Assembly (NCBI GenBank): GCA_029262235.1
Contig: JAJCZU010000008.1
Location: 248,001 to 312,000, forward strand
Source: Candidatus Eiseniibacteriota bacterium
Lineage (GTDB): Bacteria; Orphanbacterota; Orphanbacteria; Orphanbacterales; Orphanbacteraceae
DNA length: 64,000 nt
Reading direction: 5' to 3'
The notes under the pieces are model-generated. The model ran no database searches and was not told where the DNA came from. It worked only from the letters and a program-made list of their open reading frames with translations. A program made the translations under genes and the position numbers. Below are positions 1 through 64,000 of the stretch, piece after piece; the first letter of the stretch is position 1, and each line of letters begins with the position of its first letter.

Positions 1-1
1 G

Positions 2-1546
2 GGGCTCTTCGGCAGCGAGCACTACGCCGCGGCGGCCGCAACGGCGGGCGACAACATTCTGGGCGTCGTGAACTGCGACATGATCGCCTGGTACAACGCG
101 CAGTATCAGATCGACATCGAAGGCGAAAACGCGTGGGCGGCGCTCATGCAGGTCATGGACGATGCGTGCACGGAATTCACGACGCTGAACACCGTGCAGA
201 CGTTCTTCAGCTTCGGCTCGGATCACGTGCCGTTCCAGAATGAAGGCTTCCCGGCGTTTCTCGCGATCGAATCCGAGTATGGTTCGTACCCCTGCTATCA
301 CGTGACGTGCGACACATCCGACAACAACAAGTACACGTTCGGCTGGGAAGTCACGAAGGCGTGCATCGCCACGATCGCGCATCTCGCCGACCCGGTCGGC
401 CTCTCGATTCAGCACACGCCGATCGCGAACACGCAGGACACGGTCGGCCCGTACACCGTGACGGCCGTGATCACTTCGCCCGACCCGATCATCGCCGACT
501 CGCTCCGCATGCACTACGCGATCGACGGCGGCGGCTTCACGAACGTGCTCATGACGCCGACTGGCGGCACCGACGAATACAGCGCCGACATTCCGGGGCA
601 GAGTTCGAACACGACCATTACCTATTATATTGCCGCCGCCGACTCGACCGGGCGAAGCGAAACGAGTCCGGCCGGCGCGCCCGGGTCGGTGCACCAGTTC
701 TTCATCGGCAGCGTGCAGACGTTCGCATTCGAAAATTTCGAGTCGGCCGTGATCGGATGGTCGCACGGCGGATCGAACGACGACTGGGAGCTCGACGCGC
801 CGCAGGGACTCGCGGAGGATCCGGCAACAGCATCCTCCGGTACCATGGCGTACGGAAACGACCTGACCGGGCTCGGAGCGAGCTCCGGCAAGTACGAGAA
901 CAACTCCGACAACTGGCTGCAGTCCCCTTCGATCGACTGCACGGACTACACCGACGTCAAACTGTCGTTCCAGCGCTGGCTCGCCGTCGAGCGGTCGAAC
1001 AACCAGCAGTGGGACTGGGCGCGCGTTCTCGTGAACGGCAACATCATCTGGGAGAGCCCGTCGGGCGCGAATCTGATCGACGCGAGCTGGACGTTCCAGG
1101 AATTCGACATCAGCGCCTACGCCGACAACAACCCGAGCGTCGTGGTGCGCTTCGAACTGCACTCGGACGTATCGCTCTCGTTCGGCGGATGGACGATCGA
1201 CGACTTCAAATTCACGGGAATCGGGCCGCCGACCGCGACCGACGTCGCGGGCTCGGACGCCGCCCCTCGTTCGATGCGCCTCTTTGCGAACACGCCGAAC
1301 CCGTTCAACCCGACCACGAGCATCCGTTTCGCGCTTCCCGCGCCCGCGGAGATCGAGCTCGCGGTGTACGACATCTCCGGGCGCCGCGTGAAGACGCTGG
1401 CAGCGGGTCAGTTCCCGGCGGGCGAGCACGCCGCCACGTGGACCGGTATCGACGAATCGGGCCGCCCGGCCGCGTCAGGCATCTATTTCTACCGGCTTAC
1501 GGGGGCGGACGAGACGAAGATCCGCAAGATGCTCCTCGTCCGCTAG
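2..1546 (+). CDS. Secreted M28-family metallopeptidase with C-terminal FlgD-Ig-like sorting domain (5' truncated)
   Basis: The frame is open to the window edge, so the N-terminus and signal peptide are missing. The first visible residues, GLFGSEHYAA, match the stretch after the catalytic Glu in M28 peptidases. VNCDM fits the metal-binding Asp strand, SDHVPF and YHVTCDTSDN fit the remaining His/Asp ligand region. This supports a zinc aminopeptidase or carboxypeptidase acting outside the cytoplasm. Beta-rich accessory domains follow. The last ~80 residues form a FlgD-Ig/T9SS-type sorting module (TPNPFNPTTSIRF, YDISGRRVKTL, SGIYFYRL, KMLLVR), also seen in four other proteins here. Three hairpin-forming 23-bp repeats start at the stop codon. 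Family is fairly certain; substrate is unknown. Confidence 0.85.
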   Translation, partial: GLFGSEHYAAAAATAGDNILGVVNCDMIAWYNAQYQIDIEGENAWAALMQVMDDACTEFTTLNTVQTFFSFGSDHVPFQNEGFPAFLAIESEYGSYPCYHVTCDTSDNNKYTFGWEVTKACIATIAHLADPVGLSIQHTPIANTQDTVGPYTVTAVITSPDPIIADSLRMHYAIDGGGFTNVLMTPTGGTDEYSADIPGQSSNTTITYYIAAADSTGRSETSPAGAPGSVHQFFIGSVQTFAFENFESAVIGWSHGGSNDDWELDAPQGLAEDPATASSGTMAYGNDLTGLGASSGKYENNSDNWLQSPSIDCTDYTDVKLSFQRWLAVERSNNQQWDWARVLVNGNIIWESPSGANLIDASWTFQEFDISAYADNNPSVVVRFELHSDVSLSFGGWTIDDFKFTGIGPPTATDVAGSDAAPRSMRLFANTPNPFNPTTSIRFALPAPAEIELAVYDISGRRVKTLAAGQFPAGEHAATWTGIDESGRPAASGIYFYRLTGADETKIRKMLLVR

Positions 1547-1613
1547 CGGATGTCTCGACTCGGGTCGAGCGGATGTCTCGACTCGGGTCGAGCGGATGCC
1601 TCGACCGATGTCG
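1545..1613. repeat. Three tandem 23-bp units, each a small hairpin, starting at a stop codon
   Basis: Units at 1545-1567, 1568-1590 and 1591-1613 follow one another without a gap; the first begins within the TAG of the peptidase gene. Each contains CTCGAC-N4-GTCGAG, a 6-bp stem with a 4-nt loop, at 1554-1569, 1577-1592 and 1600-1615. The third unit differs mainly in the loop and spacer while its stem is unchanged. There is no T-run, so this is not a classic terminator. It may stabilise the 3' end or be a REP-like cluster. Confidence 0.8.
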
Positions 1614-1661
1614 AGTGGATGTGTGGCCAATGACCGGATCTGCTGATACAATCCCGGCGTT

Positions 1662-2441
1662 GTGAACAGCACGCACGATCAGATCCAGAATCGCCCGACC
1701 CGGGCCCGAACCTGCCATGGGAGACGATCCCTGCGGTTCGTGCCCGGCATCCTCTGCGCGCTTCTGTTCGCGGCCTTCGCGCCGGCCGCGCGCGCGGAGC
1801 CCCCGAGACTCACGGTGCGCGCCCCCCTGGGAGCCGAGATCCGTGTCGACGGCACGGTGATCGGGCAGGCGCCGATCCCCCCGATCACGCTGGCCGAAGG
1901 GGAACACGAAGTCGAAGCCCGCCTTCGCGGCTACATTTCACGCACCACAGGTTATTACGCGCGCCCGATCCGGGGCGAAACGCTCATCTTCTACCTGAAT
2001 CGCAAAACGAAACGCGGCGCCCTGACGCGGAGCGCGCTGATCCCCGGATGGGGGTCGTACTACGGCGATCGTACGGCCACCGGGATCACGTGGTTCGTGG
2101 TCGAGGCCGGTATCATCGCCTACGCCTTTTCGCAGGACTCGCGGTTCAGCGACGATCTGCTCGCGTTTGAATCCGCCGTCGCAACGTACGAGGCCGCCGT
2201 GACCGACGTGGACATCGCGGCAGCACGCCGTGACCGTGACGCCGCGTACGACGAACTGAGTGCGACCGAAGATCGCCGGGACCGCGCGATCTGGGCGGCC
2301 GTGGGTGTGCATGTGCTTTCGATGGCCGACGCCTGGTTTCGCTTTCCGTTCGGCGATCTGCCCGCGCGTCCCGCCCTCGCTTCGCACGGCGCGAACGGGG
2401 AGTTCACGACCGAATTCGCCCTGCGCTGGGAGTTCCGCTGA
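1662..2441 (+). CDS. PEGA-domain membrane-associated protein
   Basis: 259 residues from a GTG start. A hydrophobic signal or anchor segment covers about residues 26-45 (FVPGILCALLFAAF ... ARA). A PEGA-like carbohydrate/surface module follows (about 50-90: VRAPLGAEIRVDGTVIG, GEHEVEARLRGY). Next comes a segment with SALIPGWGSYYGDRTATGITW, the PGWG-x-Y-G motif of DUF5683-like membrane proteins, with a hydrophobic stretch and a charged helical region (DIAAARRDRDAAYDELSATEDRR). It overlaps the next gene by one base (TGATG), implying translational coupling. Probably an envelope protein working with the downstream lipoprotein; exact role unknown. Confidence 0.75.
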   Translation: MNSTHDQIQNRPTRARTCHGRRSLRFVPGILCALLFAAFAPAARAEPPRLTVRAPLGAEIRVDGTVIGQAPIPPITLAEGEHEVEARLRGYISRTTGYYARPIRGETLIFYLNRKTKRGALTRSALIPGWGSYYGDRTATGITWFVVEAGIIAYAFSQDSRFSDDLLAFESAVATYEAAVTDVDIAAARRDRDAAYDELSATEDRRDRAIWAAVGVHVLSMADAWFRFPFGDLPARPALASHGANGEFTTEFALRWEFR

Positions 2442-3964
2442 TGCGACGACGCCTGTCATTCACGATCGCCGCGATCCTGCTCGCGATGCCGGCCGGGCTC
2501 GCGTTCTTTTCGTGCGATTCGAAGCCCGACGCGCCGGCGATCACGAATCCGCTCGATCCTGACCACCCGGATACGGGGGGGAACGCGCTTGCACCCGCAG
2601 CCGTGTACGACAAGGCCGGATTCGTGAATGTTTCGTGGAACGCGAACGCGAGCCCCGCTCTTGCGAGCGTCATCATCTATCGCAGGCCGGGCGCGAGCGG
2701 TACGTTCGCCGTGCTCGACACGGTTCCGATCGGCAACGGCAGTCATCACGACGACGCCCCCTACTTCTTCGCAATGAGCCAGTATCGTGTGGCCGGCGTC
2801 ACCGCGGCAGGTACGCGGACCGATACAACAGGGCGCGCGATCCTGTCGGTCGACGCCCCCCCTTCCGTCAAGTTCGGCGACGGAACCGGAATCGCGAAAA
2901 CGCGCCAGTTCACGATCACATATCAGGCCGGTGACGCCGACTCCGTTCGATTCGCCGCAAACGGGCCTCTCGCGGGAGCGCCGTGGATGCCCGTAACCGG
3001 CAGCATCTCCTACGAACTGCCGGCAACGCGCGACACGACATTGTTCTCGCTCCAGTTCAGGCGCGACGACGGCGGCGCGGAGGTTCTCTCGGATTCGATC
3101 GGCGCGTCCGTACGTCCGGTGCGCACACGCGGAACGTTCGTGATCGCGGGCGGCGAGTCACGAATCGCGAGGCGGGACGTGGCGGTCTCGCTCACGGGCG
3201 CTTTCGTAAGGCAGATCGTCCTGTCCGAAGATGCGATCTTCGGAGACGCCGGCGACAGCGTCATCACGTTCGACTCGCTCGTGTCCGCCAATCCGGTCAC
3301 GCTCACCTGGCGATTCGACACGACTCCAGGATCCAAAACGCTTCAGGCGCAGTTCGCCAGCGATTTCCTGATCGACACGACAGCGGTCGATACGGTGATC
3401 GCCGATGACCTGACCGACGTCTCGGCCGTGCTCGCCAACTCCGACACCACATTTGACTGCGCGAACCCCGTGACCCTTTCGGCCGTTGCGACACAGATGA
3501 ATCTGAAGAAGGGATTCCCGGCGAATGGCTGGCAGCCGTTCCGGGAAGACGCGGTATGGGTCATCGAGGACACGACCGCGGGGGTGAAAATCGTAGAAGT
3601 ACAGTTTGCGAACGATTTTGTGAACCCCGCGCCCGTACCCGCGCGTGACACTACCGTTCTTACGCTGCGTCCATTCGGCGCCGTGATCGACGTCCCGGAC
3701 GAAGCGGCCGCATTCGCTCCGGGCGACAGCGTAGCGATTCGCGGCTCGGTGATTGCCGCGTCGTGCGCCGCACCGCCCGACACCGTGTCCGTATACATCG
3801 ACGACGCTCTGATCGGACGCCCCGCCGCTTCCCCGACCTGGAGCACGTTCGTATTTCTCGACACGCTGATCGCGGATACCACGGAAGTCACGATTCGCGT
3901 CGAGGCGATGGATGGCGCAGGCGGCACCGCGGCCGACACGGTCCGTGTAACCGTAATCCCCTGA
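2441..3964 (+). CDS. Putative lipoprotein with repeated Ig/FN3-like beta domains
   Basis: 507 residues; the ATG overlaps the stop of the PEGA gene. The N-terminus has a basic start, a hydrophobic core and a cysteine at about 25 (LAFFSCDSKPDAP), a poor but possible lipobox. The following NPLDPDHPDTG is typical of exported lipoproteins in this type of genome. The rest is beta-rich with regularly spaced DTT/ADSV/FAND segments that suggest several Ig or FN3-like modules (about 50-140, 150-220, 225-310, 315-400, 410-505). No catalytic motif was recognised. Likely a surface lipoprotein; function unknown. Confidence 0.7.
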   Translation: MRRRLSFTIAAILLAMPAGLAFFSCDSKPDAPAITNPLDPDHPDTGGNALAPAAVYDKAGFVNVSWNANASPALASVIIYRRPGASGTFAVLDTVPIGNGSHHDDAPYFFAMSQYRVAGVTAAGTRTDTTGRAILSVDAPPSVKFGDGTGIAKTRQFTITYQAGDADSVRFAANGPLAGAPWMPVTGSISYELPATRDTTLFSLQFRRDDGGAEVLSDSIGASVRPVRTRGTFVIAGGESRIARRDVAVSLTGAFVRQIVLSEDAIFGDAGDSVITFDSLVSANPVTLTWRFDTTPGSKTLQAQFASDFLIDTTAVDTVIADDLTDVSAVLANSDTTFDCANPVTLSAVATQMNLKKGFPANGWQPFREDAVWVIEDTTAGVKIVEVQFANDFVNPAPVPARDTTVLTLRPFGAVIDVPDEAAAFAPGDSVAIRGSVIAASCAAPPDTVSVYIDDALIGRPAASPTWSTFVFLDTLIADTTEVTIRVEAMDGAGGTAADTVRVTVIP

Positions 3965-3997
3965 CATTCACTCACGGGAAATCCCGCACATAAGAAG

Positions 3998-4031
3998 GCC
4001 GGGCGCGACAGGGTAGCCGTACACGCCCGGC
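3998..4031. other. 8-bp inverted repeat in the intergenic stretch 3965-4262
   Basis: GCCGGGCG (3998-4005) pairs with CGCCCGGC (4024-4031) around an 18-nt loop, just after the lipoprotein gene. No U-tract follows on either strand, so a Rho-independent terminator is only a weak possibility. Apart from this and the promoter at 4204-4232, I see nothing coding in 3965-4262. Confidence 0.35.
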
Positions 4032-4203
4032 AGCACCCGATCACGATGGAGGGCAGAGCTTCAAGTGACCGGGCCAGAACAGTATTCGATTGTCGTTTGG
4101 GAGAAGATGATGCGGCAAGGTGCGGGGGCTGCTCCCGCGGAATGGTGAACCGCAAATTACGCACTCTCATTGGCCATGTCAATAAAAAAGATCGGTAAAT
4201 CCT

Positions 4204-4232
4204 CTGACTCGATCAGCAAACCCATATATAAT
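4204..4232 (+). promoter_or_regulatory. Sigma70-like promoter for the M1 aminopeptidase gene
   Basis: CTGACT (4204-4209), 17-bp spacer, TATAAT (4227-4232). The -10 is a perfect consensus and the -35 matches 4 of 6. The expected transcript start near 4239 leaves a short leader before the ATG at 4263. Confidence 0.6.
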
Positions 4233-4262
4233 TGAGAGCAGTCACTGTTTCCCCCCCTTTCA

Positions 4263-6537
4263 ATGAAAAGCCGAAACATGCGCCACCTTCTGACGAGTTC
4301 GCTATTGATCGCCGCCCTCTGCGCCTCCGCATTCGCGTCTTCCGACGCGGACGAACTGCGGGACGAGTTCCGCCGGGCCGAAATGGAACGCCACGCGGCG
4401 TGGGCCGCGAGCGCCACGGCCCTGAAGCGCATCCCGGTGCATGAGCCTGTTTATGACGTCACGTCCTACGAAATCGACATCACTCCTGAACAGGCCGACT
4501 CGAGCATCACGGGCTCGGTGCTGGTACGCGCCCAATCGCTCGTCGATACACTTTCGTCCCTCCAGCTCGATCTCACGGATACACTGCAAGTCGACTCAAT
4601 CACGGGCAGCGCTGCTTCGTACGTTCATATGGCCGACCTGATCACGATCACGCTCGATCGCACATACACGACGGGCGAGGAAGTCGACCTCACGGTTTAC
4701 TACTCGGGGAAGCCGCGGCCGTTTGCCCGGCGCTACGGATTAAACTGGGGCCACAACGGGCTACAACCCGTGATCCACAGCTACGTCGAACCGTTCTTTG
4801 CCAACTACTGGTGGCCATGCAAGGACGTTCCCTGGGACAAGGCGGACTCGTGCCGCGTTGCAATCACGGTTCCCGACTCGCTGTACGCGGTGTCGAACGG
4901 AGTGCTCGCAGACTCGTCGGCGGCCGGCCCCGGCCATACGAAATACGAATGGATCACGCGCCATCCCATTTCCACTTATCTCGTTTCAATCGCGATCTCG
5001 AACTACACGACGGTTCATGACGAGTACGAGAGCATCGGGGGTGAAACGGTGCCTCTGCGAAACTACGTGTACCCGGAAGACGTGAGCATCGCCGAGGCTA
5101 CCTTCGAAGGACTTCCCGACTATATGGCGCACGCGGAGAGCCTGTTCGGGGCGTACCCGTTTCGCGACGAGAAGTACGGGCATGCGATCGTTCCCGGCCT
5201 CGGGGCGCTCGAGCACAATACGGTTACGACGTGGGGCCATCGTCTGCTCGCCTTCAACGGCGGGTTCGACAACATCGTCGTGCATGAACTGGCGCACCAG
5301 TGGTGGGGCGATCTCGTGACGTGCGCCGACTGGCACGATCTCTGGCTGAACGAAGGCTTCGCCAGTTACGTGGAGGCGCTCTACCGCGAGTCGCGATTCG
5401 GACCGGACGCGCTCGCCAGCTACATGATCGGGCACGAGTACCACGGCGGGCAGCCCGTTTACGTCTCCGACATTCCCGACGGCGGCGGCCTGTTTACCCC
5501 CGCCTACACGTCCGCAATCTACGGAAAAGGGGCGTGGGCTCTTCACATGCTCCGCTACGAAATCGGCGACGATACTTTCTACGCCGGACTCTCCCGCCAC
5601 AAGGACGAAGGCGTCGCACGCGGCGGCATCGCGACCACGGAGCAGTTCCAGGATGCGATGGAGACGGAGAGCGGGCAGGATCTCGACTGGTTCTTCGATC
5701 AGTGGGTCTACGGATCGGGAACCCCGCGATTTCAGGCGTACCCGTTCATGACGATCGCGGGCGATTCCGTCAACATCCGGATCGCCCAGACCGGCGACCG
5801 GCTTTTCCGCCTCAAGTTTCCGATCATGGCGGGTGACACGACATTCGTAGTGGAGACGTCGGACTCGCTGCTGCAGTTCGCGTTCGCGGGATCAGGCATC
5901 GACGACATCGCGCTCGATTACAGGAACTGGCTGCTCGACGAAAGTTTCGACTCGGAGAATGACGCGCGGCTCACGATCGACGAATCCGGCGCGCGGCCCA
6001 AACTCTTGTGGGAGATGAAGGACCCGTTCTTTTCGGGGGTCTATCTCTTTCGCGCCGACAGCGCGGACGGGCCGTGGAGGCAGATGACGCTCGAACCGAT
6101 CATGGGACGCTCGGGAACGTACACGATCGATCGCGTGACGAAGACAGAGTACTTTGCGATGCGTTCGATTTCGGACAATATGCCCGGCTTCTGGACGTCG
6201 CTTTCGCGAACCGTAACGAATCGCGAGCCGTCTCACATCGATCTCGACAGCGGCGACGAGCCAGGCGCGCCGACCTCGAACCCGTATGTCGTGTCCGACA
6301 ACGGCGAGTACAGGATTCGCTTCGACCTGCCCGAACCGACCGCGGTCACGATCCAGATCTACAATATTGCGGGAAGGCTGGTGCGGGAAGTGGCGTCGGG
6401 CCGGTCGTTCGGCGCCGGTTTCGACCGGGAAGTCGTATGGGACGGCAAAAACAATCTCAACTCCCCGGTCGTCCCCGGCGTCTATTTCGTGCGCTTCGAA
6501 GCGGGTGGTTTCGAGGCCACGCGCAAGTTTGTCGCCA

Positions 6538-6545
<8 letters not shown>
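4263..6545 (+). CDS. Secreted M1-family zinc aminopeptidase with C-terminal sorting domain
   Basis: 760 residues with a signal peptide at about 1-23 ([20 protein letters not shown]). The M1 beta-sandwich domain is followed by GALEHNTV, a GAMEN-like exopeptidase loop, and the zinc site HELAH at 341-345 with the third ligand Glu364 in [10 protein letters not shown] (HExxH-x18-E). The C-terminal ~90 residues are a FlgD-Ig/T9SS-like sorting module ([41 protein letters not shown]). It should cleave N-terminal residues from peptides outside the cell. The last 8 bases overlap the convergent clpB gene. No strong Shine-Dalgarno is visible; the ATG at 4278 is an alternative start. Confidence 0.92.
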
Positions 6546-9246
<2,701 letters not shown>

Positions 9247-9295
9247 AGGTTTCCCCCTGTTCCCTCAAGTGCGTCAAACAGCCTGTCCGAGCCAT

Positions 9296-9324
9296 AAGAT
9301 AAGTGGCTGTGTGGAAGGTCGCAA
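9296..9324 (-). promoter_or_regulatory. Candidate sigma70 promoter of clpB
   Basis: Read on the minus strand: TTGCGA (9324-9319), 17-bp spacer, TATCTT (9301-9296). The -35 matches 4 of 6 and the -10 matches 4 of 6. It lies about 50 bp upstream of the ATG. No clear sigma32 consensus (CTTGAA ... CCCCAT) accompanies it. Confidence 0.45.
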
Positions 9325-9440
9325 GGGGGGGCGCAACCGCCAACAGGATCGAAGGCGAACTAGCGACCCTTGGGGGGTATGCACTGGCGATCGTTGGAAT
9401 CGTAGAAAGTCCGGGCAGCCCGCCCCCCGGTCGGACGAGC

Positions 9441-10883
9441 TCAGCGTACGAGGACAAGTCGGCGGGTGATCGTCTGCCCTCTCACGGATGCGCGAACCAG
9501 GTACACACCCGGGGCAACTTCTCGGCCGTGATCATCGAGCCTATCCCATGCGATTGGTCCCTGGCTGGCAAGCGCGCTCCTGAGCGTTCGCACGCGACGA
9601 CCGGACACTTCGTAAATCCCAACAGAGAGCGGGAAGCCCGGGGCGCTGAAGAAGATCTGTGCCGTTCCGGCTGCGGGGTTTGGGTACATGCGGAAATCGG
9701 GCGCGAGGCCGGGACTCACGGAAACCCGGGTGACGGCCGGATCAGGCTCCTCCTCCCGAATGGGGGTCGCCAGGATCCTACTCCGCGCATACATCATGTT
9801 TTCCTGGTGGTTGAAGTCATGAAAAGTAATGTTGACTGCCCCGTCGGAGCCGACGGCAATCCTCGTGCTTCCCGCGGCTCCGGTGGCAACGGCCGATACG
9901 GCCCATCCGTTTCCAGATCTGCGCGCGTAGCGCACTTCATAAAGGCTGGTAGCAGCATAGGTGATATGCGGTCGTCCCGCACTGTCGAGGGTGAACGCGT
10001 TTGCGAAGCCCCAGTTCGGCTCGACAGTTTCAACCGACCAGACACCATTGGTGGCATGCGCATAGCGAACACTTGGTTGATAGTCATGAATATAGCTTGC
10101 GTGCGGATCTCCACGCCGATCAAGTCTAACAGTGATATTCCTCCCGCCCCCAGTTCCACTGTCGACGATCGCGTAAACCCAACCACCACCACCCCTTGTT
10201 AGGTGGGTCAATTCCGTAATCCACTCCTCGCCGCTACCGACATATCGTGATTTCTGTTCAATGTAAAGAATGTGCGGTACGCCATCGGCTGTAACAGCGA
10301 TCGAGGGGTTCCCCATATAGAACTCGCCCCATGCGTCTTCGGGCCCCCTTGGATCAATCGTGCGGATGCTCCATGCCCCCGTTCGGCGGAAGGCGTAACG
10401 GAGAAGGATGTTGGGCTGAGTCGGGCTCATGTAGGCCACATGAATACCACCCAAAGAGTCTAAGGCGATTGTCGGCCCTCCTCCGGGGGCGACGGTTTCA
10501 AGGAGCCAGGAGCCGCTCTCCCTCCATGCGTGCCGCACGACGTAGGAGCTGCCGTTGAAGTGTGTGTACGCGATATGCGGGACACCCTCAGGGTCCACGA
10601 CGATAGACGATTGGTCGCCCCAGGGAGATGTTGGGTCGACAAGTTCAACCTCCCAACGTCCATCCACTCTCGTTGCATATTTTAGCTTTGCGCGCTCATT
10701 CGGGTTATGGGATTGCCGGCTGCTGAAACTGATATGCGGCGTGCCCGTGCCGTCGAGGTACATATCATGGTCATATCCGACCCGGCCGAGAGAGTCGACG
10801 GTCTCGACGTTGAAGAGCGGGGGCGTGGCACCCGGCGTCCCTAGTGGCATTAATGCGAGCGCTAGTCCGATCAGGGCTACCAT
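9441..10883 (-). CDS. Secreted beta-propeller-like protein with C-terminal sorting domain
   Basis: 480 residues. The ATG follows GGGAG at good spacing. Signal peptide about 1-19 (VALIGLALALMPLGTPG). The body has six or more repeats of about 45-55 residues of the form (L/V)D(P/S)xGxPHI(A/S)Y ... VRYA ... W..ETV, resembling sialidase/BNR-like propellers without recognisable catalytic residues. The C-terminus is a sorting module (MYPNPAAGTAQIFF, YEVSGRRVRTL, GVYLVRASV, TRRLVLVR). It follows the SBBP gene on the same strand after 69 bp and may share its transcript. Codon choice is less G/C-ending than in clpB or cca. Probably a cell-surface or secreted binding protein. Confidence 0.75.
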   Translation of the reverse strand: MVALIGLALALMPLGTPGATPPLFNVETVDSLGRVGYDHDMYLDGTGTPHISFSSRQSHNPNERAKLKYATRVDGRWEVELVDPTSPWGDQSSIVVDPEGVPHIAYTHFNGSSYVVRHAWRESGSWLLETVAPGGGPTIALDSLGGIHVAYMSPTQPNILLRYAFRRTGAWSIRTIDPRGPEDAWGEFYMGNPSIAVTADGVPHILYIEQKSRYVGSGEEWITELTHLTRGGGGWVYAIVDSGTGGGRNITVRLDRRGDPHASYIHDYQPSVRYAHATNGVWSVETVEPNWGFANAFTLDSAGRPHITYAATSLYEVRYARRSGNGWAVSAVATGAAGSTRIAVGSDGAVNITFHDFNHQENMMYARSRILATPIREEEPDPAVTRVSVSPGLAPDFRMYPNPAAGTAQIFFSAPGFPLSVGIYEVSGRRVRTLRSALASQGPIAWDRLDDHGREVAPGVYLVRASVRGQTITRRLVLVR

Positions 10884-10952
10884 GTCATTCTCCCTTCAAC
10901 AGAGACGGATCCCCTCACTACGAGTATCGGCAATCCCCTCCACCCCTTTAGA

Positions 10953-13922
10953 CTACCGGAGAAGAACGATCTTTCGATTCAGGCGATCATTCTCCACGTG
11001 CAAGGTCACAAAGTAAGTACCGCTTCCGACGGGCTCTCCGTGGTCGTTTTTCCCGTCCCAGATAGCGCTGTGTGGGCCTGCCGGCCTTGGGCCGGCAATG
11101 AGCGAGGCCACGCGGCGACCGGCGATATCGAAGATCGCGAGATCGACCTTCGCGGTCTTCGTGAGAGTAAAGCGCACTGTCGTCGTTGGATTAAATGGAG
11201 TGGGCTGTACCCGAAGCGTATTCGCCGGTCGCGGCGGGACTATCTGCTCGGGAGCTGCGTTTCCCACCGCCGTAGGTATCTGATCAACACTAAACGAGAG
11301 AACAATACCCTCGTCCCCCACGACGATACTGTCCGGCACGCCAGCAGTGAACGGGAAGTTGATCGAGCGGGTATATCCCGCGACCACAACAAACCCCCAA
11401 GGGTCAACGGCAATCCCCTGCGCCCTCTCGCGGCCACCGCCCCCAATCAGCGTTGAGTAGTTCAGGGTGTTCGTGCTCGCATCCAGATCGCTAAAGAAGA
11501 AGTCTTCGTTCCCTTGGTTCACCGTGTGTATGGGGTTCCCGGCGACGGGGAAGAAGCTATCTGTTTGGCTAAAACCTGCAAAGACGTAGTCCCCCAGCGT
11601 GCTCACAGCAACCGTTGTGATGTAGTCGTTCCCGCGGCCGCCGAAGTAGGTCGAGTAGGCCAAGGTGTCGGCAACAAACTCCGACAAAAAACCATCGTAG
11701 GGATTGTTGATTCCGCCGATCTGTGAGTTGTATGCGTTGATGGTCGGGAAGTCCGGAGATTCCGTTTCACCACCAACAACGATCCCGCCAGAACCTGTCA
11801 GCGCAACGTCCCAGCCCGCATCTGCGTTCTCTCCCCCAAGGTATTTTGAGTAAGAAAGGGAGGTGAAATTTGCGGAAAGTCGTGACACAAAAGCATCTTC
11901 GTCCCCAGACAGCGTCGAGCTTAGTGGACCACCCGCAGTGGGGAAACTTGGGCTGTTCGATCGCGTCTTCCCGACTACAATCGGTCGCCTGCTTGAATCG
12001 AGAGCGATTGCCCGTCCATGATCATTCTGTCCGCCCCCCAAGAAGGAGTGCTTGAGTTTCTGCGACCCATCAGGAAGGAGCTTCGATACATAGACGTCAT
12101 CGCCACCGTTGGGGCTGGTGGCGTAGGCACCCGAGGTTGCAGGAAATGAGGCCGCGCTGGAGGTCGTCGTGCCGGCAACGTAGATTGTGTCTTGTGCGTC
12201 GAGTGTGATTGCATTGACGGTATCCTGGCCGCCTCCGCCATGGAACGTGCTGAAGTCTAAATCTGTCCCGTTTACGTTGAAGCGAACAACAAAGCCATCC
12301 GTTCCCCCCAAACCGAAGCTGTGGTCGTACCCGCTACCCTCTTTCGGGAAGTTATTCGACGCGGTCCAGCCTCCAACAACTGCACGTCCTGAGTTATCAA
12401 CCTCGATCGCGCGACCCTCGTCCTGGCCACCGTGCCCCAGAAACGTAGCGTAGACCAGGGCGTTGCCCACCCTTGAGAATTTCGCGACAAATGCGTCCCA
12501 CTCAAGCAGTCCGGATCCGTTCGTGCTGTCATATACGCCGGGAGTGGTTGGGAAGCTCGATTCAGAGGCATTGCGGCCAGTTACGTAAACGTCCCCGCTG
12601 CTGTCCACCGCAACGTCAAACGCTCGATCGTTTCCTGTCCCTCCCAAGTAGGAACTCCAGTAGAGATCCGGGTCCACCACGAGAAGCTTTGTGTCGTCAT
12701 ACGTGCCGAGAGAGAATCCGACTTCGTCACTACCCTTGACATCATAGCTGCCGGTCACGGACTCTACGTCGTTTTGCAGGATCATGGGCTTACCTTCAAC
12801 AAGTTCTTGGTCACCTGCAAAAAGACTTAACGTCCCATCGGCACCGACGGACATGCTATCCACGCCCTCGTATGAAAGGCCGTAGTCTCCTACGTCGGCG
12901 CCCGCCGCAACCAGAAGTTCGCTCTTTAAGTGACTCCCGCTCACCCGATAGACGACGTCAATGCCAGAGTAGAGGTTCTTGTAGGTAAGCTTCTTGTAGG
13001 TCGGAACGTTTGTAATCCACTGTGAAGAGGCGTCGCCACGAAGGAAGTTGTATGTGCCTGCGCCAGCTTCAGACGGAACAATTGTGGCCGCATTTGAGGC
13101 GTCGGCGAATTTATACCGAACAACGATCCCCTGGACACGAACCGAGTCGGCGGAATCATCGTCTTCTCCACCGATGTACTCAACATTGGTTCGTCGGTCA
13201 ACCGTGACCCCATCGCTCGTGAAGTAGATGCCGCCCGACGAAGACCGAGCGTAGTAGAGTACTTTTTCGGGAAGCTGACCCTGGTTCTGGATAATCGCGA
13301 TTGGGCGCTCGGGAAGCTGTACGATCGGATCGATGTCGGGGCTCCCGTCTTCTCCCCATCCCGGCCCGGTTTCTCCTCCGCCTGCTGCGGCTGCTTCCTG
13401 TTCGCCGCTCACACAAGCGACCAGCCCCTCAAACGCGGAAAAGTCATATGCGTCCAAGTCTGTGTCCATCCAACCGGAATTATCGAGATCTCCTACTAGC
13501 GTTGCACACACTCCCGGCGCACTCACGACAAAGCGAAGCCGGGCGATCTCGCTTGGAGTGTGAAGCGGTGTGCTGGCGACGAAATCGGTACTCTGAATCA
13601 AAACGGTTCCGTCCCCGTTGTCATGAACCGTTACGTCTGTCCAGCCGGCGGGAGTCAGATAGATTGCTATGGTCGTGTCCGGGATCCATTCGAGCGTGCC
13701 GGAAGTATCGCCAAAGGTGACGCCGAATGCGTAGAGCGAATCCGCTTCTGTTATCCAAATCCGAACGAGGACGGTATCGCCCTCATCGACACCGATGGAG
13801 TCTGGTCCGTTCGTAGCGTTGGAATCAAGATCCGCCACGATCGAGAGGCCGGCCACGGCCGGGGAAGAAAGGGCAAACAACACGAGGATGATTGAGGTTC
13901 CTATGAAACGAGCGGAAAACAT
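10953..13922 (-). CDS. Secreted SBBP-repeat beta-propeller protein (copy 1) with sorting domain
   Basis: 989 residues from the ATG at 13922, preceded by AAGGAGG; the longer frame to 13967 adds 15 residues before the signal peptide and is rejected. Signal peptide about 1-25 (FIGTSIILVLFALSSPAVAG). Then a cohesin-like beta domain (LSIVADLDSNATNGPDSIGV ... about 26-165), a DUF7948-like module (IIQNQGQLPEKVLYYARS ..., about 210-420), and seven or so SBBP repeats of the type YSTFLGG-GxD-AxAVDSxGxxxVxGxTxSxxFPTTxG (about 430-880). The end is a FlgD-Ig/T9SS-like sorting domain. It is a close paralogue of the gene at 55896-58796. Probably a large extracellular adhesin-like or scaffold protein; ligand unknown. 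Confidence 0.88.
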   Translation of the reverse strand: MFSARFIGTSIILVLFALSSPAVAGLSIVADLDSNATNGPDSIGVDEGDTVLVRIWITEADSLYAFGVTFGDTSGTLEWIPDTTIAIYLTPAGWTDVTVHDNGDGTVLIQSTDFVASTPLHTPSEIARLRFVVSAPGVCATLVGDLDNSGWMDTDLDAYDFSAFEGLVACVSGEQEAAAAGGGETGPGWGEDGSPDIDPIVQLPERPIAIIQNQGQLPEKVLYYARSSSGGIYFTSDGVTVDRRTNVEYIGGEDDDSADSVRVQGIVVRYKFADASNAATIVPSEAGAGTYNFLRGDASSQWITNVPTYKKLTYKNLYSGIDVVYRVSGSHLKSELLVAAGADVGDYGLSYEGVDSMSVGADGTLSLFAGDQELVEGKPMILQNDVESVTGSYDVKGSDEVGFSLGTYDDTKLLVVDPDLYWSSYLGGTGNDRAFDVAVDSSGDVYVTGRNASESSFPTTPGVYDSTNGSGLLEWDAFVAKFSRVGNALVYATFLGHGGQDEGRAIEVDNSGRAVVGGWTASNNFPKEGSGYDHSFGLGGTDGFVVRFNVNGTDLDFSTFHGGGGQDTVNAITLDAQDTIYVAGTTTSSAASFPATSGAYATSPNGGDDVYVSKLLPDGSQKLKHSFLGGGQNDHGRAIALDSSRRPIVVGKTRSNSPSFPTAGGPLSSTLSGDEDAFVSRLSANFTSLSYSKYLGGENADAGWDVALTGSGGIVVGGETESPDFPTINAYNSQIGGINNPYDGFLSEFVADTLAYSTYFGGRGNDYITTVAVSTLGDYVFAGFSQTDSFFPVAGNPIHTVNQGNEDFFFSDLDASTNTLNYSTLIGGGGRERAQGIAVDPWGFVVVAGYTRSINFPFTAGVPDSIVVGDEGIVLSFSVDQIPTAVGNAAPEQIVPPRPANTLRVQPTPFNPTTTVRFTLTKTAKVDLAIFDIAGRRVASLIAGPRPAGPHSAIWDGKNDHGEPVGSGTYFVTLHVENDRLNRKIVLLR

Positions 13923-14060
13923 CGACAGCCTCCTTGGGGTGAGAGGGCGGTCGATGCGGAAGCACACACGGCACGCCCTGGTCGGGCACTGCTAGCGGTG
14001 TTCAGGTTCTTGAGAACCGGAACAAGTACAGCGGACACGATGCTGATCTCAATCGCAGCA

Positions 14061-14083
14061 GTCTATACGTACGTTCCGCACAT
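14061..14083 (-). promoter_or_regulatory. Conserved promoter-like block upstream of SBBP copy 1
   Basis: The 23-bp block matches 58935-58957 at 21 of 23 positions, and both blocks lie exactly 139 bp from the start codon of their SBBP gene. Read toward the gene it contains GGAACGTACGTATAGAC, with TACGTA palindromic and TATAGA as a possible -10. No good -35 is visible. Conservation at constant distance, with divergence between, suggests a promoter or regulator site. The remaining stretch 13923-14202 has no gene; it also holds a GGTTCT-TG-AGAACC hairpin near 14005-14018. Confidence 0.55.
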
Positions 14084-14202
14084 CAGGACATGGCGCGCGC
14101 ACCGGGAAAGAAAAAACTCGCTGCAGTGGCAAGCGGGCTAGTAGTCAGTGGGCAGAAGAGCGTTGGCGTAGGTTTCGTCGTCGATGAATGACCTTCGGCC
14201 CG

Positions 14203-15285
14203 CTAGTCGGACCCGGGAATGACGCCTTCTGTCGTCTCCGCCCCCGCGGCGACGAGCTGCGCCGTGCTCTCGTCCAGAAGTTCTCGCGCGGCGGCGTGAA
14301 TCGCTTCCGGGTCGAGTGTGTCCCAGCGCTCATCGCCGGCATCGAGCGGCGCTCCGAACAGCTTTGCAGACAGATCGCGCGCCACGGCCCAGTTCGCATA
14401 GGCATGCGGCGCTTCGGGGTTCGGCGACCCCGCTCCCCGGAAGTGCTTCAGCACGTTCATGAGTGACTCGTCGGCGTAGATCAATTCGGTCAGCTTTCCC
14501 CGATACTCGAGATCGATCTGCTGCAGGTTCGGGAAAATCGAGTAGTCGGCGAAGTGGCGGCTTTCATGCTTCAAATAACTGATCTTGAACTTCTCGGAGT
14601 CGAGGTCGTAGTCGTCCTTCAGACAGAAGAGCGCTTCGCGCGTCGCCCAGCCACCGGAATACGCGCGCCCGAACGTCGCAAAATGCGCCCAGCCCATCGA
14701 GGCGAAGTCCGTCAGAAAGACGACCGTGGCGGACTGCGTTCCGTCAGTCAGATCCACTTCGTATTCGGTGGTGTCCTGGTTCGACCAGAGCATGAGCTCG
14801 AAGTACGGACGCGTAACGCCGCCAATGTGATGGTAACCGAGGCGATCAATCTCGCGGCTCATCCGATCGAACACGTCGGTCGTGTCGTTCGGTTCCTGCG
14901 GAACTTCGTACCGCACGAGCAGCGCGGCTACGTCGGCGCGCAGCGACTGCTCTCCCTCGTCGGCGGTCATGTTCCCGAGAAGAACGCTCGTCCAGTAGTC
15001 GCGATACACGGTGAAAAGATCCTGAAGAAACGGCGGCGCGTCGACATCGAACGACTCCGTACGGTCGAGAAACCGGTCGCGGATCTTTCCGGCCAGCCGG
15101 AAAGACGACTCGCTCGAGTCGGCCGCCGCTTCGACCGAATCGACAGCACCCGCGAATGCGCTGATATCACCCTGCAGGGCGGCCGAAATATAGCCTCCGG
15201 CGAAGTCGGCGCGGGCTGGCATCGCAAAAAGAGCGGCTAGAAACGCCGCAAGCGCGGTAAGTCGGAGTCGTGCGTCGATCTTCAA
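14203..15285 (-). CDS. Secreted protein with HExxH motif, possible orphan metallopeptidase
   Basis: 360 residues; signal peptide about 1-26 (LRLTALAAFLAALFAMPARA). The body is alpha-rich and acidic. At residues 240-244 it has HESRH within YLKHESRHFADYS, followed by E260, E267 and E273, any of which could be a third zinc ligand as in gluzincins (typically 15 or more residues after the motif). The hydrophobic/aromatic context (LKHExxHFADY) is like that of true zinc helices. I do not recognise the family. It is the last gene of a minus-strand run after cca, separated by 112 bp. Function as a protease is inference from the motif only. Confidence 0.65.
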   Translation of the reverse strand: MKIDARLRLTALAAFLAALFAMPARADFAGGYISAALQGDISAFAGAVDSVEAAADSSESSFRLAGKIRDRFLDRTESFDVDAPPFLQDLFTVYRDYWTSVLLGNMTADEGEQSLRADVAALLVRYEVPQEPNDTTDVFDRMSREIDRLGYHHIGGVTRPYFELMLWSNQDTTEYEVDLTDGTQSATVVFLTDFASMGWAHFATFGRAYSGGWATREALFCLKDDYDLDSEKFKISYLKHESRHFADYSIFPNLQQIDLEYRGKLTELIYADESLMNVLKHFRGAGSPNPEAPHAYANWAVARDLSAKLFGAPLDAGDERWDTLDPEAIHAAARELLDESTAQLVAAGAETTEGVIPGSD

Positions 15286-15397
15286 GTGGTCCCCCCTCGT
15301 GCAGCCGGCCGGCCCTGGTACGTACTAATTGAAGGACGGAAATGCGGGACCGGGCGCTCAAAATTATCGACCTTCGGTCGCTCAGTGGCCCGTTCGC

Positions 15398-16762
15398 TCA
15401 GTCGCCCTCTCCGTTTGCTTCCAGCCACGCCAGCGCCCCCTCGAGGTCGTCGAAGGCGCCGTCGAGCTGCGCTTCAAAAGCGCGCTCAAGCACCTTGCCC
15501 ATGCGCGGCCCCGCGACGAAAGAGCGCTCCAGCAGGTGACGGCCCATGAGGATCCGCTGCGGAGCGTGGTCGGCCACCTCGAGCTCCTTCGCCCGCGCAA
15601 GCAGCCAGTCGCCTGCCGCGTAATGCTTGTCGAGGGCGTCGGGGGTCGTGCGGCCGTAGTGGTCGGATCGCGCCAGACGTACCAGCCGTTCGATCGGGAT
15701 CTTCGTCGCAAGCCGCCGGATCGCGGACGCGCCTGCGCCGCTCTTGTGAAGCATGTGCGGGCGCAGGTGGTGCACGACGAGCGCGACCACGTCGTCGATG
15801 AACTTCTTCTCGTTCGTGAGCCTGCCCAGAAACGCGCGCGTCGGCTCTTCGCCCAGCGCCTCGTGATTCATCGAGCGAATGCGGCCGGCCGTGAACTCGG
15901 TCGTCGCGGGCTTGCCGAAATCGTGACAGACCGCGGCCATCAGCACGACGAAGTCCTCGTAGTCATCGCCGATTTTGAGCGCCGCCGCCTGGTCCGTGAC
16001 GAGCAACGTATGAAACCATACGTCCCCTTCCGGATGCCATTCGTACTCCTGCGGGCAGTCGATCAATGCTTCGAGTTCGGGGAAGAAGCGAACCGCGTTC
16101 ACGATCCGCATCGTCTGCAGCCCGACGCTCGGGAAGCGCGACCCAGTAAGCATGCGTTTGAACTCGTCGTAGATCCGCTCGCGCGGGAGTTCGGAGAGAT
16201 CGAGCTCACGACAAAGATCGCGCGTGTCGGCGTCGACGTGAAACAGAAAGCGCGCCGCGAACCGGCACACGCGCAGCACGCGCAGCGGGTCCTCGCCGAA
16301 GTGATCGAGATCGACCGCGCGCAGCATGCGAAGCTCGAGATCGCGCTCGCCGCCGTACGGATCGAGCCGCTCGCCTGTCAATAAGTCTTCCGCCATCGCG
16401 TTGATCGTGAGGTCACGGCGCCGCGCCGCATCTTCGAACGACATGTGCGGATCCGAATCGACGACGAAACCACGATGGCCCACGGCCGTCTTCGTTTCGC
16501 GTCGCGGAATCGAAACGTCGAGCTGATTGACCTTGAGCACGCCGAACGCCTTCCCGACGAGATCGACACGCCCGAATCGCGCGAGAACCGTGATCAGGCG
16601 GTCCGGCTCGAGACCGAACACTTCGAGATCGACGTCCTTTCGCGGTATCCCGAGCAGCTTGTCGCGCACGTAGCCGCCGACGGCAAACGCGCGCCCGCCC
16701 GCGTCACGCACCGCGCGTGAAACGTCGATCGCGAACTCCAGCTTGTCGAATTGCTCGCTCAT
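15398..16762 (-). CDS. cca: CCA-adding enzyme / poly(A) polymerase family tRNA nucleotidyltransferase with HD domain
   Basis: 454 residues; ATG preceded by GGAG. The class II nucleotidyltransferase head begins at about 25 (RAFAVGGYVRDKLLG) with the metal-binding pair DVDLEVFG. The RNA/ribose-binding region contains RRDLTINAMAEDL, and an HD domain follows (HTLLVTDQ ... AAVCHDFGKPATT ... HHLRPHML). The size and HD domain fit bacterial CCA-adding or A-adding enzymes that mature or repair tRNA 3' ends. Sequence alone does not decide between CCA-adding and A-only activity. A weak hairpin (CGACC-GAA-GGTCG then ATAATTTT on the minus strand, about 15363-15384) follows and may terminate transcription. 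Confidence 0.93.
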   Translation of the reverse strand: MSEQFDKLEFAIDVSRAVRDAGGRAFAVGGYVRDKLLGIPRKDVDLEVFGLEPDRLITVLARFGRVDLVGKAFGVLKVNQLDVSIPRRETKTAVGHRGFVVDSDPHMSFEDAARRRDLTINAMAEDLLTGERLDPYGGERDLELRMLRAVDLDHFGEDPLRVLRVCRFAARFLFHVDADTRDLCRELDLSELPRERIYDEFKRMLTGSRFPSVGLQTMRIVNAVRFFPELEALIDCPQEYEWHPEGDVWFHTLLVTDQAAALKIGDDYEDFVVLMAAVCHDFGKPATTEFTAGRIRSMNHEALGEEPTRAFLGRLTNEKKFIDDVVALVVHHLRPHMLHKSGAGASAIRRLATKIPIERLVRLARSDHYGRTTPDALDKHYAAGDWLLARAKELEVADHAPQRILMGRHLLERSFVAGPRMGKVLERAFEAQLDGAFDDLEGALAWLEANGEGD

Positions 16763-16841
16763 TGCGGTCTCCGGGAATCAGGTCTTCGTAATCATTATAT
16801 AGGAAGGGAACGGGTGGTCGCGAACTTCGAATCGGAGACCA

Positions 16842-17216
16842 CTACCCGAATGATAACTGGCTCAGTCCCCATAGCATGAAGGCGAAGAATCCCGCAACAA
16901 TCGGAACGAAGAATGCCGCCAGATTGTTAGCCTTGAACAGATAGATCGATTCGATGTCCACCGCCGCAATCGTCCGGTCCTCCGGCCAGCTGCCGAGACC
17001 GTAAACGATTGTCGAGTCCGTGTACGATCGAAGCAATCCTGACACGCTCTTCCCGTCAGTCGTCTCGATCTTGATGCGGCTTCCGATATCTCCGGGTTTC
17101 AATACGATCGAGGGCGCAACCATAGGGACACTCTTGATGCGACGCGACGAGCAGGATGTTGAGGCGAGAACGATTTGAGAGAGGATGAGCAGGATGGCGA
17201 TCGCGCGCTGCATCAC
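16842..17216 (-). CDS. Small membrane-associated protein or lipoprotein
   Basis: 124 residues. It overlaps the 3' end of ispG by 4 bases (ATGA), so it is very likely translated from the ispG transcript. The N-terminal hydrophobic segment ends in LASTSCSS, a weak lipobox around Cys22. The middle (about 40-90) is a short beta-barrel-like stretch (GSRIKIETTDGKSVSGLL ... IVYG). The C-terminus has one clear membrane helix (AAFFVPIVAGFFAFMLWGL). No family recognised. Confidence 0.65.
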   Translation of the reverse strand: MMQRAIAILLILSQIVLASTSCSSRRIKSVPMVAPSIVLKPGDIGSRIKIETTDGKSVSGLLRSYTDSTIVYGLGSWPEDRTIAAVDIESIYLFKANNLAAFFVPIVAGFFAFMLWGLSQLSFG

Positions 17217-18997
17217 GCGACGGGCTCGGCCCAGCGCCCGTGCTCACGAATGAGATCGACCAGCTTGTCGACCGCTTCGTCTTCGGGGATGTTCTTCGTG
17301 ACGCGCTCGTGCCCGATGTAGAGGTCGATCTTGCCGGGTCCGCTGCCGACGTAGCCGAAGTCCGCGTCGGCCATTTCGCCCGGTCCGTTCACGATGCAAC
17401 CCATGACCGCGATCTTGACGTCCTTCAGATGGTCGGTGCGCGACGAAATGCGCTTCGTGACTTCTTCCAGATCGAACAGCGTGCGCCCGCACGAAGGGCA
17501 CGATATGTACTCGACGCGCGTGATGCGCCGGCGCGTTGCCTGCAGAATGTCCCAGGCGCGCCGCGAACCTTCGCCTGGATCGAACGAGCCCGGTACGTAA
17601 ATCGCATGCGTCAAGCCGTCGAGAAGCGGCGGCGACGACTCGATCACCGACTGCATGAGTGACGTGTCGCCCGGCGCAATCACGAACTGCGGCCACGCGA
17701 GGCCGCGCTCGAGTAGCGCCGCTTCGAGCGCCGGCACGGCGTCGATCGCCGGAAGCCCGTGCACGCCGAGAAGAACATTGGAACGCGCCCCGAGATGCTC
17801 GCGCAACGCGTCGACCGCCGGCCCGATCTCGTCAGGCGACGCCACGTTCAGCGTCACGATCACGGCCTTGTCGCCGAAATCAGGTGCCTGACCTTGCGCG
17901 CTCTCCGCCCTGACACCGGCGACATTCTCCGCACGAAGACGTGCGACATCTTCCGCACGAAAACGCACGGCGTGCTCGCCGATCACAACGTCCGGCGCAG
18001 GCTCGTCCGAACCCGCCCGCGGCCCGCGTTCATCCGCGATCACCGCGAACGGCTCGCCGGGGCCCACGGTCACGCTCCCCACCGTAACCGGCGTCACCAC
18101 ACGCTCCGGCACCACGGGCGACCGCCCTGTTCCCGCGCGGCTTTCGATTACGCCCGCCGCAATCTTCAAGATCTCGCGCGCCGCCGGAATTTCGTGCACC
18201 GGGTTTTCGGTCAGCGAAACGCGGATCGTGTCGCCGATGCCCTCCGAAAGCAGCGTGCCGATCCCGGCCGCGCTTCGAATGCGTCCTTCCTCGCCCATGC
18301 CCGCCTCGGTCACGCCGACATGAAGCGGCGTATTCCAGCCGCGCTTGTCGACCTCTTCCGCAAACAGGCGGTTCGCAGCGACGGTCACCGCCGGAATCGA
18401 AGCCTTGAGCGACACGACCACATCGTGAAAGTCGAGACGCTCGCACACTTCCAGATACTCGATCGCCGACTGCACCATGCCGTTCGGCGTATCGCCGTAC
18501 TCGGCCGTCATGCGTCCGCTGAGCGAGCCGTGATTGACGCCCACGCGAAGTGCCGCCCCGTTCGCCTTCAGCTTCTCGACGAGCGGGCCGAACTGCTCGC
18601 GAACCCGCGCTGCGCCCGTCTCGAAATCAGCCTCGTCCCGCGAACGCCCGCGCCCGGGCCTGTCGAAATAGTTGCCCGGATTCACGCGCACCTTCTCCAT
18701 GATGTCGGCTGCGAGCATCGCCGCGTTCGGCGTGTAATGAATGTCCGCCACGAGCGGAACGTCCACACCCGCCTCGCGCACGCGCCGGTGAATCTCCCGG
18801 CACGATTCCGCCGCCTTCACCGACGGCACCGTAAGACGCACGATCTGCGCCCCCGCATTCGCCAGCGCGATCACCTCGTTCACCGAAGCCGCGATGTCGT
18901 TCGTATCCGACACCGTCATCGACTGGATCACGATCGGATTGCCGCCCCCGACCAGAACCCCGCCGATACGTGCCGTGCGTGTTTCTCTCCGTTTCAT
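17213..18997 (-). CDS. ispG: 4-hydroxy-3-methylbut-2-en-1-yl diphosphate synthase, long form with insert domain
   Basis: 594 residues. An N-terminal TIM barrel (IGGVLVGGGNPIVIQSMT ..., VRLTVPS, VRVNPGNYFD, HGSLSGR) makes HMBPP from MEcPP in the MEP isoprenoid pathway. The C-terminal 4Fe-4S domain has the ligands in CPSCGRTLFDLEE and VMGCIVNGPGE. Between them (about 290-470) lies an extra domain, as in plant, chlamydial and FCB-group enzymes and unlike the short proteobacterial form. Its start contains imperfect RAE(D/N/S)VA repeats encoded by a 24-bp tandem duplication. The gene heads a minus-strand run with the small lipoprotein and cca, and is divergent from the thioesterase gene. Confidence 0.95.
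   Translation of the reverse strand: MKRRETRTARIGGVLVGGGNPIVIQSMTVSDTNDIAASVNEVIALANAGAQIVRLTVPSVKAAESCREIHRRVREAGVDVPLVADIHYTPNAAMLAADIMEKVRVNPGNYFDRPGRGRSRDEADFETGAARVREQFGPLVEKLKANGAALRVGVNHGSLSGRMTAEYGDTPNGMVQSAIEYLEVCERLDFHDVVVSLKASIPAVTVAANRLFAEEVDKRGWNTPLHVGVTEAGMGEEGRIRSAAGIGTLLSEGIGDTIRVSLTENPVHEIPAAREILKIAAGVIESRAGTGRSPVVPERVVTPVTVGSVTVGPGEPFAVIADERGPRAGSDEPAPDVVIGEHAVRFRAEDVARLRAENVAGVRAESAQGQAPDFGDKAVIVTLNVASPDEIGPAVDALREHLGARSNVLLGVHGLPAIDAVPALEAALLERGLAWPQFVIAPGDTSLMQSVIESSPPLLDGLTHAIYVPGSFDPGEGSRRAWDILQATRRRITRVEYISCPSCGRTLFDLEEVTKRISSRTDHLKDVKIAVMGCIVNGPGEMADADFGYVGSGPGKIDLYIGHERVTKNIPEDEAVDKLVDLIREHGRWAEPVA
17919..17966. repeat. 24-bp in-frame tandem duplication inside ispG
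   Basis: Two adjacent 24-bp units (17919-17942, 17943-17966), with a more diverged third unit before them (about 17895-17918), encode RAEDVARL-RAENVAGV-RAES. The unit length is a multiple of three, so the reading frame is kept. It lies at the beginning of the insert domain, away from the catalytic parts. Confidence 0.7.
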
Positions 18998-19139
18998 AGC
19001 TATATTGTGGGTCAGAGCCCCCTCCCGTTCAACCCCGGGCGCCCCCCGGCCCCCAGCAACCCCCGTCCCGGTTGCTTTCGCCCCCCCGCCGCGCTACCTT
19101 CTGGAGGTTCCGGGCGATTCCCGGACGAAAGGAGCACCC

Positions 19140-19553
19140 TTGGCCGAACCGAAGAAAACCCCGCTCGCGATCTCCGACGGCTCCAAACCGCGCGATCCCG
19201 CGATCCGCGTTTCGCTGCTGCCCCGCGACACGAACGGCTACGGCACGATCTTCGGCGGCATCATGCTCTCCTACATCGATCAGGCCGGCGCCGTCGCCGC
19301 CAAGCGCGTCACCGACCACATCATCGTGACCGTCAGCATGAAAGAAGTCATCTTCAAGAAGCCCGTGTACGTCGCCGACCTCATTTCGTTCTACGCCTGC
19401 GTCACGAAAATCGGCCGCACTTCCATTACCACCAAAGTCTGGGTCGAAGCCGAACGCTCCGTGCTGCCGCGCGAAACCGTCCCCGTCACCGAGGCCGAGG
19501 TCGTGTTCGTATGCGTCGACAAGAACGGCAACACGATTCCCGTGGAGAGCTAG
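19140..19553 (+). CDS. Hot-dog fold acyl-CoA thioesterase (YciA/BFIT type)
   Basis: 137 residues from TTG at 19140, chosen because AAAGGAG sits a few bases upstream; the open frame continues back to 18894 but runs into ispG on the opposite strand. The single hot-dog domain starts PAIRVSLLPRDTNGYGTIFGG, with the family signature GTIFGGIMLSYIDQAGAVAA, then ITVSMKEVIFKKPVYVADLISFYA split over the central sheet. It should hydrolyse acyl-CoA thioesters in the cytoplasm. Substrate length cannot be told from sequence. The ispG-thioesterase gap (18998-19139) must hold divergent promoters, none clearly recognised. Confidence 0.88.
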   Translation: MAEPKKTPLAISDGSKPRDPAIRVSLLPRDTNGYGTIFGGIMLSYIDQAGAVAAKRVTDHIIVTVSMKEVIFKKPVYVADLISFYACVTKIGRTSITTKVWVEAERSVLPRETVPVTEAEVVFVCVDKNGNTIPVES

Positions 19554-19714
19554 TCGCACGCCCTCGCCCCTGCCCCCGCCCGTGTCGGATTGACGCGCCC
19601 GGCCGTGTCACGGCTACCACATCCCGTTCCCCGCGCTGAATCCCGCACACAACCCCCTTCGCACAACTCCTTCTGAACAGATCGTTTATCCGTCTTTGCC
19701 CCGCTTTGACGGCT

Positions 19715-19730
19715 CCGGCATACCCCTTGC
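19715..19730 (+). promoter_or_regulatory. Possible sigma54-type promoter before the DUF6600 gene
   Basis: CCGGCATACCCCTTGC keeps the GG-N10-GC spacing (GG 19717-19718, GC 19729-19730) and the GGCA and TTGC cores of -24/-12 elements. A start about 12 nt later would leave a ~30-nt leader with GGGAGG before the ATG at 19774. TTGACG at 19707-19712 offers a sigma70 alternative, but its spacing to TATATC (20 bp) is poor. Confidence 0.35.
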
Positions 19731-19773
19731 GTATATCAAGGGCAGGAAGTGCTCGCTCACACGGGAGGTATTG

Positions 19774-21063
19774 ATGAAAACGACAGCAACCGCATGGAAT
19801 CTCGCCCTGGTGGGCCTTGTGGCCGCGGTCTGCATGGCCCTCGCGGCGCCCCTCGTCCGGGCCGATGGTTACGTTCGGATCGAGGCGGACAGCGACGGCC
19901 GGTACAACGTCGGCGTCGGGTATTCCAGCGACAACAACGACTATTATGATGACGGCGCCTGGTACGAAGACGAACTCGCGCCCTACGGGCGTTGGCGCTA
20001 CATCGAATCGCTGCAGACCGAGATGTGGTTCCCGTACGTCGACGAAACCTGGCGTCCGTACACCGACGGCCACTGGATCAACACGAAACACGGCTGGACG
20101 TGGGTCGCCTACGAACCGTGGGGAGACACTCCGCATCACTTCGGGCGCTGGGTCTATCTGAAGCGCGCCGGATGGGGCTGGGTCCCCGGCGATGAATGGG
20201 GTCCCGCGTGGGTCACCTGGGGCGTTGCCGACGGCCATATCGGATGGGCTCCGATCCCGCCCGCCAACTGGGTCTATCACGACCGGTTCGACTACGCCTA
20301 CTCAGGCAACGTCAGCTACGGCTACGGCGGCGACTTCGGCTATCACCGCAGTGGCCTCGACTTCAACTTGTGGGTGTTCGTCTCGAACGGACGCTTCTAC
20401 GACTCCCACGTGCGACTGAACCTGGTTTCCGCCGGCAGCTGTGCCGGATGGTTCCAGACACGTCGCGTGCTGCCCATCGGGCCGCGGCTCCACTCGCACT
20501 ACGTGAGCCGTTATTGCGCGGCACCGATTCGCACCGTTGTTCTCGATCGTCACAATCATAGCTACGGCAATCACAAGATCGCGTACTACAAGCCGCACGG
20601 CCAGACGCAGAAGATCAAGGAACGCGGCCGCTACGGTGTGTACACGAAACGGCAGCCTGTCTATCGCGCCCAGTCCAAGCGAAGCGCAGACAATAGCCGC
20701 AGCGCCAAGATCGTGCCGAAGTCGAACGTGACCAATCGTTCGAACAAAGCAAACGCGCAATCAACGCGCTACAAGTCGAGCGATACGAGATCCACGCCAT
20801 CGAAGTCGCAGGTCACGCGCTCGCAACAGCGATCCGCACCCGACAAGGCGCAGGTCACGCGCTCGCAGAAGCGATCCGCGCCCGACAAATCACAGGTCAC
20901 GCGTTCGCAGAAACGATCCGCGCCCGACAAATCGCAGGTCACGCGTTCGCAGAAACGATCCGCGCCGTCCAAGACGACCGTTGCCGAGCGCTCCTCCTCG
21001 CGCGACATCAGCGACAAGCGCTCCGCGCCCTCTCGCTCACGCGACACCAAAAAACGCCGCTGA
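19774..21063 (+). CDS. DUF6600-type secreted protein with repetitive basic C-terminus
   Basis: 429 residues from ATG at 19774 (GGGAGG at 19763-19768); the longer frame from 19696 is rejected. Signal peptide about 1-30 (NLALVGLVAAVCMALAAPLVRADG). The core has tryptophan-rich repeats typical of DUF6600/YXWV-type proteins: LAPYGRWRYI, WRPYTDGHWINTKHGWTWVAYEPWGD, HFGRWVYLKRAGWGWVPGDEWGPAWVTW, GHIGWAPIPP (about 65-165). The last ~130 residues are strongly basic and low-complexity, including four 14-residue repeats (SQVTRSQKRSAPDK). A strong terminator follows. Such proteins are predicted periplasmic or surface proteins; the basic tail could bind an anionic polymer (inference). Confidence 0.85.
   Translation: MKTTATAWNLALVGLVAAVCMALAAPLVRADGYVRIEADSDGRYNVGVGYSSDNNDYYDDGAWYEDELAPYGRWRYIESLQTEMWFPYVDETWRPYTDGHWINTKHGWTWVAYEPWGDTPHHFGRWVYLKRAGWGWVPGDEWGPAWVTWGVADGHIGWAPIPPANWVYHDRFDYAYSGNVSYGYGGDFGYHRSGLDFNLWVFVSNGRFYDSHVRLNLVSAGSCAGWFQTRRVLPIGPRLHSHYVSRYCAAPIRTVVLDRHNHSYGNHKIAYYKPHGQTQKIKERGRYGVYTKRQPVYRAQSKRSADNSRSAKIVPKSNVTNRSNKANAQSTRYKSSDTRSTPSKSQVTRSQQRSAPDKAQVTRSQKRSAPDKSQVTRSQKRSAPDKSQVTRSQKRSAPSKTTVAERSSSRDISDKRSAPSRSRDTKKRR
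20806..20973. repeat. Four 42-bp tandem repeats coding a basic 14-residue unit
   Basis: Consecutive 42-bp units encode (S/A)QVTRSQ(Q/K)RSAP(D/S)K four times. Units 2-4 are nearly identical in DNA, which indicates recent expansion or homogenisation. The rest of the tail contains related SxxRS/KRSAP fragments that look like decayed units. Confidence 0.9.
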
Positions 21064-21067
21064 TAAA

Positions 21068-21093
21068 AAGGGCGGTCCCTCGGGACCGCCCTT
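21068..21093 (+). terminator. Rho-independent terminator after the DUF6600 gene
   Basis: AAGGGCGGTCCC (21068-21079) and GGGACCGCCCTT (21082-21093) form a perfect 12-bp stem with a 2-nt nominal loop (TC), followed by a pyrimidine-rich, T-containing tail (CCTTCTCTTTCC). It begins 5 bp after the stop codon. Confidence 0.85.
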
Positions 21094-21179
21094 CCTTCTC
21101 TTTCCGCTCTTTCTCTTCTCTTCTCTTCCCGCCGCCCTCTTTTCCAACCCTATCTTCGAGCAGAGATGAAACAAGCGGT

Positions 21180-21261
21180 GGAGAAATCGGTTCTCGGATC
21201 GGCGAGGCCTCTTTACTTGGCCATTTGGCCAGGCCGAGCCGTCGAGAGAACTGATTTCTCC
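21180..21261. repeat. Long intergenic hairpin element A with conserved TACTTGGCCATTTGGCC apex
   Basis: Arms 21180-21210 and 21231-21261 pair as GGAGAAATC/GATTTCTCC, GGTTCTC/GAGAACT (one G-T), CGGC/GCCG and GGCCT/AGGCC, with a 4x4 internal loop and a 2x2 mismatch. The 20-nt apex contains two copies of TTGGCCA/TTTGGCCA. Element B at 50805-50901 has the same apex, closing stem and GTTCTC segment but different, still complementary, outer arms. It lies between the convergent DUF6600 and cysK genes, flanked on both sides by C/T-rich DNA (about 21091-21150 and 21264-21310). Probably a dispersed palindromic repeat. The gap 21064-21299 has no gene. Confidence 0.85.
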
Positions 21262-21299
21262 AAACGCTCCGTTCTTCTCTTCTCCTATCCCCTCTTATC

Positions 21300-22196
21300 C
21301 TACTCCCCTTCCATCTTAAACAAATCCGTACTGAAGTACCGCTCCCCGCGATCGCAAACCAGCGTGACCACGTTCCCGCGGTCGATTCGCTCGGCAACCT
21401 TGCGCGCGGCGTAGAGGTTCGCGCCGGTCGAGATGCCGGCGATGATGCCTTCCTTGCGCGCGATGAGTTTGCCGTTCGCGATCGCGTCTTCGTCCGTGAC
21501 TTCGAACGTTTCTTCGATCCGGGCGCGATCGTAAATCGGCGGCTGGTATCCTTCGGAGCTGTGCTTGAGTCCGTCGATGCGGCTCCCCTGGCCCGCGGGC
21601 TCCACTGCGTACACTTTCGCGTCTACGCCGGCCTGTTCGAACGCGCGGCTCACTCCCATGAGACAACCGCCGGTACCGAATCCGCTCACGAACGCCGCCA
21701 CGTCACCCTTCAGGTCGCGCACGATCTCGGCGCCGGTTCCGATGCAGTGCGCGTTCACGTTGTCTTCGTTTTCGTTCTGATCGATATAGAAATATTTCTC
21801 CGGATCGGCCGCCGCGAGTTCCTTGGCGCCGTAAATATGGCTGTCCGGATTGTCTTTCGTCGTAAGGCAGAGTTCGGCTCCCCAGAACGCGAGCATCTTC
21901 CTGCGCTCGATCGTTTTGCGCTCCGACATGAAGAACCGGAGCTTGTAGCCCTTCGCGGCGCACACCATCCCGAGTGCGATGCCGGTGTTACCACTCGTCG
22001 CTTCGATGATCGTCATGCCCGGTTTCAGACGGCCCGACTTCTCGGCCTCTTCGATCATGTGAAGCGCGATGCGATCTTTGAGCGACCCGCTGGGATTGCA
22101 GAATTCGAGCTTCGCCCAGATCCGCACAGCGGGATTCGGGCTCTGGCTTTTCAGTTCGATCAGTGGCGTATTGCCGATGCACTGCAGAATGCTCAT
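21300..22196 (-). CDS. cysK: Cysteine synthase (O-acetylserine sulfhydrylase family)
   Basis: 298 residues from ATG at 22196, which follows GAGGAAG; the longer frame to 22247 adds 17 unrelated residues. This is a fold type II PLP enzyme: LQCIGNTPLIEL at the start, PLP lysine K40 in NPSGSLKDR, the substrate loop EATSGNTGIALG and the phosphate loop GFGTGGCLMG. It makes cysteine from O-acetylserine and sulfide in the cytoplasm. CysK, CysM and CBS-type activities are not separable with certainty. It converges on the DUF6600 gene with hairpin element A in between. Confidence 0.9.
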   Translation of the reverse strand: MSILQCIGNTPLIELKSQSPNPAVRIWAKLEFCNPSGSLKDRIALHMIEEAEKSGRLKPGMTIIEATSGNTGIALGMVCAAKGYKLRFFMSERKTIERRKMLAFWGAELCLTTKDNPDSHIYGAKELAAADPEKYFYIDQNENEDNVNAHCIGTGAEIVRDLKGDVAAFVSGFGTGGCLMGVSRAFEQAGVDAKVYAVEPAGQGSRIDGLKHSSEGYQPPIYDRARIEETFEVTDEDAIANGKLIARKEGIIAGISTGANLYAARKVAERIDRGNVVTLVCDRGERYFSTDLFKMEGE

Positions 22197-22379
22197 GACT
22201 TCCTCTTTGGCACGTTCGTTCCCTTCGCCCGGCGCTGAATCTCTCATACTGGCATAAATTGCCCGATCCCGCTACAGGGGGAGAAAAGGAGTGGCAGATC
22301 GCCGTGGCATCTTGCACACTGACGGTGCGCGCTCACGCGAAGACCACATAAATGGCCATATAATTGAGGGAGTTGATAT

Positions 22380-23093
22380 ATGCGTATCGGATTCATAGTG
22401 CTTTGTATCGCGATGTTCGGGCTCGGGGCGGGCTGCACGTCGACCGAAATCGCCCAGACGCTGGAAACGATCACGGGCGGCAGCGATGAGGGGACTGTTG
22501 CCGCGGGCCTGAAAGAGGCGCTGCGGGTCGGGACCGGCCGCACCGTGACGCGGACCAATATCGAAAACGGCTACTTCGGGAACCCGCTCATTCGGATCGG
22601 CATTCCGGCGGATCTCGAGAAGGTGGCTTCCACGCTCCGGACGATCGGCCTCGGCTCGCACGTCGACGAACTCGAACTCGCGATGAACCGCGCCGCGGAG
22701 AAAGCGGCGGGCGAGGCAACGGACGTTTTCGTGTCAGCGATCACGAAGATGACGCTGCAGGACGCGCTCGGCATATTGAACGGGAACGAAACGGCGGCTA
22801 CGGATTACTTCTACGGGAAAACCGCGGACGAGCTGCGCGAACGGTTTCATCCGATTGTCGTAGAGAAGATGAGCGAGGTGGGCGTCTACAACGTGTACGA
22901 CCGTGCAATCAAAGCATACGAAGCGCTGCCGCTCGTTTCGAAGCCGTCGCTCGACCTCGAAGGCTACGTGACCGAGCGCAGCCTGGGCGGACTCTTCACG
23001 GTGCTCGGCGAGGAAGAAACGCGCATTCGCGAAGATCCCGCGGCGCGAACGACAGATCTGCTGCGCGAAGTGTTCGGCTCGCGGGCGGGCTGA
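22380..23093 (+). CDS. DUF4197-family putative lipoprotein
   Basis: 237 residues; ATG at 22380 after GGGAG. The N-terminus is a signal segment ending LGAGCTSTE (imperfect lipobox, Cys ~19). The rest matches the DUF4197 pattern: GLKEALRVGTGRTV, then NPLIRIGIP, AMNRAAEKA, AITKMTLQDALGILNG, AATDYF ... KTADELRERFHPIV and a C-terminal LDLEGYVTERSLGGLF. A -10 element TATAAT lies at 22359-22364 without a convincing -35. Most likely outer-membrane or periplasmic; function unknown. Confidence 0.85.
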   Translation: MRIGFIVLCIAMFGLGAGCTSTEIAQTLETITGGSDEGTVAAGLKEALRVGTGRTVTRTNIENGYFGNPLIRIGIPADLEKVASTLRTIGLGSHVDELELAMNRAAEKAAGEATDVFVSAITKMTLQDALGILNGNETAATDYFYGKTADELRERFHPIVVEKMSEVGVYNVYDRAIKAYEALPLVSKPSLDLEGYVTERSLGGLFTVLGEEETRIREDPAARTTDLLREVFGSRAG

Positions 23094-23115
23094 TCGCAGG
23101 GGGTTGCGGGCTGGG

Positions 23116-23155
23116 CGCGAATTCGCCTATTTTGGCGCGACTTCGCCTATTTTGG
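23116..23155. repeat. Two adjacent 20-bp repeats spanning a stop codon
   Basis: CGCGAATTCGCCTATTTTGG and CGCGACTTCGCCTATTTTGG lie head to tail (23116-23135, 23136-23155), followed by CGCGG. The second copy contains the stop codon (minus strand, 23147-23149) of the hydroxylase gene. Confidence 0.8.
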
Positions 23156-23977
23156 CGCGGGGTCCTTCCACCAGTCGCTCGACTGAAGCGCGGCACGCCG
23201 GTCGAGCGCGCGCCTTCGAATTCGCTTCGCGCTCCCTGACGTGCTCAGATATTGCGCGACGCCCGCGATTTCCGCCTTCGAGAGCTCGGGATGCCAGAAG
23301 TCGAAGACGAGCACGACCCGGGTCGCGCTGCCGCGATTCCAGGCGGAGTGATAGTACGAGTCGTCGAAGACGAGGCACTCGCCCTCTTTCGATGTACGCG
23401 CCTCCCCGTTCACTTCCAGAGCACAGCTCCCCGGCACCTCCACACCGAAATGGGCGCGGAGCCGCGTATTCGTCGGTCCGTAATGCGGCGCGATCATGGC
23501 GCCGGGCTGAAGCGCGCTGAAATACGCGTTCCCCGGCGAGCCTTCGGGAAGAATGCTGTCCAGAATCGCCGCTGTCTCCGGGCAGAGGTCGCAGTTCCTG
23601 TGCAGCCTGGCCCCGGCCCCGTAAAAGTAGAAGACGTTCCAGTCGGCCGCTTTCTGCGTAAGCAGCTTGTCGTGGTGCTGGAATCCGCCCGCATTCCGAA
23701 GGGCGCGCAGCTCGCGCCGAATCTTCGAATGGGCGTCCTTGAGCCGTGGGTGCCATGGGAATTGATCGGGATCGTGCCACGGGGTGGCCGTGAGGCCGGG
23801 AAAATAACTGGCCGGGCGCTGATGAGGATCCGCAAACAGAGGTTCGGTGGCGGAGACGCCGTTGCGGACAAAGCTCCGCAGCCTCTCCTCGCTCGCAGGA
23901 TCGACTCCCACACTTCTCAGGCTCCGCTTTACGTTCTGCCAGAGATACGCGGCTTTGATTTCGCCGATAATGCTCAT
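23147..23977 (-). CDS. Aspartyl/asparaginyl beta-hydroxylase-like dioxygenase
   Basis: 276 residues from ATG at 23977; the frame to 24028 lacks a better start. The AspH-type double-stranded beta-helix shows APHYGPTNTRLRAHFGVEVP (first iron His and the Arg/His pocket), GECLVFDDSYYHSAWN (second His, acidic turn) and TRVVLVFDFWHPEL (2-oxoglutarate side). Members are Fe(II)/2-oxoglutarate oxygenases hydroxylating Asp/Asn in proteins or lipid-linked groups. Substrate not predictable here. A Cys pair, NCDLCPET, precedes the catalytic core. It is the last gene of the minus-strand run greA-trmJ-AKR. The stretch 23978-24191 shows nothing recognisable. Confidence 0.85.
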   Translation of the reverse strand: MSIIGEIKAAYLWQNVKRSLRSVGVDPASEERLRSFVRNGVSATEPLFADPHQRPASYFPGLTATPWHDPDQFPWHPRLKDAHSKIRRELRALRNAGGFQHHDKLLTQKAADWNVFYFYGAGARLHRNCDLCPETAAILDSILPEGSPGNAYFSALQPGAMIAPHYGPTNTRLRAHFGVEVPGSCALEVNGEARTSKEGECLVFDDSYYHSAWNRGSATRVVLVFDFWHPELSKAEIAGVAQYLSTSGSAKRIRRRALDRRAALQSSDWWKDPAPK

Positions 23978-24191
23978 ACCTGACCCCGGGGGCAATGCAT
24001 TTCCCGCGTAGCTCCAGGCGCCACGCAACCGTACAGAAACATCGACATGAGGCCGCGCTCGATCTCTACGGTGTCATGCATTCGGGCAGGCAACCTTACT
24101 TGAATGCTAACTCCTTGGGAGGGACGATTGCAAACAATACGCGCGTGGCTTCCATAAGTGACCGGAGCGCGCACGGCCACGGGGGGAGAAC

Positions 24192-25295
24192 TCATCCGAA
24201 AAGGGCCATGAGCTCTTCTTCGTCGAGCGGCTTCTCACGCGTGACGGCCATGTTTTCGGCCACGTGAAACGGGTCGCTCATGCCGACCAAAACGGTGTGA
24301 ATCCCGGGGATGGACCGGGCGAACTGAAGCGCGCGCGCCGCGTGCGTGTCATAGCCCTTCATACCCGCCGTGAGGAACGCCGGGAACGCTTTCAGCAGGC
24401 GCCCCTGAAGCAGCGGGGCACTCGTGGCGCACAGCAGGTTCTCCGACGCGATCGCTTCGAATGCCGAAACGAGCCCCCCCTCACGAGGCTGCCCGTTCAG
24501 CGCGAATCCTTCCATCATCGCCGGATTGAACGGAAGCTGTACGCCGGCGAAGTGATGGGAACCGCCCGCAACACGCTCGGCCTGCTCGAGCAGATCCTCG
24601 AGCGCCACGTGCTGGCGCGCGGCGGGGGCTACGCGAAACGCATCCCAGCTCGAAACACCGTACGACCGGATCGCGCCCTCCTCGACGCACTCTTCCATCA
24701 CGTCGAACGCGGCCCGCATGCGCGCTAAAAAATCGTCTTTCGCGAGCACCGCGGCCTGCACCTCGGGATTGTGCAGGTAGTAGAGGTCGATGCAGTCGAC
24801 GCCGAGATTCGCGCGACTCCGTTCGACCTGATCGCGAAGAAAGCGGCGACCAAGGCAGTGGGTACCCCCGGCCAGTTCGCTCTTCTTCACGAGCCCGGAG
24901 TCGAGATAGCGGCGTTTGAAGTAGGCGTCGGTGTCGGGAGGGGGCTCGTCTTCGAACGGGAGATAGCCGCCCTTCGTCGCGAGGAAGATCTCGTCGCGGG
25001 TCACGACCGCCTCTTCGATCAGCTTCGCCAGCGCCCGACCGACCGCGCGCTCGCTTCGCATGCAGCGGTAGTTGATCGCAGTGTCGATATGGTTGGCGCC
25101 GGAACGGACCGCTTCGAGAATCGCGGCTTCGTAGCGTGCGTCGGTTTCGTCGTCGGGATCGCCGAGGTAGGTTCCGATGCCGATCGAGGAGATCCGAAGG
25201 TCGCGCCACGTGCGGTAGTGGCCCGTCGCCGTGCGGCCGCCGAAGCGTTCGGCATAACGGGCGGTGCCTTGCGGCGTGGCGTAGGGGGTTGTCAT
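24192..25295 (-). CDS. Aldo/keto reductase
   Basis: 367 residues. The AKR barrel begins ISSIGIGTYLGDPDDETD. Tetrad positions are visible as DTAINYR (Asp and Tyr), IFLATKGGY (Lys) and DLYYLHNPE (His). GVSSWDAF and the NADPH-side IPGIHTVLVGMSDPFHVAENM complete the fold. It should reduce carbonyls with NADPH in the cytoplasm; substrate unknown. It starts 12 bp after the TrmJ-type gene, so probably one transcript. Confidence 0.9.
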   Translation of the reverse strand: MTTPYATPQGTARYAERFGGRTATGHYRTWRDLRISSIGIGTYLGDPDDETDARYEAAILEAVRSGANHIDTAINYRCMRSERAVGRALAKLIEEAVVTRDEIFLATKGGYLPFEDEPPPDTDAYFKRRYLDSGLVKKSELAGGTHCLGRRFLRDQVERSRANLGVDCIDLYYLHNPEVQAAVLAKDDFLARMRAAFDVMEECVEEGAIRSYGVSSWDAFRVAPAARQHVALEDLLEQAERVAGGSHHFAGVQLPFNPAMMEGFALNGQPREGGLVSAFEAIASENLLCATSAPLLQGRLLKAFPAFLTAGMKGYDTHAARALQFARSIPGIHTVLVGMSDPFHVAENMAVTREKPLDEEELMALFG

Positions 25296-25307
25296 GACGC
25301 GTTTACG

Positions 25308-26240
25308 CTAGCAGCCGCTTTCATCGGGCGCAAGCGAATCCCCGGTGGCGGGGGGCGCGGTCGTCTCCGCGCTCGCAGCCGGTTTCGCAGCCGCGCTCGC
25401 CTTCGCGTTCGCGTTCTGCTTGGAACCGATGATCGGGCCCCGGATCCGCTGCGCGATCGAATGAAACGTATTCACGTCTTCTTCGCGGAGTTCGGCGCGC
25501 TGCAGGATCATACGCAGATTGCGCATGACGGAGCGAAGGCGCCGGCCGTCGAGCGACGCGGCGAGAAGCGACTTCTCCATGTTCTCGTACATGCACTCGA
25601 GCTCGGCGGCGGTCGCGCGATCGAGCGTTCCGTCGTCGGCGCCCGCAACGCGCGATGCGTCCGACGCGCCCGGCGCCCCCGCATCATCGGATGCGCCCGG
25701 CGCCCCCGCCACAACATGGTTCGGCATGCCCAGAAGGCCCATGGTCGATTCGTACGCCATCACCATCACGGCCTGCGAAAGATTCATGGATGGATAGTCG
25801 GTCGGGCTCGGTGCGGTGACGATCCAGCGGGCGCGCAGAATGTCGTCGTTCGAAAGGCCGGTCTTTTCGGGGCCGAACAGAATCGCGATGCGTTCCTGCG
25901 AGGAGGATGAGGAGAGGCGTCCGGACCATTCGCGCGGGGTGAGAACGGCGGGCTGATCGCGGCGCGTCCTTCGCGTTGTCGCCACGACCAGAGTGCGGTC
26001 GGCGATCGCGTCGTCGAGCGTGTCGTGTACGGTGAGTTCGTCCAGGATCTCTTCGGCGCCGTGGCCCATCGCGATGCAGTGATCGGTCTTCCACGGTTTG
26101 CGCGGAGCGACGAGCGCAAGATCACGAAAACCCATCGTCTTGATCGCGCGCGCTGACGAACCGATGTTGCCCGGCTCCGTCGTGCCGATCAGAACGAAGC
26201 GAACCGAGTCGAACGAGCCCTGGTTCGCGCCGGCGGACAT
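25308..26240 (-). CDS. trmJ: TrmJ/TrmH-family RNA 2'-O-methyltransferase
   Basis: 310 residues. The SPOUT (TrmH-like) domain covers about 10-170: VRFVLIGTTEPGNIGSSARAIKTMG (motif 1, split here by the family Asn and Arg), ILFGPEKTGLSNDD (motif 2) and YPSMNLSQAVMVMAYE (motif 3). This is the pattern of TrmJ, which methylates tRNA position 32. A low-complexity Ala/Gly/Asp spacer (about 180-210) and a helical, Ala/Lys-rich C-terminus follow. Its ATG lies 2 bp after the stop of the long greA gene, so the two are probably coupled. The tRNA substrate is inferred from the family. Confidence 0.88.
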   Translation of the reverse strand: MSAGANQGSFDSVRFVLIGTTEPGNIGSSARAIKTMGFRDLALVAPRKPWKTDHCIAMGHGAEEILDELTVHDTLDDAIADRTLVVATTRRTRRDQPAVLTPREWSGRLSSSSSQERIAILFGPEKTGLSNDDILRARWIVTAPSPTDYPSMNLSQAVMVMAYESTMGLLGMPNHVVAGAPGASDDAGAPGASDASRVAGADDGTLDRATAAELECMYENMEKSLLAASLDGRRLRSVMRNLRMILQRAELREEDVNTFHSIAQRIRGPIIGSKQNANAKASAAAKPAASAETTAPPATGDSLAPDESGC

Positions 26241-26242
26241 CT

Positions 26243-28876
26243 CTAGTCTGCTGCGGCGGGAAGCCGGGGCCGAATTTGAGTCACGACCATCGTCTCGTCG
26301 TTGAACGTTTCGGTCTCTTCGCCCACTTTCTTGCCGAGCAGAGCGGCGCCGATCGGCGCGCGATACGAAACGACTTCGGGCGCAAGCTCGCCGTCGCCCT
26401 CACCGAGCACCCAGTACGTCTGCGTTTCGCCCTTGGACGTCTTCACGGTAACTTCCGTACCGGGCGAGACGGCATCCTCGGGAAGATGCATGTCTTCGAT
26501 CAGCGACGCCAGACGAACGCGTTCGTACATCTGCTCGAGGCGCTGGCTCGCGTCACGCTGCTTCTTCTTCGCGGCATGATATTCCGCGTTTTCTTTGAGG
26601 TCGCCGAGTTCGCGTGCTTCGCGGATCATTTTCGGAATCGTCGTTTTGAGATCCCAGTCGAGTTCTTCGACTTCTTTTCGCAGACGCTCCAGAGTCGGCT
26701 TCGTCATCAGAATGCGGCCGCCGTACTGGTCGAGCATCGACGTCTCGGCCACCGGCCTGAGCGCCTGACGCTTTTCTTCGACGGCAGCGGCAATATCAGA
26801 GAGCGGCGTATCCGTGAACAGCTCGAGAAGCGGGAACAGATAGCGCTCCGAATGTTTCCAGTGTGCGAGCCGGTTCGTGAGGAACTCACGCTCCGCTTCG
26901 TTCAGTTCGCAGGCCTGGATCGCCTTCTTGAACGACGGCGTTTCGACAAGCTTCTGCGCGTCCTTGCGATGCGTCTCTTTCTCAGGCTCTTCGAGCAGGT
27001 AGATGATCGAGTGCATCATGCGTACGAGCAGATCCGGACGCGTATCGAGCAGCTCTTTCACGAGGAAGAGAACCGCATTGCCGCATCGCGGACTTTCGTC
27101 GAGCAGGTCGAGAATGATCAGGTCGCGAACGGTCGGTTCCATCACATCGAGCAGGCTCCACGCCTCTTTGCGAACGGAAAGAATACGCGAAGTCAGAAGC
27201 AGCCGCACGGCGCGTGTCTGTTCTTCGTCCGGCGCCACCTGCAGCAGCAGCTTCTGCTGTTCGGTCGCGAGTACGCCGAGTTCGGGATCGCGCTCGAGCG
27301 CGTGCAGCGCGTCGACGAATCCGGCCTCGTCGGGGATCCCGACACGGTAGAGCATCATGTGCCCGAGCATGCGGAGCCCGGCGGGGCGTTCGTCGTTGTT
27401 CGCGATGTTGCGGATTTCGTTGCCGTAACGATCGGCCACGTCCTGCAGCCCGTCGGGATGCTGATCCAGGAAATTCGAAAGCAGCCCCATCGACTTCTTG
27501 AAGTTTCCGGCGAGGATCACGTCAGGCGCGCGCACGTGCGCGTCGTCGCCGTCCTTCAGGCTGACAATGTTGCGGAAAGACTGCGTCCAGTCGAAGCGCG
27601 GATCCTTCTCCGCCTCCTTTTTGACGTTCTTCCACCAGTCGGCCCAGCTCTGGGCCGTCAGCAGTTCGAGATGAACGAGCTGTTTCTTGATCTGGTCGCG
27701 CGTGGCCTTGCCGCCGAGATGTTCGAGAACGTGCTCGAGCAGATCGGGGCGACGTTCGGAAACGGCGCGCAGAACACCGTCGCGGTCGTGATACATCTTG
27801 ACGCGCAGATCGGTGGAGTCCAGGAACTCGAGCGCGGTCTTCGCGAGCTGAAGGCTCATCTTGTGCTTCGGCTTGTCGAGGAAGTCGATCAGCAGATTCT
27901 CACCGTCGTTGTCCGTTACCTGCCCGACGCCCCATCCGTAATGGTAGACGTGCTTGCCGGCCGGAAGTTCCAGGAGCTTTTTCAAATTCTTGAGCGCCTC
28001 TTTGATCGGCACGTTTTCGTCGGCAATTCCCGTGCGCTCGAAAAGCTTCACGGGCTCGGTAAGATCCGGATACGCCTCGGGGCCGAAACGGACCGCGATC
28101 TTGCGAAGGGGACTGTCGTCGTTCGCCTTCGCCAGATGCTTGTGCAGAATCTTCCAGACGCGCCGGCCCATGCCATGCCTCTGGAACGGCTCCGTCACGA
28201 ACTCGAAGATCGTCGTTACGCGGTCGAACTCTTCGATCTTGATGAGTTCGGTCATCGCGTCGAGGATGTGATCCGCTTCCACGGCGTCGACAGTTTCGAC
28301 GAGCGCAAGAACGCCTTCTTCCAACCTGTCGAAATCTTTTTTCTTGGCGAATGTGGGAAGCGATGCGGCGATCAGTTTTCTTCCGGAGCGGTCACTGTCA
28401 TCGATGCGGGATTGTCCGAGGGCCCAGAGCAGTTTGTGATCTTCGGGGGCGATCTCGTGGGCCCGTTCCAGAAGCGCCCTCGGCGCGTTCTCGGATCCCC
28501 CCTTCTCCCAGAGTCTCGCCGCGAACCGCGAAAACTCCGGGGTCGGCATCTCCTCGAGGAACCGTTCGAGAATCGGCCGGAGCCCCTCCCACTTTTTGTG
28601 CTGCTCGAGTCGCTCGCACAAGTGAGCGGTCATCCGCATGCCGATCGGACGGTCGCCGGCAACGAATTGCCCGCGCGCCGCGGCGTAGGCGAGAGTATCG
28701 CCTACCTCCTTGCCCTTCACCAATGGTGCTACAAAAGTAAGTAGATTCGAACCCTTGCCATCTTCGACGATGTCTTCAACCGCCGTGACGATCAGTTCGA
28801 CCGTTTCTTCATTGAGGGGGGTGGCCCCTCCCGTGGGATCCTGCTGAAGCTTCAGGATTTCCTTCAGTCTGTCCAA
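26243..28876 (-). CDS. greA: Very long GreA-type transcription elongation factor with helical-repeat N-terminus
   Basis: 877 residues from TTG at 28876, chosen because GGAGG lies just upstream. The frame to an ATG at 28954 adds 26 residues but has no good ribosome site. Only the last ~160 residues are GreA: coiled coil TKPTLERLRKEVEELDWD ... REARELGDLKENAEYHAAKKKQ (with the acidic tip) and the FKBP-like domain from VSPGTEVTVKT to the end, which rescues backtracked RNA polymerase. The other ~700 residues are alpha-helical and charged, without recognised domains. Standard GreA is ~158 residues; long fusions are known in spirochaetes. Downstream are trmJ, AKR and AspH-like genes. Confidence 0.9.
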   Translation of the reverse strand: MDRLKEILKLQQDPTGGATPLNEETVELIVTAVEDIVEDGKGSNLLTFVAPLVKGKEVGDTLAYAAARGQFVAGDRPIGMRMTAHLCERLEQHKKWEGLRPILERFLEEMPTPEFSRFAARLWEKGGSENAPRALLERAHEIAPEDHKLLWALGQSRIDDSDRSGRKLIAASLPTFAKKKDFDRLEEGVLALVETVDAVEADHILDAMTELIKIEEFDRVTTIFEFVTEPFQRHGMGRRVWKILHKHLAKANDDSPLRKIAVRFGPEAYPDLTEPVKLFERTGIADENVPIKEALKNLKKLLELPAGKHVYHYGWGVGQVTDNDGENLLIDFLDKPKHKMSLQLAKTALEFLDSTDLRVKMYHDRDGVLRAVSERRPDLLEHVLEHLGGKATRDQIKKQLVHLELLTAQSWADWWKNVKKEAEKDPRFDWTQSFRNIVSLKDGDDAHVRAPDVILAGNFKKSMGLLSNFLDQHPDGLQDVADRYGNEIRNIANNDERPAGLRMLGHMMLYRVGIPDEAGFVDALHALERDPELGVLATEQQKLLLQVAPDEEQTRAVRLLLTSRILSVRKEAWSLLDVMEPTVRDLIILDLLDESPRCGNAVLFLVKELLDTRPDLLVRMMHSIIYLLEEPEKETHRKDAQKLVETPSFKKAIQACELNEAEREFLTNRLAHWKHSERYLFPLLELFTDTPLSDIAAAVEEKRQALRPVAETSMLDQYGGRILMTKPTLERLRKEVEELDWDLKTTIPKMIREARELGDLKENAEYHAAKKKQRDASQRLEQMYERVRLASLIEDMHLPEDAVSPGTEVTVKTSKGETQTYWVLGEGDGELAPEVVSYRAPIGAALLGKKVGEETETFNDETMVVTQIRPRLPAAAD

Positions 28877-29029
28877 TCGATTTCCTCCGAGTAGAGAAGG
28901 AGTATGGTATCGCATACCCCGAGTCCTGACAAGGTAAGGGGAATTTTCTATCACGCCAAGTCCCCCCCTTGAACCTCTCCCCGGCGAGTGGGATCATAGC
29001 CTGATATTCACCCTTTCAGGAGAAGTTTG

Positions 29030-30709
29030 ATGGCGCTGGTCGAGTGCGTACCGAATATCAGTGAGGGACGCGATCCTTCGATAATTCAAGCGGTTACGGC
29101 GGAACTGGGACACGTGGAGGGGGTCACGCTCCTCGATGTGGACCCCGGAAAAGCCACAAATCGGACGGTCATTACTTTTGTGGGCGGTCCGGACGCCGTT
29201 GTCGAGGGCGCGTTTCGAATCATCGCAAAAGCGGCGGAATTGATCGATATGAGCCGCCACGAGGGGGAACACCCCCGGATGGGAGCCACGGACGTGTGCC
29301 CGTTCATCCCCGTTTCGGGGATCACGATGGACGAATGCGCGGAGCTCGCCCGGCGGCTCGGCAAGCGTGTCGGGCGTGAACTCGGCGTTCCCGTCTATCT
29401 ATATGAACACGCGGCCACGAGCCCCGAGCGCGCGAACCTGGCCACGATACGCGCCGGCGAATACGAAGGGCTCGCGAAAAAACTGCAGGACCCGCACTGG
29501 AAACCCGATTTCGGCGACGCGAAGTTCAACGCGCGGGCCGGCGCCACCGTGATCGGCGCGCGCAAGTTCCTGATCGCGTACAACGTGAATCTGAACAGCG
29601 TGAACAAAGCGCTCGCGCACGACATCGCTTTGAACATCCGCGAGGCGGGACGCAACATGCGCGGCGCGGACGGCAAGTTCGTGCGCGGTGCCGACGGCAA
29701 GCCGAAAATACAGCCGGGGCTTTTCAAGGACGTGAAAGCGGTCGGCTGGTACATCGACGAATATCAGCGCGCGCAGATTTCGATCAACTTCACCGACCAC
29801 GAAGTGTCTCCGATTCATGAGGTGTTCGAAGAGATTCGCAGGCAGGCGGCCGAGCGCGGCATGCGCGTCACGGGAAGCGAACTCGTGGGGCTCATTCCGA
29901 AGAGCGCGCTCGTTGCGGCCGGACTCTACTATCTCGAAAAGCAGGACGCGTCGCTCGGCGTTCCCGAAGCGCGTGTGATCGAAACGGCGATTCAGTCGCT
30001 CGGGCTGCACGACCTCGGCCCGTTCGACCCGGCCGAAAAAGTGATCGAGTATCGCGTGGGCGGCGAGCATGGCGCGCTTGCCGCCATGACCGTCAAACAG
30101 TTTGTGGATGAAGTGTCGACCGAATCTCCCGCCCCCGGCGGCGGCAGCGTGGCCGCGCTCTGCGGTTCGCTCGGCGCGGCACTTTCGTCAATGGTCGCGA
30201 ATCTCACGGTGGGCAAGAAGGGATACGAGGATCACTGGAAGACGATGAGCGATATCGCCGTCGAGGCGCAGGCGCTCAAGGTCTTCTTCGTCGACATGAT
30301 CGATCGCGACACCGAAGCGTTTACGGGCGTGCTTGTCGCGCGGCGCCTTCCGAACGGGAGCCCGGCCGAGAAAAAGGCGCGCGAAGACGCGATTCTCGCC
30401 GCGATGAAGGACGCGAGCATGGTCCCGTTCGCGACGCTCGAAGCGTGCCTGCGCGCAACCGACCTCGCGGAACGCTCCGCGAAAAACGGGAATTCCGCCG
30501 TGCTCTCGGACGCGGCGGTCGGCGCGCTCTGCGCAGAAGCGGCGGCGGAAAGCGCCTGGTTCAACGTGCTCATCAATATCGGCGATATCGACGATCCCGC
30601 ATTCGTGCAGGATCTGAAAGCCAGGGCCGACGGCGTGCTCGAAGCCGTACGCAACCAGTCGAGGAGCGTGCGCGATTCCGTTCGAATCGCGATCGAATCG
30701 GGTTCCTGA
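29030..30709 (+). CDS. ftcD: Bifunctional glutamate formimidoyltransferase / formimidoyl-THF cyclodeaminase
   Basis: 559 residues from ATG at 29030 with AGGAGAAG just upstream. The formimidoyltransferase part (about 1-325) starts ALVECVPNISEGRD and includes RMGATDVCPFIPV, ARKFLIAYNVNLN and NFTDHEVSPIHEVFE. The cyclodeaminase part (about 345-555) has VKQFVDEVSTESPAPGGGSVAAL and MIDRDTEAF. Together they move the formimino group from formiminoglutamate (histidine degradation) to tetrahydrofolate and release ammonia, giving 5,10-methenyl-THF. Order and fusion match the animal FTCD enzyme. No hut genes are next to it. Confidence 0.94.
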   Translation: MALVECVPNISEGRDPSIIQAVTAELGHVEGVTLLDVDPGKATNRTVITFVGGPDAVVEGAFRIIAKAAELIDMSRHEGEHPRMGATDVCPFIPVSGITMDECAELARRLGKRVGRELGVPVYLYEHAATSPERANLATIRAGEYEGLAKKLQDPHWKPDFGDAKFNARAGATVIGARKFLIAYNVNLNSVNKALAHDIALNIREAGRNMRGADGKFVRGADGKPKIQPGLFKDVKAVGWYIDEYQRAQISINFTDHEVSPIHEVFEEIRRQAAERGMRVTGSELVGLIPKSALVAAGLYYLEKQDASLGVPEARVIETAIQSLGLHDLGPFDPAEKVIEYRVGGEHGALAAMTVKQFVDEVSTESPAPGGGSVAALCGSLGAALSSMVANLTVGKKGYEDHWKTMSDIAVEAQALKVFFVDMIDRDTEAFTGVLVARRLPNGSPAEKKAREDAILAAMKDASMVPFATLEACLRATDLAERSAKNGNSAVLSDAAVGALCAEAAAESAWFNVLINIGDIDDPAFVQDLKARADGVLEAVRNQSRSVRDSVRIAIESGS

Positions 30710-30773
30710 CGCCTGTACCGATCGTGCCGGTCCGTTTCTTTCCTGATGAGCGCGACGAACCTGCGGGGCAGTT

Positions 30774-32972
30774 GTGGATTTTTCGATTCTGAGAATCGCG
30801 CTCGATCTGACGTACGGTCTGGCTTTGAACGCCCTGCTTGTTTGCGCCGCCGTTTCCCTCTCCAGGCGCGGCGCGAAGCGCGGGAACGACGACGACCGCA
30901 CGGCAACGATCGGCGCCATCGAAAGCGTGCTTTCACTCGGGCTCGCGTTTGCAGCGCTACTCGTACTTATCGTGACCGTCGCCGGATCGTGCGGCGTACT
31001 CGACAACCGGCCGGCCGTTCTGGCACTTACGGCCGTTGCCGCCTGGATCTGCGGTCTGCTTCCTTCGCGGCGCACGAAGAACTGGCGGTCCACCGCAACC
31101 CGGGCCCTGGATAGCGGGCGCGGCCTCTCGCACCTTCTGCTGCGCGGCCGGGCCGGCTTCGTCGCCCTCGGCCTCCTTCTGATTCCCTGGCTCGCGATCT
31201 TCTGCGATCAGGCGTTCGTTCCGCCCGTAGCGTGGGACGCGCTGACGTATCATCTCGTGCAGCCCGTGCACTGGATCCAGACGGGTACTCTTTCCACGCT
31301 TCCTCAGCCATTCGGTGAACCGGGCATCCCCTACTTTCCGCTGGTCGTCGAAATCCTCTACTGCTGGGGCTATCTTTCGACCGGCAGCGACGCATGGACT
31401 GTCTTCGCGCAGGTTCCCGCCGCCCTCGCAGGCGCGCTTGCGATCGCGGGAACCGTCGTGCAGCTCGGCGCCCGGCCGCGCGCGGGAGCCATTGCCGGCA
31501 TTCTCTGGATCAGCCTGCCGCTCGTCATCCGGCAGACGGTCGAGCCGATGGTGGACATCTGGATCGGCGCGTTTTTTCTCGCGGCACTCTTTTTCGTGAT
31601 CCGATGGCGGGAAGCCGGCGAGACGGGAAGAATCTGGTTCGCAAGCGCCGCGGCCGGGCTCATGGTCGGAACGAAATACACGGGCGCGGTATACCTGCTC
31701 CCGCTCTTTCTCCTCGTGGCCGTCGCGATTCCGTTCCGCCTGCGGAGCGGCACGAAGCCCGGCGAAATCGTGCGCGCCGTCGGAGCCGGCACGGTCGTGG
31801 CACTGCTTCTCGGCGGCTACACGTACGCGCGCAACCTGTGGGCGGGCGGGAATCCGTTTCTGCCGCTCGAAGTCGCGATCGGCGAAACCGTCCTCTTCCC
31901 GGGGCTCGTCTCTCCGGACCGCTATTTCGCGATGGAGCTCTTCGACGACGCGCATTCGCGTCTGACGATGGTCCGGTTCCTCTTCTCGCCACGCGCGATC
32001 CTGGACTTCGGCCCGGGCTTCGCCGCACTCGCTTTCGTTCCGTTTCTCGCGATCGGCATCGCCGCGGCTCGTCGCTCCGGGGCACGCGCGCTTCCTGCGG
32101 CCCTGGCCGTGGTCGCGCTGCTACTGCTCGCGGCCCACCTCTTCCTGATTCCGTACAAGTCGAACCGCTACCTGTTTCCGTTCGCAGGGACGGCCATCGC
32201 GCTGGCCCTGCTGATCGTTCCCGCGCGCATGCAGAACCTGCTGCTGTTCTTCCCCGCAGTCTCGCTGCCTCTCACTCTGTTTTACTGGGGGAAGGAAATG
32301 GCCTGGGGCGGAGTGACCGGGCACCACGTGTTCTACTTCGCTCTGATTGCCGCCTGCGCGCCGATCGCTTTCCTCTTGATGAAGCGTGGGCGAAGAAGCG
32401 GCACGACCAGGCGCCGGCTGATCACGACCGCCGTTCTGCTCCTCGCGTGCGCCGGCGCGCAGACGTTTTACGAATCGCAGCGCTATCCGCAGTGGCTCCG
32501 GTTCTGGAGTACGCGTTTTGAGTGGGAGAGCGGCGGCAAGGCGCGCGAAGATCTGGCGGCAACCGCGGCAGCGTGGAGCGCGCTTGCCGATCTCACGCGC
32601 GACGAACCGGCCACGATCGCCCACACGGGCAACAACCTCCCCTACCCGCTCACGGGAACGAGGCTTCGGAACCGCATTCTCTTTGTTCCCCGCAACGAGA
32701 ATCGAGAGGGTGTGGTGTTCGACTGGAACGTGCGGCCGCACGACATTCTGGCGGGCGAGTCAAAGCAGGCCTGGCTTCCAAACGTGTTCGATCTGGAGGT
32801 GGATTATCTCTGTGTTTTTCGGATGGATGAACGGTTCGATCCGGAACTCGGCTTCCCCGTTGAGGACGCATGGGCCCGGGAACACCCGGCGTGGTTCGTG
32901 CCTGTGCACACTTCACACTGGGCCCGGATTTATCGGGTGGACGCCGTCGTAGTGCCTGCCGCGGACGAGTGA
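30774..32972 (+). CDS. Polytopic membrane glycosyltransferase-like protein (GT-C type)
   Basis: 732 residues from GTG at 30774; the ribosome site is weak (GGGGCA). It has about 10-12 hydrophobic segments and a conserved early loop, FVPPVAWDALTYHLVQPVHWIQTG ... YFPLVVEI, in which the acidic D after WD resembles the catalytic first loop of GT-C (GT39/PMT-like) transferases. A soluble C-terminal part of ~130 residues follows the last helix (about 590-732). GT-C enzymes use polyprenyl-phosphate sugars on the outer face of the membrane. It precedes the exopolysaccharide genes, which fits a sugar transfer role. Exact family not certain. Confidence 0.7.
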   Translation: MDFSILRIALDLTYGLALNALLVCAAVSLSRRGAKRGNDDDRTATIGAIESVLSLGLAFAALLVLIVTVAGSCGVLDNRPAVLALTAVAAWICGLLPSRRTKNWRSTATRALDSGRGLSHLLLRGRAGFVALGLLLIPWLAIFCDQAFVPPVAWDALTYHLVQPVHWIQTGTLSTLPQPFGEPGIPYFPLVVEILYCWGYLSTGSDAWTVFAQVPAALAGALAIAGTVVQLGARPRAGAIAGILWISLPLVIRQTVEPMVDIWIGAFFLAALFFVIRWREAGETGRIWFASAAAGLMVGTKYTGAVYLLPLFLLVAVAIPFRLRSGTKPGEIVRAVGAGTVVALLLGGYTYARNLWAGGNPFLPLEVAIGETVLFPGLVSPDRYFAMELFDDAHSRLTMVRFLFSPRAILDFGPGFAALAFVPFLAIGIAAARRSGARALPAALAVVALLLLAAHLFLIPYKSNRYLFPFAGTAIALALLIVPARMQNLLLFFPAVSLPLTLFYWGKEMAWGGVTGHHVFYFALIAACAPIAFLLMKRGRRSGTTRRRLITTAVLLLACAGAQTFYESQRYPQWLRFWSTRFEWESGGKAREDLAATAAAWSALADLTRDEPATIAHTGNNLPYPLTGTRLRNRILFVPRNENREGVVFDWNVRPHDILAGESKQAWLPNVFDLEVDYLCVFRMDERFDPELGFPVEDAWAREHPAWFVPVHTSHWARIYRVDAVVVPAADE

Positions 32973-32975
32973 TCC

Positions 32976-33728
32976 CTACTCCTGATCGCGCCGTCGCGCA
33001 CTCACGATCAGGTTCGGCTCCAGAATGACCTTGCGGGCGCTGATGCCGGACGCGAAGAGCGCGGCGCGGGCCACGAACCGCACCGGGTGCCAGACGACCT
33101 TGCGCATCATCTCCATACCGGCCGAAGGCATCCTCACGAGACCGGGCAGAATTCTCACGTCGCGATATCCGAGACTCGTGAAAAGCTCCTCCGCGGAGTA
33201 GTGATTCAGAATGCACTCGTGTGTGAAGTCGCCGTGAGAGAAGACGGTGCCGAACAGCGAGTCGATGTTCGGCGTGCGGAAGATCACCTGCCCGCCCGGC
33301 CGCAGCGCCTTCTGCGCGGCGGCGAGAAGCGTGACGAGTTCGCTTTTCGTGTAGTGCTCGATGATGTCGATTCCGGTAATGAGATCGTAGCGGTTCCCGG
33401 CCCCCTCGAGGAACGGAATCGCGTCCGCCGCGCGCACTTCGGCGTGCCCGAGGGCGTGGGCGAGCGCGACCTGGTCTTCGCTGATATCGATGCCGGCAAT
33501 ATCGGTGTAGCCCGCGCGCTTCAGCGCCCCGATCATCGACCCCGTGCCGGAGCCGATATCGAGCACGGCCGCATGCGTCGGCACATCCAGCAGCGGCATG
33601 ATCTCGCTCTCGAGATGGAGTGACGCCGCATTCACGGAATCGGCCGTCTTTTCGAGGCTTTCGAAGCGCCCCTGGCTCCGCGAGTAGTCGCGATAAAGCG
33701 TCTCACGATAGCGGGTCGATTCCTCCAT
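32976..33728 (-). CDS. SAM-dependent class I methyltransferase
   Basis: 250 residues from ATG at 33728; the frame to 33908 adds 60 residues with no methyltransferase features and crosses the wzz promoter region. Motif I is VLDIGSGTGSMIGAL (about 54), then GIDISEDQVALA, DLITGIDIIEHYT and QKALRPGGQVIFRTPN, as in methyltransf_11/23 enzymes acting on sugars, quinones or lipids. Lying between exopolysaccharide genes but on the other strand, it may methylate a glycan precursor (inference). It is divergent from wzz and shares the 220-bp gap 33729-33948 with it. Confidence 0.85.
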   Translation of the reverse strand: MEESTRYRETLYRDYSRSQGRFESLEKTADSVNAASLHLESEIMPLLDVPTHAAVLDIGSGTGSMIGALKRAGYTDIAGIDISEDQVALAHALGHAEVRAADAIPFLEGAGNRYDLITGIDIIEHYTKSELVTLLAAAQKALRPGGQVIFRTPNIDSLFGTVFSHGDFTHECILNHYSAEELFTSLGYRDVRILPGLVRMPSAGMEMMRKVVWHPVRFVARAALFASGISARKVILEPNLIVSARRRDQE

Positions 33729-33866
33729 GCGGGCCACCTTCGCGCCCTTCGAGGGGCGGCACTGTCCTGGGACGAACACGTTTCCGGGAACTGCGGTCTG
33801 ACCGCGATAGTACGCCCTGCCCGATATGCCTGTCCACCGGGCCCCCGCCCCCCCGGGGACCCTCGA

Positions 33867-33896
33867 TTGACATGCTCTCGAACCGCGGGATACTAT
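33867..33896 (+). promoter_or_regulatory. Promoter of the exopolysaccharide operon
   Basis: TTGACA (33867-33872, perfect -35), 18-bp spacer, TACTAT (33891-33896, 4 of 6). It is followed by a ~45-nt leader with a CGTTCA-AA-CGTTCA direct repeat (33923-33936) before the GTG of wzz. Confidence 0.65.
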
Positions 33897-33948
33897 CTCA
33901 CGGCCCATTCCTGTCGGCCTAACCGTTCAAACGTTCAGGGATATCAGC

Positions 33949-35169
33949 GTGAGCGAATCTGAAAACAAGCAGGATCAGCGCGACTTCTCCGTGCTGGGAG
34001 CCCTCGAGGTTCTGGTACGGCACCGGCGCCTCATCGTGGCGAACGTAATCATTGTTACGCTCATCGCGGTGATCGTTTCGCTCCTGCTGCCGAAATGGTA
34101 CCGCAGCACGGCCGTGATCCTGCCGCCGGAGTCGAGCTTCGATCCGCTCATGACCATGGGCGCCGTGGCGCGGGTGGCTGCCACCGCCAACCTTCCGTGG
34201 TTCGCGACGAAGTCCGACGTGTACGGCGTGGTACTTACGAGCCGTTTTCTGGCCGAGAAACTCATCGAGCGCTACGACCTGATCAACGTCTACGAAGCCG
34301 ACAATATCGAAGAGGCGATCAAGGCCCTGAACCGGCATCGGTGGATCCGCGTAACGGACGAAGGATTGATCGAAGTCAGCGTGGAGGCGCGCGATCCGCA
34401 GATGGCGGCCGACATGGCGAACACGTCGCTCGAATATCTCGACGAATTCAACCGCAACACCCGCATGACGGACGGCAAGAAAACGCTGCTGTTCGTCGAA
34501 GAGCGCATCCGGGAAACCGAAATCGACCTCGAAGCCGCCGAGAACGCGCTGCAGGATTTCCAGGAGGAGTTCGGGGCCGTCGAGCTCACGGTGCAGACCG
34601 AGGCGCTGATCACGGCCGCGGTCGAAATCGAAACGCAGATCCGGGCCATCGACCTGCAGCTCACGAACCTCAGGAGCTTCGCCACCGAGAGCTTTCCCGA
34701 AGTGCAGAATTTCCGCGCGCAGAAACGAAACCTCGAAGCACAGCTGCAGGAGCTCATCGGCAAGACCGAGCAGGACCCGCTCGATTCAGGCATAGGCGAT
34801 TCTCCGATCTCGCCCGCGCTTCGTCGCCTGCCCGATGTCGGCATTCGCTACGTACGCCTCCGGCGCCAGGTGGAGCTGCTTTCGAACGTGTATTCGTTTC
34901 TCGCGCAGGAGCTGGAGCGATCGAAGATTCTGGCCAAGCGCGATACGCCCACGATCCAGCTGCTCGACAGCGCTTCGCCGCCCGTAAAAAGACACCGCCC
35001 ACGGAGAACGCTGATCGTGATCGTCGCGTTCATCGCCTCCATATTCGGCAGCGTGTTTCTCGCCTTCGGTCTCGATTTCATGAGTCGCTGGCGCGAGGAC
35101 GAGGAAAACCACCGTCGCCTCACGCGGATCATCGGCACGCTGCGGAACGACTGGCGGGGGTCGCGCTGA
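33949..35169 (+). CDS. wzz: Wzz-type polysaccharide chain-length regulator
   Basis: 406 residues from GTG at 33949. Two membrane helices (about 29-49, VIIVTLIAVIVSLLLP, and about 350-372, LIVIVAFIASIFGSVFLAFG) flank a large periplasmic part with the Wzz N-terminal domain (KWYRSTAVILPPES, SRFLAEKLIERYDL) and a long coiled coil (about 170-265). LRRQVELLSNVYSFLAQELERSKI and the proline-rich segment before the second helix (SPPVKRHRPRR) are typical. It has no C-terminal tyrosine-kinase domain, so it resembles the enterobacterial Wzz/PCP-1 layout. It sets glycan length with the neighbouring Wzy and Wza. First gene of the operon. Confidence 0.9.
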   Translation: MSESENKQDQRDFSVLGALEVLVRHRRLIVANVIIVTLIAVIVSLLLPKWYRSTAVILPPESSFDPLMTMGAVARVAATANLPWFATKSDVYGVVLTSRFLAEKLIERYDLINVYEADNIEEAIKALNRHRWIRVTDEGLIEVSVEARDPQMAADMANTSLEYLDEFNRNTRMTDGKKTLLFVEERIRETEIDLEAAENALQDFQEEFGAVELTVQTEALITAAVEIETQIRAIDLQLTNLRSFATESFPEVQNFRAQKRNLEAQLQELIGKTEQDPLDSGIGDSPISPALRRLPDVGIRYVRLRRQVELLSNVYSFLAQELERSKILAKRDTPTIQLLDSASPPVKRHRPRRTLIVIVAFIASIFGSVFLAFGLDFMSRWREDEENHRRLTRIIGTLRNDWRGSR

Positions 35170-35192
35170 TCCGCTGACCGCTTCCGGGTCGC

Positions 35193-36734
35193 ATGATGCG
35201 ACGTCTCTTCCTGCCAAAGGCATGGACCATGATGCACGACTCGAACGGTACGGTCGATTTCCCCGTCGCGGGCGGACCGCCCCCTCTCACGACACGCGTC
35301 ATGCGCGCGCTTCTCGTCGCGGGAATCCTGGCAGCCGAAGGCGTGATCCTGCTCGCGCTCGGGTTTCAGGGCCCCCTGTCAGCCGGTCTGATTCTCGGCG
35401 GCATCTTTTTCGTCGTACTCGCGCTGGCAACACCTGCCGTGGCGTGGCTTGCGATCGTGGCCGCCGTTCCCTTCTCGATCGAAATTCTGCTGCCCGGAGT
35501 CGGGGCCGCGTTTCAGGCGCCCACCGAGCCGATGATCCTGATGCTCGTGCCGCTATGGGGCATCGGACTCATGCAGGGCGCCGCGAGAAAATGGCCGCCC
35601 CGCAACTTCGTAATCGCCCTTCTCGGCATCACGATCGTGCCGTACCTCACCTGCGTCTATACCGCCAAACCCGCTGAAACGTTCAAGGTCGCGTCGAACC
35701 TCGTGATGTATGCCGCGTTCGGCATCTTCCTCGGCTGCTCCGCATTGAAAAATGTGCGCGACCTGAAGAAGTTCGCGGCGGCGTTCGCGATCCCGGCCGC
35801 GCTCGCAAGCATCTACTATCTCTTCAACCTCTCGCGCACGAGCCTTTACATTCACGACGTGAATGCCGCCGGCCGGCCGATTTTCAACGAGCACGGCACA
35901 TTCGCGGCCTATCTCTGCTTCGCGTTTCCGATGGCCGTGATCTGCGTTCTCTGGTCCGAACGGCGGGGCGGACGCCTCTGGTACGGGCTCACGGCCGGGC
36001 TGATCTTCGCCGGCATCGTCTTCTCGCTGACGCGCGCCGCCTGGCTCGGGTTCCTCGGCATGGCCGGGGTCGTCACGATCTACTTCCTCTCGCATTCGCG
36101 GAACGCGCGGGCATGGGGCGCCGGCGCACTCGTCGGCGTCGCGCTCGTAGCCGCCCTGATCGCGGCCGCGCCCGAGTCACCGATTGCCGTGCACGTTCTT
36201 TCGATCGCGGACACGAAGAGCAATGTGTCGAACCTGGAGCGCTTCAACCGGTGGATGGCCGCCATCGACATGTTCGTGGATCGCCCGCTCGGCGGTGTCG
36301 GTTACGGCGCGTACAAATACAACTTCGGGGACTACCAGCGCATCGGCCTTTCCACGACCGAGTCGGGCCCCGGTGCGGGAGCGCACAGTCTCTACCTGAG
36401 TATTCTTGCCGAAACCGGACTCGCCGGGGCAGCAGTGAACATCGCGTTTGCCGTGACATTGTTTCTGCTCGTAAAAGCCACGCTGAAGAGGGCGAGCCGG
36501 ATGGGAGAACACGGGCGCCGGCTCGAACAGATGACCCTCGCGCTCGGCGCGGGCGTGGTTGCGTTCGCCATTCACGGCATATTCAACTATTACCATTCCA
36601 CTGATAAAGTAAATGTGCCGTTCTGGACGTTCGTCGGGGCGCTCGTCGTGTGCGCCGAACTGACACGCGCGCCGGAACGAGGCTCCGCGGATGCCGGAGA
36701 AGGCTCCGAAAGCTCCGGGCGCCATGCTTCGTAA
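35193..36734 (+). CDS. O-antigen/exopolysaccharide polymerase or ligase (Wzy/WaaL-like)
   Basis: 513 residues (ATG 35193; ATG 35229 after AAAGG would give 501). About 11-12 membrane helices. The long periplasmic loop carries the Wzy_C signature: TRAAWLGFLGMAG before it, and SNLERFNRWMAAIDMFVDRPLGGVGYGAY inside it, ending GAHSLYLSILAETGLAGA. Members polymerise repeat units or ligate glycans on the periplasmic side. With wzz and wzx beside it, polymerase is the more likely role. Its 3' end overlaps the flippase gene by 44 bp. Confidence 0.88.
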   Translation: MMRRLFLPKAWTMMHDSNGTVDFPVAGGPPPLTTRVMRALLVAGILAAEGVILLALGFQGPLSAGLILGGIFFVVLALATPAVAWLAIVAAVPFSIEILLPGVGAAFQAPTEPMILMLVPLWGIGLMQGAARKWPPRNFVIALLGITIVPYLTCVYTAKPAETFKVASNLVMYAAFGIFLGCSALKNVRDLKKFAAAFAIPAALASIYYLFNLSRTSLYIHDVNAAGRPIFNEHGTFAAYLCFAFPMAVICVLWSERRGGRLWYGLTAGLIFAGIVFSLTRAAWLGFLGMAGVVTIYFLSHSRNARAWGAGALVGVALVAALIAAAPESPIAVHVLSIADTKSNVSNLERFNRWMAAIDMFVDRPLGGVGYGAYKYNFGDYQRIGLSTTESGPGAGAHSLYLSILAETGLAGAAVNIAFAVTLFLLVKATLKRASRMGEHGRRLEQMTLALGAGVVAFAIHGIFNYYHSTDKVNVPFWTFVGALVVCAELTRAPERGSADAGEGSESSGRHAS

Positions 36735-38157
36735 GGTCCTCTTCAACTCGGGGATGCTGTTCACGGGGCAGCTGGTCGTGAAGATCCTGGGCCTTGTCTG
36801 GATCGCGATCATCGCGCGGCACCTGGGCGACGCCGGATTCGGGTACCTCTCCTACGCGCTCTCGCTCGCAGGCCTCTTCGGCGTTCTCGTGGAATTCGGT
36901 TTTTCGTACGTGCTCACGCGGGCCGTGGCGCGCAGCCCGGGTGACACGGCGGCCTACGTTTCGAATATCCTCGGCATGCGGCTCGCGCTGACATGCGTTT
37001 CCGTTCCGCTCACGCTGGCGGCATCGCTCTACACGGGCGCCACGACGAGCACGCTGCTTCCGATTCTGATCGCCGCGCTCGCCACCGCGGTTGCGGGAAT
37101 CGGCGCGACGTCGACTTCCGTCTTCTTCGGCAGAGAGCGGATGGAGTACCCGTCCGTCATCATGGTCGGAAGCAAAGTCGTGTCGATCCTGATCGGGCTG
37201 CTCGTGGTGCGCATGGGCGGCGGCATCGCCTGGATCGCGCTGCTGTTTCTGCTGGAACCACTACTCAACCTCGTCATTTCGATTCCGATCCTTTCGCGCG
37301 AGTTCGGGGTGCGGTTCGTCCCGGTGCTGCGGCGATCTTCGGGCATGCCGCTCTTTCGTGAAGCGCTCCCTTTCGTTCTTACGATGGCTCTCGGCATGAT
37401 CTACTTTCGGATCGACGTCGTGATGCTCTCCGCGATGCAGGGCGCGCAGGCCGTGGGGTGGTACAGCGCGGGCTATCGTCTGCTGGAAGGGCTCGTGTAT
37501 CTGCCGGGCGCGTTCATCAACACGCTGTTTCCGGTGATGGCGCGGCTCAAGTCGTCGTCCGACGCGAAGCTCGCGCCCGCCGTTTCCCGCGCGTGGGAGT
37601 TCATGGCCGCGCTGGCGCTTCCTGCGGCGCTCACGCTGATCATTCTGAGCGACGGCATCGTGGCCGTTCTCTTCGGCGATCAGTTCACGGAAACGGTGCC
37701 GGTTCTGCGGCTCATCGGGGCCGCGCTCTTCTTCGTATTCGTGAACAATCTGCTTGGCACGATGCTGGGCGCGATCGACAGACAGATGGCGCATTTCTAC
37801 GCCTCGCTTGGGGGCGTTTTAGTGAACGTGCTGCTGAACCTGTGGTGGATTCCGAAGTACGCGCACGTGGGCGCGGCCAGAGCGACGCTGCTCACGCAGG
37901 GACTGGTCTTCGCGCTCCTCTCCTTTCTCGTGTTCCGCTATCTCGGCGCGCGCCCGGGCGGTCTGCGGCTGCTGAAACTCGCCGCGTGCGGTATCCTGAT
38001 GACCGTCGTTCTTCTCGCGACCAGGAGCCTGCCGCTTGGCGTCGCGCTCGCTTCCGGCGGCGCCACGTATATTGCCGCGCTCTTCCTCGTGAACGCGCTC
38101 ACTCCCGAAGAGAAAGCACTCGTCGGAAGCGCGATCGGCATGCGGCGCAGCAGCTGA
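36691..38157 (+). CDS. Polysaccharide flippase, MOP superfamily (Wzx-like)
   Basis: 488 residues (ATG 36691; ATG 36724 is an alternative and would reduce the overlap with the polymerase gene). About 14 membrane helices in a regular pattern, with the family start VLFNSGMLFTGQLVVKILGLVWIA and ARHLGDAGFGYLSYA, a polysaccharide_synt domain. It should flip undecaprenyl-linked repeat units to the periplasm. Position between wzy and glycosyltransferases supports that role. Confidence 0.9.
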   Translation: MPEKAPKAPGAMLRKVLFNSGMLFTGQLVVKILGLVWIAIIARHLGDAGFGYLSYALSLAGLFGVLVEFGFSYVLTRAVARSPGDTAAYVSNILGMRLALTCVSVPLTLAASLYTGATTSTLLPILIAALATAVAGIGATSTSVFFGRERMEYPSVIMVGSKVVSILIGLLVVRMGGGIAWIALLFLLEPLLNLVISIPILSREFGVRFVPVLRRSSGMPLFREALPFVLTMALGMIYFRIDVVMLSAMQGAQAVGWYSAGYRLLEGLVYLPGAFINTLFPVMARLKSSSDAKLAPAVSRAWEFMAALALPAALTLIILSDGIVAVLFGDQFTETVPVLRLIGAALFFVFVNNLLGTMLGAIDRQMAHFYASLGGVLVNVLLNLWWIPKYAHVGAARATLLTQGLVFALLSFLVFRYLGARPGGLRLLKLAACGILMTVVLLATRSLPLGVALASGGATYIAALFLVNALTPEEKALVGSAIGMRRSS

Positions 38158-38214
38158 AGCGCGCCCCCCGGTAAGAAGCGCGGGCTCTTGCTCCGAGACG
38201 GAAAGGAATGGCCC

Positions 38215-39396
38215 TTGCGGGTTCTTGTCATCGACCACACGGGCGGGATTGAAGTATTTCGCGAGAAGTACCGGCTGCTCGCGGCCGCGCCGGACATGGA
38301 TCTCACGCTGTTCGCGCCCGTATCATGGATCGAAAACGGTCGCGAAGTACGTTGCGACACGAACGCCGACGGCTATCGAATCCGCACGGGACGCGCGAGT
38401 TTCCGCGGGTACGAGAATCGCGGCTTCTTCTACACCGGCCTTGCCGCCACGATCCGCGAAGCGCGCCCGCACGTGATTCATCTTCTCGAAGAGCCGTACA
38501 GTCTGATCGCCCTTCAGAGCGTGATGCTCGCGCGGATCTTCTGCCCCGACGCGCGCATCGTCTTCTATACATTCGACAACCTGCAAACCGGATTTCGCTA
38601 TCCGTACCGGCCGTCCTGGTTCTACGGGCTGGTGCAGCGTCATGTGCAGCGGCACGCGGACATGGGAACGGCCAGCTGTATCGATGCGGGGAATGTTCTG
38701 CGATCGCGCGCATTCGACAAGCCGATTCGCTTTACTCCCCTTGCCGTCGACGAGAAGCGATATCGTAGGAAGGACGTGGCGCAGAAACGCGCCGATCAGG
38801 GGCTCGGGGCGTTCGTGATCGGTTTTGTCGGACGCATGCTGCCGGCGAAGGGAATCGCGGTGCTGCTCGACGCGCTGCTGCGGCTCGAAGGCGACTGGTC
38901 GTGTGTTTTTCTCGGCTCCGGGAGCGAGGCGGACACGATTCGAAAGTTTACGGCAGAGCACGACCTTGCGGACAGGATTCGGATCGTGCCGGGTGTGCCG
39001 CACGCCGAAGTTCCCGACTACATCAATCTCATGGACGTGCTGGTCGTTCCTTCGCAGACCACGCACAAATGGAAAGAACAGTTCGGCCGTGTGCTGATCG
39101 AGGCGATGGCATGTTCGGTGCCCGTGATCGGTTCCGACAGCGGCGCCATACCGGAAGTCGTCGGTGACGCGGGCGTCATCTTTCCCGAGCGTGATTCGGA
39201 AGAGCTGGCCCGCATTCTCATTGCACTGCAGGGCGACCCGAAACGGCGCGAAGCGATGGGCGACGCGGGCAGGGCGCGCGTGCTGCAATACTTTACATGG
39301 AAACGGGTCGCCGAATCGTACCGCTCGATCTACGACGATCTCATGAGCGGCGCACCCGTTTCCGAAAGGGCTCCTGCATGGAGTATCTCTTCCTGA
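38215..39396 (+). CDS. GT4-family glycosyltransferase
   Basis: 393 residues from TTG at 38215, with AAAGGAA about 8 nt upstream; the frame to 38188 adds nine unlikely residues. GT-B fold: the N-terminal half starts RVLVIDHTGGIEVFREKY. The C-terminal glycos_transf_1 part contains GFVGRMLPAKGIAVLLDAL, VPGVPHAEVPDYINLMDVLVVPS and the EX7E-like QFGRVLIEAMACSVPVIGSDSGAIPEV. Cytoplasmic transfer of a sugar to the lipid-linked repeat unit is expected. It overlaps the next gene by 19 bp. Confidence 0.9.
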   Translation: MRVLVIDHTGGIEVFREKYRLLAAAPDMDLTLFAPVSWIENGREVRCDTNADGYRIRTGRASFRGYENRGFFYTGLAATIREARPHVIHLLEEPYSLIALQSVMLARIFCPDARIVFYTFDNLQTGFRYPYRPSWFYGLVQRHVQRHADMGTASCIDAGNVLRSRAFDKPIRFTPLAVDEKRYRRKDVAQKRADQGLGAFVIGFVGRMLPAKGIAVLLDALLRLEGDWSCVFLGSGSEADTIRKFTAEHDLADRIRIVPGVPHAEVPDYINLMDVLVVPSQTTHKWKEQFGRVLIEAMACSVPVIGSDSGAIPEVVGDAGVIFPERDSEELARILIALQGDPKRREAMGDAGRARVLQYFTWKRVAESYRSIYDDLMSGAPVSERAPAWSISS

Positions 39397-40538
39397 CAGT
39401 TTCCGCGCTCGTGAGCCTCTGGGTGAACGGAATCGGATTGCTTCGCCGCGCTCCGGTGACGAACATCCTCGTCTTCAAGCTCGATCATCTCGGCGACATC
39501 GTGACGGCAACGCCGGCCTTCGACTATCTGCGCCGCACCCATCCGGGCGCGCATATCACCGTGGTGGTCGGTTCGTGGGTGGCGCCGATTCTGAAGGGGC
39601 ATCCGGCGATCGACGAGCTGATCGAGTACGACAGTCCCGTTTTCGACCGGGGCGACCGATCGAAGGGCAAGCCGCCGCTGCAATCCGTGCTTCCGAAGCG
39701 CCGGTACGATCTCGTGATCGGTCTGCGGGACGACCGGGCCTCGCTTCGCCTGTCGCTCACTGTCGGCGCGACGCGGCGGCGCGACAGGGGAACGATTCGG
39801 CTTCTTGCGAAGCTGCCCGGGTTCGGACGTGGAAAATCCGCCGCTTCGCCGGCCGGCGGGATGCATGAAGTGGAAACGAACCTCCGCATCGCGGGCGCGG
39901 GCGCCGACGCGGATCCCGCAGGTGAAAACGCGGTTCCCTCGCTGACGGTCCGCGAGGAGGATCGGGAGTGGGTGAAGCGGGAGCTTGCGGGCGCGCGCAC
40001 GAACGGGCGCAGGTATGTGGTACTGCACCCGGGCGCGTTCTCCCCCCTGCGGCTCTGGCCCGCGGAACGGTTCGCGGCCGTGGCGCGACAGATCCGCGCG
40101 GATGGTCGCTTCGACGTCATCGTGACGGGGAGCGCGGCGGAAGCCCCCCTCGCGAAATCGATCGCGGAAATGGCGGGAGCGGGCGTCCATTCGCTGGCGG
40201 GCGAGACTTCACTCACGCGCGTCATCGCCGTGATCGCAGGAGCGCAGGCGATGGTCTCGCTCGACACGGGAGTCATGCACATTGCCACCGCGGTCGGCAC
40301 ACCGGTCGTCGCGCTCGTCGGTCCCGAGAATCCTGCGCGTTTCGGCCCCTACGGTCCGGGTCACGTCGTGATCTATCACGCACTTTCCTGTTCCCCGTGC
40401 GATCAGGTTCACTGTGTCCGCGCTTCGAACGAGTGCATGGAGCTGATCACGGTCGCGCAGGTGAATCAGGCACTCACGCGCGTTCTCCCTCCCGCTCCAC
40501 CGTCAGGCCCGGCTGTTGATCGAGCCGCGGACCGCTGA
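39378..40538 (+). CDS. GT9-family heptosyltransferase-like glycosyltransferase
   Basis: 386 residues from ATG at 39378 (AAAGGG just upstream); the frame to 39297 lies inside the preceding gene. After a hydrophobic N-terminus (LFLTVSALVSLWVNGIGLL), ILVFKLDHLGDIVTATPAFDYLRR is the GT9 N-terminal motif. The C-terminal half has VVLHPGAFSPLRLWPAERFAA, VSLDTGVMHIATAVGTPVVAL and a Cys-containing end (HALSCSPCDQVHC) like WaaF/WaaC relatives. It probably adds a heptose or another sugar to LPS core or an exopolysaccharide unit. Confidence 0.88.
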   Translation: MEYLFLTVSALVSLWVNGIGLLRRAPVTNILVFKLDHLGDIVTATPAFDYLRRTHPGAHITVVVGSWVAPILKGHPAIDELIEYDSPVFDRGDRSKGKPPLQSVLPKRRYDLVIGLRDDRASLRLSLTVGATRRRDRGTIRLLAKLPGFGRGKSAASPAGGMHEVETNLRIAGAGADADPAGENAVPSLTVREEDREWVKRELAGARTNGRRYVVLHPGAFSPLRLWPAERFAAVARQIRADGRFDVIVTGSAAEAPLAKSIAEMAGAGVHSLAGETSLTRVIAVIAGAQAMVSLDTGVMHIATAVGTPVVALVGPENPARFGPYGPGHVVIYHALSCSPCDQVHCVRASNECMELITVAQVNQALTRVLPPAPPSGPAVDRAADR

Positions 40539-40550
40539 TAGGGTACTTTG

Positions 40551-41750
40551 ATGAAGGTGCTCTTCCTCACGTCCCGCCTGCCGTTCCCTCCGCACCGCGG
40601 GGACCGCGTGCGCACGTTTCACTTCTTGAAAACGCTCGCCCGCGACCATGAAGTTCACCTGATCTCGTTCATTCAGTCCGACGAGGAACGGGCTCTTCTG
40701 CCTCAGCTCGAACGATTCTGCAAAGTCGAAACCGTACTGCTCAAACGCCGTGACTCGTGGTGCAACATGATCCGGAACGCGGCTTCCCCGCTGCCGTTCC
40801 AACTGCTTTACTACCGGTCCGGCGCGATGCGCGATCTCGTGGCGCGCCGCGCGGCCGCGACGAAATTCGATCTCGTGTACACGCACCTGTTTCGCATGGT
40901 TCCGTACGCGCCCGAGCCGACCGGAGCCGTCCGCGTGCTCGACCTCACCGACTGCATCTCCCGTGAACTTTCCGCTTCGCTCGCGTACAGAAACCCGCTC
41001 TTGCGACCGCCGCTTCGCATGGAGGCGGACAAGATCCGGCGTTACGAAGCCGACGCCGCAAACCGTTTCGATGAAGTCTGGACGATCTCGGAAGCGGACG
41101 GGCGCGACATTGCGGAGCGCGCGCCGAACGCCCCGCTCGTTGCCGTGCCGAACGGTGTCGAGCCCGCGCTTTTCGACTGTACGCCCCGGCGCAACGGGAC
41201 ACGCCTCGGATTCCTCGGGAACTTCAGCGTGCCTCATAATATCGACGCGGCAGGATTCCTGGCCCTCGAGATCATGCCGCTCGTTCGGGAAGCCGTTCCC
41301 GGCGCCGAGCTCGAACTGATCGGCCACGGCGTCGGCGATGAAGTCATGCGGCTCCACGGCACGAACGGCACCATCGTGTCAGGTCCGGTCGAACGACTGG
41401 AAGACGGGTTCGCGAATCTCACGGTGTTCGCCTCTCCGCTCCGTTTCTCAGCCGGCATTCAGAACAAGATCATCGAGGCGATGGCGGCCGGCGTTCCCGT
41501 CGTGACGACCTCTCTCGGCAACCGCGGGCTCGGGGCCGCGCTCGACGACGAGATCGTCGTGCGGGACGGCGCCGGCGTATTCGCGGAAGCAGTTGTCGCG
41601 CTTCTCGGAGACCCGGCCCGCGCCGAGCGCATCGGCGAGAACGGCAGGGCGTTCGTGCGAGAGCGCTTCTCGTGGGAGATCGTGGCACAGCGTGTCGCGG
41701 CACTCGGCACCGCCGGAACCGCCTCCGCGGCAGTTTCGCCGGGCGCCTGA
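40551..41750 (+). CDS. GT4-type sugar transferase (PEP-CTERM/EPS-associated type)
   Basis: 399 residues from ATG 40551 (TTG immediately before). The start MKVLFLTSRLPFPPHRGDRVRTFHFL is characteristic of exopolysaccharide sugar transferases of the Stp1/TIGR03087 kind, as far as I can recognise. PNGVEPALFD, LGFLGNFSVPHNIDA and ASPLRFSAGIQNKIIEAMA place the donor site. It is a paralogue of the gene at 44624-45823, on the opposite strand across wza, and more distantly of 43398-44621. Last gene of the wzz-started operon; wza next has its own promoter. Confidence 0.88.
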   Translation: MKVLFLTSRLPFPPHRGDRVRTFHFLKTLARDHEVHLISFIQSDEERALLPQLERFCKVETVLLKRRDSWCNMIRNAASPLPFQLLYYRSGAMRDLVARRAAATKFDLVYTHLFRMVPYAPEPTGAVRVLDLTDCISRELSASLAYRNPLLRPPLRMEADKIRRYEADAANRFDEVWTISEADGRDIAERAPNAPLVAVPNGVEPALFDCTPRRNGTRLGFLGNFSVPHNIDAAGFLALEIMPLVREAVPGAELELIGHGVGDEVMRLHGTNGTIVSGPVERLEDGFANLTVFASPLRFSAGIQNKIIEAMAAGVPVVTTSLGNRGLGAALDDEIVVRDGAGVFAEAVVALLGDPARAERIGENGRAFVRERFSWEIVAQRVAALGTAGTASAAVSPGA

Positions 41751-41771
41751 GGGTTCGGCGCGGACTTCCCC

Positions 41772-41800
41772 TCGACGGGAAAACGGTGTTCTGGGATAAT
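41772..41800 (+). promoter_or_regulatory. Sigma70-like promoter of wza
   Basis: TCGACG (41772-41777; 4 of 6), 17-bp spacer, GATAAT (41795-41800; 5 of 6). A start near 41807 gives a ~35-nt leader containing AGGTGG (41831-41836) before ATG 41842. Confidence 0.6.
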
Positions 41801-41841
41801 CCGCTTCTCATACGATTCGCAATTTTCCCGAGGTGGTATTC

Positions 41842-43413
41842 ATGGTTCCGATCGAGAGGTCATTGTTCCGCGCCCTCATCATGCCTTTGCTCGCCCTGCT
41901 GGTGTTCCCGCTGACTCCGGCGATGGCCCAGAACAGCCCGACCGACGTCTCCACGTTCCTGATCACCGAGGGCCCCGTCGACGAAACGGTCTACGAGGTC
42001 GGCCCGGGCGACGGTTTCACGATCACGATTCTCGGCCAGGCGCAGCAGTCGTGGAGAGTGCCGGTCACGCCCGAGGGAACCGTGATCGTGCCCCCCGCCG
42101 GCGCGATTCCGGTCGCGGAAATGACGCTGCGCGAGGCGAAAAAGCGCGTCAAGACCGCTCTTGCGAACTACTACCGGAACGTAGAAGTGCAGGTCACGCT
42201 CACGGAGCTTCGCCGATTCGAAATCCATGTGCTCGGCCAGGTCGAGAACCCGGGCACCTACATCGTGACCGCGGTCACGCGCGTTTCATCGGCCGTCGAA
42301 CTGGCGGGTGGGTTTCTGGAGCCGGGATCACGGCGTCGGATCATGATCCGCGGCAGAGAAGGCGACACGGATTACGCCGACGTGCTTCGCTTCGAAATGC
42401 TCGGGGAGCGCGAAGGGAATCCGTTCGTCACCGACGGCGACCTCGTTTACGTCCCTGTAAAGCTCAAAGAGGCCTCGATCTACGGTCAGGTGGCCCTTCC
42501 CGGCCGGTACGAGATCGTCGAGGGAGAAACGCTCGAAGACTTCATTCGTATCGCGGGCAGCTTTACCGACAACGCGGTGCTCGACAGCGTCGAAGTGCAG
42601 CGCTTTCGACCGGACGACCCGTCACGCACATCGCGTTTCTTCGTCAACTTCCGCGAGAACGCACCGGCGGCCGAGGCCACCGAATATCGCATTCAATCGG
42701 GCGACGAAGTCTTCGTGCGCAGCATTCCGCAGTGGCATCTGCACCGCGGCGTGCAGGTGGGCGGCGAAGTCCGCTTCCCCGGTGTGTACGTAATCGACGA
42801 GGGCACGGAGCACCTCAGCGATCTCATCGTACGCGCGGGCGGGTTTACGGAAGACGCCGATCTGTTCGAGGCCACAGTCACCCGGAGCTCGTTCCGGAGC
42901 GAGGCGCTTGACCGCGAGTTCGAACGGCTTCGGACCGTACCCGTTGCCGACATGACCGATGACGAATACGCGTACTTCAAAATGCGCTCCCGCGAGAAGA
43001 AGGAAGACGTTGTCGTTGATTTCGTTTCGCTGTTTCAGGAAAAGAACGAGACGAAGGACATCCTGCTGCGGCGCGGGGACGTTATCAGCATTCCGCAGGT
43101 ATCGAGAACCGTCACGCTGAGCGGCCAGGTCGTGAACCCGGGCAAGCTCCCGTTCGAAGAGGGCGAAAGCTACCGATTCTATGTCGAAAGGGCGGGCGGT
43201 TACGCGCGACGCGCTGCAAAGGGAGACGTTCGGATCATCAAGGGGTCCACAGGGATCTGGTTCGACAAGGGGAAGACAAAACTCGAGCCGGGCGACACGA
43301 TCTGGATCCCCGAAAAGCCCGATCGCGATTACTGGGCACTCTTCAAGGACTTCATGACGGTGGCCGCGCAGGTCGCCACGGTTTATCTCGTGGTCGATCA
43401 GGCGTCCAAGTAG
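41842..43413 (+). CDS. wza: Wza-like polysaccharide export protein with multiple SLBB domains
   Basis: 523 residues from ATG at 41842 (AGGTGG upstream; GTG 41833 rejected). Signal peptide about 1-28 (LIMPLLALLVFPLTPAMAQ), with no lipobox Cys. Poly_export domain about 45-130 (YEVGPGDGFTITILGQ ... VTPEGTVIVPPAGAIPV), then four or so SLBB beta-grasp domains (HVLGQVENPGTYIV, YGQVALPGRYEIV, QVGGEVRFPGVYVI, LSGQVVNPGKLPFEEGESY). The C-terminus has a hydrophobic helix (FMTVAAQVATVYLVV). It forms the outer-membrane exit for the polymer. The 3' end overlaps the convergent glycosyltransferase by 16 bp. Confidence 0.9.
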   Translation: MVPIERSLFRALIMPLLALLVFPLTPAMAQNSPTDVSTFLITEGPVDETVYEVGPGDGFTITILGQAQQSWRVPVTPEGTVIVPPAGAIPVAEMTLREAKKRVKTALANYYRNVEVQVTLTELRRFEIHVLGQVENPGTYIVTAVTRVSSAVELAGGFLEPGSRRRIMIRGREGDTDYADVLRFEMLGEREGNPFVTDGDLVYVPVKLKEASIYGQVALPGRYEIVEGETLEDFIRIAGSFTDNAVLDSVEVQRFRPDDPSRTSRFFVNFRENAPAAEATEYRIQSGDEVFVRSIPQWHLHRGVQVGGEVRFPGVYVIDEGTEHLSDLIVRAGGFTEDADLFEATVTRSSFRSEALDREFERLRTVPVADMTDDEYAYFKMRSREKKEDVVVDFVSLFQEKNETKDILLRRGDVISIPQVSRTVTLSGQVVNPGKLPFEEGESYRFYVERAGGYARRAAKGDVRIIKGSTGIWFDKGKTKLEPGDTIWIPEKPDRDYWALFKDFMTVAAQVATVYLVVDQASK

Positions 43414-44621
43414 TCCGCGGCGCCCCCCGCAAGTTGCGCGACGATCGAGTCGAGCCTGTCCAGAATCGCATTCCAGCCGAATTCCGTTTCCGCAAGAAGG
43501 CGCCCCGCACCTGCGATTCGCCGCGCACGGCTCCGGTCACGCAGAAGCTCCGCCGTATCCCGCGCTATCGTGCGGGCGTCGTCGCCGATAAGCGCGTTCG
43601 TGCCGTGAACGAGCGGGATCCCTTCCCCACCGAGTGACGTCGTCACGACAGGGCGTTCGTTCGCGAGCGCTTCGAGAATCTTGAGCCTGACACCGCTTCC
43701 GATTCTGAGCGGCACGACGCAGACCACCGCCTCACGTATGGCGCGACCGGCATGGGGCACGCGGCCAAGCAGACGCACGCCCGGCACCTCGCGCAGACGC
43801 TCCAGCTTCCCCGCCGAATCGTTGCCCGCAAGATGCAGCACCGCTTCCGGCACCTCTTTGCGAATCAGCGGAAGGATCTCGTCCCCAAGCCAGAACGCGG
43901 CATCACGGTTCGGCTCCCATGCGTAGTCTCCCAGAAAAAGCACCACCGGATCGTCCGGCGGGGGCGCGATGGTCTCGCCGGGAAACACGTCGGCGCCTGG
44001 CGGCAGCGTGGCGATTTCTGCATCGGGAGCGAGTTTCAGCAAGTGCGCGCGGTCCTCTTCCGAGAGGGCGATCGTCATGTCGGCGCCCCTCAGCGCGGCC
44101 GCTTCCGCCCTGCGAATTCGCGCGAGTTCCACGCGCCCGGCGATCCGCGCGGGCGCACCCTGCCGCTGCAGGTATCGCTCGAACAGAACGCTTTCCGCGT
44201 TGTGATCGACGAGCAGTACCGGCATGCGCGGCGCCGCTTCTTCGAGTACCGGGAGCAGATGCGCGGTAAAGAGAGTGTCGAGAATGGCAACGTCGAAAGT
44301 TTCGCGCGCGAGAAGCTCGCGGCATGCCTTGCGAGTTTCCGGAAGCGAATGGCGTGTAACGCGAAGCGAGTCGCCTGTCGCGGCGAAACGCATCGCAAGC
44401 GCGGCGCTCGAGACACGCGCGCACGAAACGGGAATCACGCGAACCGGGCCGGGCATCTTTTCGAGCGCGGCGGCGTCGCCGCTCCGCCGCACGGGCGCGA
44501 GGAAAGTGATGTGGTGGCCGCGTGCGGCGAGACCGGTGATGTGATGAAACGGGACGAGTTTTCCGCCGGAATCCGGTGGAAGTGGAATGAACGGGGTCGT
44601 GTGAAGGATGCGGAGTGGCAC
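43398..44621 (-). CDS. GT4-type glycosyltransferase
   Basis: 407 residues from GTG at 44621, two bases after the TGA of the upstream gene. The open frame to 44867 would add an arginine-rich shadow inside that gene. It starts PLRILHTTPFIPLPPDSGGK, a typical EPS glycosyltransferase start. Further motifs: VLLVDHNAESVLFERYLQR, VVLFLGDYAWEPNRDAAFWL, GRVPHAGRAIREAVVCVVPLRIGSGVRLKILEALA (family acidic pocket). Coupled to the 44624-45823 gene and part of the same glycan pathway. Donor and acceptor unknown. Confidence 0.88.
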   Translation of the reverse strand: MPLRILHTTPFIPLPPDSGGKLVPFHHITGLAARGHHITFLAPVRRSGDAAALEKMPGPVRVIPVSCARVSSAALAMRFAATGDSLRVTRHSLPETRKACRELLARETFDVAILDTLFTAHLLPVLEEAAPRMPVLLVDHNAESVLFERYLQRQGAPARIAGRVELARIRRAEAAALRGADMTIALSEEDRAHLLKLAPDAEIATLPPGADVFPGETIAPPPDDPVVLFLGDYAWEPNRDAAFWLGDEILPLIRKEVPEAVLHLAGNDSAGKLERLREVPGVRLLGRVPHAGRAIREAVVCVVPLRIGSGVRLKILEALANERPVVTTSLGGEGIPLVHGTNALIGDDARTIARDTAELLRDRSRARRIAGAGRLLAETEFGWNAILDRLDSIVAQLAGGAADYLDA

Positions 44622-44623
44622 CG

Positions 44624-45823
44624 TCAGCTGTTCGAACTCTCTTCGGCCAGGCTCTTCTCGATTGCGTTCATGCGGCTTCGCACGACGTCCCAGCTGAAAC
44701 GGGACTTCACATACGCGCGGCCGGCTTCGCCGATTTTGTGCGCGAGCGTATCGTCGTTCAGGATGCGGACGGTTTCGCGGGCCCATTCGTCGGGCGTCGA
44801 AGCCACAATGACTTCCTTGCCGACCTTCGCGCCGAGACCTCGCTGGACGTCGGGCGATACGATGCACGGCGTGCCGACCGCCATGGCCTGCAGCACTTTG
44901 TTCTGTGTGCCCGCCGCGAAACGAAGCGGCGCGACGAACACGGATGCTTCCGCGTGGAACTCCGCGATGTTCTTGACGAAACCGCGCAGCGAAACGCCGT
45001 CGCGCGTCGCGAGGTCCTGCACGGCTTTCAAGTCGCCCGCGCCCGCGATCACGAAGTCGACGACGTCGCCGAGCTCGTCGCGCACCTTCGGGAGAATGTC
45101 GTCGCAGTAGAAACGAACCGCGTCCGTATTATGAAAGACCTCGAGGTGGCCGAGGAAATTGATGCGTCCGGGTACGCGCATCTTGTCGACGCTCTGAAAG
45201 AGGCGCTCGTCGACGCCGTTCGGAACCACCTGAATGTTTCCGCCCGCGCCCACCGCTTCCAGAATGTCCTTCTCCGCCTGCGAGATCACCCAGCATTCGT
45301 CGGCCTTCTCGGCAATCCACTTTTCGTAGCGGCGAATGCGCGTCGCTTCCATGCGATAGACCGAACGCAGGAACCACTGGCGATACGGAACGGCCTGCAG
45401 CGTTTCGCGCGAGACGACATCCGTGAAATCGACGAGGTTGTACGCGCCCTTCACGAGCTGCGCGTACGGGAACACGCGAAACAGATGCGAGTAGACCACA
45501 TCGTAACCGCCTGCCGAGGACATCTCCTCGATCAGGTTCTCCATCTGATTGTCGCGGTAATACCAGACCTGCAGCGGGTCGGACGACAGAATGCCCTGCG
45601 CCGCATGCGTATACGACTTGTTCTTGCTGAGAGCGACCGTTTCGACGCGGTTGCAGACCTTCTCGAGCGTTTTGCGTGAATCCACCTTCACAGGCCCATC
45701 GACGAACGTCACGAGATCGATCTCGTGGTCGGCCGACAGAACCTGCAGGATATTGAACGCACGCAGGCGATCGCCCTGGTCCGGCGGGTACGGCAGTCTT
45801 GATGTCAGAAACAGGATCTTCAT
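44624..45823 (-). CDS. GT4-type sugar transferase, paralogue of 40551-41750
   Basis: 399 residues from ATG at 45823; the frame to 45850 adds nine residues without a better ribosome site. Start MKILFLTSRLPYPPDQGDRLRAFN, then VVPNGVDERLFQ, INFLGHLEVFHNTDAVRF and APLRFAAGTQNKVLQAMA mirror the plus-strand gene step for step. The two probably arose by duplication around wza and may add different sugars of the same repeat unit. A 2-bp gap to the next gene indicates coupling. The 102-bp stretch to the mscS-like gene shows no clear terminator. Confidence 0.9.
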   Translation of the reverse strand: MKILFLTSRLPYPPDQGDRLRAFNILQVLSADHEIDLVTFVDGPVKVDSRKTLEKVCNRVETVALSKNKSYTHAAQGILSSDPLQVWYYRDNQMENLIEEMSSAGGYDVVYSHLFRVFPYAQLVKGAYNLVDFTDVVSRETLQAVPYRQWFLRSVYRMEATRIRRYEKWIAEKADECWVISQAEKDILEAVGAGGNIQVVPNGVDERLFQSVDKMRVPGRINFLGHLEVFHNTDAVRFYCDDILPKVRDELGDVVDFVIAGAGDLKAVQDLATRDGVSLRGFVKNIAEFHAEASVFVAPLRFAAGTQNKVLQAMAVGTPCIVSPDVQRGLGAKVGKEVIVASTPDEWARETVRILNDDTLAHKIGEAGRAYVKSRFSWDVVRSRMNAIEKSLAEESSNS

Positions 45824-45925
45824 GATTGAGGTTCGGCCTTTCCTTCCCAATACTGTAATGGGAACGGCGGCTGCGCTCCACCGAAATCAGGCGGGCGCGG
45901 GCCGAATCACGAGGCTGCAGCGCGA

Positions 45926-47287
45926 TTATTCGAGCGGCGTTTCCTTGTCGAGCAGATCGGGAGCGTCGGTACGGCGCTCCGCCGCGATCTCGTCGTCCAG
46001 ATGCCGGTCGGGTGCGGTACTCTGCGATTCCGCCGCGTCCGGGGTGCCGCCTTGCGCGGCCGGTTCGGGCGCGGCAGCGGCGCGATCCGGCGCCGGTTTC
46101 ACGCGTTCGAGCAGGACACGCTGGATCGGCTCCGGCATCGCGATTCCGGCGCGATCGAACGCCTCCTTCACGAGACGAATCGCCTCGCTTCGCGCGCGGC
46201 TGAAGTCCGCCTTCCGCTGGTCGACCCAGGCGAAAGTGCGCAGGTTCACTGTGGAATCGCCGAGTTCGCGGACGAGCGTGAACGGTTCGGGGTCGTTCTT
46301 GATGCCGTTGATCCCCGCCACCGTACTTTGAATCAGCGCCTGCGCGGTCGTGATGTCTTCCTCGTTCCCGAGGCCGAGATCGAACTGGAAGCGGCGCTCG
46401 TCCTTTCGCGAAAAGTTCACGATGGTCGATTTGAACACGGTCGCGTTCGGAATGCGCACGTGATTGCCGTCGAACGTCATGAGTATCGTGGCGCGCGAAG
46501 TGAGCCGCACCACTTTCCCCTCGTGCCCTTCGATCAGCACGTGATCGTTCGGTGCGAACGGCTGGCGCAGACTGAGCAGAACGCTGGCTATATAGTTTTC
46601 GACGAGGTCGCGAAACGCGAAGCCGATGGCGAGACCAGCGACTCCGGCCGCGCCGAGTACGGTGCCGACAAGCGCCGTCGCGTCGAGAAGTTCGAGCGCC
46701 ATCAGCAGACCGGTCAGGATCACGGCAAGATGGATGGCGCGACGAACGAGGTCGCGCAGAAAGACGTTGTCCGTCGTCCAGCGGAAGAGCGGTTCCCATG
46801 CAGTGAGCACACGCCCGAGCATCACGAAGAGCGCGACAAGCAGAATGGCCACGATCACGAGCGGGATCGCGCTGATCGCGCCCCACCCCCGGTCCTCGAG
46901 TTCGCCGAGAGCCGCGCGCAGTCGGCGCTTGATCGAACGCGACTGCTTGATCTCGTTTTCGATCGCGACCACGCCTTCGACCTGGCTGGCCAGATCGGCC
47001 GCAAGCTGCAGCGCGCCCGCCGTCAATACTTCGCCCGTCAGGCGTACCACGCCGACGCGCACTTCAACTGAAACGCCGTTCAGCGATTCGATCCGTGAGT
47101 ACGTCGCGACTAGACGCTCTTCGATCTCGAGGTCGCTCCCCGCGTCGATTTCCGCCGCGACCGTGCCGTCGTTCACGACAGTTTCCTGCGCGATGGCAGA
47201 GGACGGGATCGCGGCGCTGCCGGCCAAACCGGCGCACACACAGCAGAGCGAAAGGAACAGCATTCGCAAAAGTCGGTTCGTCATCAT
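45926..47287 (-). CDS. MscS-family mechanosensitive channel with N-terminal BON domain
   Basis: 453 residues from ATG at 47287 (GGGGAA upstream), overlapping the end of pdxT; the open frame to 47647 is a shadow of pdxT. Signal/anchor about 3-32 (LLRMLFLSLCCVCAGLAGSA). BON domain about 50-110 (SVEVRVGVVRLTGEVLTAGALQLAADLAS). Three membrane helices, then the MscS pore and beta domain (GAAGVAGLAIGFAFRDLVENYIASVLL, FAPNDHVLIEGHEGKVVRLTSRATIL) and a C-terminal domain ending in a charged tail. It releases osmolytes on hypo-osmotic shock; BON modules bind lipid or surface polymers. Being last in the pdx transcript is unusual. Confidence 0.9.
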   Translation of the reverse strand: MMTNRLLRMLFLSLCCVCAGLAGSAAIPSSAIAQETVVNDGTVAAEIDAGSDLEIEERLVATYSRIESLNGVSVEVRVGVVRLTGEVLTAGALQLAADLASQVEGVVAIENEIKQSRSIKRRLRAALGELEDRGWGAISAIPLVIVAILLVALFVMLGRVLTAWEPLFRWTTDNVFLRDLVRRAIHLAVILTGLLMALELLDATALVGTVLGAAGVAGLAIGFAFRDLVENYIASVLLSLRQPFAPNDHVLIEGHEGKVVRLTSRATILMTFDGNHVRIPNATVFKSTIVNFSRKDERRFQFDLGLGNEEDITTAQALIQSTVAGINGIKNDPEPFTLVRELGDSTVNLRTFAWVDQRKADFSRARSEAIRLVKEAFDRAGIAMPEPIQRVLLERVKPAPDRAAAAPEPAAQGGTPDAAESQSTAPDRHLDDEIAAERRTDAPDLLDKETPLE

Positions 47288-47901
47288 TTCCCCGTGCCGG
47301 CGTGATTGGGTTTCGAGATCCGGCTCGCCATCTCGATGAACTGTCCATGGATCGCTGTGCAGTCGCTCAGCTCCGGATGAAACGTCGCGGCGAGAATGTT
47401 CCCGTGCCGCACGAGAACAGGATCGTTTTCGTACGTGAGCAGCGTTTCCACTTCGGGCCCGGTTCGCGTAATGCGCGGGGCGCGAATGAAGACGAGATCG
47501 AACGTTTCCCCCGCGAAAGTCGCCTGCGCTTCGAACGACTCGACCTGGCGCCCGTAGGAGTTGCGTTCGACATCGACGGGCAGCAGCCCGAAACTGCGCT
47601 GCGGCGGATTCGTGACATTCTCCGCCAGCAGAATAACACCCATGCACGTGGCGAGCACCGGGCGCCCGGACTGCACGAACGCGCGGAGCGCCTCTTCGAA
47701 CACGAACGCGTCGATGAGCTTCAGAAGCGTGGTCGACTCGCCACCCGGAAGCACGAGCGCGTCGACCTCGTTCAGCTGCGCCGGCAGCCGCACTTCGGTC
47801 GTGTCGGCTCCGAGCCTGCGGAGCAGTCGTCCGTGCGCATCGTACGCGCCCTGGAGCGCGAGCAGGCCGATGCGTGGCGAACCGGCCGTACTACCAGCCA
47901 C
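47284..47901 (-). CDS. pdxT: Pyridoxal 5'-phosphate synthase glutaminase subunit PdxT
   Basis: 205 residues from GTG at 47901, which overlaps pdxS by 11 bp with GGAG about 14 nt upstream; the frame to 47940 is inside pdxS. Class I glutaminase: [31 protein letters not shown], nucleophile Cys in [12 protein letters not shown], and the His/Glu pair in [10 protein letters not shown]. It supplies ammonia from glutamine to PdxS for ribose-5-phosphate-dependent (DXP-independent) PLP synthesis. Confidence 0.94.
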
Positions 47902-48775
47902 GTGTCTGCAGGAGCTCCGCTTCGGGAAGTTTCGCGACATCGATCCCGCGCATCGCCTGGCCGATTCCTTCGCTCACCTGCGCGAGAATCTCGGGATCAC
48001 GGTAGTGCGTGGCGGCCTTCACGATCGCCTTCGCGCGCGCCGACGGATCCTCGGACTTGAAGATTCCCGAGCCCACGAACACGGCTTCGGCCCCGAGCTG
48101 CATCACGAGCGCCGCGTCGGCCGGCGTCGCGATTCCGCCCGCCGAAAAGTTCGGCACGGGAAGCTTGCCCTCCTTCGCGACCATGCGCAGCAGTTCATAG
48201 GGCGCGCCGAGATCCTTCGCTTCCGTCATGAGCTCTTCGTCGCCGAGCATCGTAAGACGCTTTACGCCCGAAACGACGGCGCGAATGTGTCGCACCGCTT
48301 CCACGATATCGCCCGAGCCCGCCTCCCCCTTCGTGCGGATCATCGCCGCGCCTTCGCTGATGCGACGAAGCGCTTCGCCGAGATTCCGGCAGCCGCACAC
48401 GAACGGCACCTTGAACGCGTGCTTGTCGATATGGAACTTCTCGTCGGCCGGCGTCAGCACTTCGCTTTCATCGATGAAGTCGACGTTCAGCGTTTCGAGA
48501 ATCTGGGCCTCGACGAAGTGACCGATCCGCACTTTCGCCATCACGGGAATCGAAACCGCCTTCTGGATCGCGCGGATCATGAGGGGGTCCGACATACGCG
48601 CTACGCCGCCGTCACGCCGAATGTCCGACGGCACCCGCTCGAGCGCCATCACGGCCGTCGCGCCCGCGTCTTCGGCGATCTTCGCCTGATCGGCGTCGGT
48701 CACATCCATGATCACGCCGCCCTTCAGCATCTCGGCCAACCCCGTCTTCAGTCGGAGCGTTCCTCTTTCGCTCAT
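47891..48775 (-). CDS. pdxS: Pyridoxal 5'-phosphate synthase subunit PdxS
   Basis: 294 residues; ATG preceded by AGGAGA. The highly conserved PdxS barrel begins [20 protein letters not shown] and includes [80 protein letters not shown] and [10 protein letters not shown]. Makes PLP from ribose-5-P, glyceraldehyde-3-P and PdxT-derived ammonia. Only 50 bp separate it from pdxR, so pdxR-pdxS-pdxT-mscS probably form one unit, though a promoter in that gap cannot be excluded. Confidence 0.97.
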
Positions 48776-48825
48776 TTCATTCTCCTTGTGCGCGGGCCTG
48801 TTGGGGCCCCGCTTGTGGTTTCTGT

Positions 48826-50400
48826 CTAAAGTAAAACGTTCGAAGATTCGGTGCGGCGCGATCCCGCGTCCGCCGTTTGTCGTCTGGTGATCAGTTCGCC
48901 GATCGTGCGTATCCCCTGTTCGATGCGATCTTCCGGTTCTTTTGTAAACGAGAGCCGGAACGTGTTCGTTCCGGAGCCGTCGAGATGAAACAGTTCGCCC
49001 GGCGCGAAATTGACGCCGGCGCGGCGCGCCTCGATCAGAAGATCCACCGTGTTCATGGAAACGGGGAGTTCGATCCAGAGCGACATGCCGCCGTCCGGCT
49101 TCGTCCAGCGAACGTCAGACGGAAAAAAGCGCTCGATGGCGCTCAGCATGGCCTGCATGCGATTGTTGTTGATCGCGAGAACGCGCTCCAGATGCTCGTC
49201 GAGAAGCCCGCGTTCGCAGAAGCGGTGAATCGCGACCTGGGCGAGGCGGCTCGGCGCGAGATCCGTGTACGTCCGGATCTTGCGGAACGGATCGCAGAAC
49301 GCTTTCGGAACCGCAAGCCATCCGAGGCGGAGCCCCGGGAAGAGCATCTTCGAGAACGTGCCGAGGTAGAGCACGTGCTCGTGCCCTTTGAGCGCCTTGA
49401 ACGACGCAACCGGCTCGCCGGTGTAACGGAGATCCGCGTCGAAATGATCTTCGAGCAGCGGGACGCCGTGGCGCACCGCGACTTCGAGCACCTCTTTGCG
49501 CCGCGCGAGCGGCATCGTAATCCCGGTCGGATTCTGGAAGTTCGGCATCGAATAAATCAGTTTGGCGCTGCGGCGCGTCAGTTCGTCGTCGAGCAGGTCC
49601 GGACGCATGCCGTGCTCGTCCATCGCGATCGGGACGAGTTCCGTTTCGTAGAGCTGAAATACGCCGATCGCGTTGTGATACGTCGGCGACTCCACCATGA
49701 TGCGGTCACCGCGATCGAAGAGCAGCTTGCTGACGAGATCGAGGCCCTGCTGCGAACCGCCGAGTATGAAGATTTCGTCCTCGTTGATCGACGCCCCCTG
49801 CTCGCGAAGGCGGTTTGCGAGCCATGCCCGCAGAGGCGGGTACCCTTCGCGTGAGCCGTAATCGAGAATGCCCGGCCCCATTTCGGCCATCGTTTCGTTC
49901 ATGACCGCGCGGAAGTCTTCGAGGGGAAAGTGATCGGAGTCGGGCACGAGGCCGCCCAGTTCGATGCGCGGCACGTTGTCGGTAACGGAGAGCCGGGCGA
50001 GGGCGTCAGGTCCCGATCGCGTGCGGCGCGACAGCGTGTGCTCGATGCTTCCGCGATTCGCGCCGCGGGGTCGGTTCCGGCCGCGCCCTGTCGGGGCCGC
50101 TTCGCCGGTACGAACGCCCGCGCGGTCCGGACCGCCCATGATCCCACTCGGGCCACGGTCGCCGACATACGTACCGCTCCCGACGCGCGTTTGGACCGAG
50201 CCGCGGCGTTCGAGTTCGGAATAAGCCTGGGCGACGGTGTTACGGTTCACGCTAAGCAGAACCGCGAGCCGCCTGATCGACGGCAGGCGCTCTCCCGCCC
50301 CGAGCTCGCCTTCACGCACGAGCGCGTCGATGCCGTCCGCGATCTGCTGATGGATCGGCCTGGTTTCCGATCGATCTATGACAATGTTCTGCATGAGCAT
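48826..50400 (-). CDS. pdxR: PdxR-type MocR regulator (GntR HTH plus aminotransferase-like domain)
   Basis: 524 residues from ATG at 50400 (GGGGTGG 8 nt upstream); the frame to 50460 contains the promoter and is rejected. Winged helix about 8-75 ([49 protein letters not shown]), a Gly/Arg-rich linker (about 80-125), then a fold-type-I aminotransferase domain with PLP lysine K351 in [26 protein letters not shown] and [11 protein letters not shown]. PdxR proteins sense PLP and control pdxST. Here the gene is codirectional and directly upstream of pdxS rather than divergent from it, and its own promoter carries a palindrome. Confidence 0.92.
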
Positions 50401-50431
50401 GACACTTACCACCCCGGCTGTTGATCCACCT

Positions 50432-50460
50432 ATTATATCGGCAAGATTTCTTACAGACAA
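50432..50460 (-). promoter_or_regulatory. Promoter of pdxR (and probably the pdx unit)
   Basis: Read on the minus strand: TTGTCT (50460-50455), 17-bp spacer, TATAAT (50437-50432, perfect). The -35 matches 4 of 6. The expected start is near 50425, leaving a ~25-nt leader before ATG 50400. Confidence 0.65.
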
Positions 50461-50471
50461 TACGAATTGTC
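50456..50471. promoter_or_regulatory. Palindromic operator candidate on the pdxR -35 box
   Basis: GACAAT-ACGA-ATTGTC is a perfect 6-bp inverted repeat with a 4-bp spacer; its left half is almost the whole -35 hexamer. Binding here would block RNA polymerase, so autorepression by PdxR is a reasonable reading. The operator of this lineage is unknown to me. Confidence 0.5.
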
Positions 50472-50499
50472 ACAAAGTGTCCCATGACGGTGGTGAGTG

Positions 50500-50578
50500 G
50501 GGGTGGGTCCTGACGCGCCGGGACACCCCGATCTCGACGGGGCTCGATCGGGGCCCCGTCCGGCGCGCCACCCACCCC
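50500..50578. repeat. Large imperfect palindrome C in the pdxR-EEP intergenic region
   Basis: Three perfectly pairing blocks, GGGGTGGGT/ACCCACCCC (9 bp, 50500-50508 with 50570-50578), CGCGCCGG/CCGGCGCG (8 bp, 50514-50521 with 50560-50567) and CCCCGATC/GATCGGGG (8 bp, 50526-50533 with 50546-50553), form a 79-bp hairpin with small internal loops and a 12-nt apex. Its sequence does not resemble elements A and B. TTTT follows at 50581-50584 on the plus strand, but no gene reads into it from that side. Confidence 0.8.
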
Positions 50579-50589
50579 ACTTTTCGAGC

Positions 50590-50671
50590 GAGAAGAAGGG
50601 GGAAGGGAAAAGGGAATAGAAAGGAGATGGAGAGAAGAAAGAGGAGAAAGAGAATGGAGGGCCAAGGGGAG
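50590..50671 (+). repeat. Polypurine tract of about 80 bases
   Basis: From 50590 the plus strand is almost all A/G, with only three T residues, until GCC at 50671-50673. It lies between palindromes C and B. The counterpart element A is flanked by polypyrimidine DNA on the same strand. No ORF with ribosome site crosses it. The whole region 50401-50964 holds no convincing gene. Confidence 0.8.
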
Positions 50672-50804
50672 CCGGAACTGCATGGGAACAGAAAGAGAGG
50701 ACAGGATCGGGGCGTCTGGGGACTGACACGCTCCCCGGGCACGACTCCTGACTCGCCTCCAGGGTGCCGGTCCGGAAGTCGGCGAGGAATACGGGACGGC
50801 GAGT

Positions 50805-50901
50805 GAGGCGCGAGGAGTTGTTCTCCGTATCCCGCTCGGCCTCCGTACTTGGCCATTTGGCCAGGTCGAGCGGGTCGAGGAGAACAACGACCTCGCGCCT
50901 C
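50805..50901. repeat. Long intergenic hairpin element B with conserved TACTTGGCCATTTGGCC apex
   Basis: Arms 50805-50842 and 50863-50901 pair as GAGGCGCGAGG/CCTCGCGCCTC (11 bp perfect), GTTGTTCTCC/GGAGAACAAC (10 bp perfect), CCCGCTCG/CGAGCGGG and GGCCT/AGGTC. The 20-nt apex differs from that of element A (21180-21261) only in its first three bases. Outer-arm sequences differ from A but remain complementary, so structure has been kept while sequence changed. It sits between the divergent pdxR and EEP-family genes. Confidence 0.85.
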
Positions 50902-50964
50902 TCCACCATACGTCCCTCTCCGCTTCCGGAGCCGAACGCCCGACTCTGGGGTATGCTAGCCAGA

Positions 50965-52014
50965 ATGAGTGCTGCCCGTACCATTATTACCGTTCTGTGC
51001 ATGGTCGCCGGATTCGCCGCGACGTTGTCGCTGATCCCGTTCGAGGCGTGGCCGGTCGAGCTTGCGGCAAGCTTCCGCCTGCAGATCGCCGTGGTCGCAA
51101 CGCTGGCGGCTGCGCTGGCGCTCGGCCTGCGGGCCCGCGCGCCGGCCATGATCGCGGGAGCCGCGGCCCTGATCTGCTGGGCTTCTGTCCTTCCGTTTGC
51201 CGTCCCCGGGCCGAAGGACGATACGGCGGAGGCGTTTGGGCGGGAGGCCTCTTCATTCCGCGTTCTGACGATCAACCTCGAATGGTCGAATCGAAATGCA
51301 AATGCCGTGCTCGGCGCGGTGCGCGAGGCGAACCCGGACATCCTCGTCCTTCAGGAAGTGGACAACTGGTGGCGCGAGCAGTTCGGCGCGCTCACGGACA
51401 TCTTTCCGATGCAGCGATTCGATCCCCTTTCGCGCCGGCCGGGAGTCGCGGTTCTTCTCGGGAAGAAGATCGAACTCCGCGACGAGGCGTGGCTGCCGCT
51501 TCACGGACGCCCGTATGCCGATTTCGTGCTCGCGGTCGCGCGGGAAGGCGGCTCCGGATCGGAGGGTGGCCTCGAATCGCCCGGCTCGACAATGGCGCCC
51601 GCGTTTCGCCTTACGGCGCTGCATGCGCTCCCGCCACGGTCGGCCCTGCTTTATCGCGCGCGGAAACGCCAGCTCGACGACGTGCGCGGGCATCTGCTCG
51701 CGCACGCAACGACGGAACCGCAGCTCGTGGTCGGCGACTTCAACACGACGATCTGGTCCCCTTCCTATAGAAAATTCACGCGTGAACTGCATCTCGAACG
51801 GGCTCGCCTCGGCTACGGTCTCGTGCCCACATGGCCTACATGGAATACGTTGCTTCAAGTGCCGATTGACCATATTCTGCACTCGCCAGGTTTCGTCGCG
51901 ACCAATACGAGATCGATCACGATCCCGGGCAGCGACCATCACGGCCTCCTCGCCGACGTGCGACTGAAAGCGCACGCACACGGGGACGAGCCTGCACCGG
52001 CGAAGGATTCATGA
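50965..52014 (+). CDS. Membrane-anchored endonuclease/exonuclease/phosphatase (EEP) family protein
   Basis: 349 residues from ATG at 50965 (ATG 50953 is four codons earlier; neither has a clean ribosome site). The longer frame to 50764 runs through hairpin B and is rejected. Three hydrophobic helices occupy about 5-75. The EEP domain follows: FRVLTINLEWSNRN, PDILVLQEVDNWWREQ, PGVAVLLGKK, LVVGDFNTTIWSPSYR and PGSDHHGLLADV (catalytic Asp-His). Members cleave nucleic acids or phosphodiester lipids; the membrane helices suggest activity outside the membrane. The stop overlaps the next start (ATGA), so it is coupled to the SGNH/TPR gene. Confidence 0.88.
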   Translation: MSAARTIITVLCMVAGFAATLSLIPFEAWPVELAASFRLQIAVVATLAAALALGLRARAPAMIAGAAALICWASVLPFAVPGPKDDTAEAFGREASSFRVLTINLEWSNRNANAVLGAVREANPDILVLQEVDNWWREQFGALTDIFPMQRFDPLSRRPGVAVLLGKKIELRDEAWLPLHGRPYADFVLAVAREGGSGSEGGLESPGSTMAPAFRLTALHALPPRSALLYRARKRQLDDVRGHLLAHATTEPQLVVGDFNTTIWSPSYRKFTRELHLERARLGYGLVPTWPTWNTLLQVPIDHILHSPGFVATNTRSITIPGSDHHGLLADVRLKAHAHGDEPAPAKDS

Positions 52015-53864
52015 GCAATTCGTCTTCCACAACCTGGCTCCAGCGCCTCTTTCTTCTCCTGTTCGGCATCGGGCTGATCGCGCTCGTCGAAGTGGCGCTC
52101 CGTCTCGTCGGCATCGGCGGGGCAAGCACGCTCTTCGTCACGATGAAAGCCCCCGACGGCAACACCTGGTGGGTCACGAACGACAAGCTGAACGAACGGC
52201 TCTTCTTTCCCGCGACCGACGCCGATAGCGATTTCCCGCGCCCGCAGGTTCCGTTCGCGCAGTTCGCGCGGGAAAAACCGGCGGGGACATTCCGGGCGTT
52301 CGTCGTGGGGGCTTCGTCTTCGGTCGGCTTCCCGTTCTCGCCGAACGTTTCGTTCGCAGGCTACCTGCGCGAAATGATGGCCGTGGGGAGCGAGGGCGAC
52401 GTGGAGGTCATCAACACGTCGATGACGGCGATCAGCTCGTATCAGGTCGGGCAGTGGGTGCGCGAGATCGTCGGCCGCTACGACCCCGATCTCGTCATCG
52501 TCTACTCCGGACACAACGAACTGTACGGCGTGCTCGGCGCGGGCTCGGCGATGTCGGTCGGCTCGAATCGCTTCATGACGAATCTGTTTCTCGAAATGCA
52601 GGGAACGGCGCTCTACTCACTGGTCGCGAAATCGCTCGAACGCTTCAATCGTTCCGCAACGGAAAGCGACGGCCCGAAGGGGCAGCCGCTCGAGGCGCTC
52701 ACGCAGAACCGCGAAGTGCGCCCGTATTCGGAACTGTACGATTCCGTTGTCGAGAACTACCGGAAGAATCTGGAAGGGATGGTGGGCGCGGCGAAGAAAA
52801 AGGGCGTGCCGATCTTTCTCTGTACGACGGCCGCGAACCGCGCGGGTTGCAGCCCGATGGTGCCGCTGCACGACGTTTCGTTCGACGCGGAAAACGAGCG
52901 CGAATGGGACCTGCGGCTGCGCCAGGGCGACACGAAGCGGAAGACGGGCGACGCGGCCGGTGCGCGCGCGGAGTACGAGAAGGCGCGCGCGATCGACAGC
53001 ACGCATGCGGCGCTCTCGTTCCGCTTCGGCATGCTCGCGCTCGAAGCGGGCGACGTGGACGCGGCCGGGCACGAGTTCGCGCGGGCGCTGCTCTACGACG
53101 GGCTGCAGCTGCGCGCGAACGACCGGCTCGTCGGTACCGTGCGCGAAGTGGCGGGCAGCGTGGCCGGCGCACGCGGCGCGGGCGACGGCGTCTCTCTCGT
53201 CGACTGCGTGGACAGGCTCGACCGCGAGTCCGAGGCCGGCGTCGTAGGAACCGACCTCATCTTCGAGCACGTGCATCCGAACGCGCGCGGTCACTATTTC
53301 ATCGCCTGCGAGATCTACGAAACACTGATCGAGCAGGGCTTTCCGTTCACGCGTGACGGACTGCTGTCGTTTGAGGAAGCCTCGGCGCGCACGGGCTATT
53401 CGGAAGTCGACGGCGCGTACGCCAACGGTTTCATGCGCTTCATGCTGAGGCAATGGCCGTTCGAGGGGACGTTCGAAAACAGTCGCGCCGTGACGCGTAC
53501 GGAAGAAGCGTTCCGCGAGTCGCGCGATGCGCTCGATCCGATCGCGCGCGAAACGTACGACTCCCACCCCATGGGCGCAACGGTGCTGCATCTGCATCAC
53601 CGGCTCGGCCTGGCGTATCTGGAGGCGGGCAGGCCCGGCGACGCGGCGGGCGAGTTCGAACTGATCGCACGGATGCTGCCCAATCTGGCTGACGTGCAGG
53701 TGATGCGGGCGAAATCGCTCGCGCTTGCGGGGCGCGAACAGGTGGCGATCGCGAATCTCGAAACGGCGCTCGCCCGCGGCTCGATCACGAAGGGCGAGCT
53801 CGGCGCGCACCCTCAGTGGGCTTCGTTCGCCTCGTCTCCCGCCTGGAACAGGCTGATCGACTGA
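52011..53864 (+). CDS. Membrane-anchored SGNH/GDSL-like hydrolase with C-terminal TPR region
   Basis: 617 residues; ATG overlaps the EEP stop. One N-terminal membrane helix (about 10-32, LFLLLFGIGLIALVEVALRL). The SGNH-like domain has block I AFVVGASSSVGFPFSP, block III-like VIVYSGHNELYGVLG and the terminal EHVHPNARGHYFIAC, where a His is followed by HP as in the catalytic Asp/His block. Within the domain (about 315-395) and at the C-terminus are TPR-like helices (GDAAGARAEYEKARAID, LEAGRPGDAAGEFELIA). Such proteins often act on cell-envelope glycans or esters. The 3' end overlaps mutY by 52 bp. Confidence 0.8.
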   Translation: MSNSSSTTWLQRLFLLLFGIGLIALVEVALRLVGIGGASTLFVTMKAPDGNTWWVTNDKLNERLFFPATDADSDFPRPQVPFAQFAREKPAGTFRAFVVGASSSVGFPFSPNVSFAGYLREMMAVGSEGDVEVINTSMTAISSYQVGQWVREIVGRYDPDLVIVYSGHNELYGVLGAGSAMSVGSNRFMTNLFLEMQGTALYSLVAKSLERFNRSATESDGPKGQPLEALTQNREVRPYSELYDSVVENYRKNLEGMVGAAKKKGVPIFLCTTAANRAGCSPMVPLHDVSFDAENEREWDLRLRQGDTKRKTGDAAGARAEYEKARAIDSTHAALSFRFGMLALEAGDVDAAGHEFARALLYDGLQLRANDRLVGTVREVAGSVAGARGAGDGVSLVDCVDRLDRESEAGVVGTDLIFEHVHPNARGHYFIACEIYETLIEQGFPFTRDGLLSFEEASARTGYSEVDGAYANGFMRFMLRQWPFEGTFENSRAVTRTEEAFRESRDALDPIARETYDSHPMGATVLHLHHRLGLAYLEAGRPGDAAGEFELIARMLPNLADVQVMRAKSLALAGREQVAIANLETALARGSITKGELGAHPQWASFASSPAWNRLID

Positions 53865-54868
53865 GCGAGCCGGATCCCCTTCTTCGCCATGGTCGTGAGG
53901 GGGAGCGCCGCGATCCTTTCGCGCGCGATCCACTCCCAGTTCTTCCGGCCGCGCGTGCTCGCTTCGGTTCGCGACGAATACACCGTCACCTCATATCGCT
54001 TGTTCAAGATGGAGTGCTTGAAACTTCCCAGCGACTCGGGTTCGCTCGATCGCGCGGGCAGTTCGTCGAGAAGATCGAGCATGCCCGCCATGCGCCCGCT
54101 GTCGGGGCGGCGCCGCATGAGCAGGCGCCCGGCCTTGTCGCTCAGCACGTAGAGAGTGCGTTCGGCCGCGATCGGCTTCTCCTTCACACGAGGCGTCGGC
54201 AGCTCGCCCACGCGTCCGCTCGCGAGCGCGCCGCACTTCGCGCGCACGGGGCACCCGGAACAGCCGGGGGAAACGGGCGTGCAGATCATCGCGCCCCATT
54301 CCATCATCGCCTGGTTAAAGTCACCCGGGCGCTGCTGCGAAACGAGCCGGCCCGCGATCTCCCAGAACTGCTTCTTGTCTTTCGTCGAAGTCCAGGCCCC
54401 TTCCACTTCGAAGAAGCGCGCGACCACACGAAACACGTTGCCGTCGAGAATCGGCGCCGGAATCCCGAACGCGATCGAACGGATCGCGCCTGCCGTGTAC
54501 GCGCCGATGCCGGGAAGCGCGAGCAGCTCGCTTTCGTCCGACGGAACGACACCGCCGTGACGCTCCATGACCGCTTCGGCACCGGCTTTCAGGTGCCGCG
54601 CGCGCCGGTAATACCCGAGCCCCGACCATTGCGCGAGCACGTCGTCGATCGGCGCCTCGGCCAGGCTTCTGACGTCCGGAAACTCGGAAAGAAACCGCTT
54701 GTAGTGCTCGATGACAGCCGCCACGCGCGTCTGCTGCAGCATGATTTCCGAAACCCACACGCAGTACGGGTCGTTCGTCTCCCGCCACGGGAGATCACGC
54801 TTGTTCGCGTCGTACCAGCGCAGCAGTGCGCGCCGTAGATACGCCGTGTGTTTCGGTTGCGTGGGCAT
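53813..54868 (-). CDS. mutY: A/G-specific adenine DNA glycosylase MutY
   Basis: 351 residues from ATG at 54868 (TTG at 54904 is the longer alternative). Helix-hairpin-helix glycosylase: LPWRETNDPYCVWVSEIMLQQTRV (catalytic Glu), LPGIGAYTAGAIRS (HhH) with catalytic Asp in APILDGNVFRV. The 4Fe-4S cluster follows in CTPVSPGCSGCPVRAKC. The C-terminal Nudix-like domain (about 225-345, LLMRRRPDSGRMAGMLDLLDELP) recognises 8-oxoG. It removes adenine mispaired with 8-oxoguanine. Its 3' end overlaps the convergent SGNH gene by 52 bp. Confidence 0.96.
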   Translation of the reverse strand: MPTQPKHTAYLRRALLRWYDANKRDLPWRETNDPYCVWVSEIMLQQTRVAAVIEHYKRFLSEFPDVRSLAEAPIDDVLAQWSGLGYYRRARHLKAGAEAVMERHGGVVPSDESELLALPGIGAYTAGAIRSIAFGIPAPILDGNVFRVVARFFEVEGAWTSTKDKKQFWEIAGRLVSQQRPGDFNQAMMEWGAMICTPVSPGCSGCPVRAKCGALASGRVGELPTPRVKEKPIAAERTLYVLSDKAGRLLMRRRPDSGRMAGMLDLLDELPARSSEPESLGSFKHSILNKRYEVTVYSSRTEASTRGRKNWEWIARERIAALPLTTMAKKGIRLAQSISLFQAGDEANEAH

Positions 54869-54904
54869 GTTCCGAGCGTAGGGGGCGTCCGTTCGTGATG
54901 TCAA

Positions 54905-55369
54905 CCGAGGGCGCGCCCCGCGGTCGAGCGAAAGAAATCGTGCTCGGGGACTCCGGGACTGGCGGGAAGCGGCGCTTGATTACGAGGCAGCATAGGGAGC
55001 GCTTTGGCGGCTCCGTGAGTTCGTGATATTGTTTTGTATCACGAACTATGACCGCGCTGCCAGAAAATTTGTTCGGGGTTCTGGTCTGGCAACGGCCGGC
55101 TCGGATTCGCGCAGAGGTAGGGCCGAACCGAGCCCAGCCGATAAACTCAGCAGAAAACTGGCGGCGTCTTGGCCATGGCCCGAAATCCGGGGGCCACCTC
55201 TGACTCCGGCTCGAACGCGGCGCCCCCCCGTCCAAGGCGCATTCCAAGAAAGGGGTACCGGCAGCGGTCAACCCAAAGCTTCCGACTTCGCGCCCCGAGC
55301 AACAAGAAAGTCTTCCCCGGGGGTCACGGTTTTGTCGGGAGGAGGAGTGCCGTGGGCTAGGCTCGGTGC
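54905..55369. other. Non-coding stretch upstream of mutY
   Basis: I see no credible gene here: open frames on both strands are arginine/serine-rich shadows without ribosome sites. The stretch contains the 11-bp palindrome at 55018-55047 and otherwise G/C-rich, structure-prone sequence. It separates mutY from the small secreted partner of the second SBBP gene. Confidence 0.6.
55018..55047. promoter_or_regulatory. Perfect 11-bp inverted repeat, operator-like
   Basis: AGTTCGTGATA (55018-55028) and TATCACGAACT (55037-55047) flank the 8-base spacer TTGTTTTG. The half-sites and 30-bp span look like a regulator-binding site rather than a terminator. It lies ~150 bp upstream of mutY, but no gene is directly next to it. 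Confidence 0.55.
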
Positions 55370-55924
55370 TCATCTAAAGAGACTCTTGATGTCCGTCCAA
55401 GAGGATGGCGCCGATTCGGTGCTGCCGGCGACGACAACGAGAGCGCCAAACTCGTTCGTCACGGATCCATCCTCGAATACCTGATCGACCCACGTTGCAT
55501 CATTAATTGTCAACTCAATTTGTCCAGTCGCAATCGCCCTGTATCGAGCTGTGGCAGCAAGCAGCTGACTAGGAAAGTCGCCAGCACCACCGATGCCGAG
55601 ACACAACGAATCATGTGATGGGCCCGACGGAAATGTTGTCTCAGGGTGAAAGGTCACATCCAAAAACTCAAGCCCGTCATTGGACTCGCAAAGATACAGA
55701 TTCCACGTAAAGAGGTTCTCGGACCACGTAAACCAAGCATCCACCGATATGGTGTCATATAGAGAGACGTAGACGGTGTCGGGGGGGCCAAGAAATCCGT
55801 TCAAGTCCAAATCGACCGGACCAGCACCCGCCTTACCTACCACGCAACTAGAAGCAATCAGCCAGGCGAGCGCATACGGTGCCCAGACACTGGCATTACC
55901 GGAGCAATGTAATCTTACTAGCAT
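55370..55924 (-). CDS. Small secreted protein with a cohesin-like beta domain
   Basis: 184 residues; ATG at 55924 follows AAGGAGG with ideal spacing and overlaps the end of the SBBP gene by 29 bp, so the pair is coupled. Signal peptide about 1-34 (APYALAWLIASSCVVGKAGAG). The rest (VDLDLNGFLGPPDTVYVSLYDTISVDAWF ... FTWNLYL ... LELTIND-type strands) resembles the N-terminal cohesin-like domain of the SBBP proteins (DLDSNATNGPDSVGVDEGDTVLVRIWL). The final SSWTDIKSLFR is a distinctive tail; it lacks the FlgD-Ig sorting module. Role unknown; perhaps a partner of the SBBP protein. Confidence 0.7.
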   Translation of the reverse strand: MLVRLHCSGNASVWAPYALAWLIASSCVVGKAGAGPVDLDLNGFLGPPDTVYVSLYDTISVDAWFTWSENLFTWNLYLCESNDGLEFLDVTFHPETTFPSGPSHDSLCLGIGGAGDFPSQLLAATARYRAIATGQIELTINDATWVDQVFEDGSVTNEFGALVVVAGSTESAPSSWTDIKSLFR

Positions 55925-58796
55925 AGGTACTCCCTCCTTGGCGCAGCCTTACAAGATACACCCCACTACCAACGGGGCGCCCCCTGTCGTCTGTTCCGTT
56001 CCAACTCTCATTGGCGAGGCCACTTTTCCGGTGTCCATCGAAAAGTGTACGTATCAAGCGTCCTTCTACTGAATAAACTTGCAACGATACTGGCCCAGAA
56101 TGCGCCACCCAATAACTGATGTTCGTAACTGGATTGAACGGTGATGGTTGAACCATAAGATAAGTCGGGTCAGCTTGGTCATCACTTGCTTCGAAGGGTG
56201 GCGTGGATGTCTGGATTCCGAGCGGAAATCTCAACAAAAAGACATCCCAATGTGATGGAGAGGAGCCCCCTGCGTATGACGTATCGTATGCATCTCGCGT
56301 AACAGGGAAATCCAAAGATTCCGTAAATCCACTCAGAGTCACATCTTGCCCGACTATGGCAGTTCCGCCTCTTGAGATGTCGCTCCCCGATCCACCAATG
56401 TAGGTTGAGTATAGGATCGTTTGCAGGTTCGAGTCCAACTGTGAAACAACTATATCGGATTCCCCATTGGGGAGAAGGTCAATCGCACTGAAAGTTGTCG
56501 GGTAGTCATCCGAGTCAGTGTGTCCGACTATTACCGGCCGACAACCGTCGTCAACAACAACTCCCCATATTTGGTCATCAAGGGCCCCTCCAATGTACGT
56601 AGAGTAGACTGGCGCCTGAATGTCCGGGTCATATACCACTAGGAACCCATCGGTCTGACCGGCCTTTGTTTCGCTATGAGCACCGGAGCTAGTGGGGAAG
56701 CTATCCGAAGTTGTGTAGCCAGCAACCACGATGCGCCCCTGGCAATCCGCAACCGCCGACAGGGCTCGGTCACTCAGTTCACCACCTAAGTATGTGCTAT
56801 GGATGATATTGCTCCGAGACGAGTCAAGTACCGTAATGAATCCGTCCCGGGGCCCTCCCAATGTCGCGTCATATGGTGACTCAAGTGGGAAGTCAGACGA
56901 GTTTGTGTTCCCACAAATGGTCAGGACATTGCCGCCACCAACAACCAAATCCCGAGGCTGGTCATAGTCATTACCCCCCAAGTACGTGGAATACAAGAGC
57001 GATTGGGCCCGGTCATCGAACTCTGAGACGAATACATCTGCGTCATCGTTCAAGGCGTCCTGAATCGCGCCGGCAGTTGTAGGGAAATTCTCACTTGCCG
57101 TGTCCCCGGTTACAATGATTCGACCGGGCCTCTCAAGGGATAGGTCTCTCCCGTATTCACCGTTGTCACCCCCAAGAAACGTCGAGGCGATTAGGGTATC
57201 ACCGCCTGCTGAGAGTATAAAGAGAGTTAGGTCCCCAAAGCTCGTTGAGTCAGCCAACGTGACATCATAGGCATTGGGGCTTGTCGGGAAGTCAGGCGAG
57301 TTTGATCTCCCCACTACGAAAGCCCTTCCAGTTGTGTCCAGTTTTACTTTTCTCGCAACATCATCCCTTCTCCCACCGATCAGCGTTGAATAGATTAGCT
57401 CATTACCGGCGGCGTTTATCTCCGTTACAATCGCGTCAAAAAGCCCGTCCAGGGTATCATCGTAGCTTCCGGGCGTTGTTGGAAACCCATCGAAGTAGCT
57501 TGTCTCCCCCACCGAGACAACGTTTCCCGAGGAATCCGTAGCCAGGCTATAAGACGACTCACTGCCTATTCCGCCAAGGTATGTGCTCCACTCGAGACCG
57601 GGGTCGATCGTGAAACCCTTGGTTGAATCAACTCCCCGCACCTCATATGTCAGCGTATCCCTTCCAAGTATGACGTACGCCACGCCCGCAAAATCGTTGC
57701 CGTCCTGAATAATTGTTGGGGCAGTTTCACGGTAGGTGTCAAAGCCAAGATGCAACGATAGCGTCTCATCGCTTCTTATGGTCAACGAATCAACACCCTC
57801 GTAAAGTATCCTCAGCTGCTGGAGGTCAGCTCCTGGAGCAACCTCCACATCATACTTGAGCAGGCCCCCTAGACTTCGGTACACAATATCAATGCCTTCG
57901 TAGACATTGCTGTACTCAACGGTTTCATATGGATTTGCACCAGTAACCCACTTGGCCCGGTCATCTCCCAAAAAGAAATTGTAGGTGCCCGGCGCTTGAG
58001 TACCCCCTTCAACAGAACCGCCTTCGCTGCGATCAAGAAATGTGCATTGAATTGCGTTACCGATGCGCCGGCGGCTGTTTGGGCCGTCGACTATGTCTCG
58101 CACAATATCGACCAATATTCCATCAGTCCGAAACGATACCGAGCCGCTCGACCTAGCTGTGTAATACAGAGTCGAGCGTGGCAATTGCCCTTTGTTCTCA
58201 ATAAAGTGTGCTCCCACTGAATAGGGACGTGCAGCGTCTTCGCGGCCTCCCCCCTCGCCGCTCTGCGCTTCCTCGGTACCGCTTGCGCAGACCGTTGCGA
58301 TCGAACCCACTACGAACTCTCGTTGTGCCAGCGTGTCATCCATCCAAGCAGACATTTCCAGGTCAGAGATGAAATCGGAGCAATCTCCAGGCTCAGTCAC
58401 CAAGAACCGCAATCGCGCAACCTCTACAGGTGTGTGCAGCAGGGTGCTCATGGAGAAATCCGTCGCCTGTAACAGCACAGTTCCGTCACTGTTTTCCGAA
58501 ACTGGGACACACTCCCATCCACTCGGGCTGACGTAAATCTCGGTCAGAGTGTCCTGAATCCACTCTAAGCTCCCGGACGTATCGCCGAAGGTCAGGCCGA
58601 ACGCGTAAAGCGAGTCTGTTTCGGTTAGCCAAATCCGAACAAGGACAGTGTCGCCTTCGTCGACACCGACCGAATCAGGCCCGTTCGTAGCATTGGAATC
58701 GAGGTCTGCCACAATCGAGAGGCCAGCAACGGCCGAAGAAGAAAGGGCAAACAGCGCGAGAACGATTGAGATTCCTAAGAAGCGAGTAGGGAACAT
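55896..58796 (-). CDS. Secreted SBBP-repeat beta-propeller protein (copy 2) with sorting domain
   Basis: 966 residues from ATG at 58796 after AAGGAGG; the frame to 59066 would add 90 residues before the signal peptide. Architecture equals copy 1 (10953-13922): signal peptide FLGISIVLALFALSSSAVAG, cohesin-like domain LSIVADLDSNATNGPDSVGV, DUF7948-like module (HFIENKGQLPRSTLYYTARS ...), about eight SBBP repeats (YSTYLGGNDYDQPRDL, SDFPTSPNAYD, ...) and C-terminal sorting domain (QPSPFNPVTNISYW, VEGRLIRTLF, GVYLVRL, YASKITLLR). Identity is highest over the N-terminal 130 residues and the leader. Codon use is less G/C-ending than the housekeeping genes. Confidence 0.88.
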   Translation of the reverse strand: MFPTRFLGISIVLALFALSSSAVAGLSIVADLDSNATNGPDSVGVDEGDTVLVRIWLTETDSLYAFGLTFGDTSGSLEWIQDTLTEIYVSPSGWECVPVSENSDGTVLLQATDFSMSTLLHTPVEVARLRFLVTEPGDCSDFISDLEMSAWMDDTLAQREFVVGSIATVCASGTEEAQSGEGGGREDAARPYSVGAHFIENKGQLPRSTLYYTARSSGSVSFRTDGILVDIVRDIVDGPNSRRRIGNAIQCTFLDRSEGGSVEGGTQAPGTYNFFLGDDRAKWVTGANPYETVEYSNVYEGIDIVYRSLGGLLKYDVEVAPGADLQQLRILYEGVDSLTIRSDETLSLHLGFDTYRETAPTIIQDGNDFAGVAYVILGRDTLTYEVRGVDSTKGFTIDPGLEWSTYLGGIGSESSYSLATDSSGNVVSVGETSYFDGFPTTPGSYDDTLDGLFDAIVTEINAAGNELIYSTLIGGRRDDVARKVKLDTTGRAFVVGRSNSPDFPTSPNAYDVTLADSTSFGDLTLFILSAGGDTLIASTFLGGDNGEYGRDLSLERPGRIIVTGDTASENFPTTAGAIQDALNDDADVFVSEFDDRAQSLLYSTYLGGNDYDQPRDLVVGGGNVLTICGNTNSSDFPLESPYDATLGGPRDGFITVLDSSRSNIIHSTYLGGELSDRALSAVADCQGRIVVAGYTTSDSFPTSSGAHSETKAGQTDGFLVVYDPDIQAPVYSTYIGGALDDQIWGVVVDDGCRPVIVGHTDSDDYPTTFSAIDLLPNGESDIVVSQLDSNLQTILYSTYIGGSGSDISRGGTAIVGQDVTLSGFTESLDFPVTRDAYDTSYAGGSSPSHWDVFLLRFPLGIQTSTPPFEASDDQADPTYLMVQPSPFNPVTNISYWVAHSGPVSLQVYSVEGRLIRTLFDGHRKSGLANESWNGTDDRGRPVGSGVYLVRLRQGGSTYASKITLLR

Positions 58797-58934
58797 TGAC
58801 GGCCTCCTTAGTACCAGAGGGCAGTCGCTGAAGAACACGGCACCCCTGGTTAGGGCATTGCAAGGAGTGCTCAGGTTCCCTGAGAGGCGAACCCGAATAG
58901 ATGTGACCATAGGATGCAGGTCCTTATCCAAACG

Positions 58935-58957
58935 GTCTATACGTATGTTCCACACAT
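58935..58957 (-). promoter_or_regulatory. Conserved promoter-like block upstream of SBBP copy 2
   Basis: Matches 14061-14083 at 21 of 23 positions and lies the same 139 bp from its ATG. Read toward the gene it has GGAACATACGTATAGAC, with TATAGA as a possible -10. Between block and ATG the two leaders align only in part. The remainder of 58797-59205 has no recognised gene. Confidence 0.55.
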
Positions 58958-59205
58958 AAAACGTTATGTGAGCGAAAGCCTCGTAAAATCCGCGCTTCTT
59001 CCGGTTTGGTCCAGTATCTTCGCGGGGAGGTCGGCGCGGCTTAACGGGGTCCGTCATCACCGACACTCCGGCCTTGACTCCAGCGAATCAGGACTCCAAC
59101 CGGTCGCGCCCGGCTCGTAATCGCACCCTCCCCTCCCTCCGATGCCGCGTGCCTCCGCTCTCTTTGAGAGGCACGGGGCTTCTCGGTTTCAGGGAGGAAC
59201 AAGCT

Positions 59206-59481
59206 ATGCACGAACCAAACGAACTCATCTTCGGAACTCACTTCGAAAGGCTTCTCCGGGCGAAACTGCTTGGCGCTCAGAAAGTGAAGTACGCTCTCGC
59301 GCTTCTCTTCGGATTCTGGCTCTGCGGACTTTTGGTCGAAGCGCTTCGCGCCTTATCCGGATTGAACCGTATGGAACTCTTCCGGAGACGGAGCAAAGGA
59401 AAAGGGCCCGACCCCCGAACGAGGATCGGGCCCACGTGGTCGTTAGGCCCGCGGATGAACCGGGGAGCCGAGCTCGCTTAA
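59206..59481 (+). CDS. Possible small membrane protein
   Basis: 91 residues from ATG at 59206 with GGGAGG at 59192-59197, a good ribosome site. One membrane helix (about 27-45, YALALLFGFWLCGLLVEALRAL). The last third is basic and overlaps a terminator for the opposite strand (59395-59433), so either the gene is spurious or it ended earlier in the past. No family recognised. Confidence 0.3.
   Translation: MHEPNELIFGTHFERLLRAKLLGAQKVKYALALLFGFWLCGLLVEALRALSGLNRMELFRRRSKGKGPDPRTRIGPTWSLGPRMNRGAELA
59395..59433 (-). terminator. Rho-independent terminator on the minus strand
   Basis: Read on the minus strand: GGGCCCGA pairs with TCGGGCCC (59433-59426 with 59411-59404), a perfect 8-bp stem extended by two pairs, then TTTTCCTTT. 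It lies ~10 bp after the TAA of the DUF2958-like frame. Confidence 0.75.
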
Positions 59482-59700
59482 GCGCTCGGGCGTGAAATGA
59501 AGGTCGCGCTCGATGCGAAGACCGGAAGGACTCTGAGCAGCCTCGAGCTCGCGAAGACTGAAGTAGCCAGGCAAATCGCTGCTCCAAACTCGCCCCGCCC
59601 CCACTGGCCCGCCTCCAGCCGACGTGATATCTTCTCCCTGTCCGGAATACGCAGTCAACCATTTCAGTTCATAGAGCTCGCATCGGCTTTTCGAAGCTCG
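59443..59700 (-). pseudogene. Remnant of a DUF2958-family gene
   Basis: The minus-strand frame ending at TAA 59445-59443 encodes GYFSLRELEAAQSPSGLRIERDL then HFTPERLSEL, which fits the C-terminal half of DUF2958 (GYFSLSELE ... GLPIERDLHFxPxxLSEL). Upstream the frame stays open but has no ATG or ribosome site. The ~30 residues before GYFSL (SAGGGPVGAGRVWSSDLP) do not fit the family, and the frame then enters the divergent acyl-CoA gene. DUF2958 genes are mostly found on plasmids and integrative elements. A terminator follows immediately. I read it as a 5'-decayed remnant; a frameshift within 59560-59650 is possible. Confidence 0.55.
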
Positions 59701-59722
59701 CACCGAGACGGAGGATTCGCAC

Positions 59723-61765
59723 GTGTCAGGGAAGACGCAATGGAACAAGGTCGCCGTTGTCGGCGGCGGCAACATGGGGAGCGGAATCGCGCAGAAGATC
59801 GCGACCGAGGGGATTCCGGTGGTTCTCGTCGACCTGAACGAAGCCGCCGTGGCTGCCGGCCTCGAGCGGATCAAGACGACGCTTGCCGAGGGCGTGGAGC
59901 GCCGCATCTTTCGCGCCGAGCAGGCCGAGCAGATCCTGGCGCGCGTGACGGGAGCGCACGATCTCGCGGAAATCGCGGACGCCGATCTCGTGATCGAAGC
60001 GGTGTTCGAAGATCTGGACGTGAAGCGCAAGCTGTTCCGCGATCTCGACAAGGCGTGCGGCCCGGATACGATCCTGGCGACGAACACGTCTTCGTTCTAC
60101 GTGCAGTCTGTCGCCGACGCGACGAAGCGCGCCGACCGCGTGGTCGGCCTTCACTACTTTTATCATCCCGCAAAAAACCGTCTCGTCGAAGTGATCCCGG
60201 CGAAGGAAACGTCCGACGCCACGTACAAGCGCGCCTGGTCGCTGCAGGAGATGATCGGCAAGACGCCCATTCACTCCGAAGACGCGCCCGGTTTCGTCGT
60301 GAACCGCTACTTCGTGCCCTGGCTGAACGCGGCCGTACGCCTGCTCGAAGAGGGCAAGGGGAACGAGGCGACGATCGACGCGGCGGCGAAGAAGGCGTTT
60401 CGGATCGGCATGGGGCCCTTCGAGCTCATGAACGTGACGGGCGTTCCGATCGCGTTTCATGCGGCGACGACGCTCGGCAAGGAGCTGGGCGACTTCTACG
60501 CGCCCGCGCGCGGCCTCGCCGGCCAGGTGGAGAAGGGCGAAAACTGGTCGCTCGACGGCGCTATCGAAGAGGCGAGGTTCGCGGAAATCGGCGACCGCCT
60601 GCTTGCCGTCACGGTGTACGTCGCGGCCAGGCTCGTCGAAGAGAACGTCGCCTCGATCGAAGACACGGATATCGGCGCCCGCGTCGGCCTTCGCTGGGCG
60701 AAGGGTCCGTTCGAGCTCGCGAACCTTGTCGGCCTCGCAAAAATAAAGTCGAGCGTCGACGCGCTCCGCGCACAGTACGACCTGCCGCCGGCAACGCTGC
60801 TCGACGAGCGCGCCGCAAAGAACCTGCCGTTCACGTTCGAGGTCGTGACGCTCGGCGTGACAGGCGGCATCGCCACGCTCACAATCCGGCGCCCCGACGC
60901 GATGAACGCGCTGAACGAAGCAGTGGTCCGTCAACTGACGCAGCGGTTCGACGAAGCGGAGAAGCGGGGGGATGTAAAAACGATCGTGCTCGACGGTTCG
61001 GGCAAGGCGTTCGTGGCGGGCGCCGACATTCGCTACTTCGTGAAGAACATCAAGGCGAACCGTCTCGACCGCATCCGGGAATTCACGCGCGCCGGGCAGG
61101 ATCTGCTGAAGCGCATCGACCGCTCGAAGAAACAGATCATCGCGAAGGTCGACGGACTTTCGCTCGGCGGCGGCAGTGAACTCGCGCTCTGCGCGGACGA
61201 AATCGTCGTGACCGACCGCGGCATGTTCGGCTTCCCGGAAACGGGCATCGGTATCTATCCCGGCCTCGGCGGCACGCAGCGCACGCGCGAGCGAATCGGC
61301 GTCGCGATGGCGAAATACCTCGTGTACACGGGCCAGATGATCGACGGGAAAACCGCGGTCGCGATCGGCCTCGCGGACCATTTCGTTCCGCGGGACCAGG
61401 TGGACGCGAAAATTCGCGAACTCGCCGCGAATCCGACGCCGAAGGAACGCGCCGTGAAGCCCGCGCCCCCTCAGTTCGAAGCCGTGACGAAGTATCTGAC
61501 CGCGCACACTGCCATGGAGATCTTCGCGGGCAGGGCGGACCCCGGCGATGACGTCGCGACGCAGAAAACGGCGAAGAAAATCGCTTCGAAGGCGCCGATC
61601 GCGCTTCGGATCGCGGAAAAACTGATTGAAGGTGGGGATGGAAGGCCCCTCGACGAAGGCCTCGAGATGGAACTCGCCCATCTCGAGGAAATCTTCTCGT
61701 CGGAGGATGCTCTTACCGGTCTATCCTCGCTCGGAGGGGGCCGTCCCGAGTTCAAGGACCGGTAG
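59723..61765 (+). CDS. Fused 3-hydroxyacyl-CoA dehydrogenase / enoyl-CoA hydratase
   Basis: 680 residues from GTG at 59723 (GGAGG 8 nt upstream). N-terminal NAD-binding domain (VAVVGGGNMGSGIAQKIA, about 9-185), then two 3HCDH C-terminal domains (PGFVVNRYFVPWLNAAVRL, about 188-285; about 300-385). The C-terminal crotonase domain (about 395-680) contains IRRPDAMNALNEAV, GKAFVAGADIRYF and LSLGGGSELALCADEIV ... GFPETGIGIYPGLGGTQR. Dehydrogenase-then-hydratase order is that of archaeal crotonyl-CoA hydratase/3-hydroxybutyryl-CoA dehydrogenase and opposite to FadB/FadJ. Beta-oxidation or a crotonyl/3-hydroxybutyryl-CoA pathway are possible. Confidence 0.92.
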   Translation: MSGKTQWNKVAVVGGGNMGSGIAQKIATEGIPVVLVDLNEAAVAAGLERIKTTLAEGVERRIFRAEQAEQILARVTGAHDLAEIADADLVIEAVFEDLDVKRKLFRDLDKACGPDTILATNTSSFYVQSVADATKRADRVVGLHYFYHPAKNRLVEVIPAKETSDATYKRAWSLQEMIGKTPIHSEDAPGFVVNRYFVPWLNAAVRLLEEGKGNEATIDAAAKKAFRIGMGPFELMNVTGVPIAFHAATTLGKELGDFYAPARGLAGQVEKGENWSLDGAIEEARFAEIGDRLLAVTVYVAARLVEENVASIEDTDIGARVGLRWAKGPFELANLVGLAKIKSSVDALRAQYDLPPATLLDERAAKNLPFTFEVVTLGVTGGIATLTIRRPDAMNALNEAVVRQLTQRFDEAEKRGDVKTIVLDGSGKAFVAGADIRYFVKNIKANRLDRIREFTRAGQDLLKRIDRSKKQIIAKVDGLSLGGGSELALCADEIVVTDRGMFGFPETGIGIYPGLGGTQRTRERIGVAMAKYLVYTGQMIDGKTAVAIGLADHFVPRDQVDAKIRELAANPTPKERAVKPAPPQFEAVTKYLTAHTAMEIFAGRADPGDDVATQKTAKKIASKAPIALRIAEKLIEGGDGRPLDEGLEMELAHLEEIFSSEDALTGLSSLGGGRPEFKDR

Positions 61766-61807
61766 TCGAACCGGCGGTTGCGCGATTCGACTTATGCTGA
61801 TCAGCGT

Positions 61808-62077
61808 CTAAACGTGAATGAGGTTTTCCGAACCCCAGACACTGACTCGTCGAATCTGCGTGAACGGAATGAACTGCGTCACTCCCTGTACTTCGCCCTT
61901 TTTCTTGGCTTCGTACGCGACTTCAATGTAGTCGCCGCCGACACTCACGAGCTTGGCTTCGAACGTTTCCAGGTCGATAGCGTCCGTAATGGCGCCGCGA
62001 CGGAAACTCTGCGGATTCACGACCGTAACAGGGCTACCTTCCCACCCTCTCAGGGTGTCGGCAAAGCTTCCCGACAT
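61808..62077 (-). CDS. Small beta-rich protein, possibly SH3/LSm-like
   Basis: 89 residues from ATG at 62077 with AAAGGAG upstream; the open frame to 62413 is a shadow of the kinase gene. It reads as a five-stranded barrel (TVVNPQSFRRGAITDAIDLETFEAKLVSVGGDYIEVAYEA split by turns, GVTQFIPFTQIRRVSVWG). It is divergent from the histidine kinase and convergent with the fused acyl-CoA gene. No family recognised. Confidence 0.6.
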   Translation of the reverse strand: MSGSFADTLRGWEGSPVTVVNPQSFRRGAITDAIDLETFEAKLVSVGGDYIEVAYEAKKKGEVQGVTQFIPFTQIRRVSVWGSENLIHV

Positions 62078-62279
62078 TCGGCTCTCCTTTCGCTGACGTT
62101 GTGAAGATCGTCCAGAATTCCAGCTAAGCCGTAATGATAGCAACAACTTCTCATGGGGGAAAGAGTCAAAATGTCCCCCCGGTACCGCGATACGCCCACG
62201 GGGCCCCTGCGGGACCCTCGGTCCTAGACTCATGTTATCAGGGAACTTACCGATATTCAGATTGGAAGGACCAGTGAAC

Positions 62280-63389
62280 ATGACCTGGATAGAATCACGT
62301 CTGCGCCCGGAAGTGCAGGGCGACCCGTATCGCCAGATTTGTCGCGCGCTCATGAAGGAGTCGAGTGACGGCGTCGTCATTCTGGGCCCCGACTGGACCG
62401 TCGACGACATCAACTACCGCGCGCGCAAATACCTCGACCTCGTCGGCAGGAGTCTGGCCGGACTGCGACTGCTCGATCATCTCTATTCGACCTATACGCC
62501 CACGTTGAGCCGCGGCATTCTCGAGAGCGCGAACACGGACGAAGTGCGCTTTCAGATTCACCGCATCGAAGAAGGACCACTTCCCGGGCTGACGCTGAAC
62601 GCGTTCCTGCGCAAGTGGCGCGACCCGCAGGGCGGCAACGACATCATCATGCTCTTTCTTCGCGACTACACGCAAAGCCGCCAGCGCGAGTCGATGATGA
62701 ACGATTTTCTTTCGACCGTTTCGCACAAGCTTCGCACGCCGCTTGCCATTGTAATGGCGAACGCCGAGATGCTCACCGATCCCGGAACCGGCGATCTGAA
62801 CGAGCATCAGAACGAAGCCCTGCAGGAGATTCAGGGGGGCGCGAAAAAGCTGGAGAAGCTGATCGAAAAGCTGCTTTCGTTTGCGACGCCCACGATCGCG
62901 GCCGAACTCGACACGTCGGTGGAGGTGCTCTCCGATTTCCTGACCAGCTATGTGAACGACGTCACGCGGAAGGAGCGGCCGCGTTCGTTCGCACTCACCC
63001 TGGAAATCGAAGACACGGCGAAGGCGGTGCAGTTCCGCTTCGCGCTGCTTCGCATGGTTCTCGACAACCTGATCGAAAACGCGGTGAAGTTCAACACGCG
63101 TGAGAACGCCGAGATCAGCATCGAAGCGTGTGTGCGGGACGAAGATCGTGTCGAAATCGCGATTCGCGATAATGGCACGGGGATTCCGGCCGAAGACATC
63201 GACCGCGTGTTCGACAAGTTCTATCAGATCGACCGCTTCCAGACGGGGCGCGTGGACGGCGCCGGACTCGGTCTCGCGCTCGTGAAGCGCATCATGCAGA
63301 CGCAGGGCGGTTCGATCGAAGTCGCCTCCGAACTCGGCAAGGGCTCCGAGTTCAAGATCACCTTTCCGACGGCGAACGCAGTTTCGTAA
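62280..63389 (+). CDS. Soluble sensor histidine kinase with PAS-like domain
   Basis: 369 residues from ATG at 62280 (GGAAGGA nine nt upstream; ATG 62232 lacks one). A PAS-like region covers about 20-130 (ALMKESSDGVVILGPDWTVDDIN). The HisKA dimer domain has the phospho-His H149 in STVSHKLRTPLAIV. The HATPase_c domain has N-box NLIENAVKFN, G1 DNGTGIP, F-box FDKFYQ and G2 GAGLGLAL. No membrane segment, so it probably senses a cytoplasmic signal. No response regulator lies next to it. The 3' end overlaps the RluA gene by 32 bp. Confidence 0.92.
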   Translation: MTWIESRLRPEVQGDPYRQICRALMKESSDGVVILGPDWTVDDINYRARKYLDLVGRSLAGLRLLDHLYSTYTPTLSRGILESANTDEVRFQIHRIEEGPLPGLTLNAFLRKWRDPQGGNDIIMLFLRDYTQSRQRESMMNDFLSTVSHKLRTPLAIVMANAEMLTDPGTGDLNEHQNEALQEIQGGAKKLEKLIEKLLSFATPTIAAELDTSVEVLSDFLTSYVNDVTRKERPRSFALTLEIEDTAKAVQFRFALLRMVLDNLIENAVKFNTRENAEISIEACVRDEDRVEIAIRDNGTGIPAEDIDRVFDKFYQIDRFQTGRVDGAGLGLALVKRIMQTQGGSIEVASELGKGSEFKITFPTANAVS

Positions 63390-64000
63390 TCGCGTCGAGG
63401 CCGTCTCCACCGAACCATTTTTCCGTAAAGTGCAGGAAGTCGGCGGGCGGGTCCGCGAAGAAGAAGCGCTCTTCGTCGCCGGGTACCGTAAGCGTGAGCG
63501 CGAAGGCGTGCAGCAGCAGGCGGTCCGTTTCTTCTCCACCGCCGTACACCGTGTCGCCCGAAACCGGATGCTCCGCGTCGGCCGTGTGCAGACGGATCTG
63601 GTGCCGCCTCCCCTCGCGGATCTCGACTCGGGCCAGCGTGCGCCGCTCGTTCTTCGCGCGCGCGATCGGCGTCACGAACGTCTGCGCTGCAATCCCGTTC
63701 GCGTCGATCTTCATCCGCTTGCCGCTCTGATGCGCCATCCCTTTGCGAATGTTCAGCGAGCGCACGAGATTGCCGTCGAGAATCGCAACGTACTCTTTCT
63801 TCACGCGATGGAGCCGCCAGAGCAGGCGCAGATCTTCGTAGTCGTCCTGGGTGCGGGCGGCGAGAATGACGCCCGAAGTCGCGGTATCGAGCCGGTGTAC
63901 GAGCCCGCCTTCGAGCGGCCCGCCGACGTCCGCCAGCGCCGGGTAGCGCGCGACGATTCTGCACGCGAGTGCGTTCGTATCGCGATGGGATTTCGGAAGT
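63358..64000 (-). CDS. RluA-family pseudouridine synthase (5' truncated by the window edge)
   Basis: At least 213 residues; the frame runs to the window edge and the start is outside. Catalytic aspartate motif GGLVHRLDTATSGVILAART, then KKEYVAILDG, RRTLARVEIREGRRHQIRLHTA and HPVSGDTVYGGG are the RluA/RluD/RsuA-like signatures. It isomerises specific uridines in rRNA or tRNA. Which site cannot be said from the fragment. Confidence 0.9.
   Translation of the reverse strand, partial: LPKSHRDTNALACRIVARYPALADVGGPLEGGLVHRLDTATSGVILAARTQDDYEDLRLLWRLHRVKKEYVAILDGNLVRSLNIRKGMAHQSGKRMKIDANGIAAQTFVTPIARAKNERRTLARVEIREGRRHQIRLHTADAEHPVSGDTVYGGGEETDRLLLHAFALTLTVPGDEERFFFADPPADFLHFTEKWFGGDGLDAITKLRSPSER

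Follow-up and report, generated by a model that had tools for sequence, protein, structure and literature searches.

Two intergenic hairpins in the window, by which we mean the whole 64,000-nt stretch of DNA analysed here, raise the question of what is conserved in an element whose apex is the same at both places and whose arms are not. The common apex, TACTTGGCCATTTGGCC (17 nt), already noted in the initial annotation, has exactly two occurrences in the window, at 21214-21230 and 50846-50862; shuffles of the window gave a mean of 0.05 matches, and none of 100 reached two with three mismatches permitted. Both elements fold as single hairpins, at 50805-50901 with -73.2 kcal/mol (z -10.6) and at 21180-21261 with -51.3 kcal/mol (z -7.6), and neither value was equalled in 200 shuffles. 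Under the covariance model R1 described below, the first scores 97.3 bits (E 9.8e-24; core 50813-50892) and the second 84.7 bits (core 21182-21259). Both are assigned to the minus strand, the strand given for an element being its family orientation, i.e. the sense of the gene that usually lies upstream.

The two hairpins differ in their surroundings. The element at 21180-21261 has the usual orientation, as it is faced by the 3' end of a PALP-domain (cysteine synthase-like) gene on the minus strand (21300-22247), and its core starts 41 nt beyond the stop codon of that gene. A DUF6600 gene on the plus strand (19774-21063) converges on the same element and has its own ordinary intrinsic terminator at 21068-21093 (plus strand), made up of AAGGGCGGTCCCTCGGGACCGCCCTT and a T-rich tail; thus the genome uses canonical terminators as well. 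The element at 50805-50901 is an exception to the 3'-end rule set out below, since it occupies the divergent promoter region between a gene for a GntR-family regulator with an aminotransferase domain (48826-50460, minus strand) and an Exo_endo_phos gene (50965-52014, plus strand), which starts 63 nt after the element if its start codon, picked by eye at 50965 for a reading frame of 51001-52014, is accepted. Just upstream of this element, at 50500-50580, is a copy of a second palindromic repeat family of the same genus (GCGGGTCCTGTCGCGCCG / CGGCGCGACAGGACCCGC), which is also found at L037:6259-6340, L051:10777-10858, L097, L115, L116, L153 and L183.

Three classes of one hairpin family

The initial annotation had taken the two hairpins for members of a dispersed family and had proposed a covariance-model search for more. 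In the 4.47-Mb genome (11 contigs, 95.5% complete), we found 35 copies of the apex with at most two mismatches and none of its reversed control, and model R1, built from 18 cores, returned about 55 copies at E < 1e-7. Two adjoining elements at one contig end (C3:631722-631956) and two at another (C6:75-307) have near-identical scores and spacing; these pairs may be the same DNA, possibly counted twice by R1, and the two contigs probably overlap or break at a repeat. Weaker R1 matches exposed a second class with the apex CCTGGC-nnnn-GGCCAATGGG, for which the corresponding model R2 gave about 33 further strong copies in the genome and 10 matches in the sister species G001. R2 in turn exposed class 3, which is about 115-140 nt long and has a larger apical domain ending in CCTCCAATGGGGCTC; with 31 candidates scored per genome, model R3 identified at least 28 copies here and at least 18 in G001. 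In these model searches, which were limited in the number of candidates returned, the three classes together comprise about 115 copies or more in the genome, so the supposition of a dispersed family was well founded.

Each element consists of a conserved apical motif, followed by stem blocks with conserved internal loops and then by a long outer stem that is specific to its locus but still pairs. In transcript sense, the class 1 motif reads CCTGGCC-AAAT-GGCCAAGTACGGAGG, and the features common to the classes are an apical CCTGGC/GCCAA-type helix or its CCAATGGGG counterpart, a TTCYCC/GGGRAA block and internal loops. Similarity between copies declines gradually outward, without a sharp edge. 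In class 3 (L194-L213, in both species), about 50-60 nt of the apex form a conserved domain, CCTGTCGGGCC..GAAAC..GCCGT.CCCCCGGCCCTCCAATGGGG, that resembles a structured RNA in its own right and is without an Rfam match. Tandem arrays are present, and the same array of two minus and three plus elements is found on both contigs C7 and C8, which indicates spread by duplication. A terminator word, GGCCGGATTCCCTCCGGCC, was considered as an independent mobile hairpin and was dropped, as it has only one exact copy in each of the two species.

The claim that the arms differ and yet pair through compensating changes holds across the family. Among the 18 class 1 copies, 16 of 24 pairs have changed on both sides, a value matched in none of 500 shuffles, and across 70 distinct rows we counted 251 double-side cells, compared with a mean of 71.6 and a maximum of 91 in shuffles; since related copies are included in these counts, the magnitude of the excess should not be taken for a probability. 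Covariation is seen in all three classes (double-side cells 31 versus 7.3 in shuffles for class 2, and 35 versus 10.1 for class 3) and includes the apical helix. A comparison of outer arms that uses no model agrees: in 57 non-redundant copies, the median pairing score of an arm with its own partner is 17, versus 7 for swapped arms, and in 84% of copies own-arm pairing lies above the 95th percentile of swapped arms, although there is no relationship among the outer left arms of different copies (median similarity 0.42). Intermediates with a single-sided mismatch are found among the rows. Thus the folded structure is conserved rather than the sequence, and the initial view that the folded form matters is borne out by strong covariation; neither of the two outcomes that had been named as fatal to that view, a lack of further copies and arm pairing at the level of chance, was observed. 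Within the arms of the elements at L125 (about 1423-1500, minus strand) and L084 (about 500-530), there are also small hairpins, TTGGCCGGATTCCCTCCGGCCC and GTCCGGTGCAGCCGGAGGCTGCACACC, each present in one species only, the orthologous copy in the other species being without them.

Occurrence and turnover within the genus

The models R1, R2 and R3, together with the sequence patterns, match the own genome (G000) and its genus mate G001 and have no match in five other genomes of the same taxonomic family; R3 has none in 109 further genomes from outside that family. The repeats are therefore limited to one genus among the 116 genomes searched. When 84,980 named species genomes were scanned for the apex, four single matches turned up in unrelated taxa, a number near chance; against the covariance model these align weakly, at 20-24 bits, and three of the four do so over the apex alone. 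Nothing was found in viral contigs, and Rfam gave no match at gathering score for the window and none at E up to 1 for the class 3 loci. In G005, a genome from another genus of the taxonomic family, long perfect palindromes at L131:15349-15593 and L138:12040-12573 carry TGGGGACACAATAC in the arm, and their arm changes likewise compensate; this motif agrees with the GGGGWSAS consensus reported for the terminal inverted repeats (TIRs) of Y1-type transposases (PMC3733652).

Genes of G000 and G001 share about 79-93% identity at the DNA level. At four orthologous sites (L083/L045, L084/L039, L106/L125 and L105/L116, G001 named before G000) the element is common to both species, with arms hardly altered at three of them. 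Elsewhere the copies differ in presence between the two species, by either gain or loss. The region L158/L035 has 13 bp in G001 versus 893 bp with five copies in G000, and at L178/L043 and L150/L103, the G001 site holds a short spacer or no comparable sequence. At L183/L089 and L185/L041, G001 carries copies of the second palindromic family where G000 has the hairpin family, and at L157/L047 and L187/L122 it retains an eroded remnant. At one further pair, which adjoins the same gene in both species, G001 (L151) carries a plain terminator with a T tail and G000 (L112) a core inside a similar stem; the short form at L151 retains class 2 signature bases.

Orientation to genes and choice of strand

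All apex-bearing copies are intergenic, and among the 79 copies of classes 1 and 2 only three have a core within a called gene. We oriented each copy by reading its apex as CCTGGCC... and called genes with a simple codon-usage script, individual boundaries of which may be wrong; on this basis, the nearest boundary of the 79 copies is the 3' end of a same-sense gene in 49, the 3' end of an opposite-sense gene in three and a 5' end in 22. Numerous cores lie 20-60 nt beyond the stop codon, most class 3 copies lie 13-91 nt beyond a same-sense stop codon, and some convergent regions hold two copies, each adjoining its own gene and oriented to it (L087, L091, L092). Several copies besides that at 50805-50901 lie next to a gene 5' end or between divergent genes. 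The orientation to gene 3' ends, absent from the initial annotation, is the strongest positional fact, and it suggests an element of the transcript 3' end at least as much as a DNA site for an enzyme. Flanking genes are diverse, as checked with Pfam. The genes just upstream of the elements at L039, L040, L087, L121, L122 and L125 end in an apparent FlgD-like/Por-type sorting domain, which is Pfam-confirmed for L040 and judged from the C-terminal sequence at the other loci.

The elements lack a general T-tract, in agreement with the T tail reported missing from the two window hairpins: of 79 copies, three have at least five T among the 10 nt that follow the stem, and 5.8% of control windows do. 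T-tracts in or after the stem occur in a few copies (C2:405516, C8:67836 and the C7/C8 arrays). A T-tract terminator is thus ruled out as a general description, and these elements do not in general serve as simple intrinsic terminators.

For classes 1 and 2, we found that folding is better on the strand antisense to the adjacent gene, in 70 of 79 cores with RNA parameters and 76 of 79 with DNA parameters, because the conserved mismatches are G.A on that strand; the mismatch is GA/GA in 43 of 70 rows, and the remaining rows nearly always have a Watson-Crick alternative. A strand-neutral count of wobble pairs leans weakly the same way (118:90 overall, p 0.06; 84:56 in the outer arms). Another wobble test (68 G.U versus 15 A.C) was discounted, as its model had been built in one orientation. 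Class 3 points in the opposite direction, since a G.U pair on the gene-sense strand is retained in 27 of 27 copies. As the classes disagree, the strand evidence alone leaves transcript RNA and single-stranded DNA undecided; transcript RNA is favoured because the elements are oriented to gene 3' ends.

Likeness to known repeats and candidate roles

Bacterial genomes commonly carry families of stem-loop repeats (PMC2267715), and the family described here resembles REPs, REPINs and stem-loop repeats, yet it is neither a tagged REP, a REPIN nor an intrinsic terminator by the features that define these. REPs lie mostly downstream of genes, some of them within longer palindromes (PMC3733652). Like REP/BIME repeats of the GTAG and CGTC superfamilies, the elements are high-copy palindromic intergenic repeats that are mostly found downstream of genes and plausibly act as RNA, and CGTC repeats are also without a dedicated transposase (PMC3733652). 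GTAG/CGTC REPs are, however, palindromes of 20-40 bp with an unpaired terminal GTAG or CGTC tag, whereas the core here measures 80-140 nt and a conserved terminal tetranucleotide is absent. Further differences from these superfamilies are an apex that is conserved while the arms vary and a fixed orientation relative to the gene 3' end, and GTAG REPs also have a RAYT (Y1_Tnp) gene flanked by copies, which the present genome lacks. The earlier judgement that this is not a typical REP was sound with respect to the tag. REPINs are long hairpins of similar size in which compensatory changes are reported to be common, but they have invariant inverted ends, a variable middle and a RAYT partner (PMC3116915); the present family shows the reverse, with a conserved middle and ends that differ. 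Stem-loop families such as ERIC and YPAL are likewise intergenic, about 100-170 bp long and predicted to form one stem-loop per family; they are described by sequence that can be aligned over the whole element (PMC2267715), and in the present case alignment between loci extends over the inner part only. Uptake-sequence terminators (DUS/USS pairs) share a repeated word inside gene-end hairpins (PMC1852404), but all apex copies found here are in intergenic hairpins and none are scattered through coding DNA. In integron attC sites, which go with an integron integrase, it is the outer boxes that are conserved, a geometry opposite to that of elements whose outer parts vary; MITEs have conserved terminal inverted repeats and a target-site duplication, and constant ends are absent here. 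Intrinsic (Rho-independent) terminators have a T-tract directly after the stem, which is not the case for this family.

The initial annotation had also suggested looking for a linked enzyme and for target-site duplications. A Y1/RAYT-type transposase (Y1_Tnp, PF01797) has no match in the own genome, and a reverse transcriptase (PF00078), which an RT-mobilised element (group II intron, retron or DGR) would call for, has none in G000 or G001 and is present in three members of the taxonomic family without the element. Target-site duplications are not systematic across the sites compared, a possible 6-bp duplication being seen by eye at one site only (L042).

From these sequence comparisons, we put at about even chances the reading that the family consists of genus-specific, non-autonomous REP-like hairpin repeats that are oriented, putative mRNA 3'-end elements in 3' untranslated regions. 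The hairpin would be transcribed with the upstream gene and would block 3'-to-5' decay, mark the mRNA 3' end, or both. Selection would retain the pairing of the stem and the apical sequence, which would let the arms drift by compensating changes. With lesser confidence, copies may have spread by duplication of 3' UTR segments and perhaps also through some enzyme.

An enzyme has a larger part if the element is instead a mobile one that acts as single-stranded DNA, its antisense-strand hairpin being recognised by a transposase or an HUH/rolling-circle enzyme as at REP/RAYT or IS200/IS605 ends, with the orientation to genes reflecting a choice of target. The better folding of the antisense strand under DNA parameters, its conserved tandem G.A mismatches, the weak wobble bias and the differences in presence between species are all consistent with this, but no Y1_Tnp was found in a 95.5% complete genome, there are no constant ends or tag, the outer arms are unrelated between copies, target-site duplication is not systematic and class 3 conserves G.U pairs on the other strand, so we regard a mobile element of this kind as unlikely. 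The near-perfect outer arms, wholly different between copies, could also arise without any selected function, if template switching in replication copied one arm to the other and the palindromes spread by duplication only. This would account for the tandem arrays and for the hairpins nested in the arms at L125 and L084; it sits poorly with specific mismatches that have been conserved instead of corrected (GA/GA in 43 of 70 rows), with the existence of single-sided intermediates and with the conservation of the apex sequence and of the orientation to gene 3' ends, and we consider it improbable.

The terminators of host genes enter into two further explanations. The core alone might be mobile and inserted into the loop of a pre-existing terminator hairpin, the variable arms then being host terminators. 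There is a precedent in A. variabilis, H. neapolitanus and T. roseum, where published REPs are enclosed in palindromes (PMC3733652), and the L151/L112 pair has the expected appearance, but a deletion fits that pair equally well because class 2 signature bases persist in the short form. Element-free orthologous sites without any palindrome (L178/L043, L158/L035, L150/L103, L181/L040) and the outward fading of similarity without a sharp edge also argue against such insertion, which several empty sites rule out as a general rule and which is possible at one locus; as an account of the family it is quite improbable. That the elements are ordinary intrinsic (bidirectional) terminators, alike by chance or through recent duplication, is very improbable: their 3'-end location and the T-tracts of a few copies would fit, but a 17-nt apex in 35 copies with none in the reversed control, the rarity of T-tracts after the stem and the different appearance of ordinary terminators in this genome, such as that at 21068-21093, would not.

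Under the preferred reading of oriented mRNA 3'-end elements, a bolder form, which is possible but doubtful, is that of a genus-wide set of oriented, structured RNAs placed at the 3' ends of mRNAs, in which the apical motif common to the three size classes is read by a dedicated, putative RNA-binding or processing factor, and the stems may change freely as long as they remain paired. This would be a system for 3'-end formation or stabilisation unlike terminators or REPs. If the preferred reading is right, selection would maintain in this family the folded shape, the orientation to genes and a short apical motif, leaving most of the sequence free, and repeat finders that work on sequence alone would miss most of such a family. 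It would then offer about 115 stems in which compensatory evolution can be measured, and a test bed for deciding whether REP-like repeats work at the level of the transcript or as mobile DNA.
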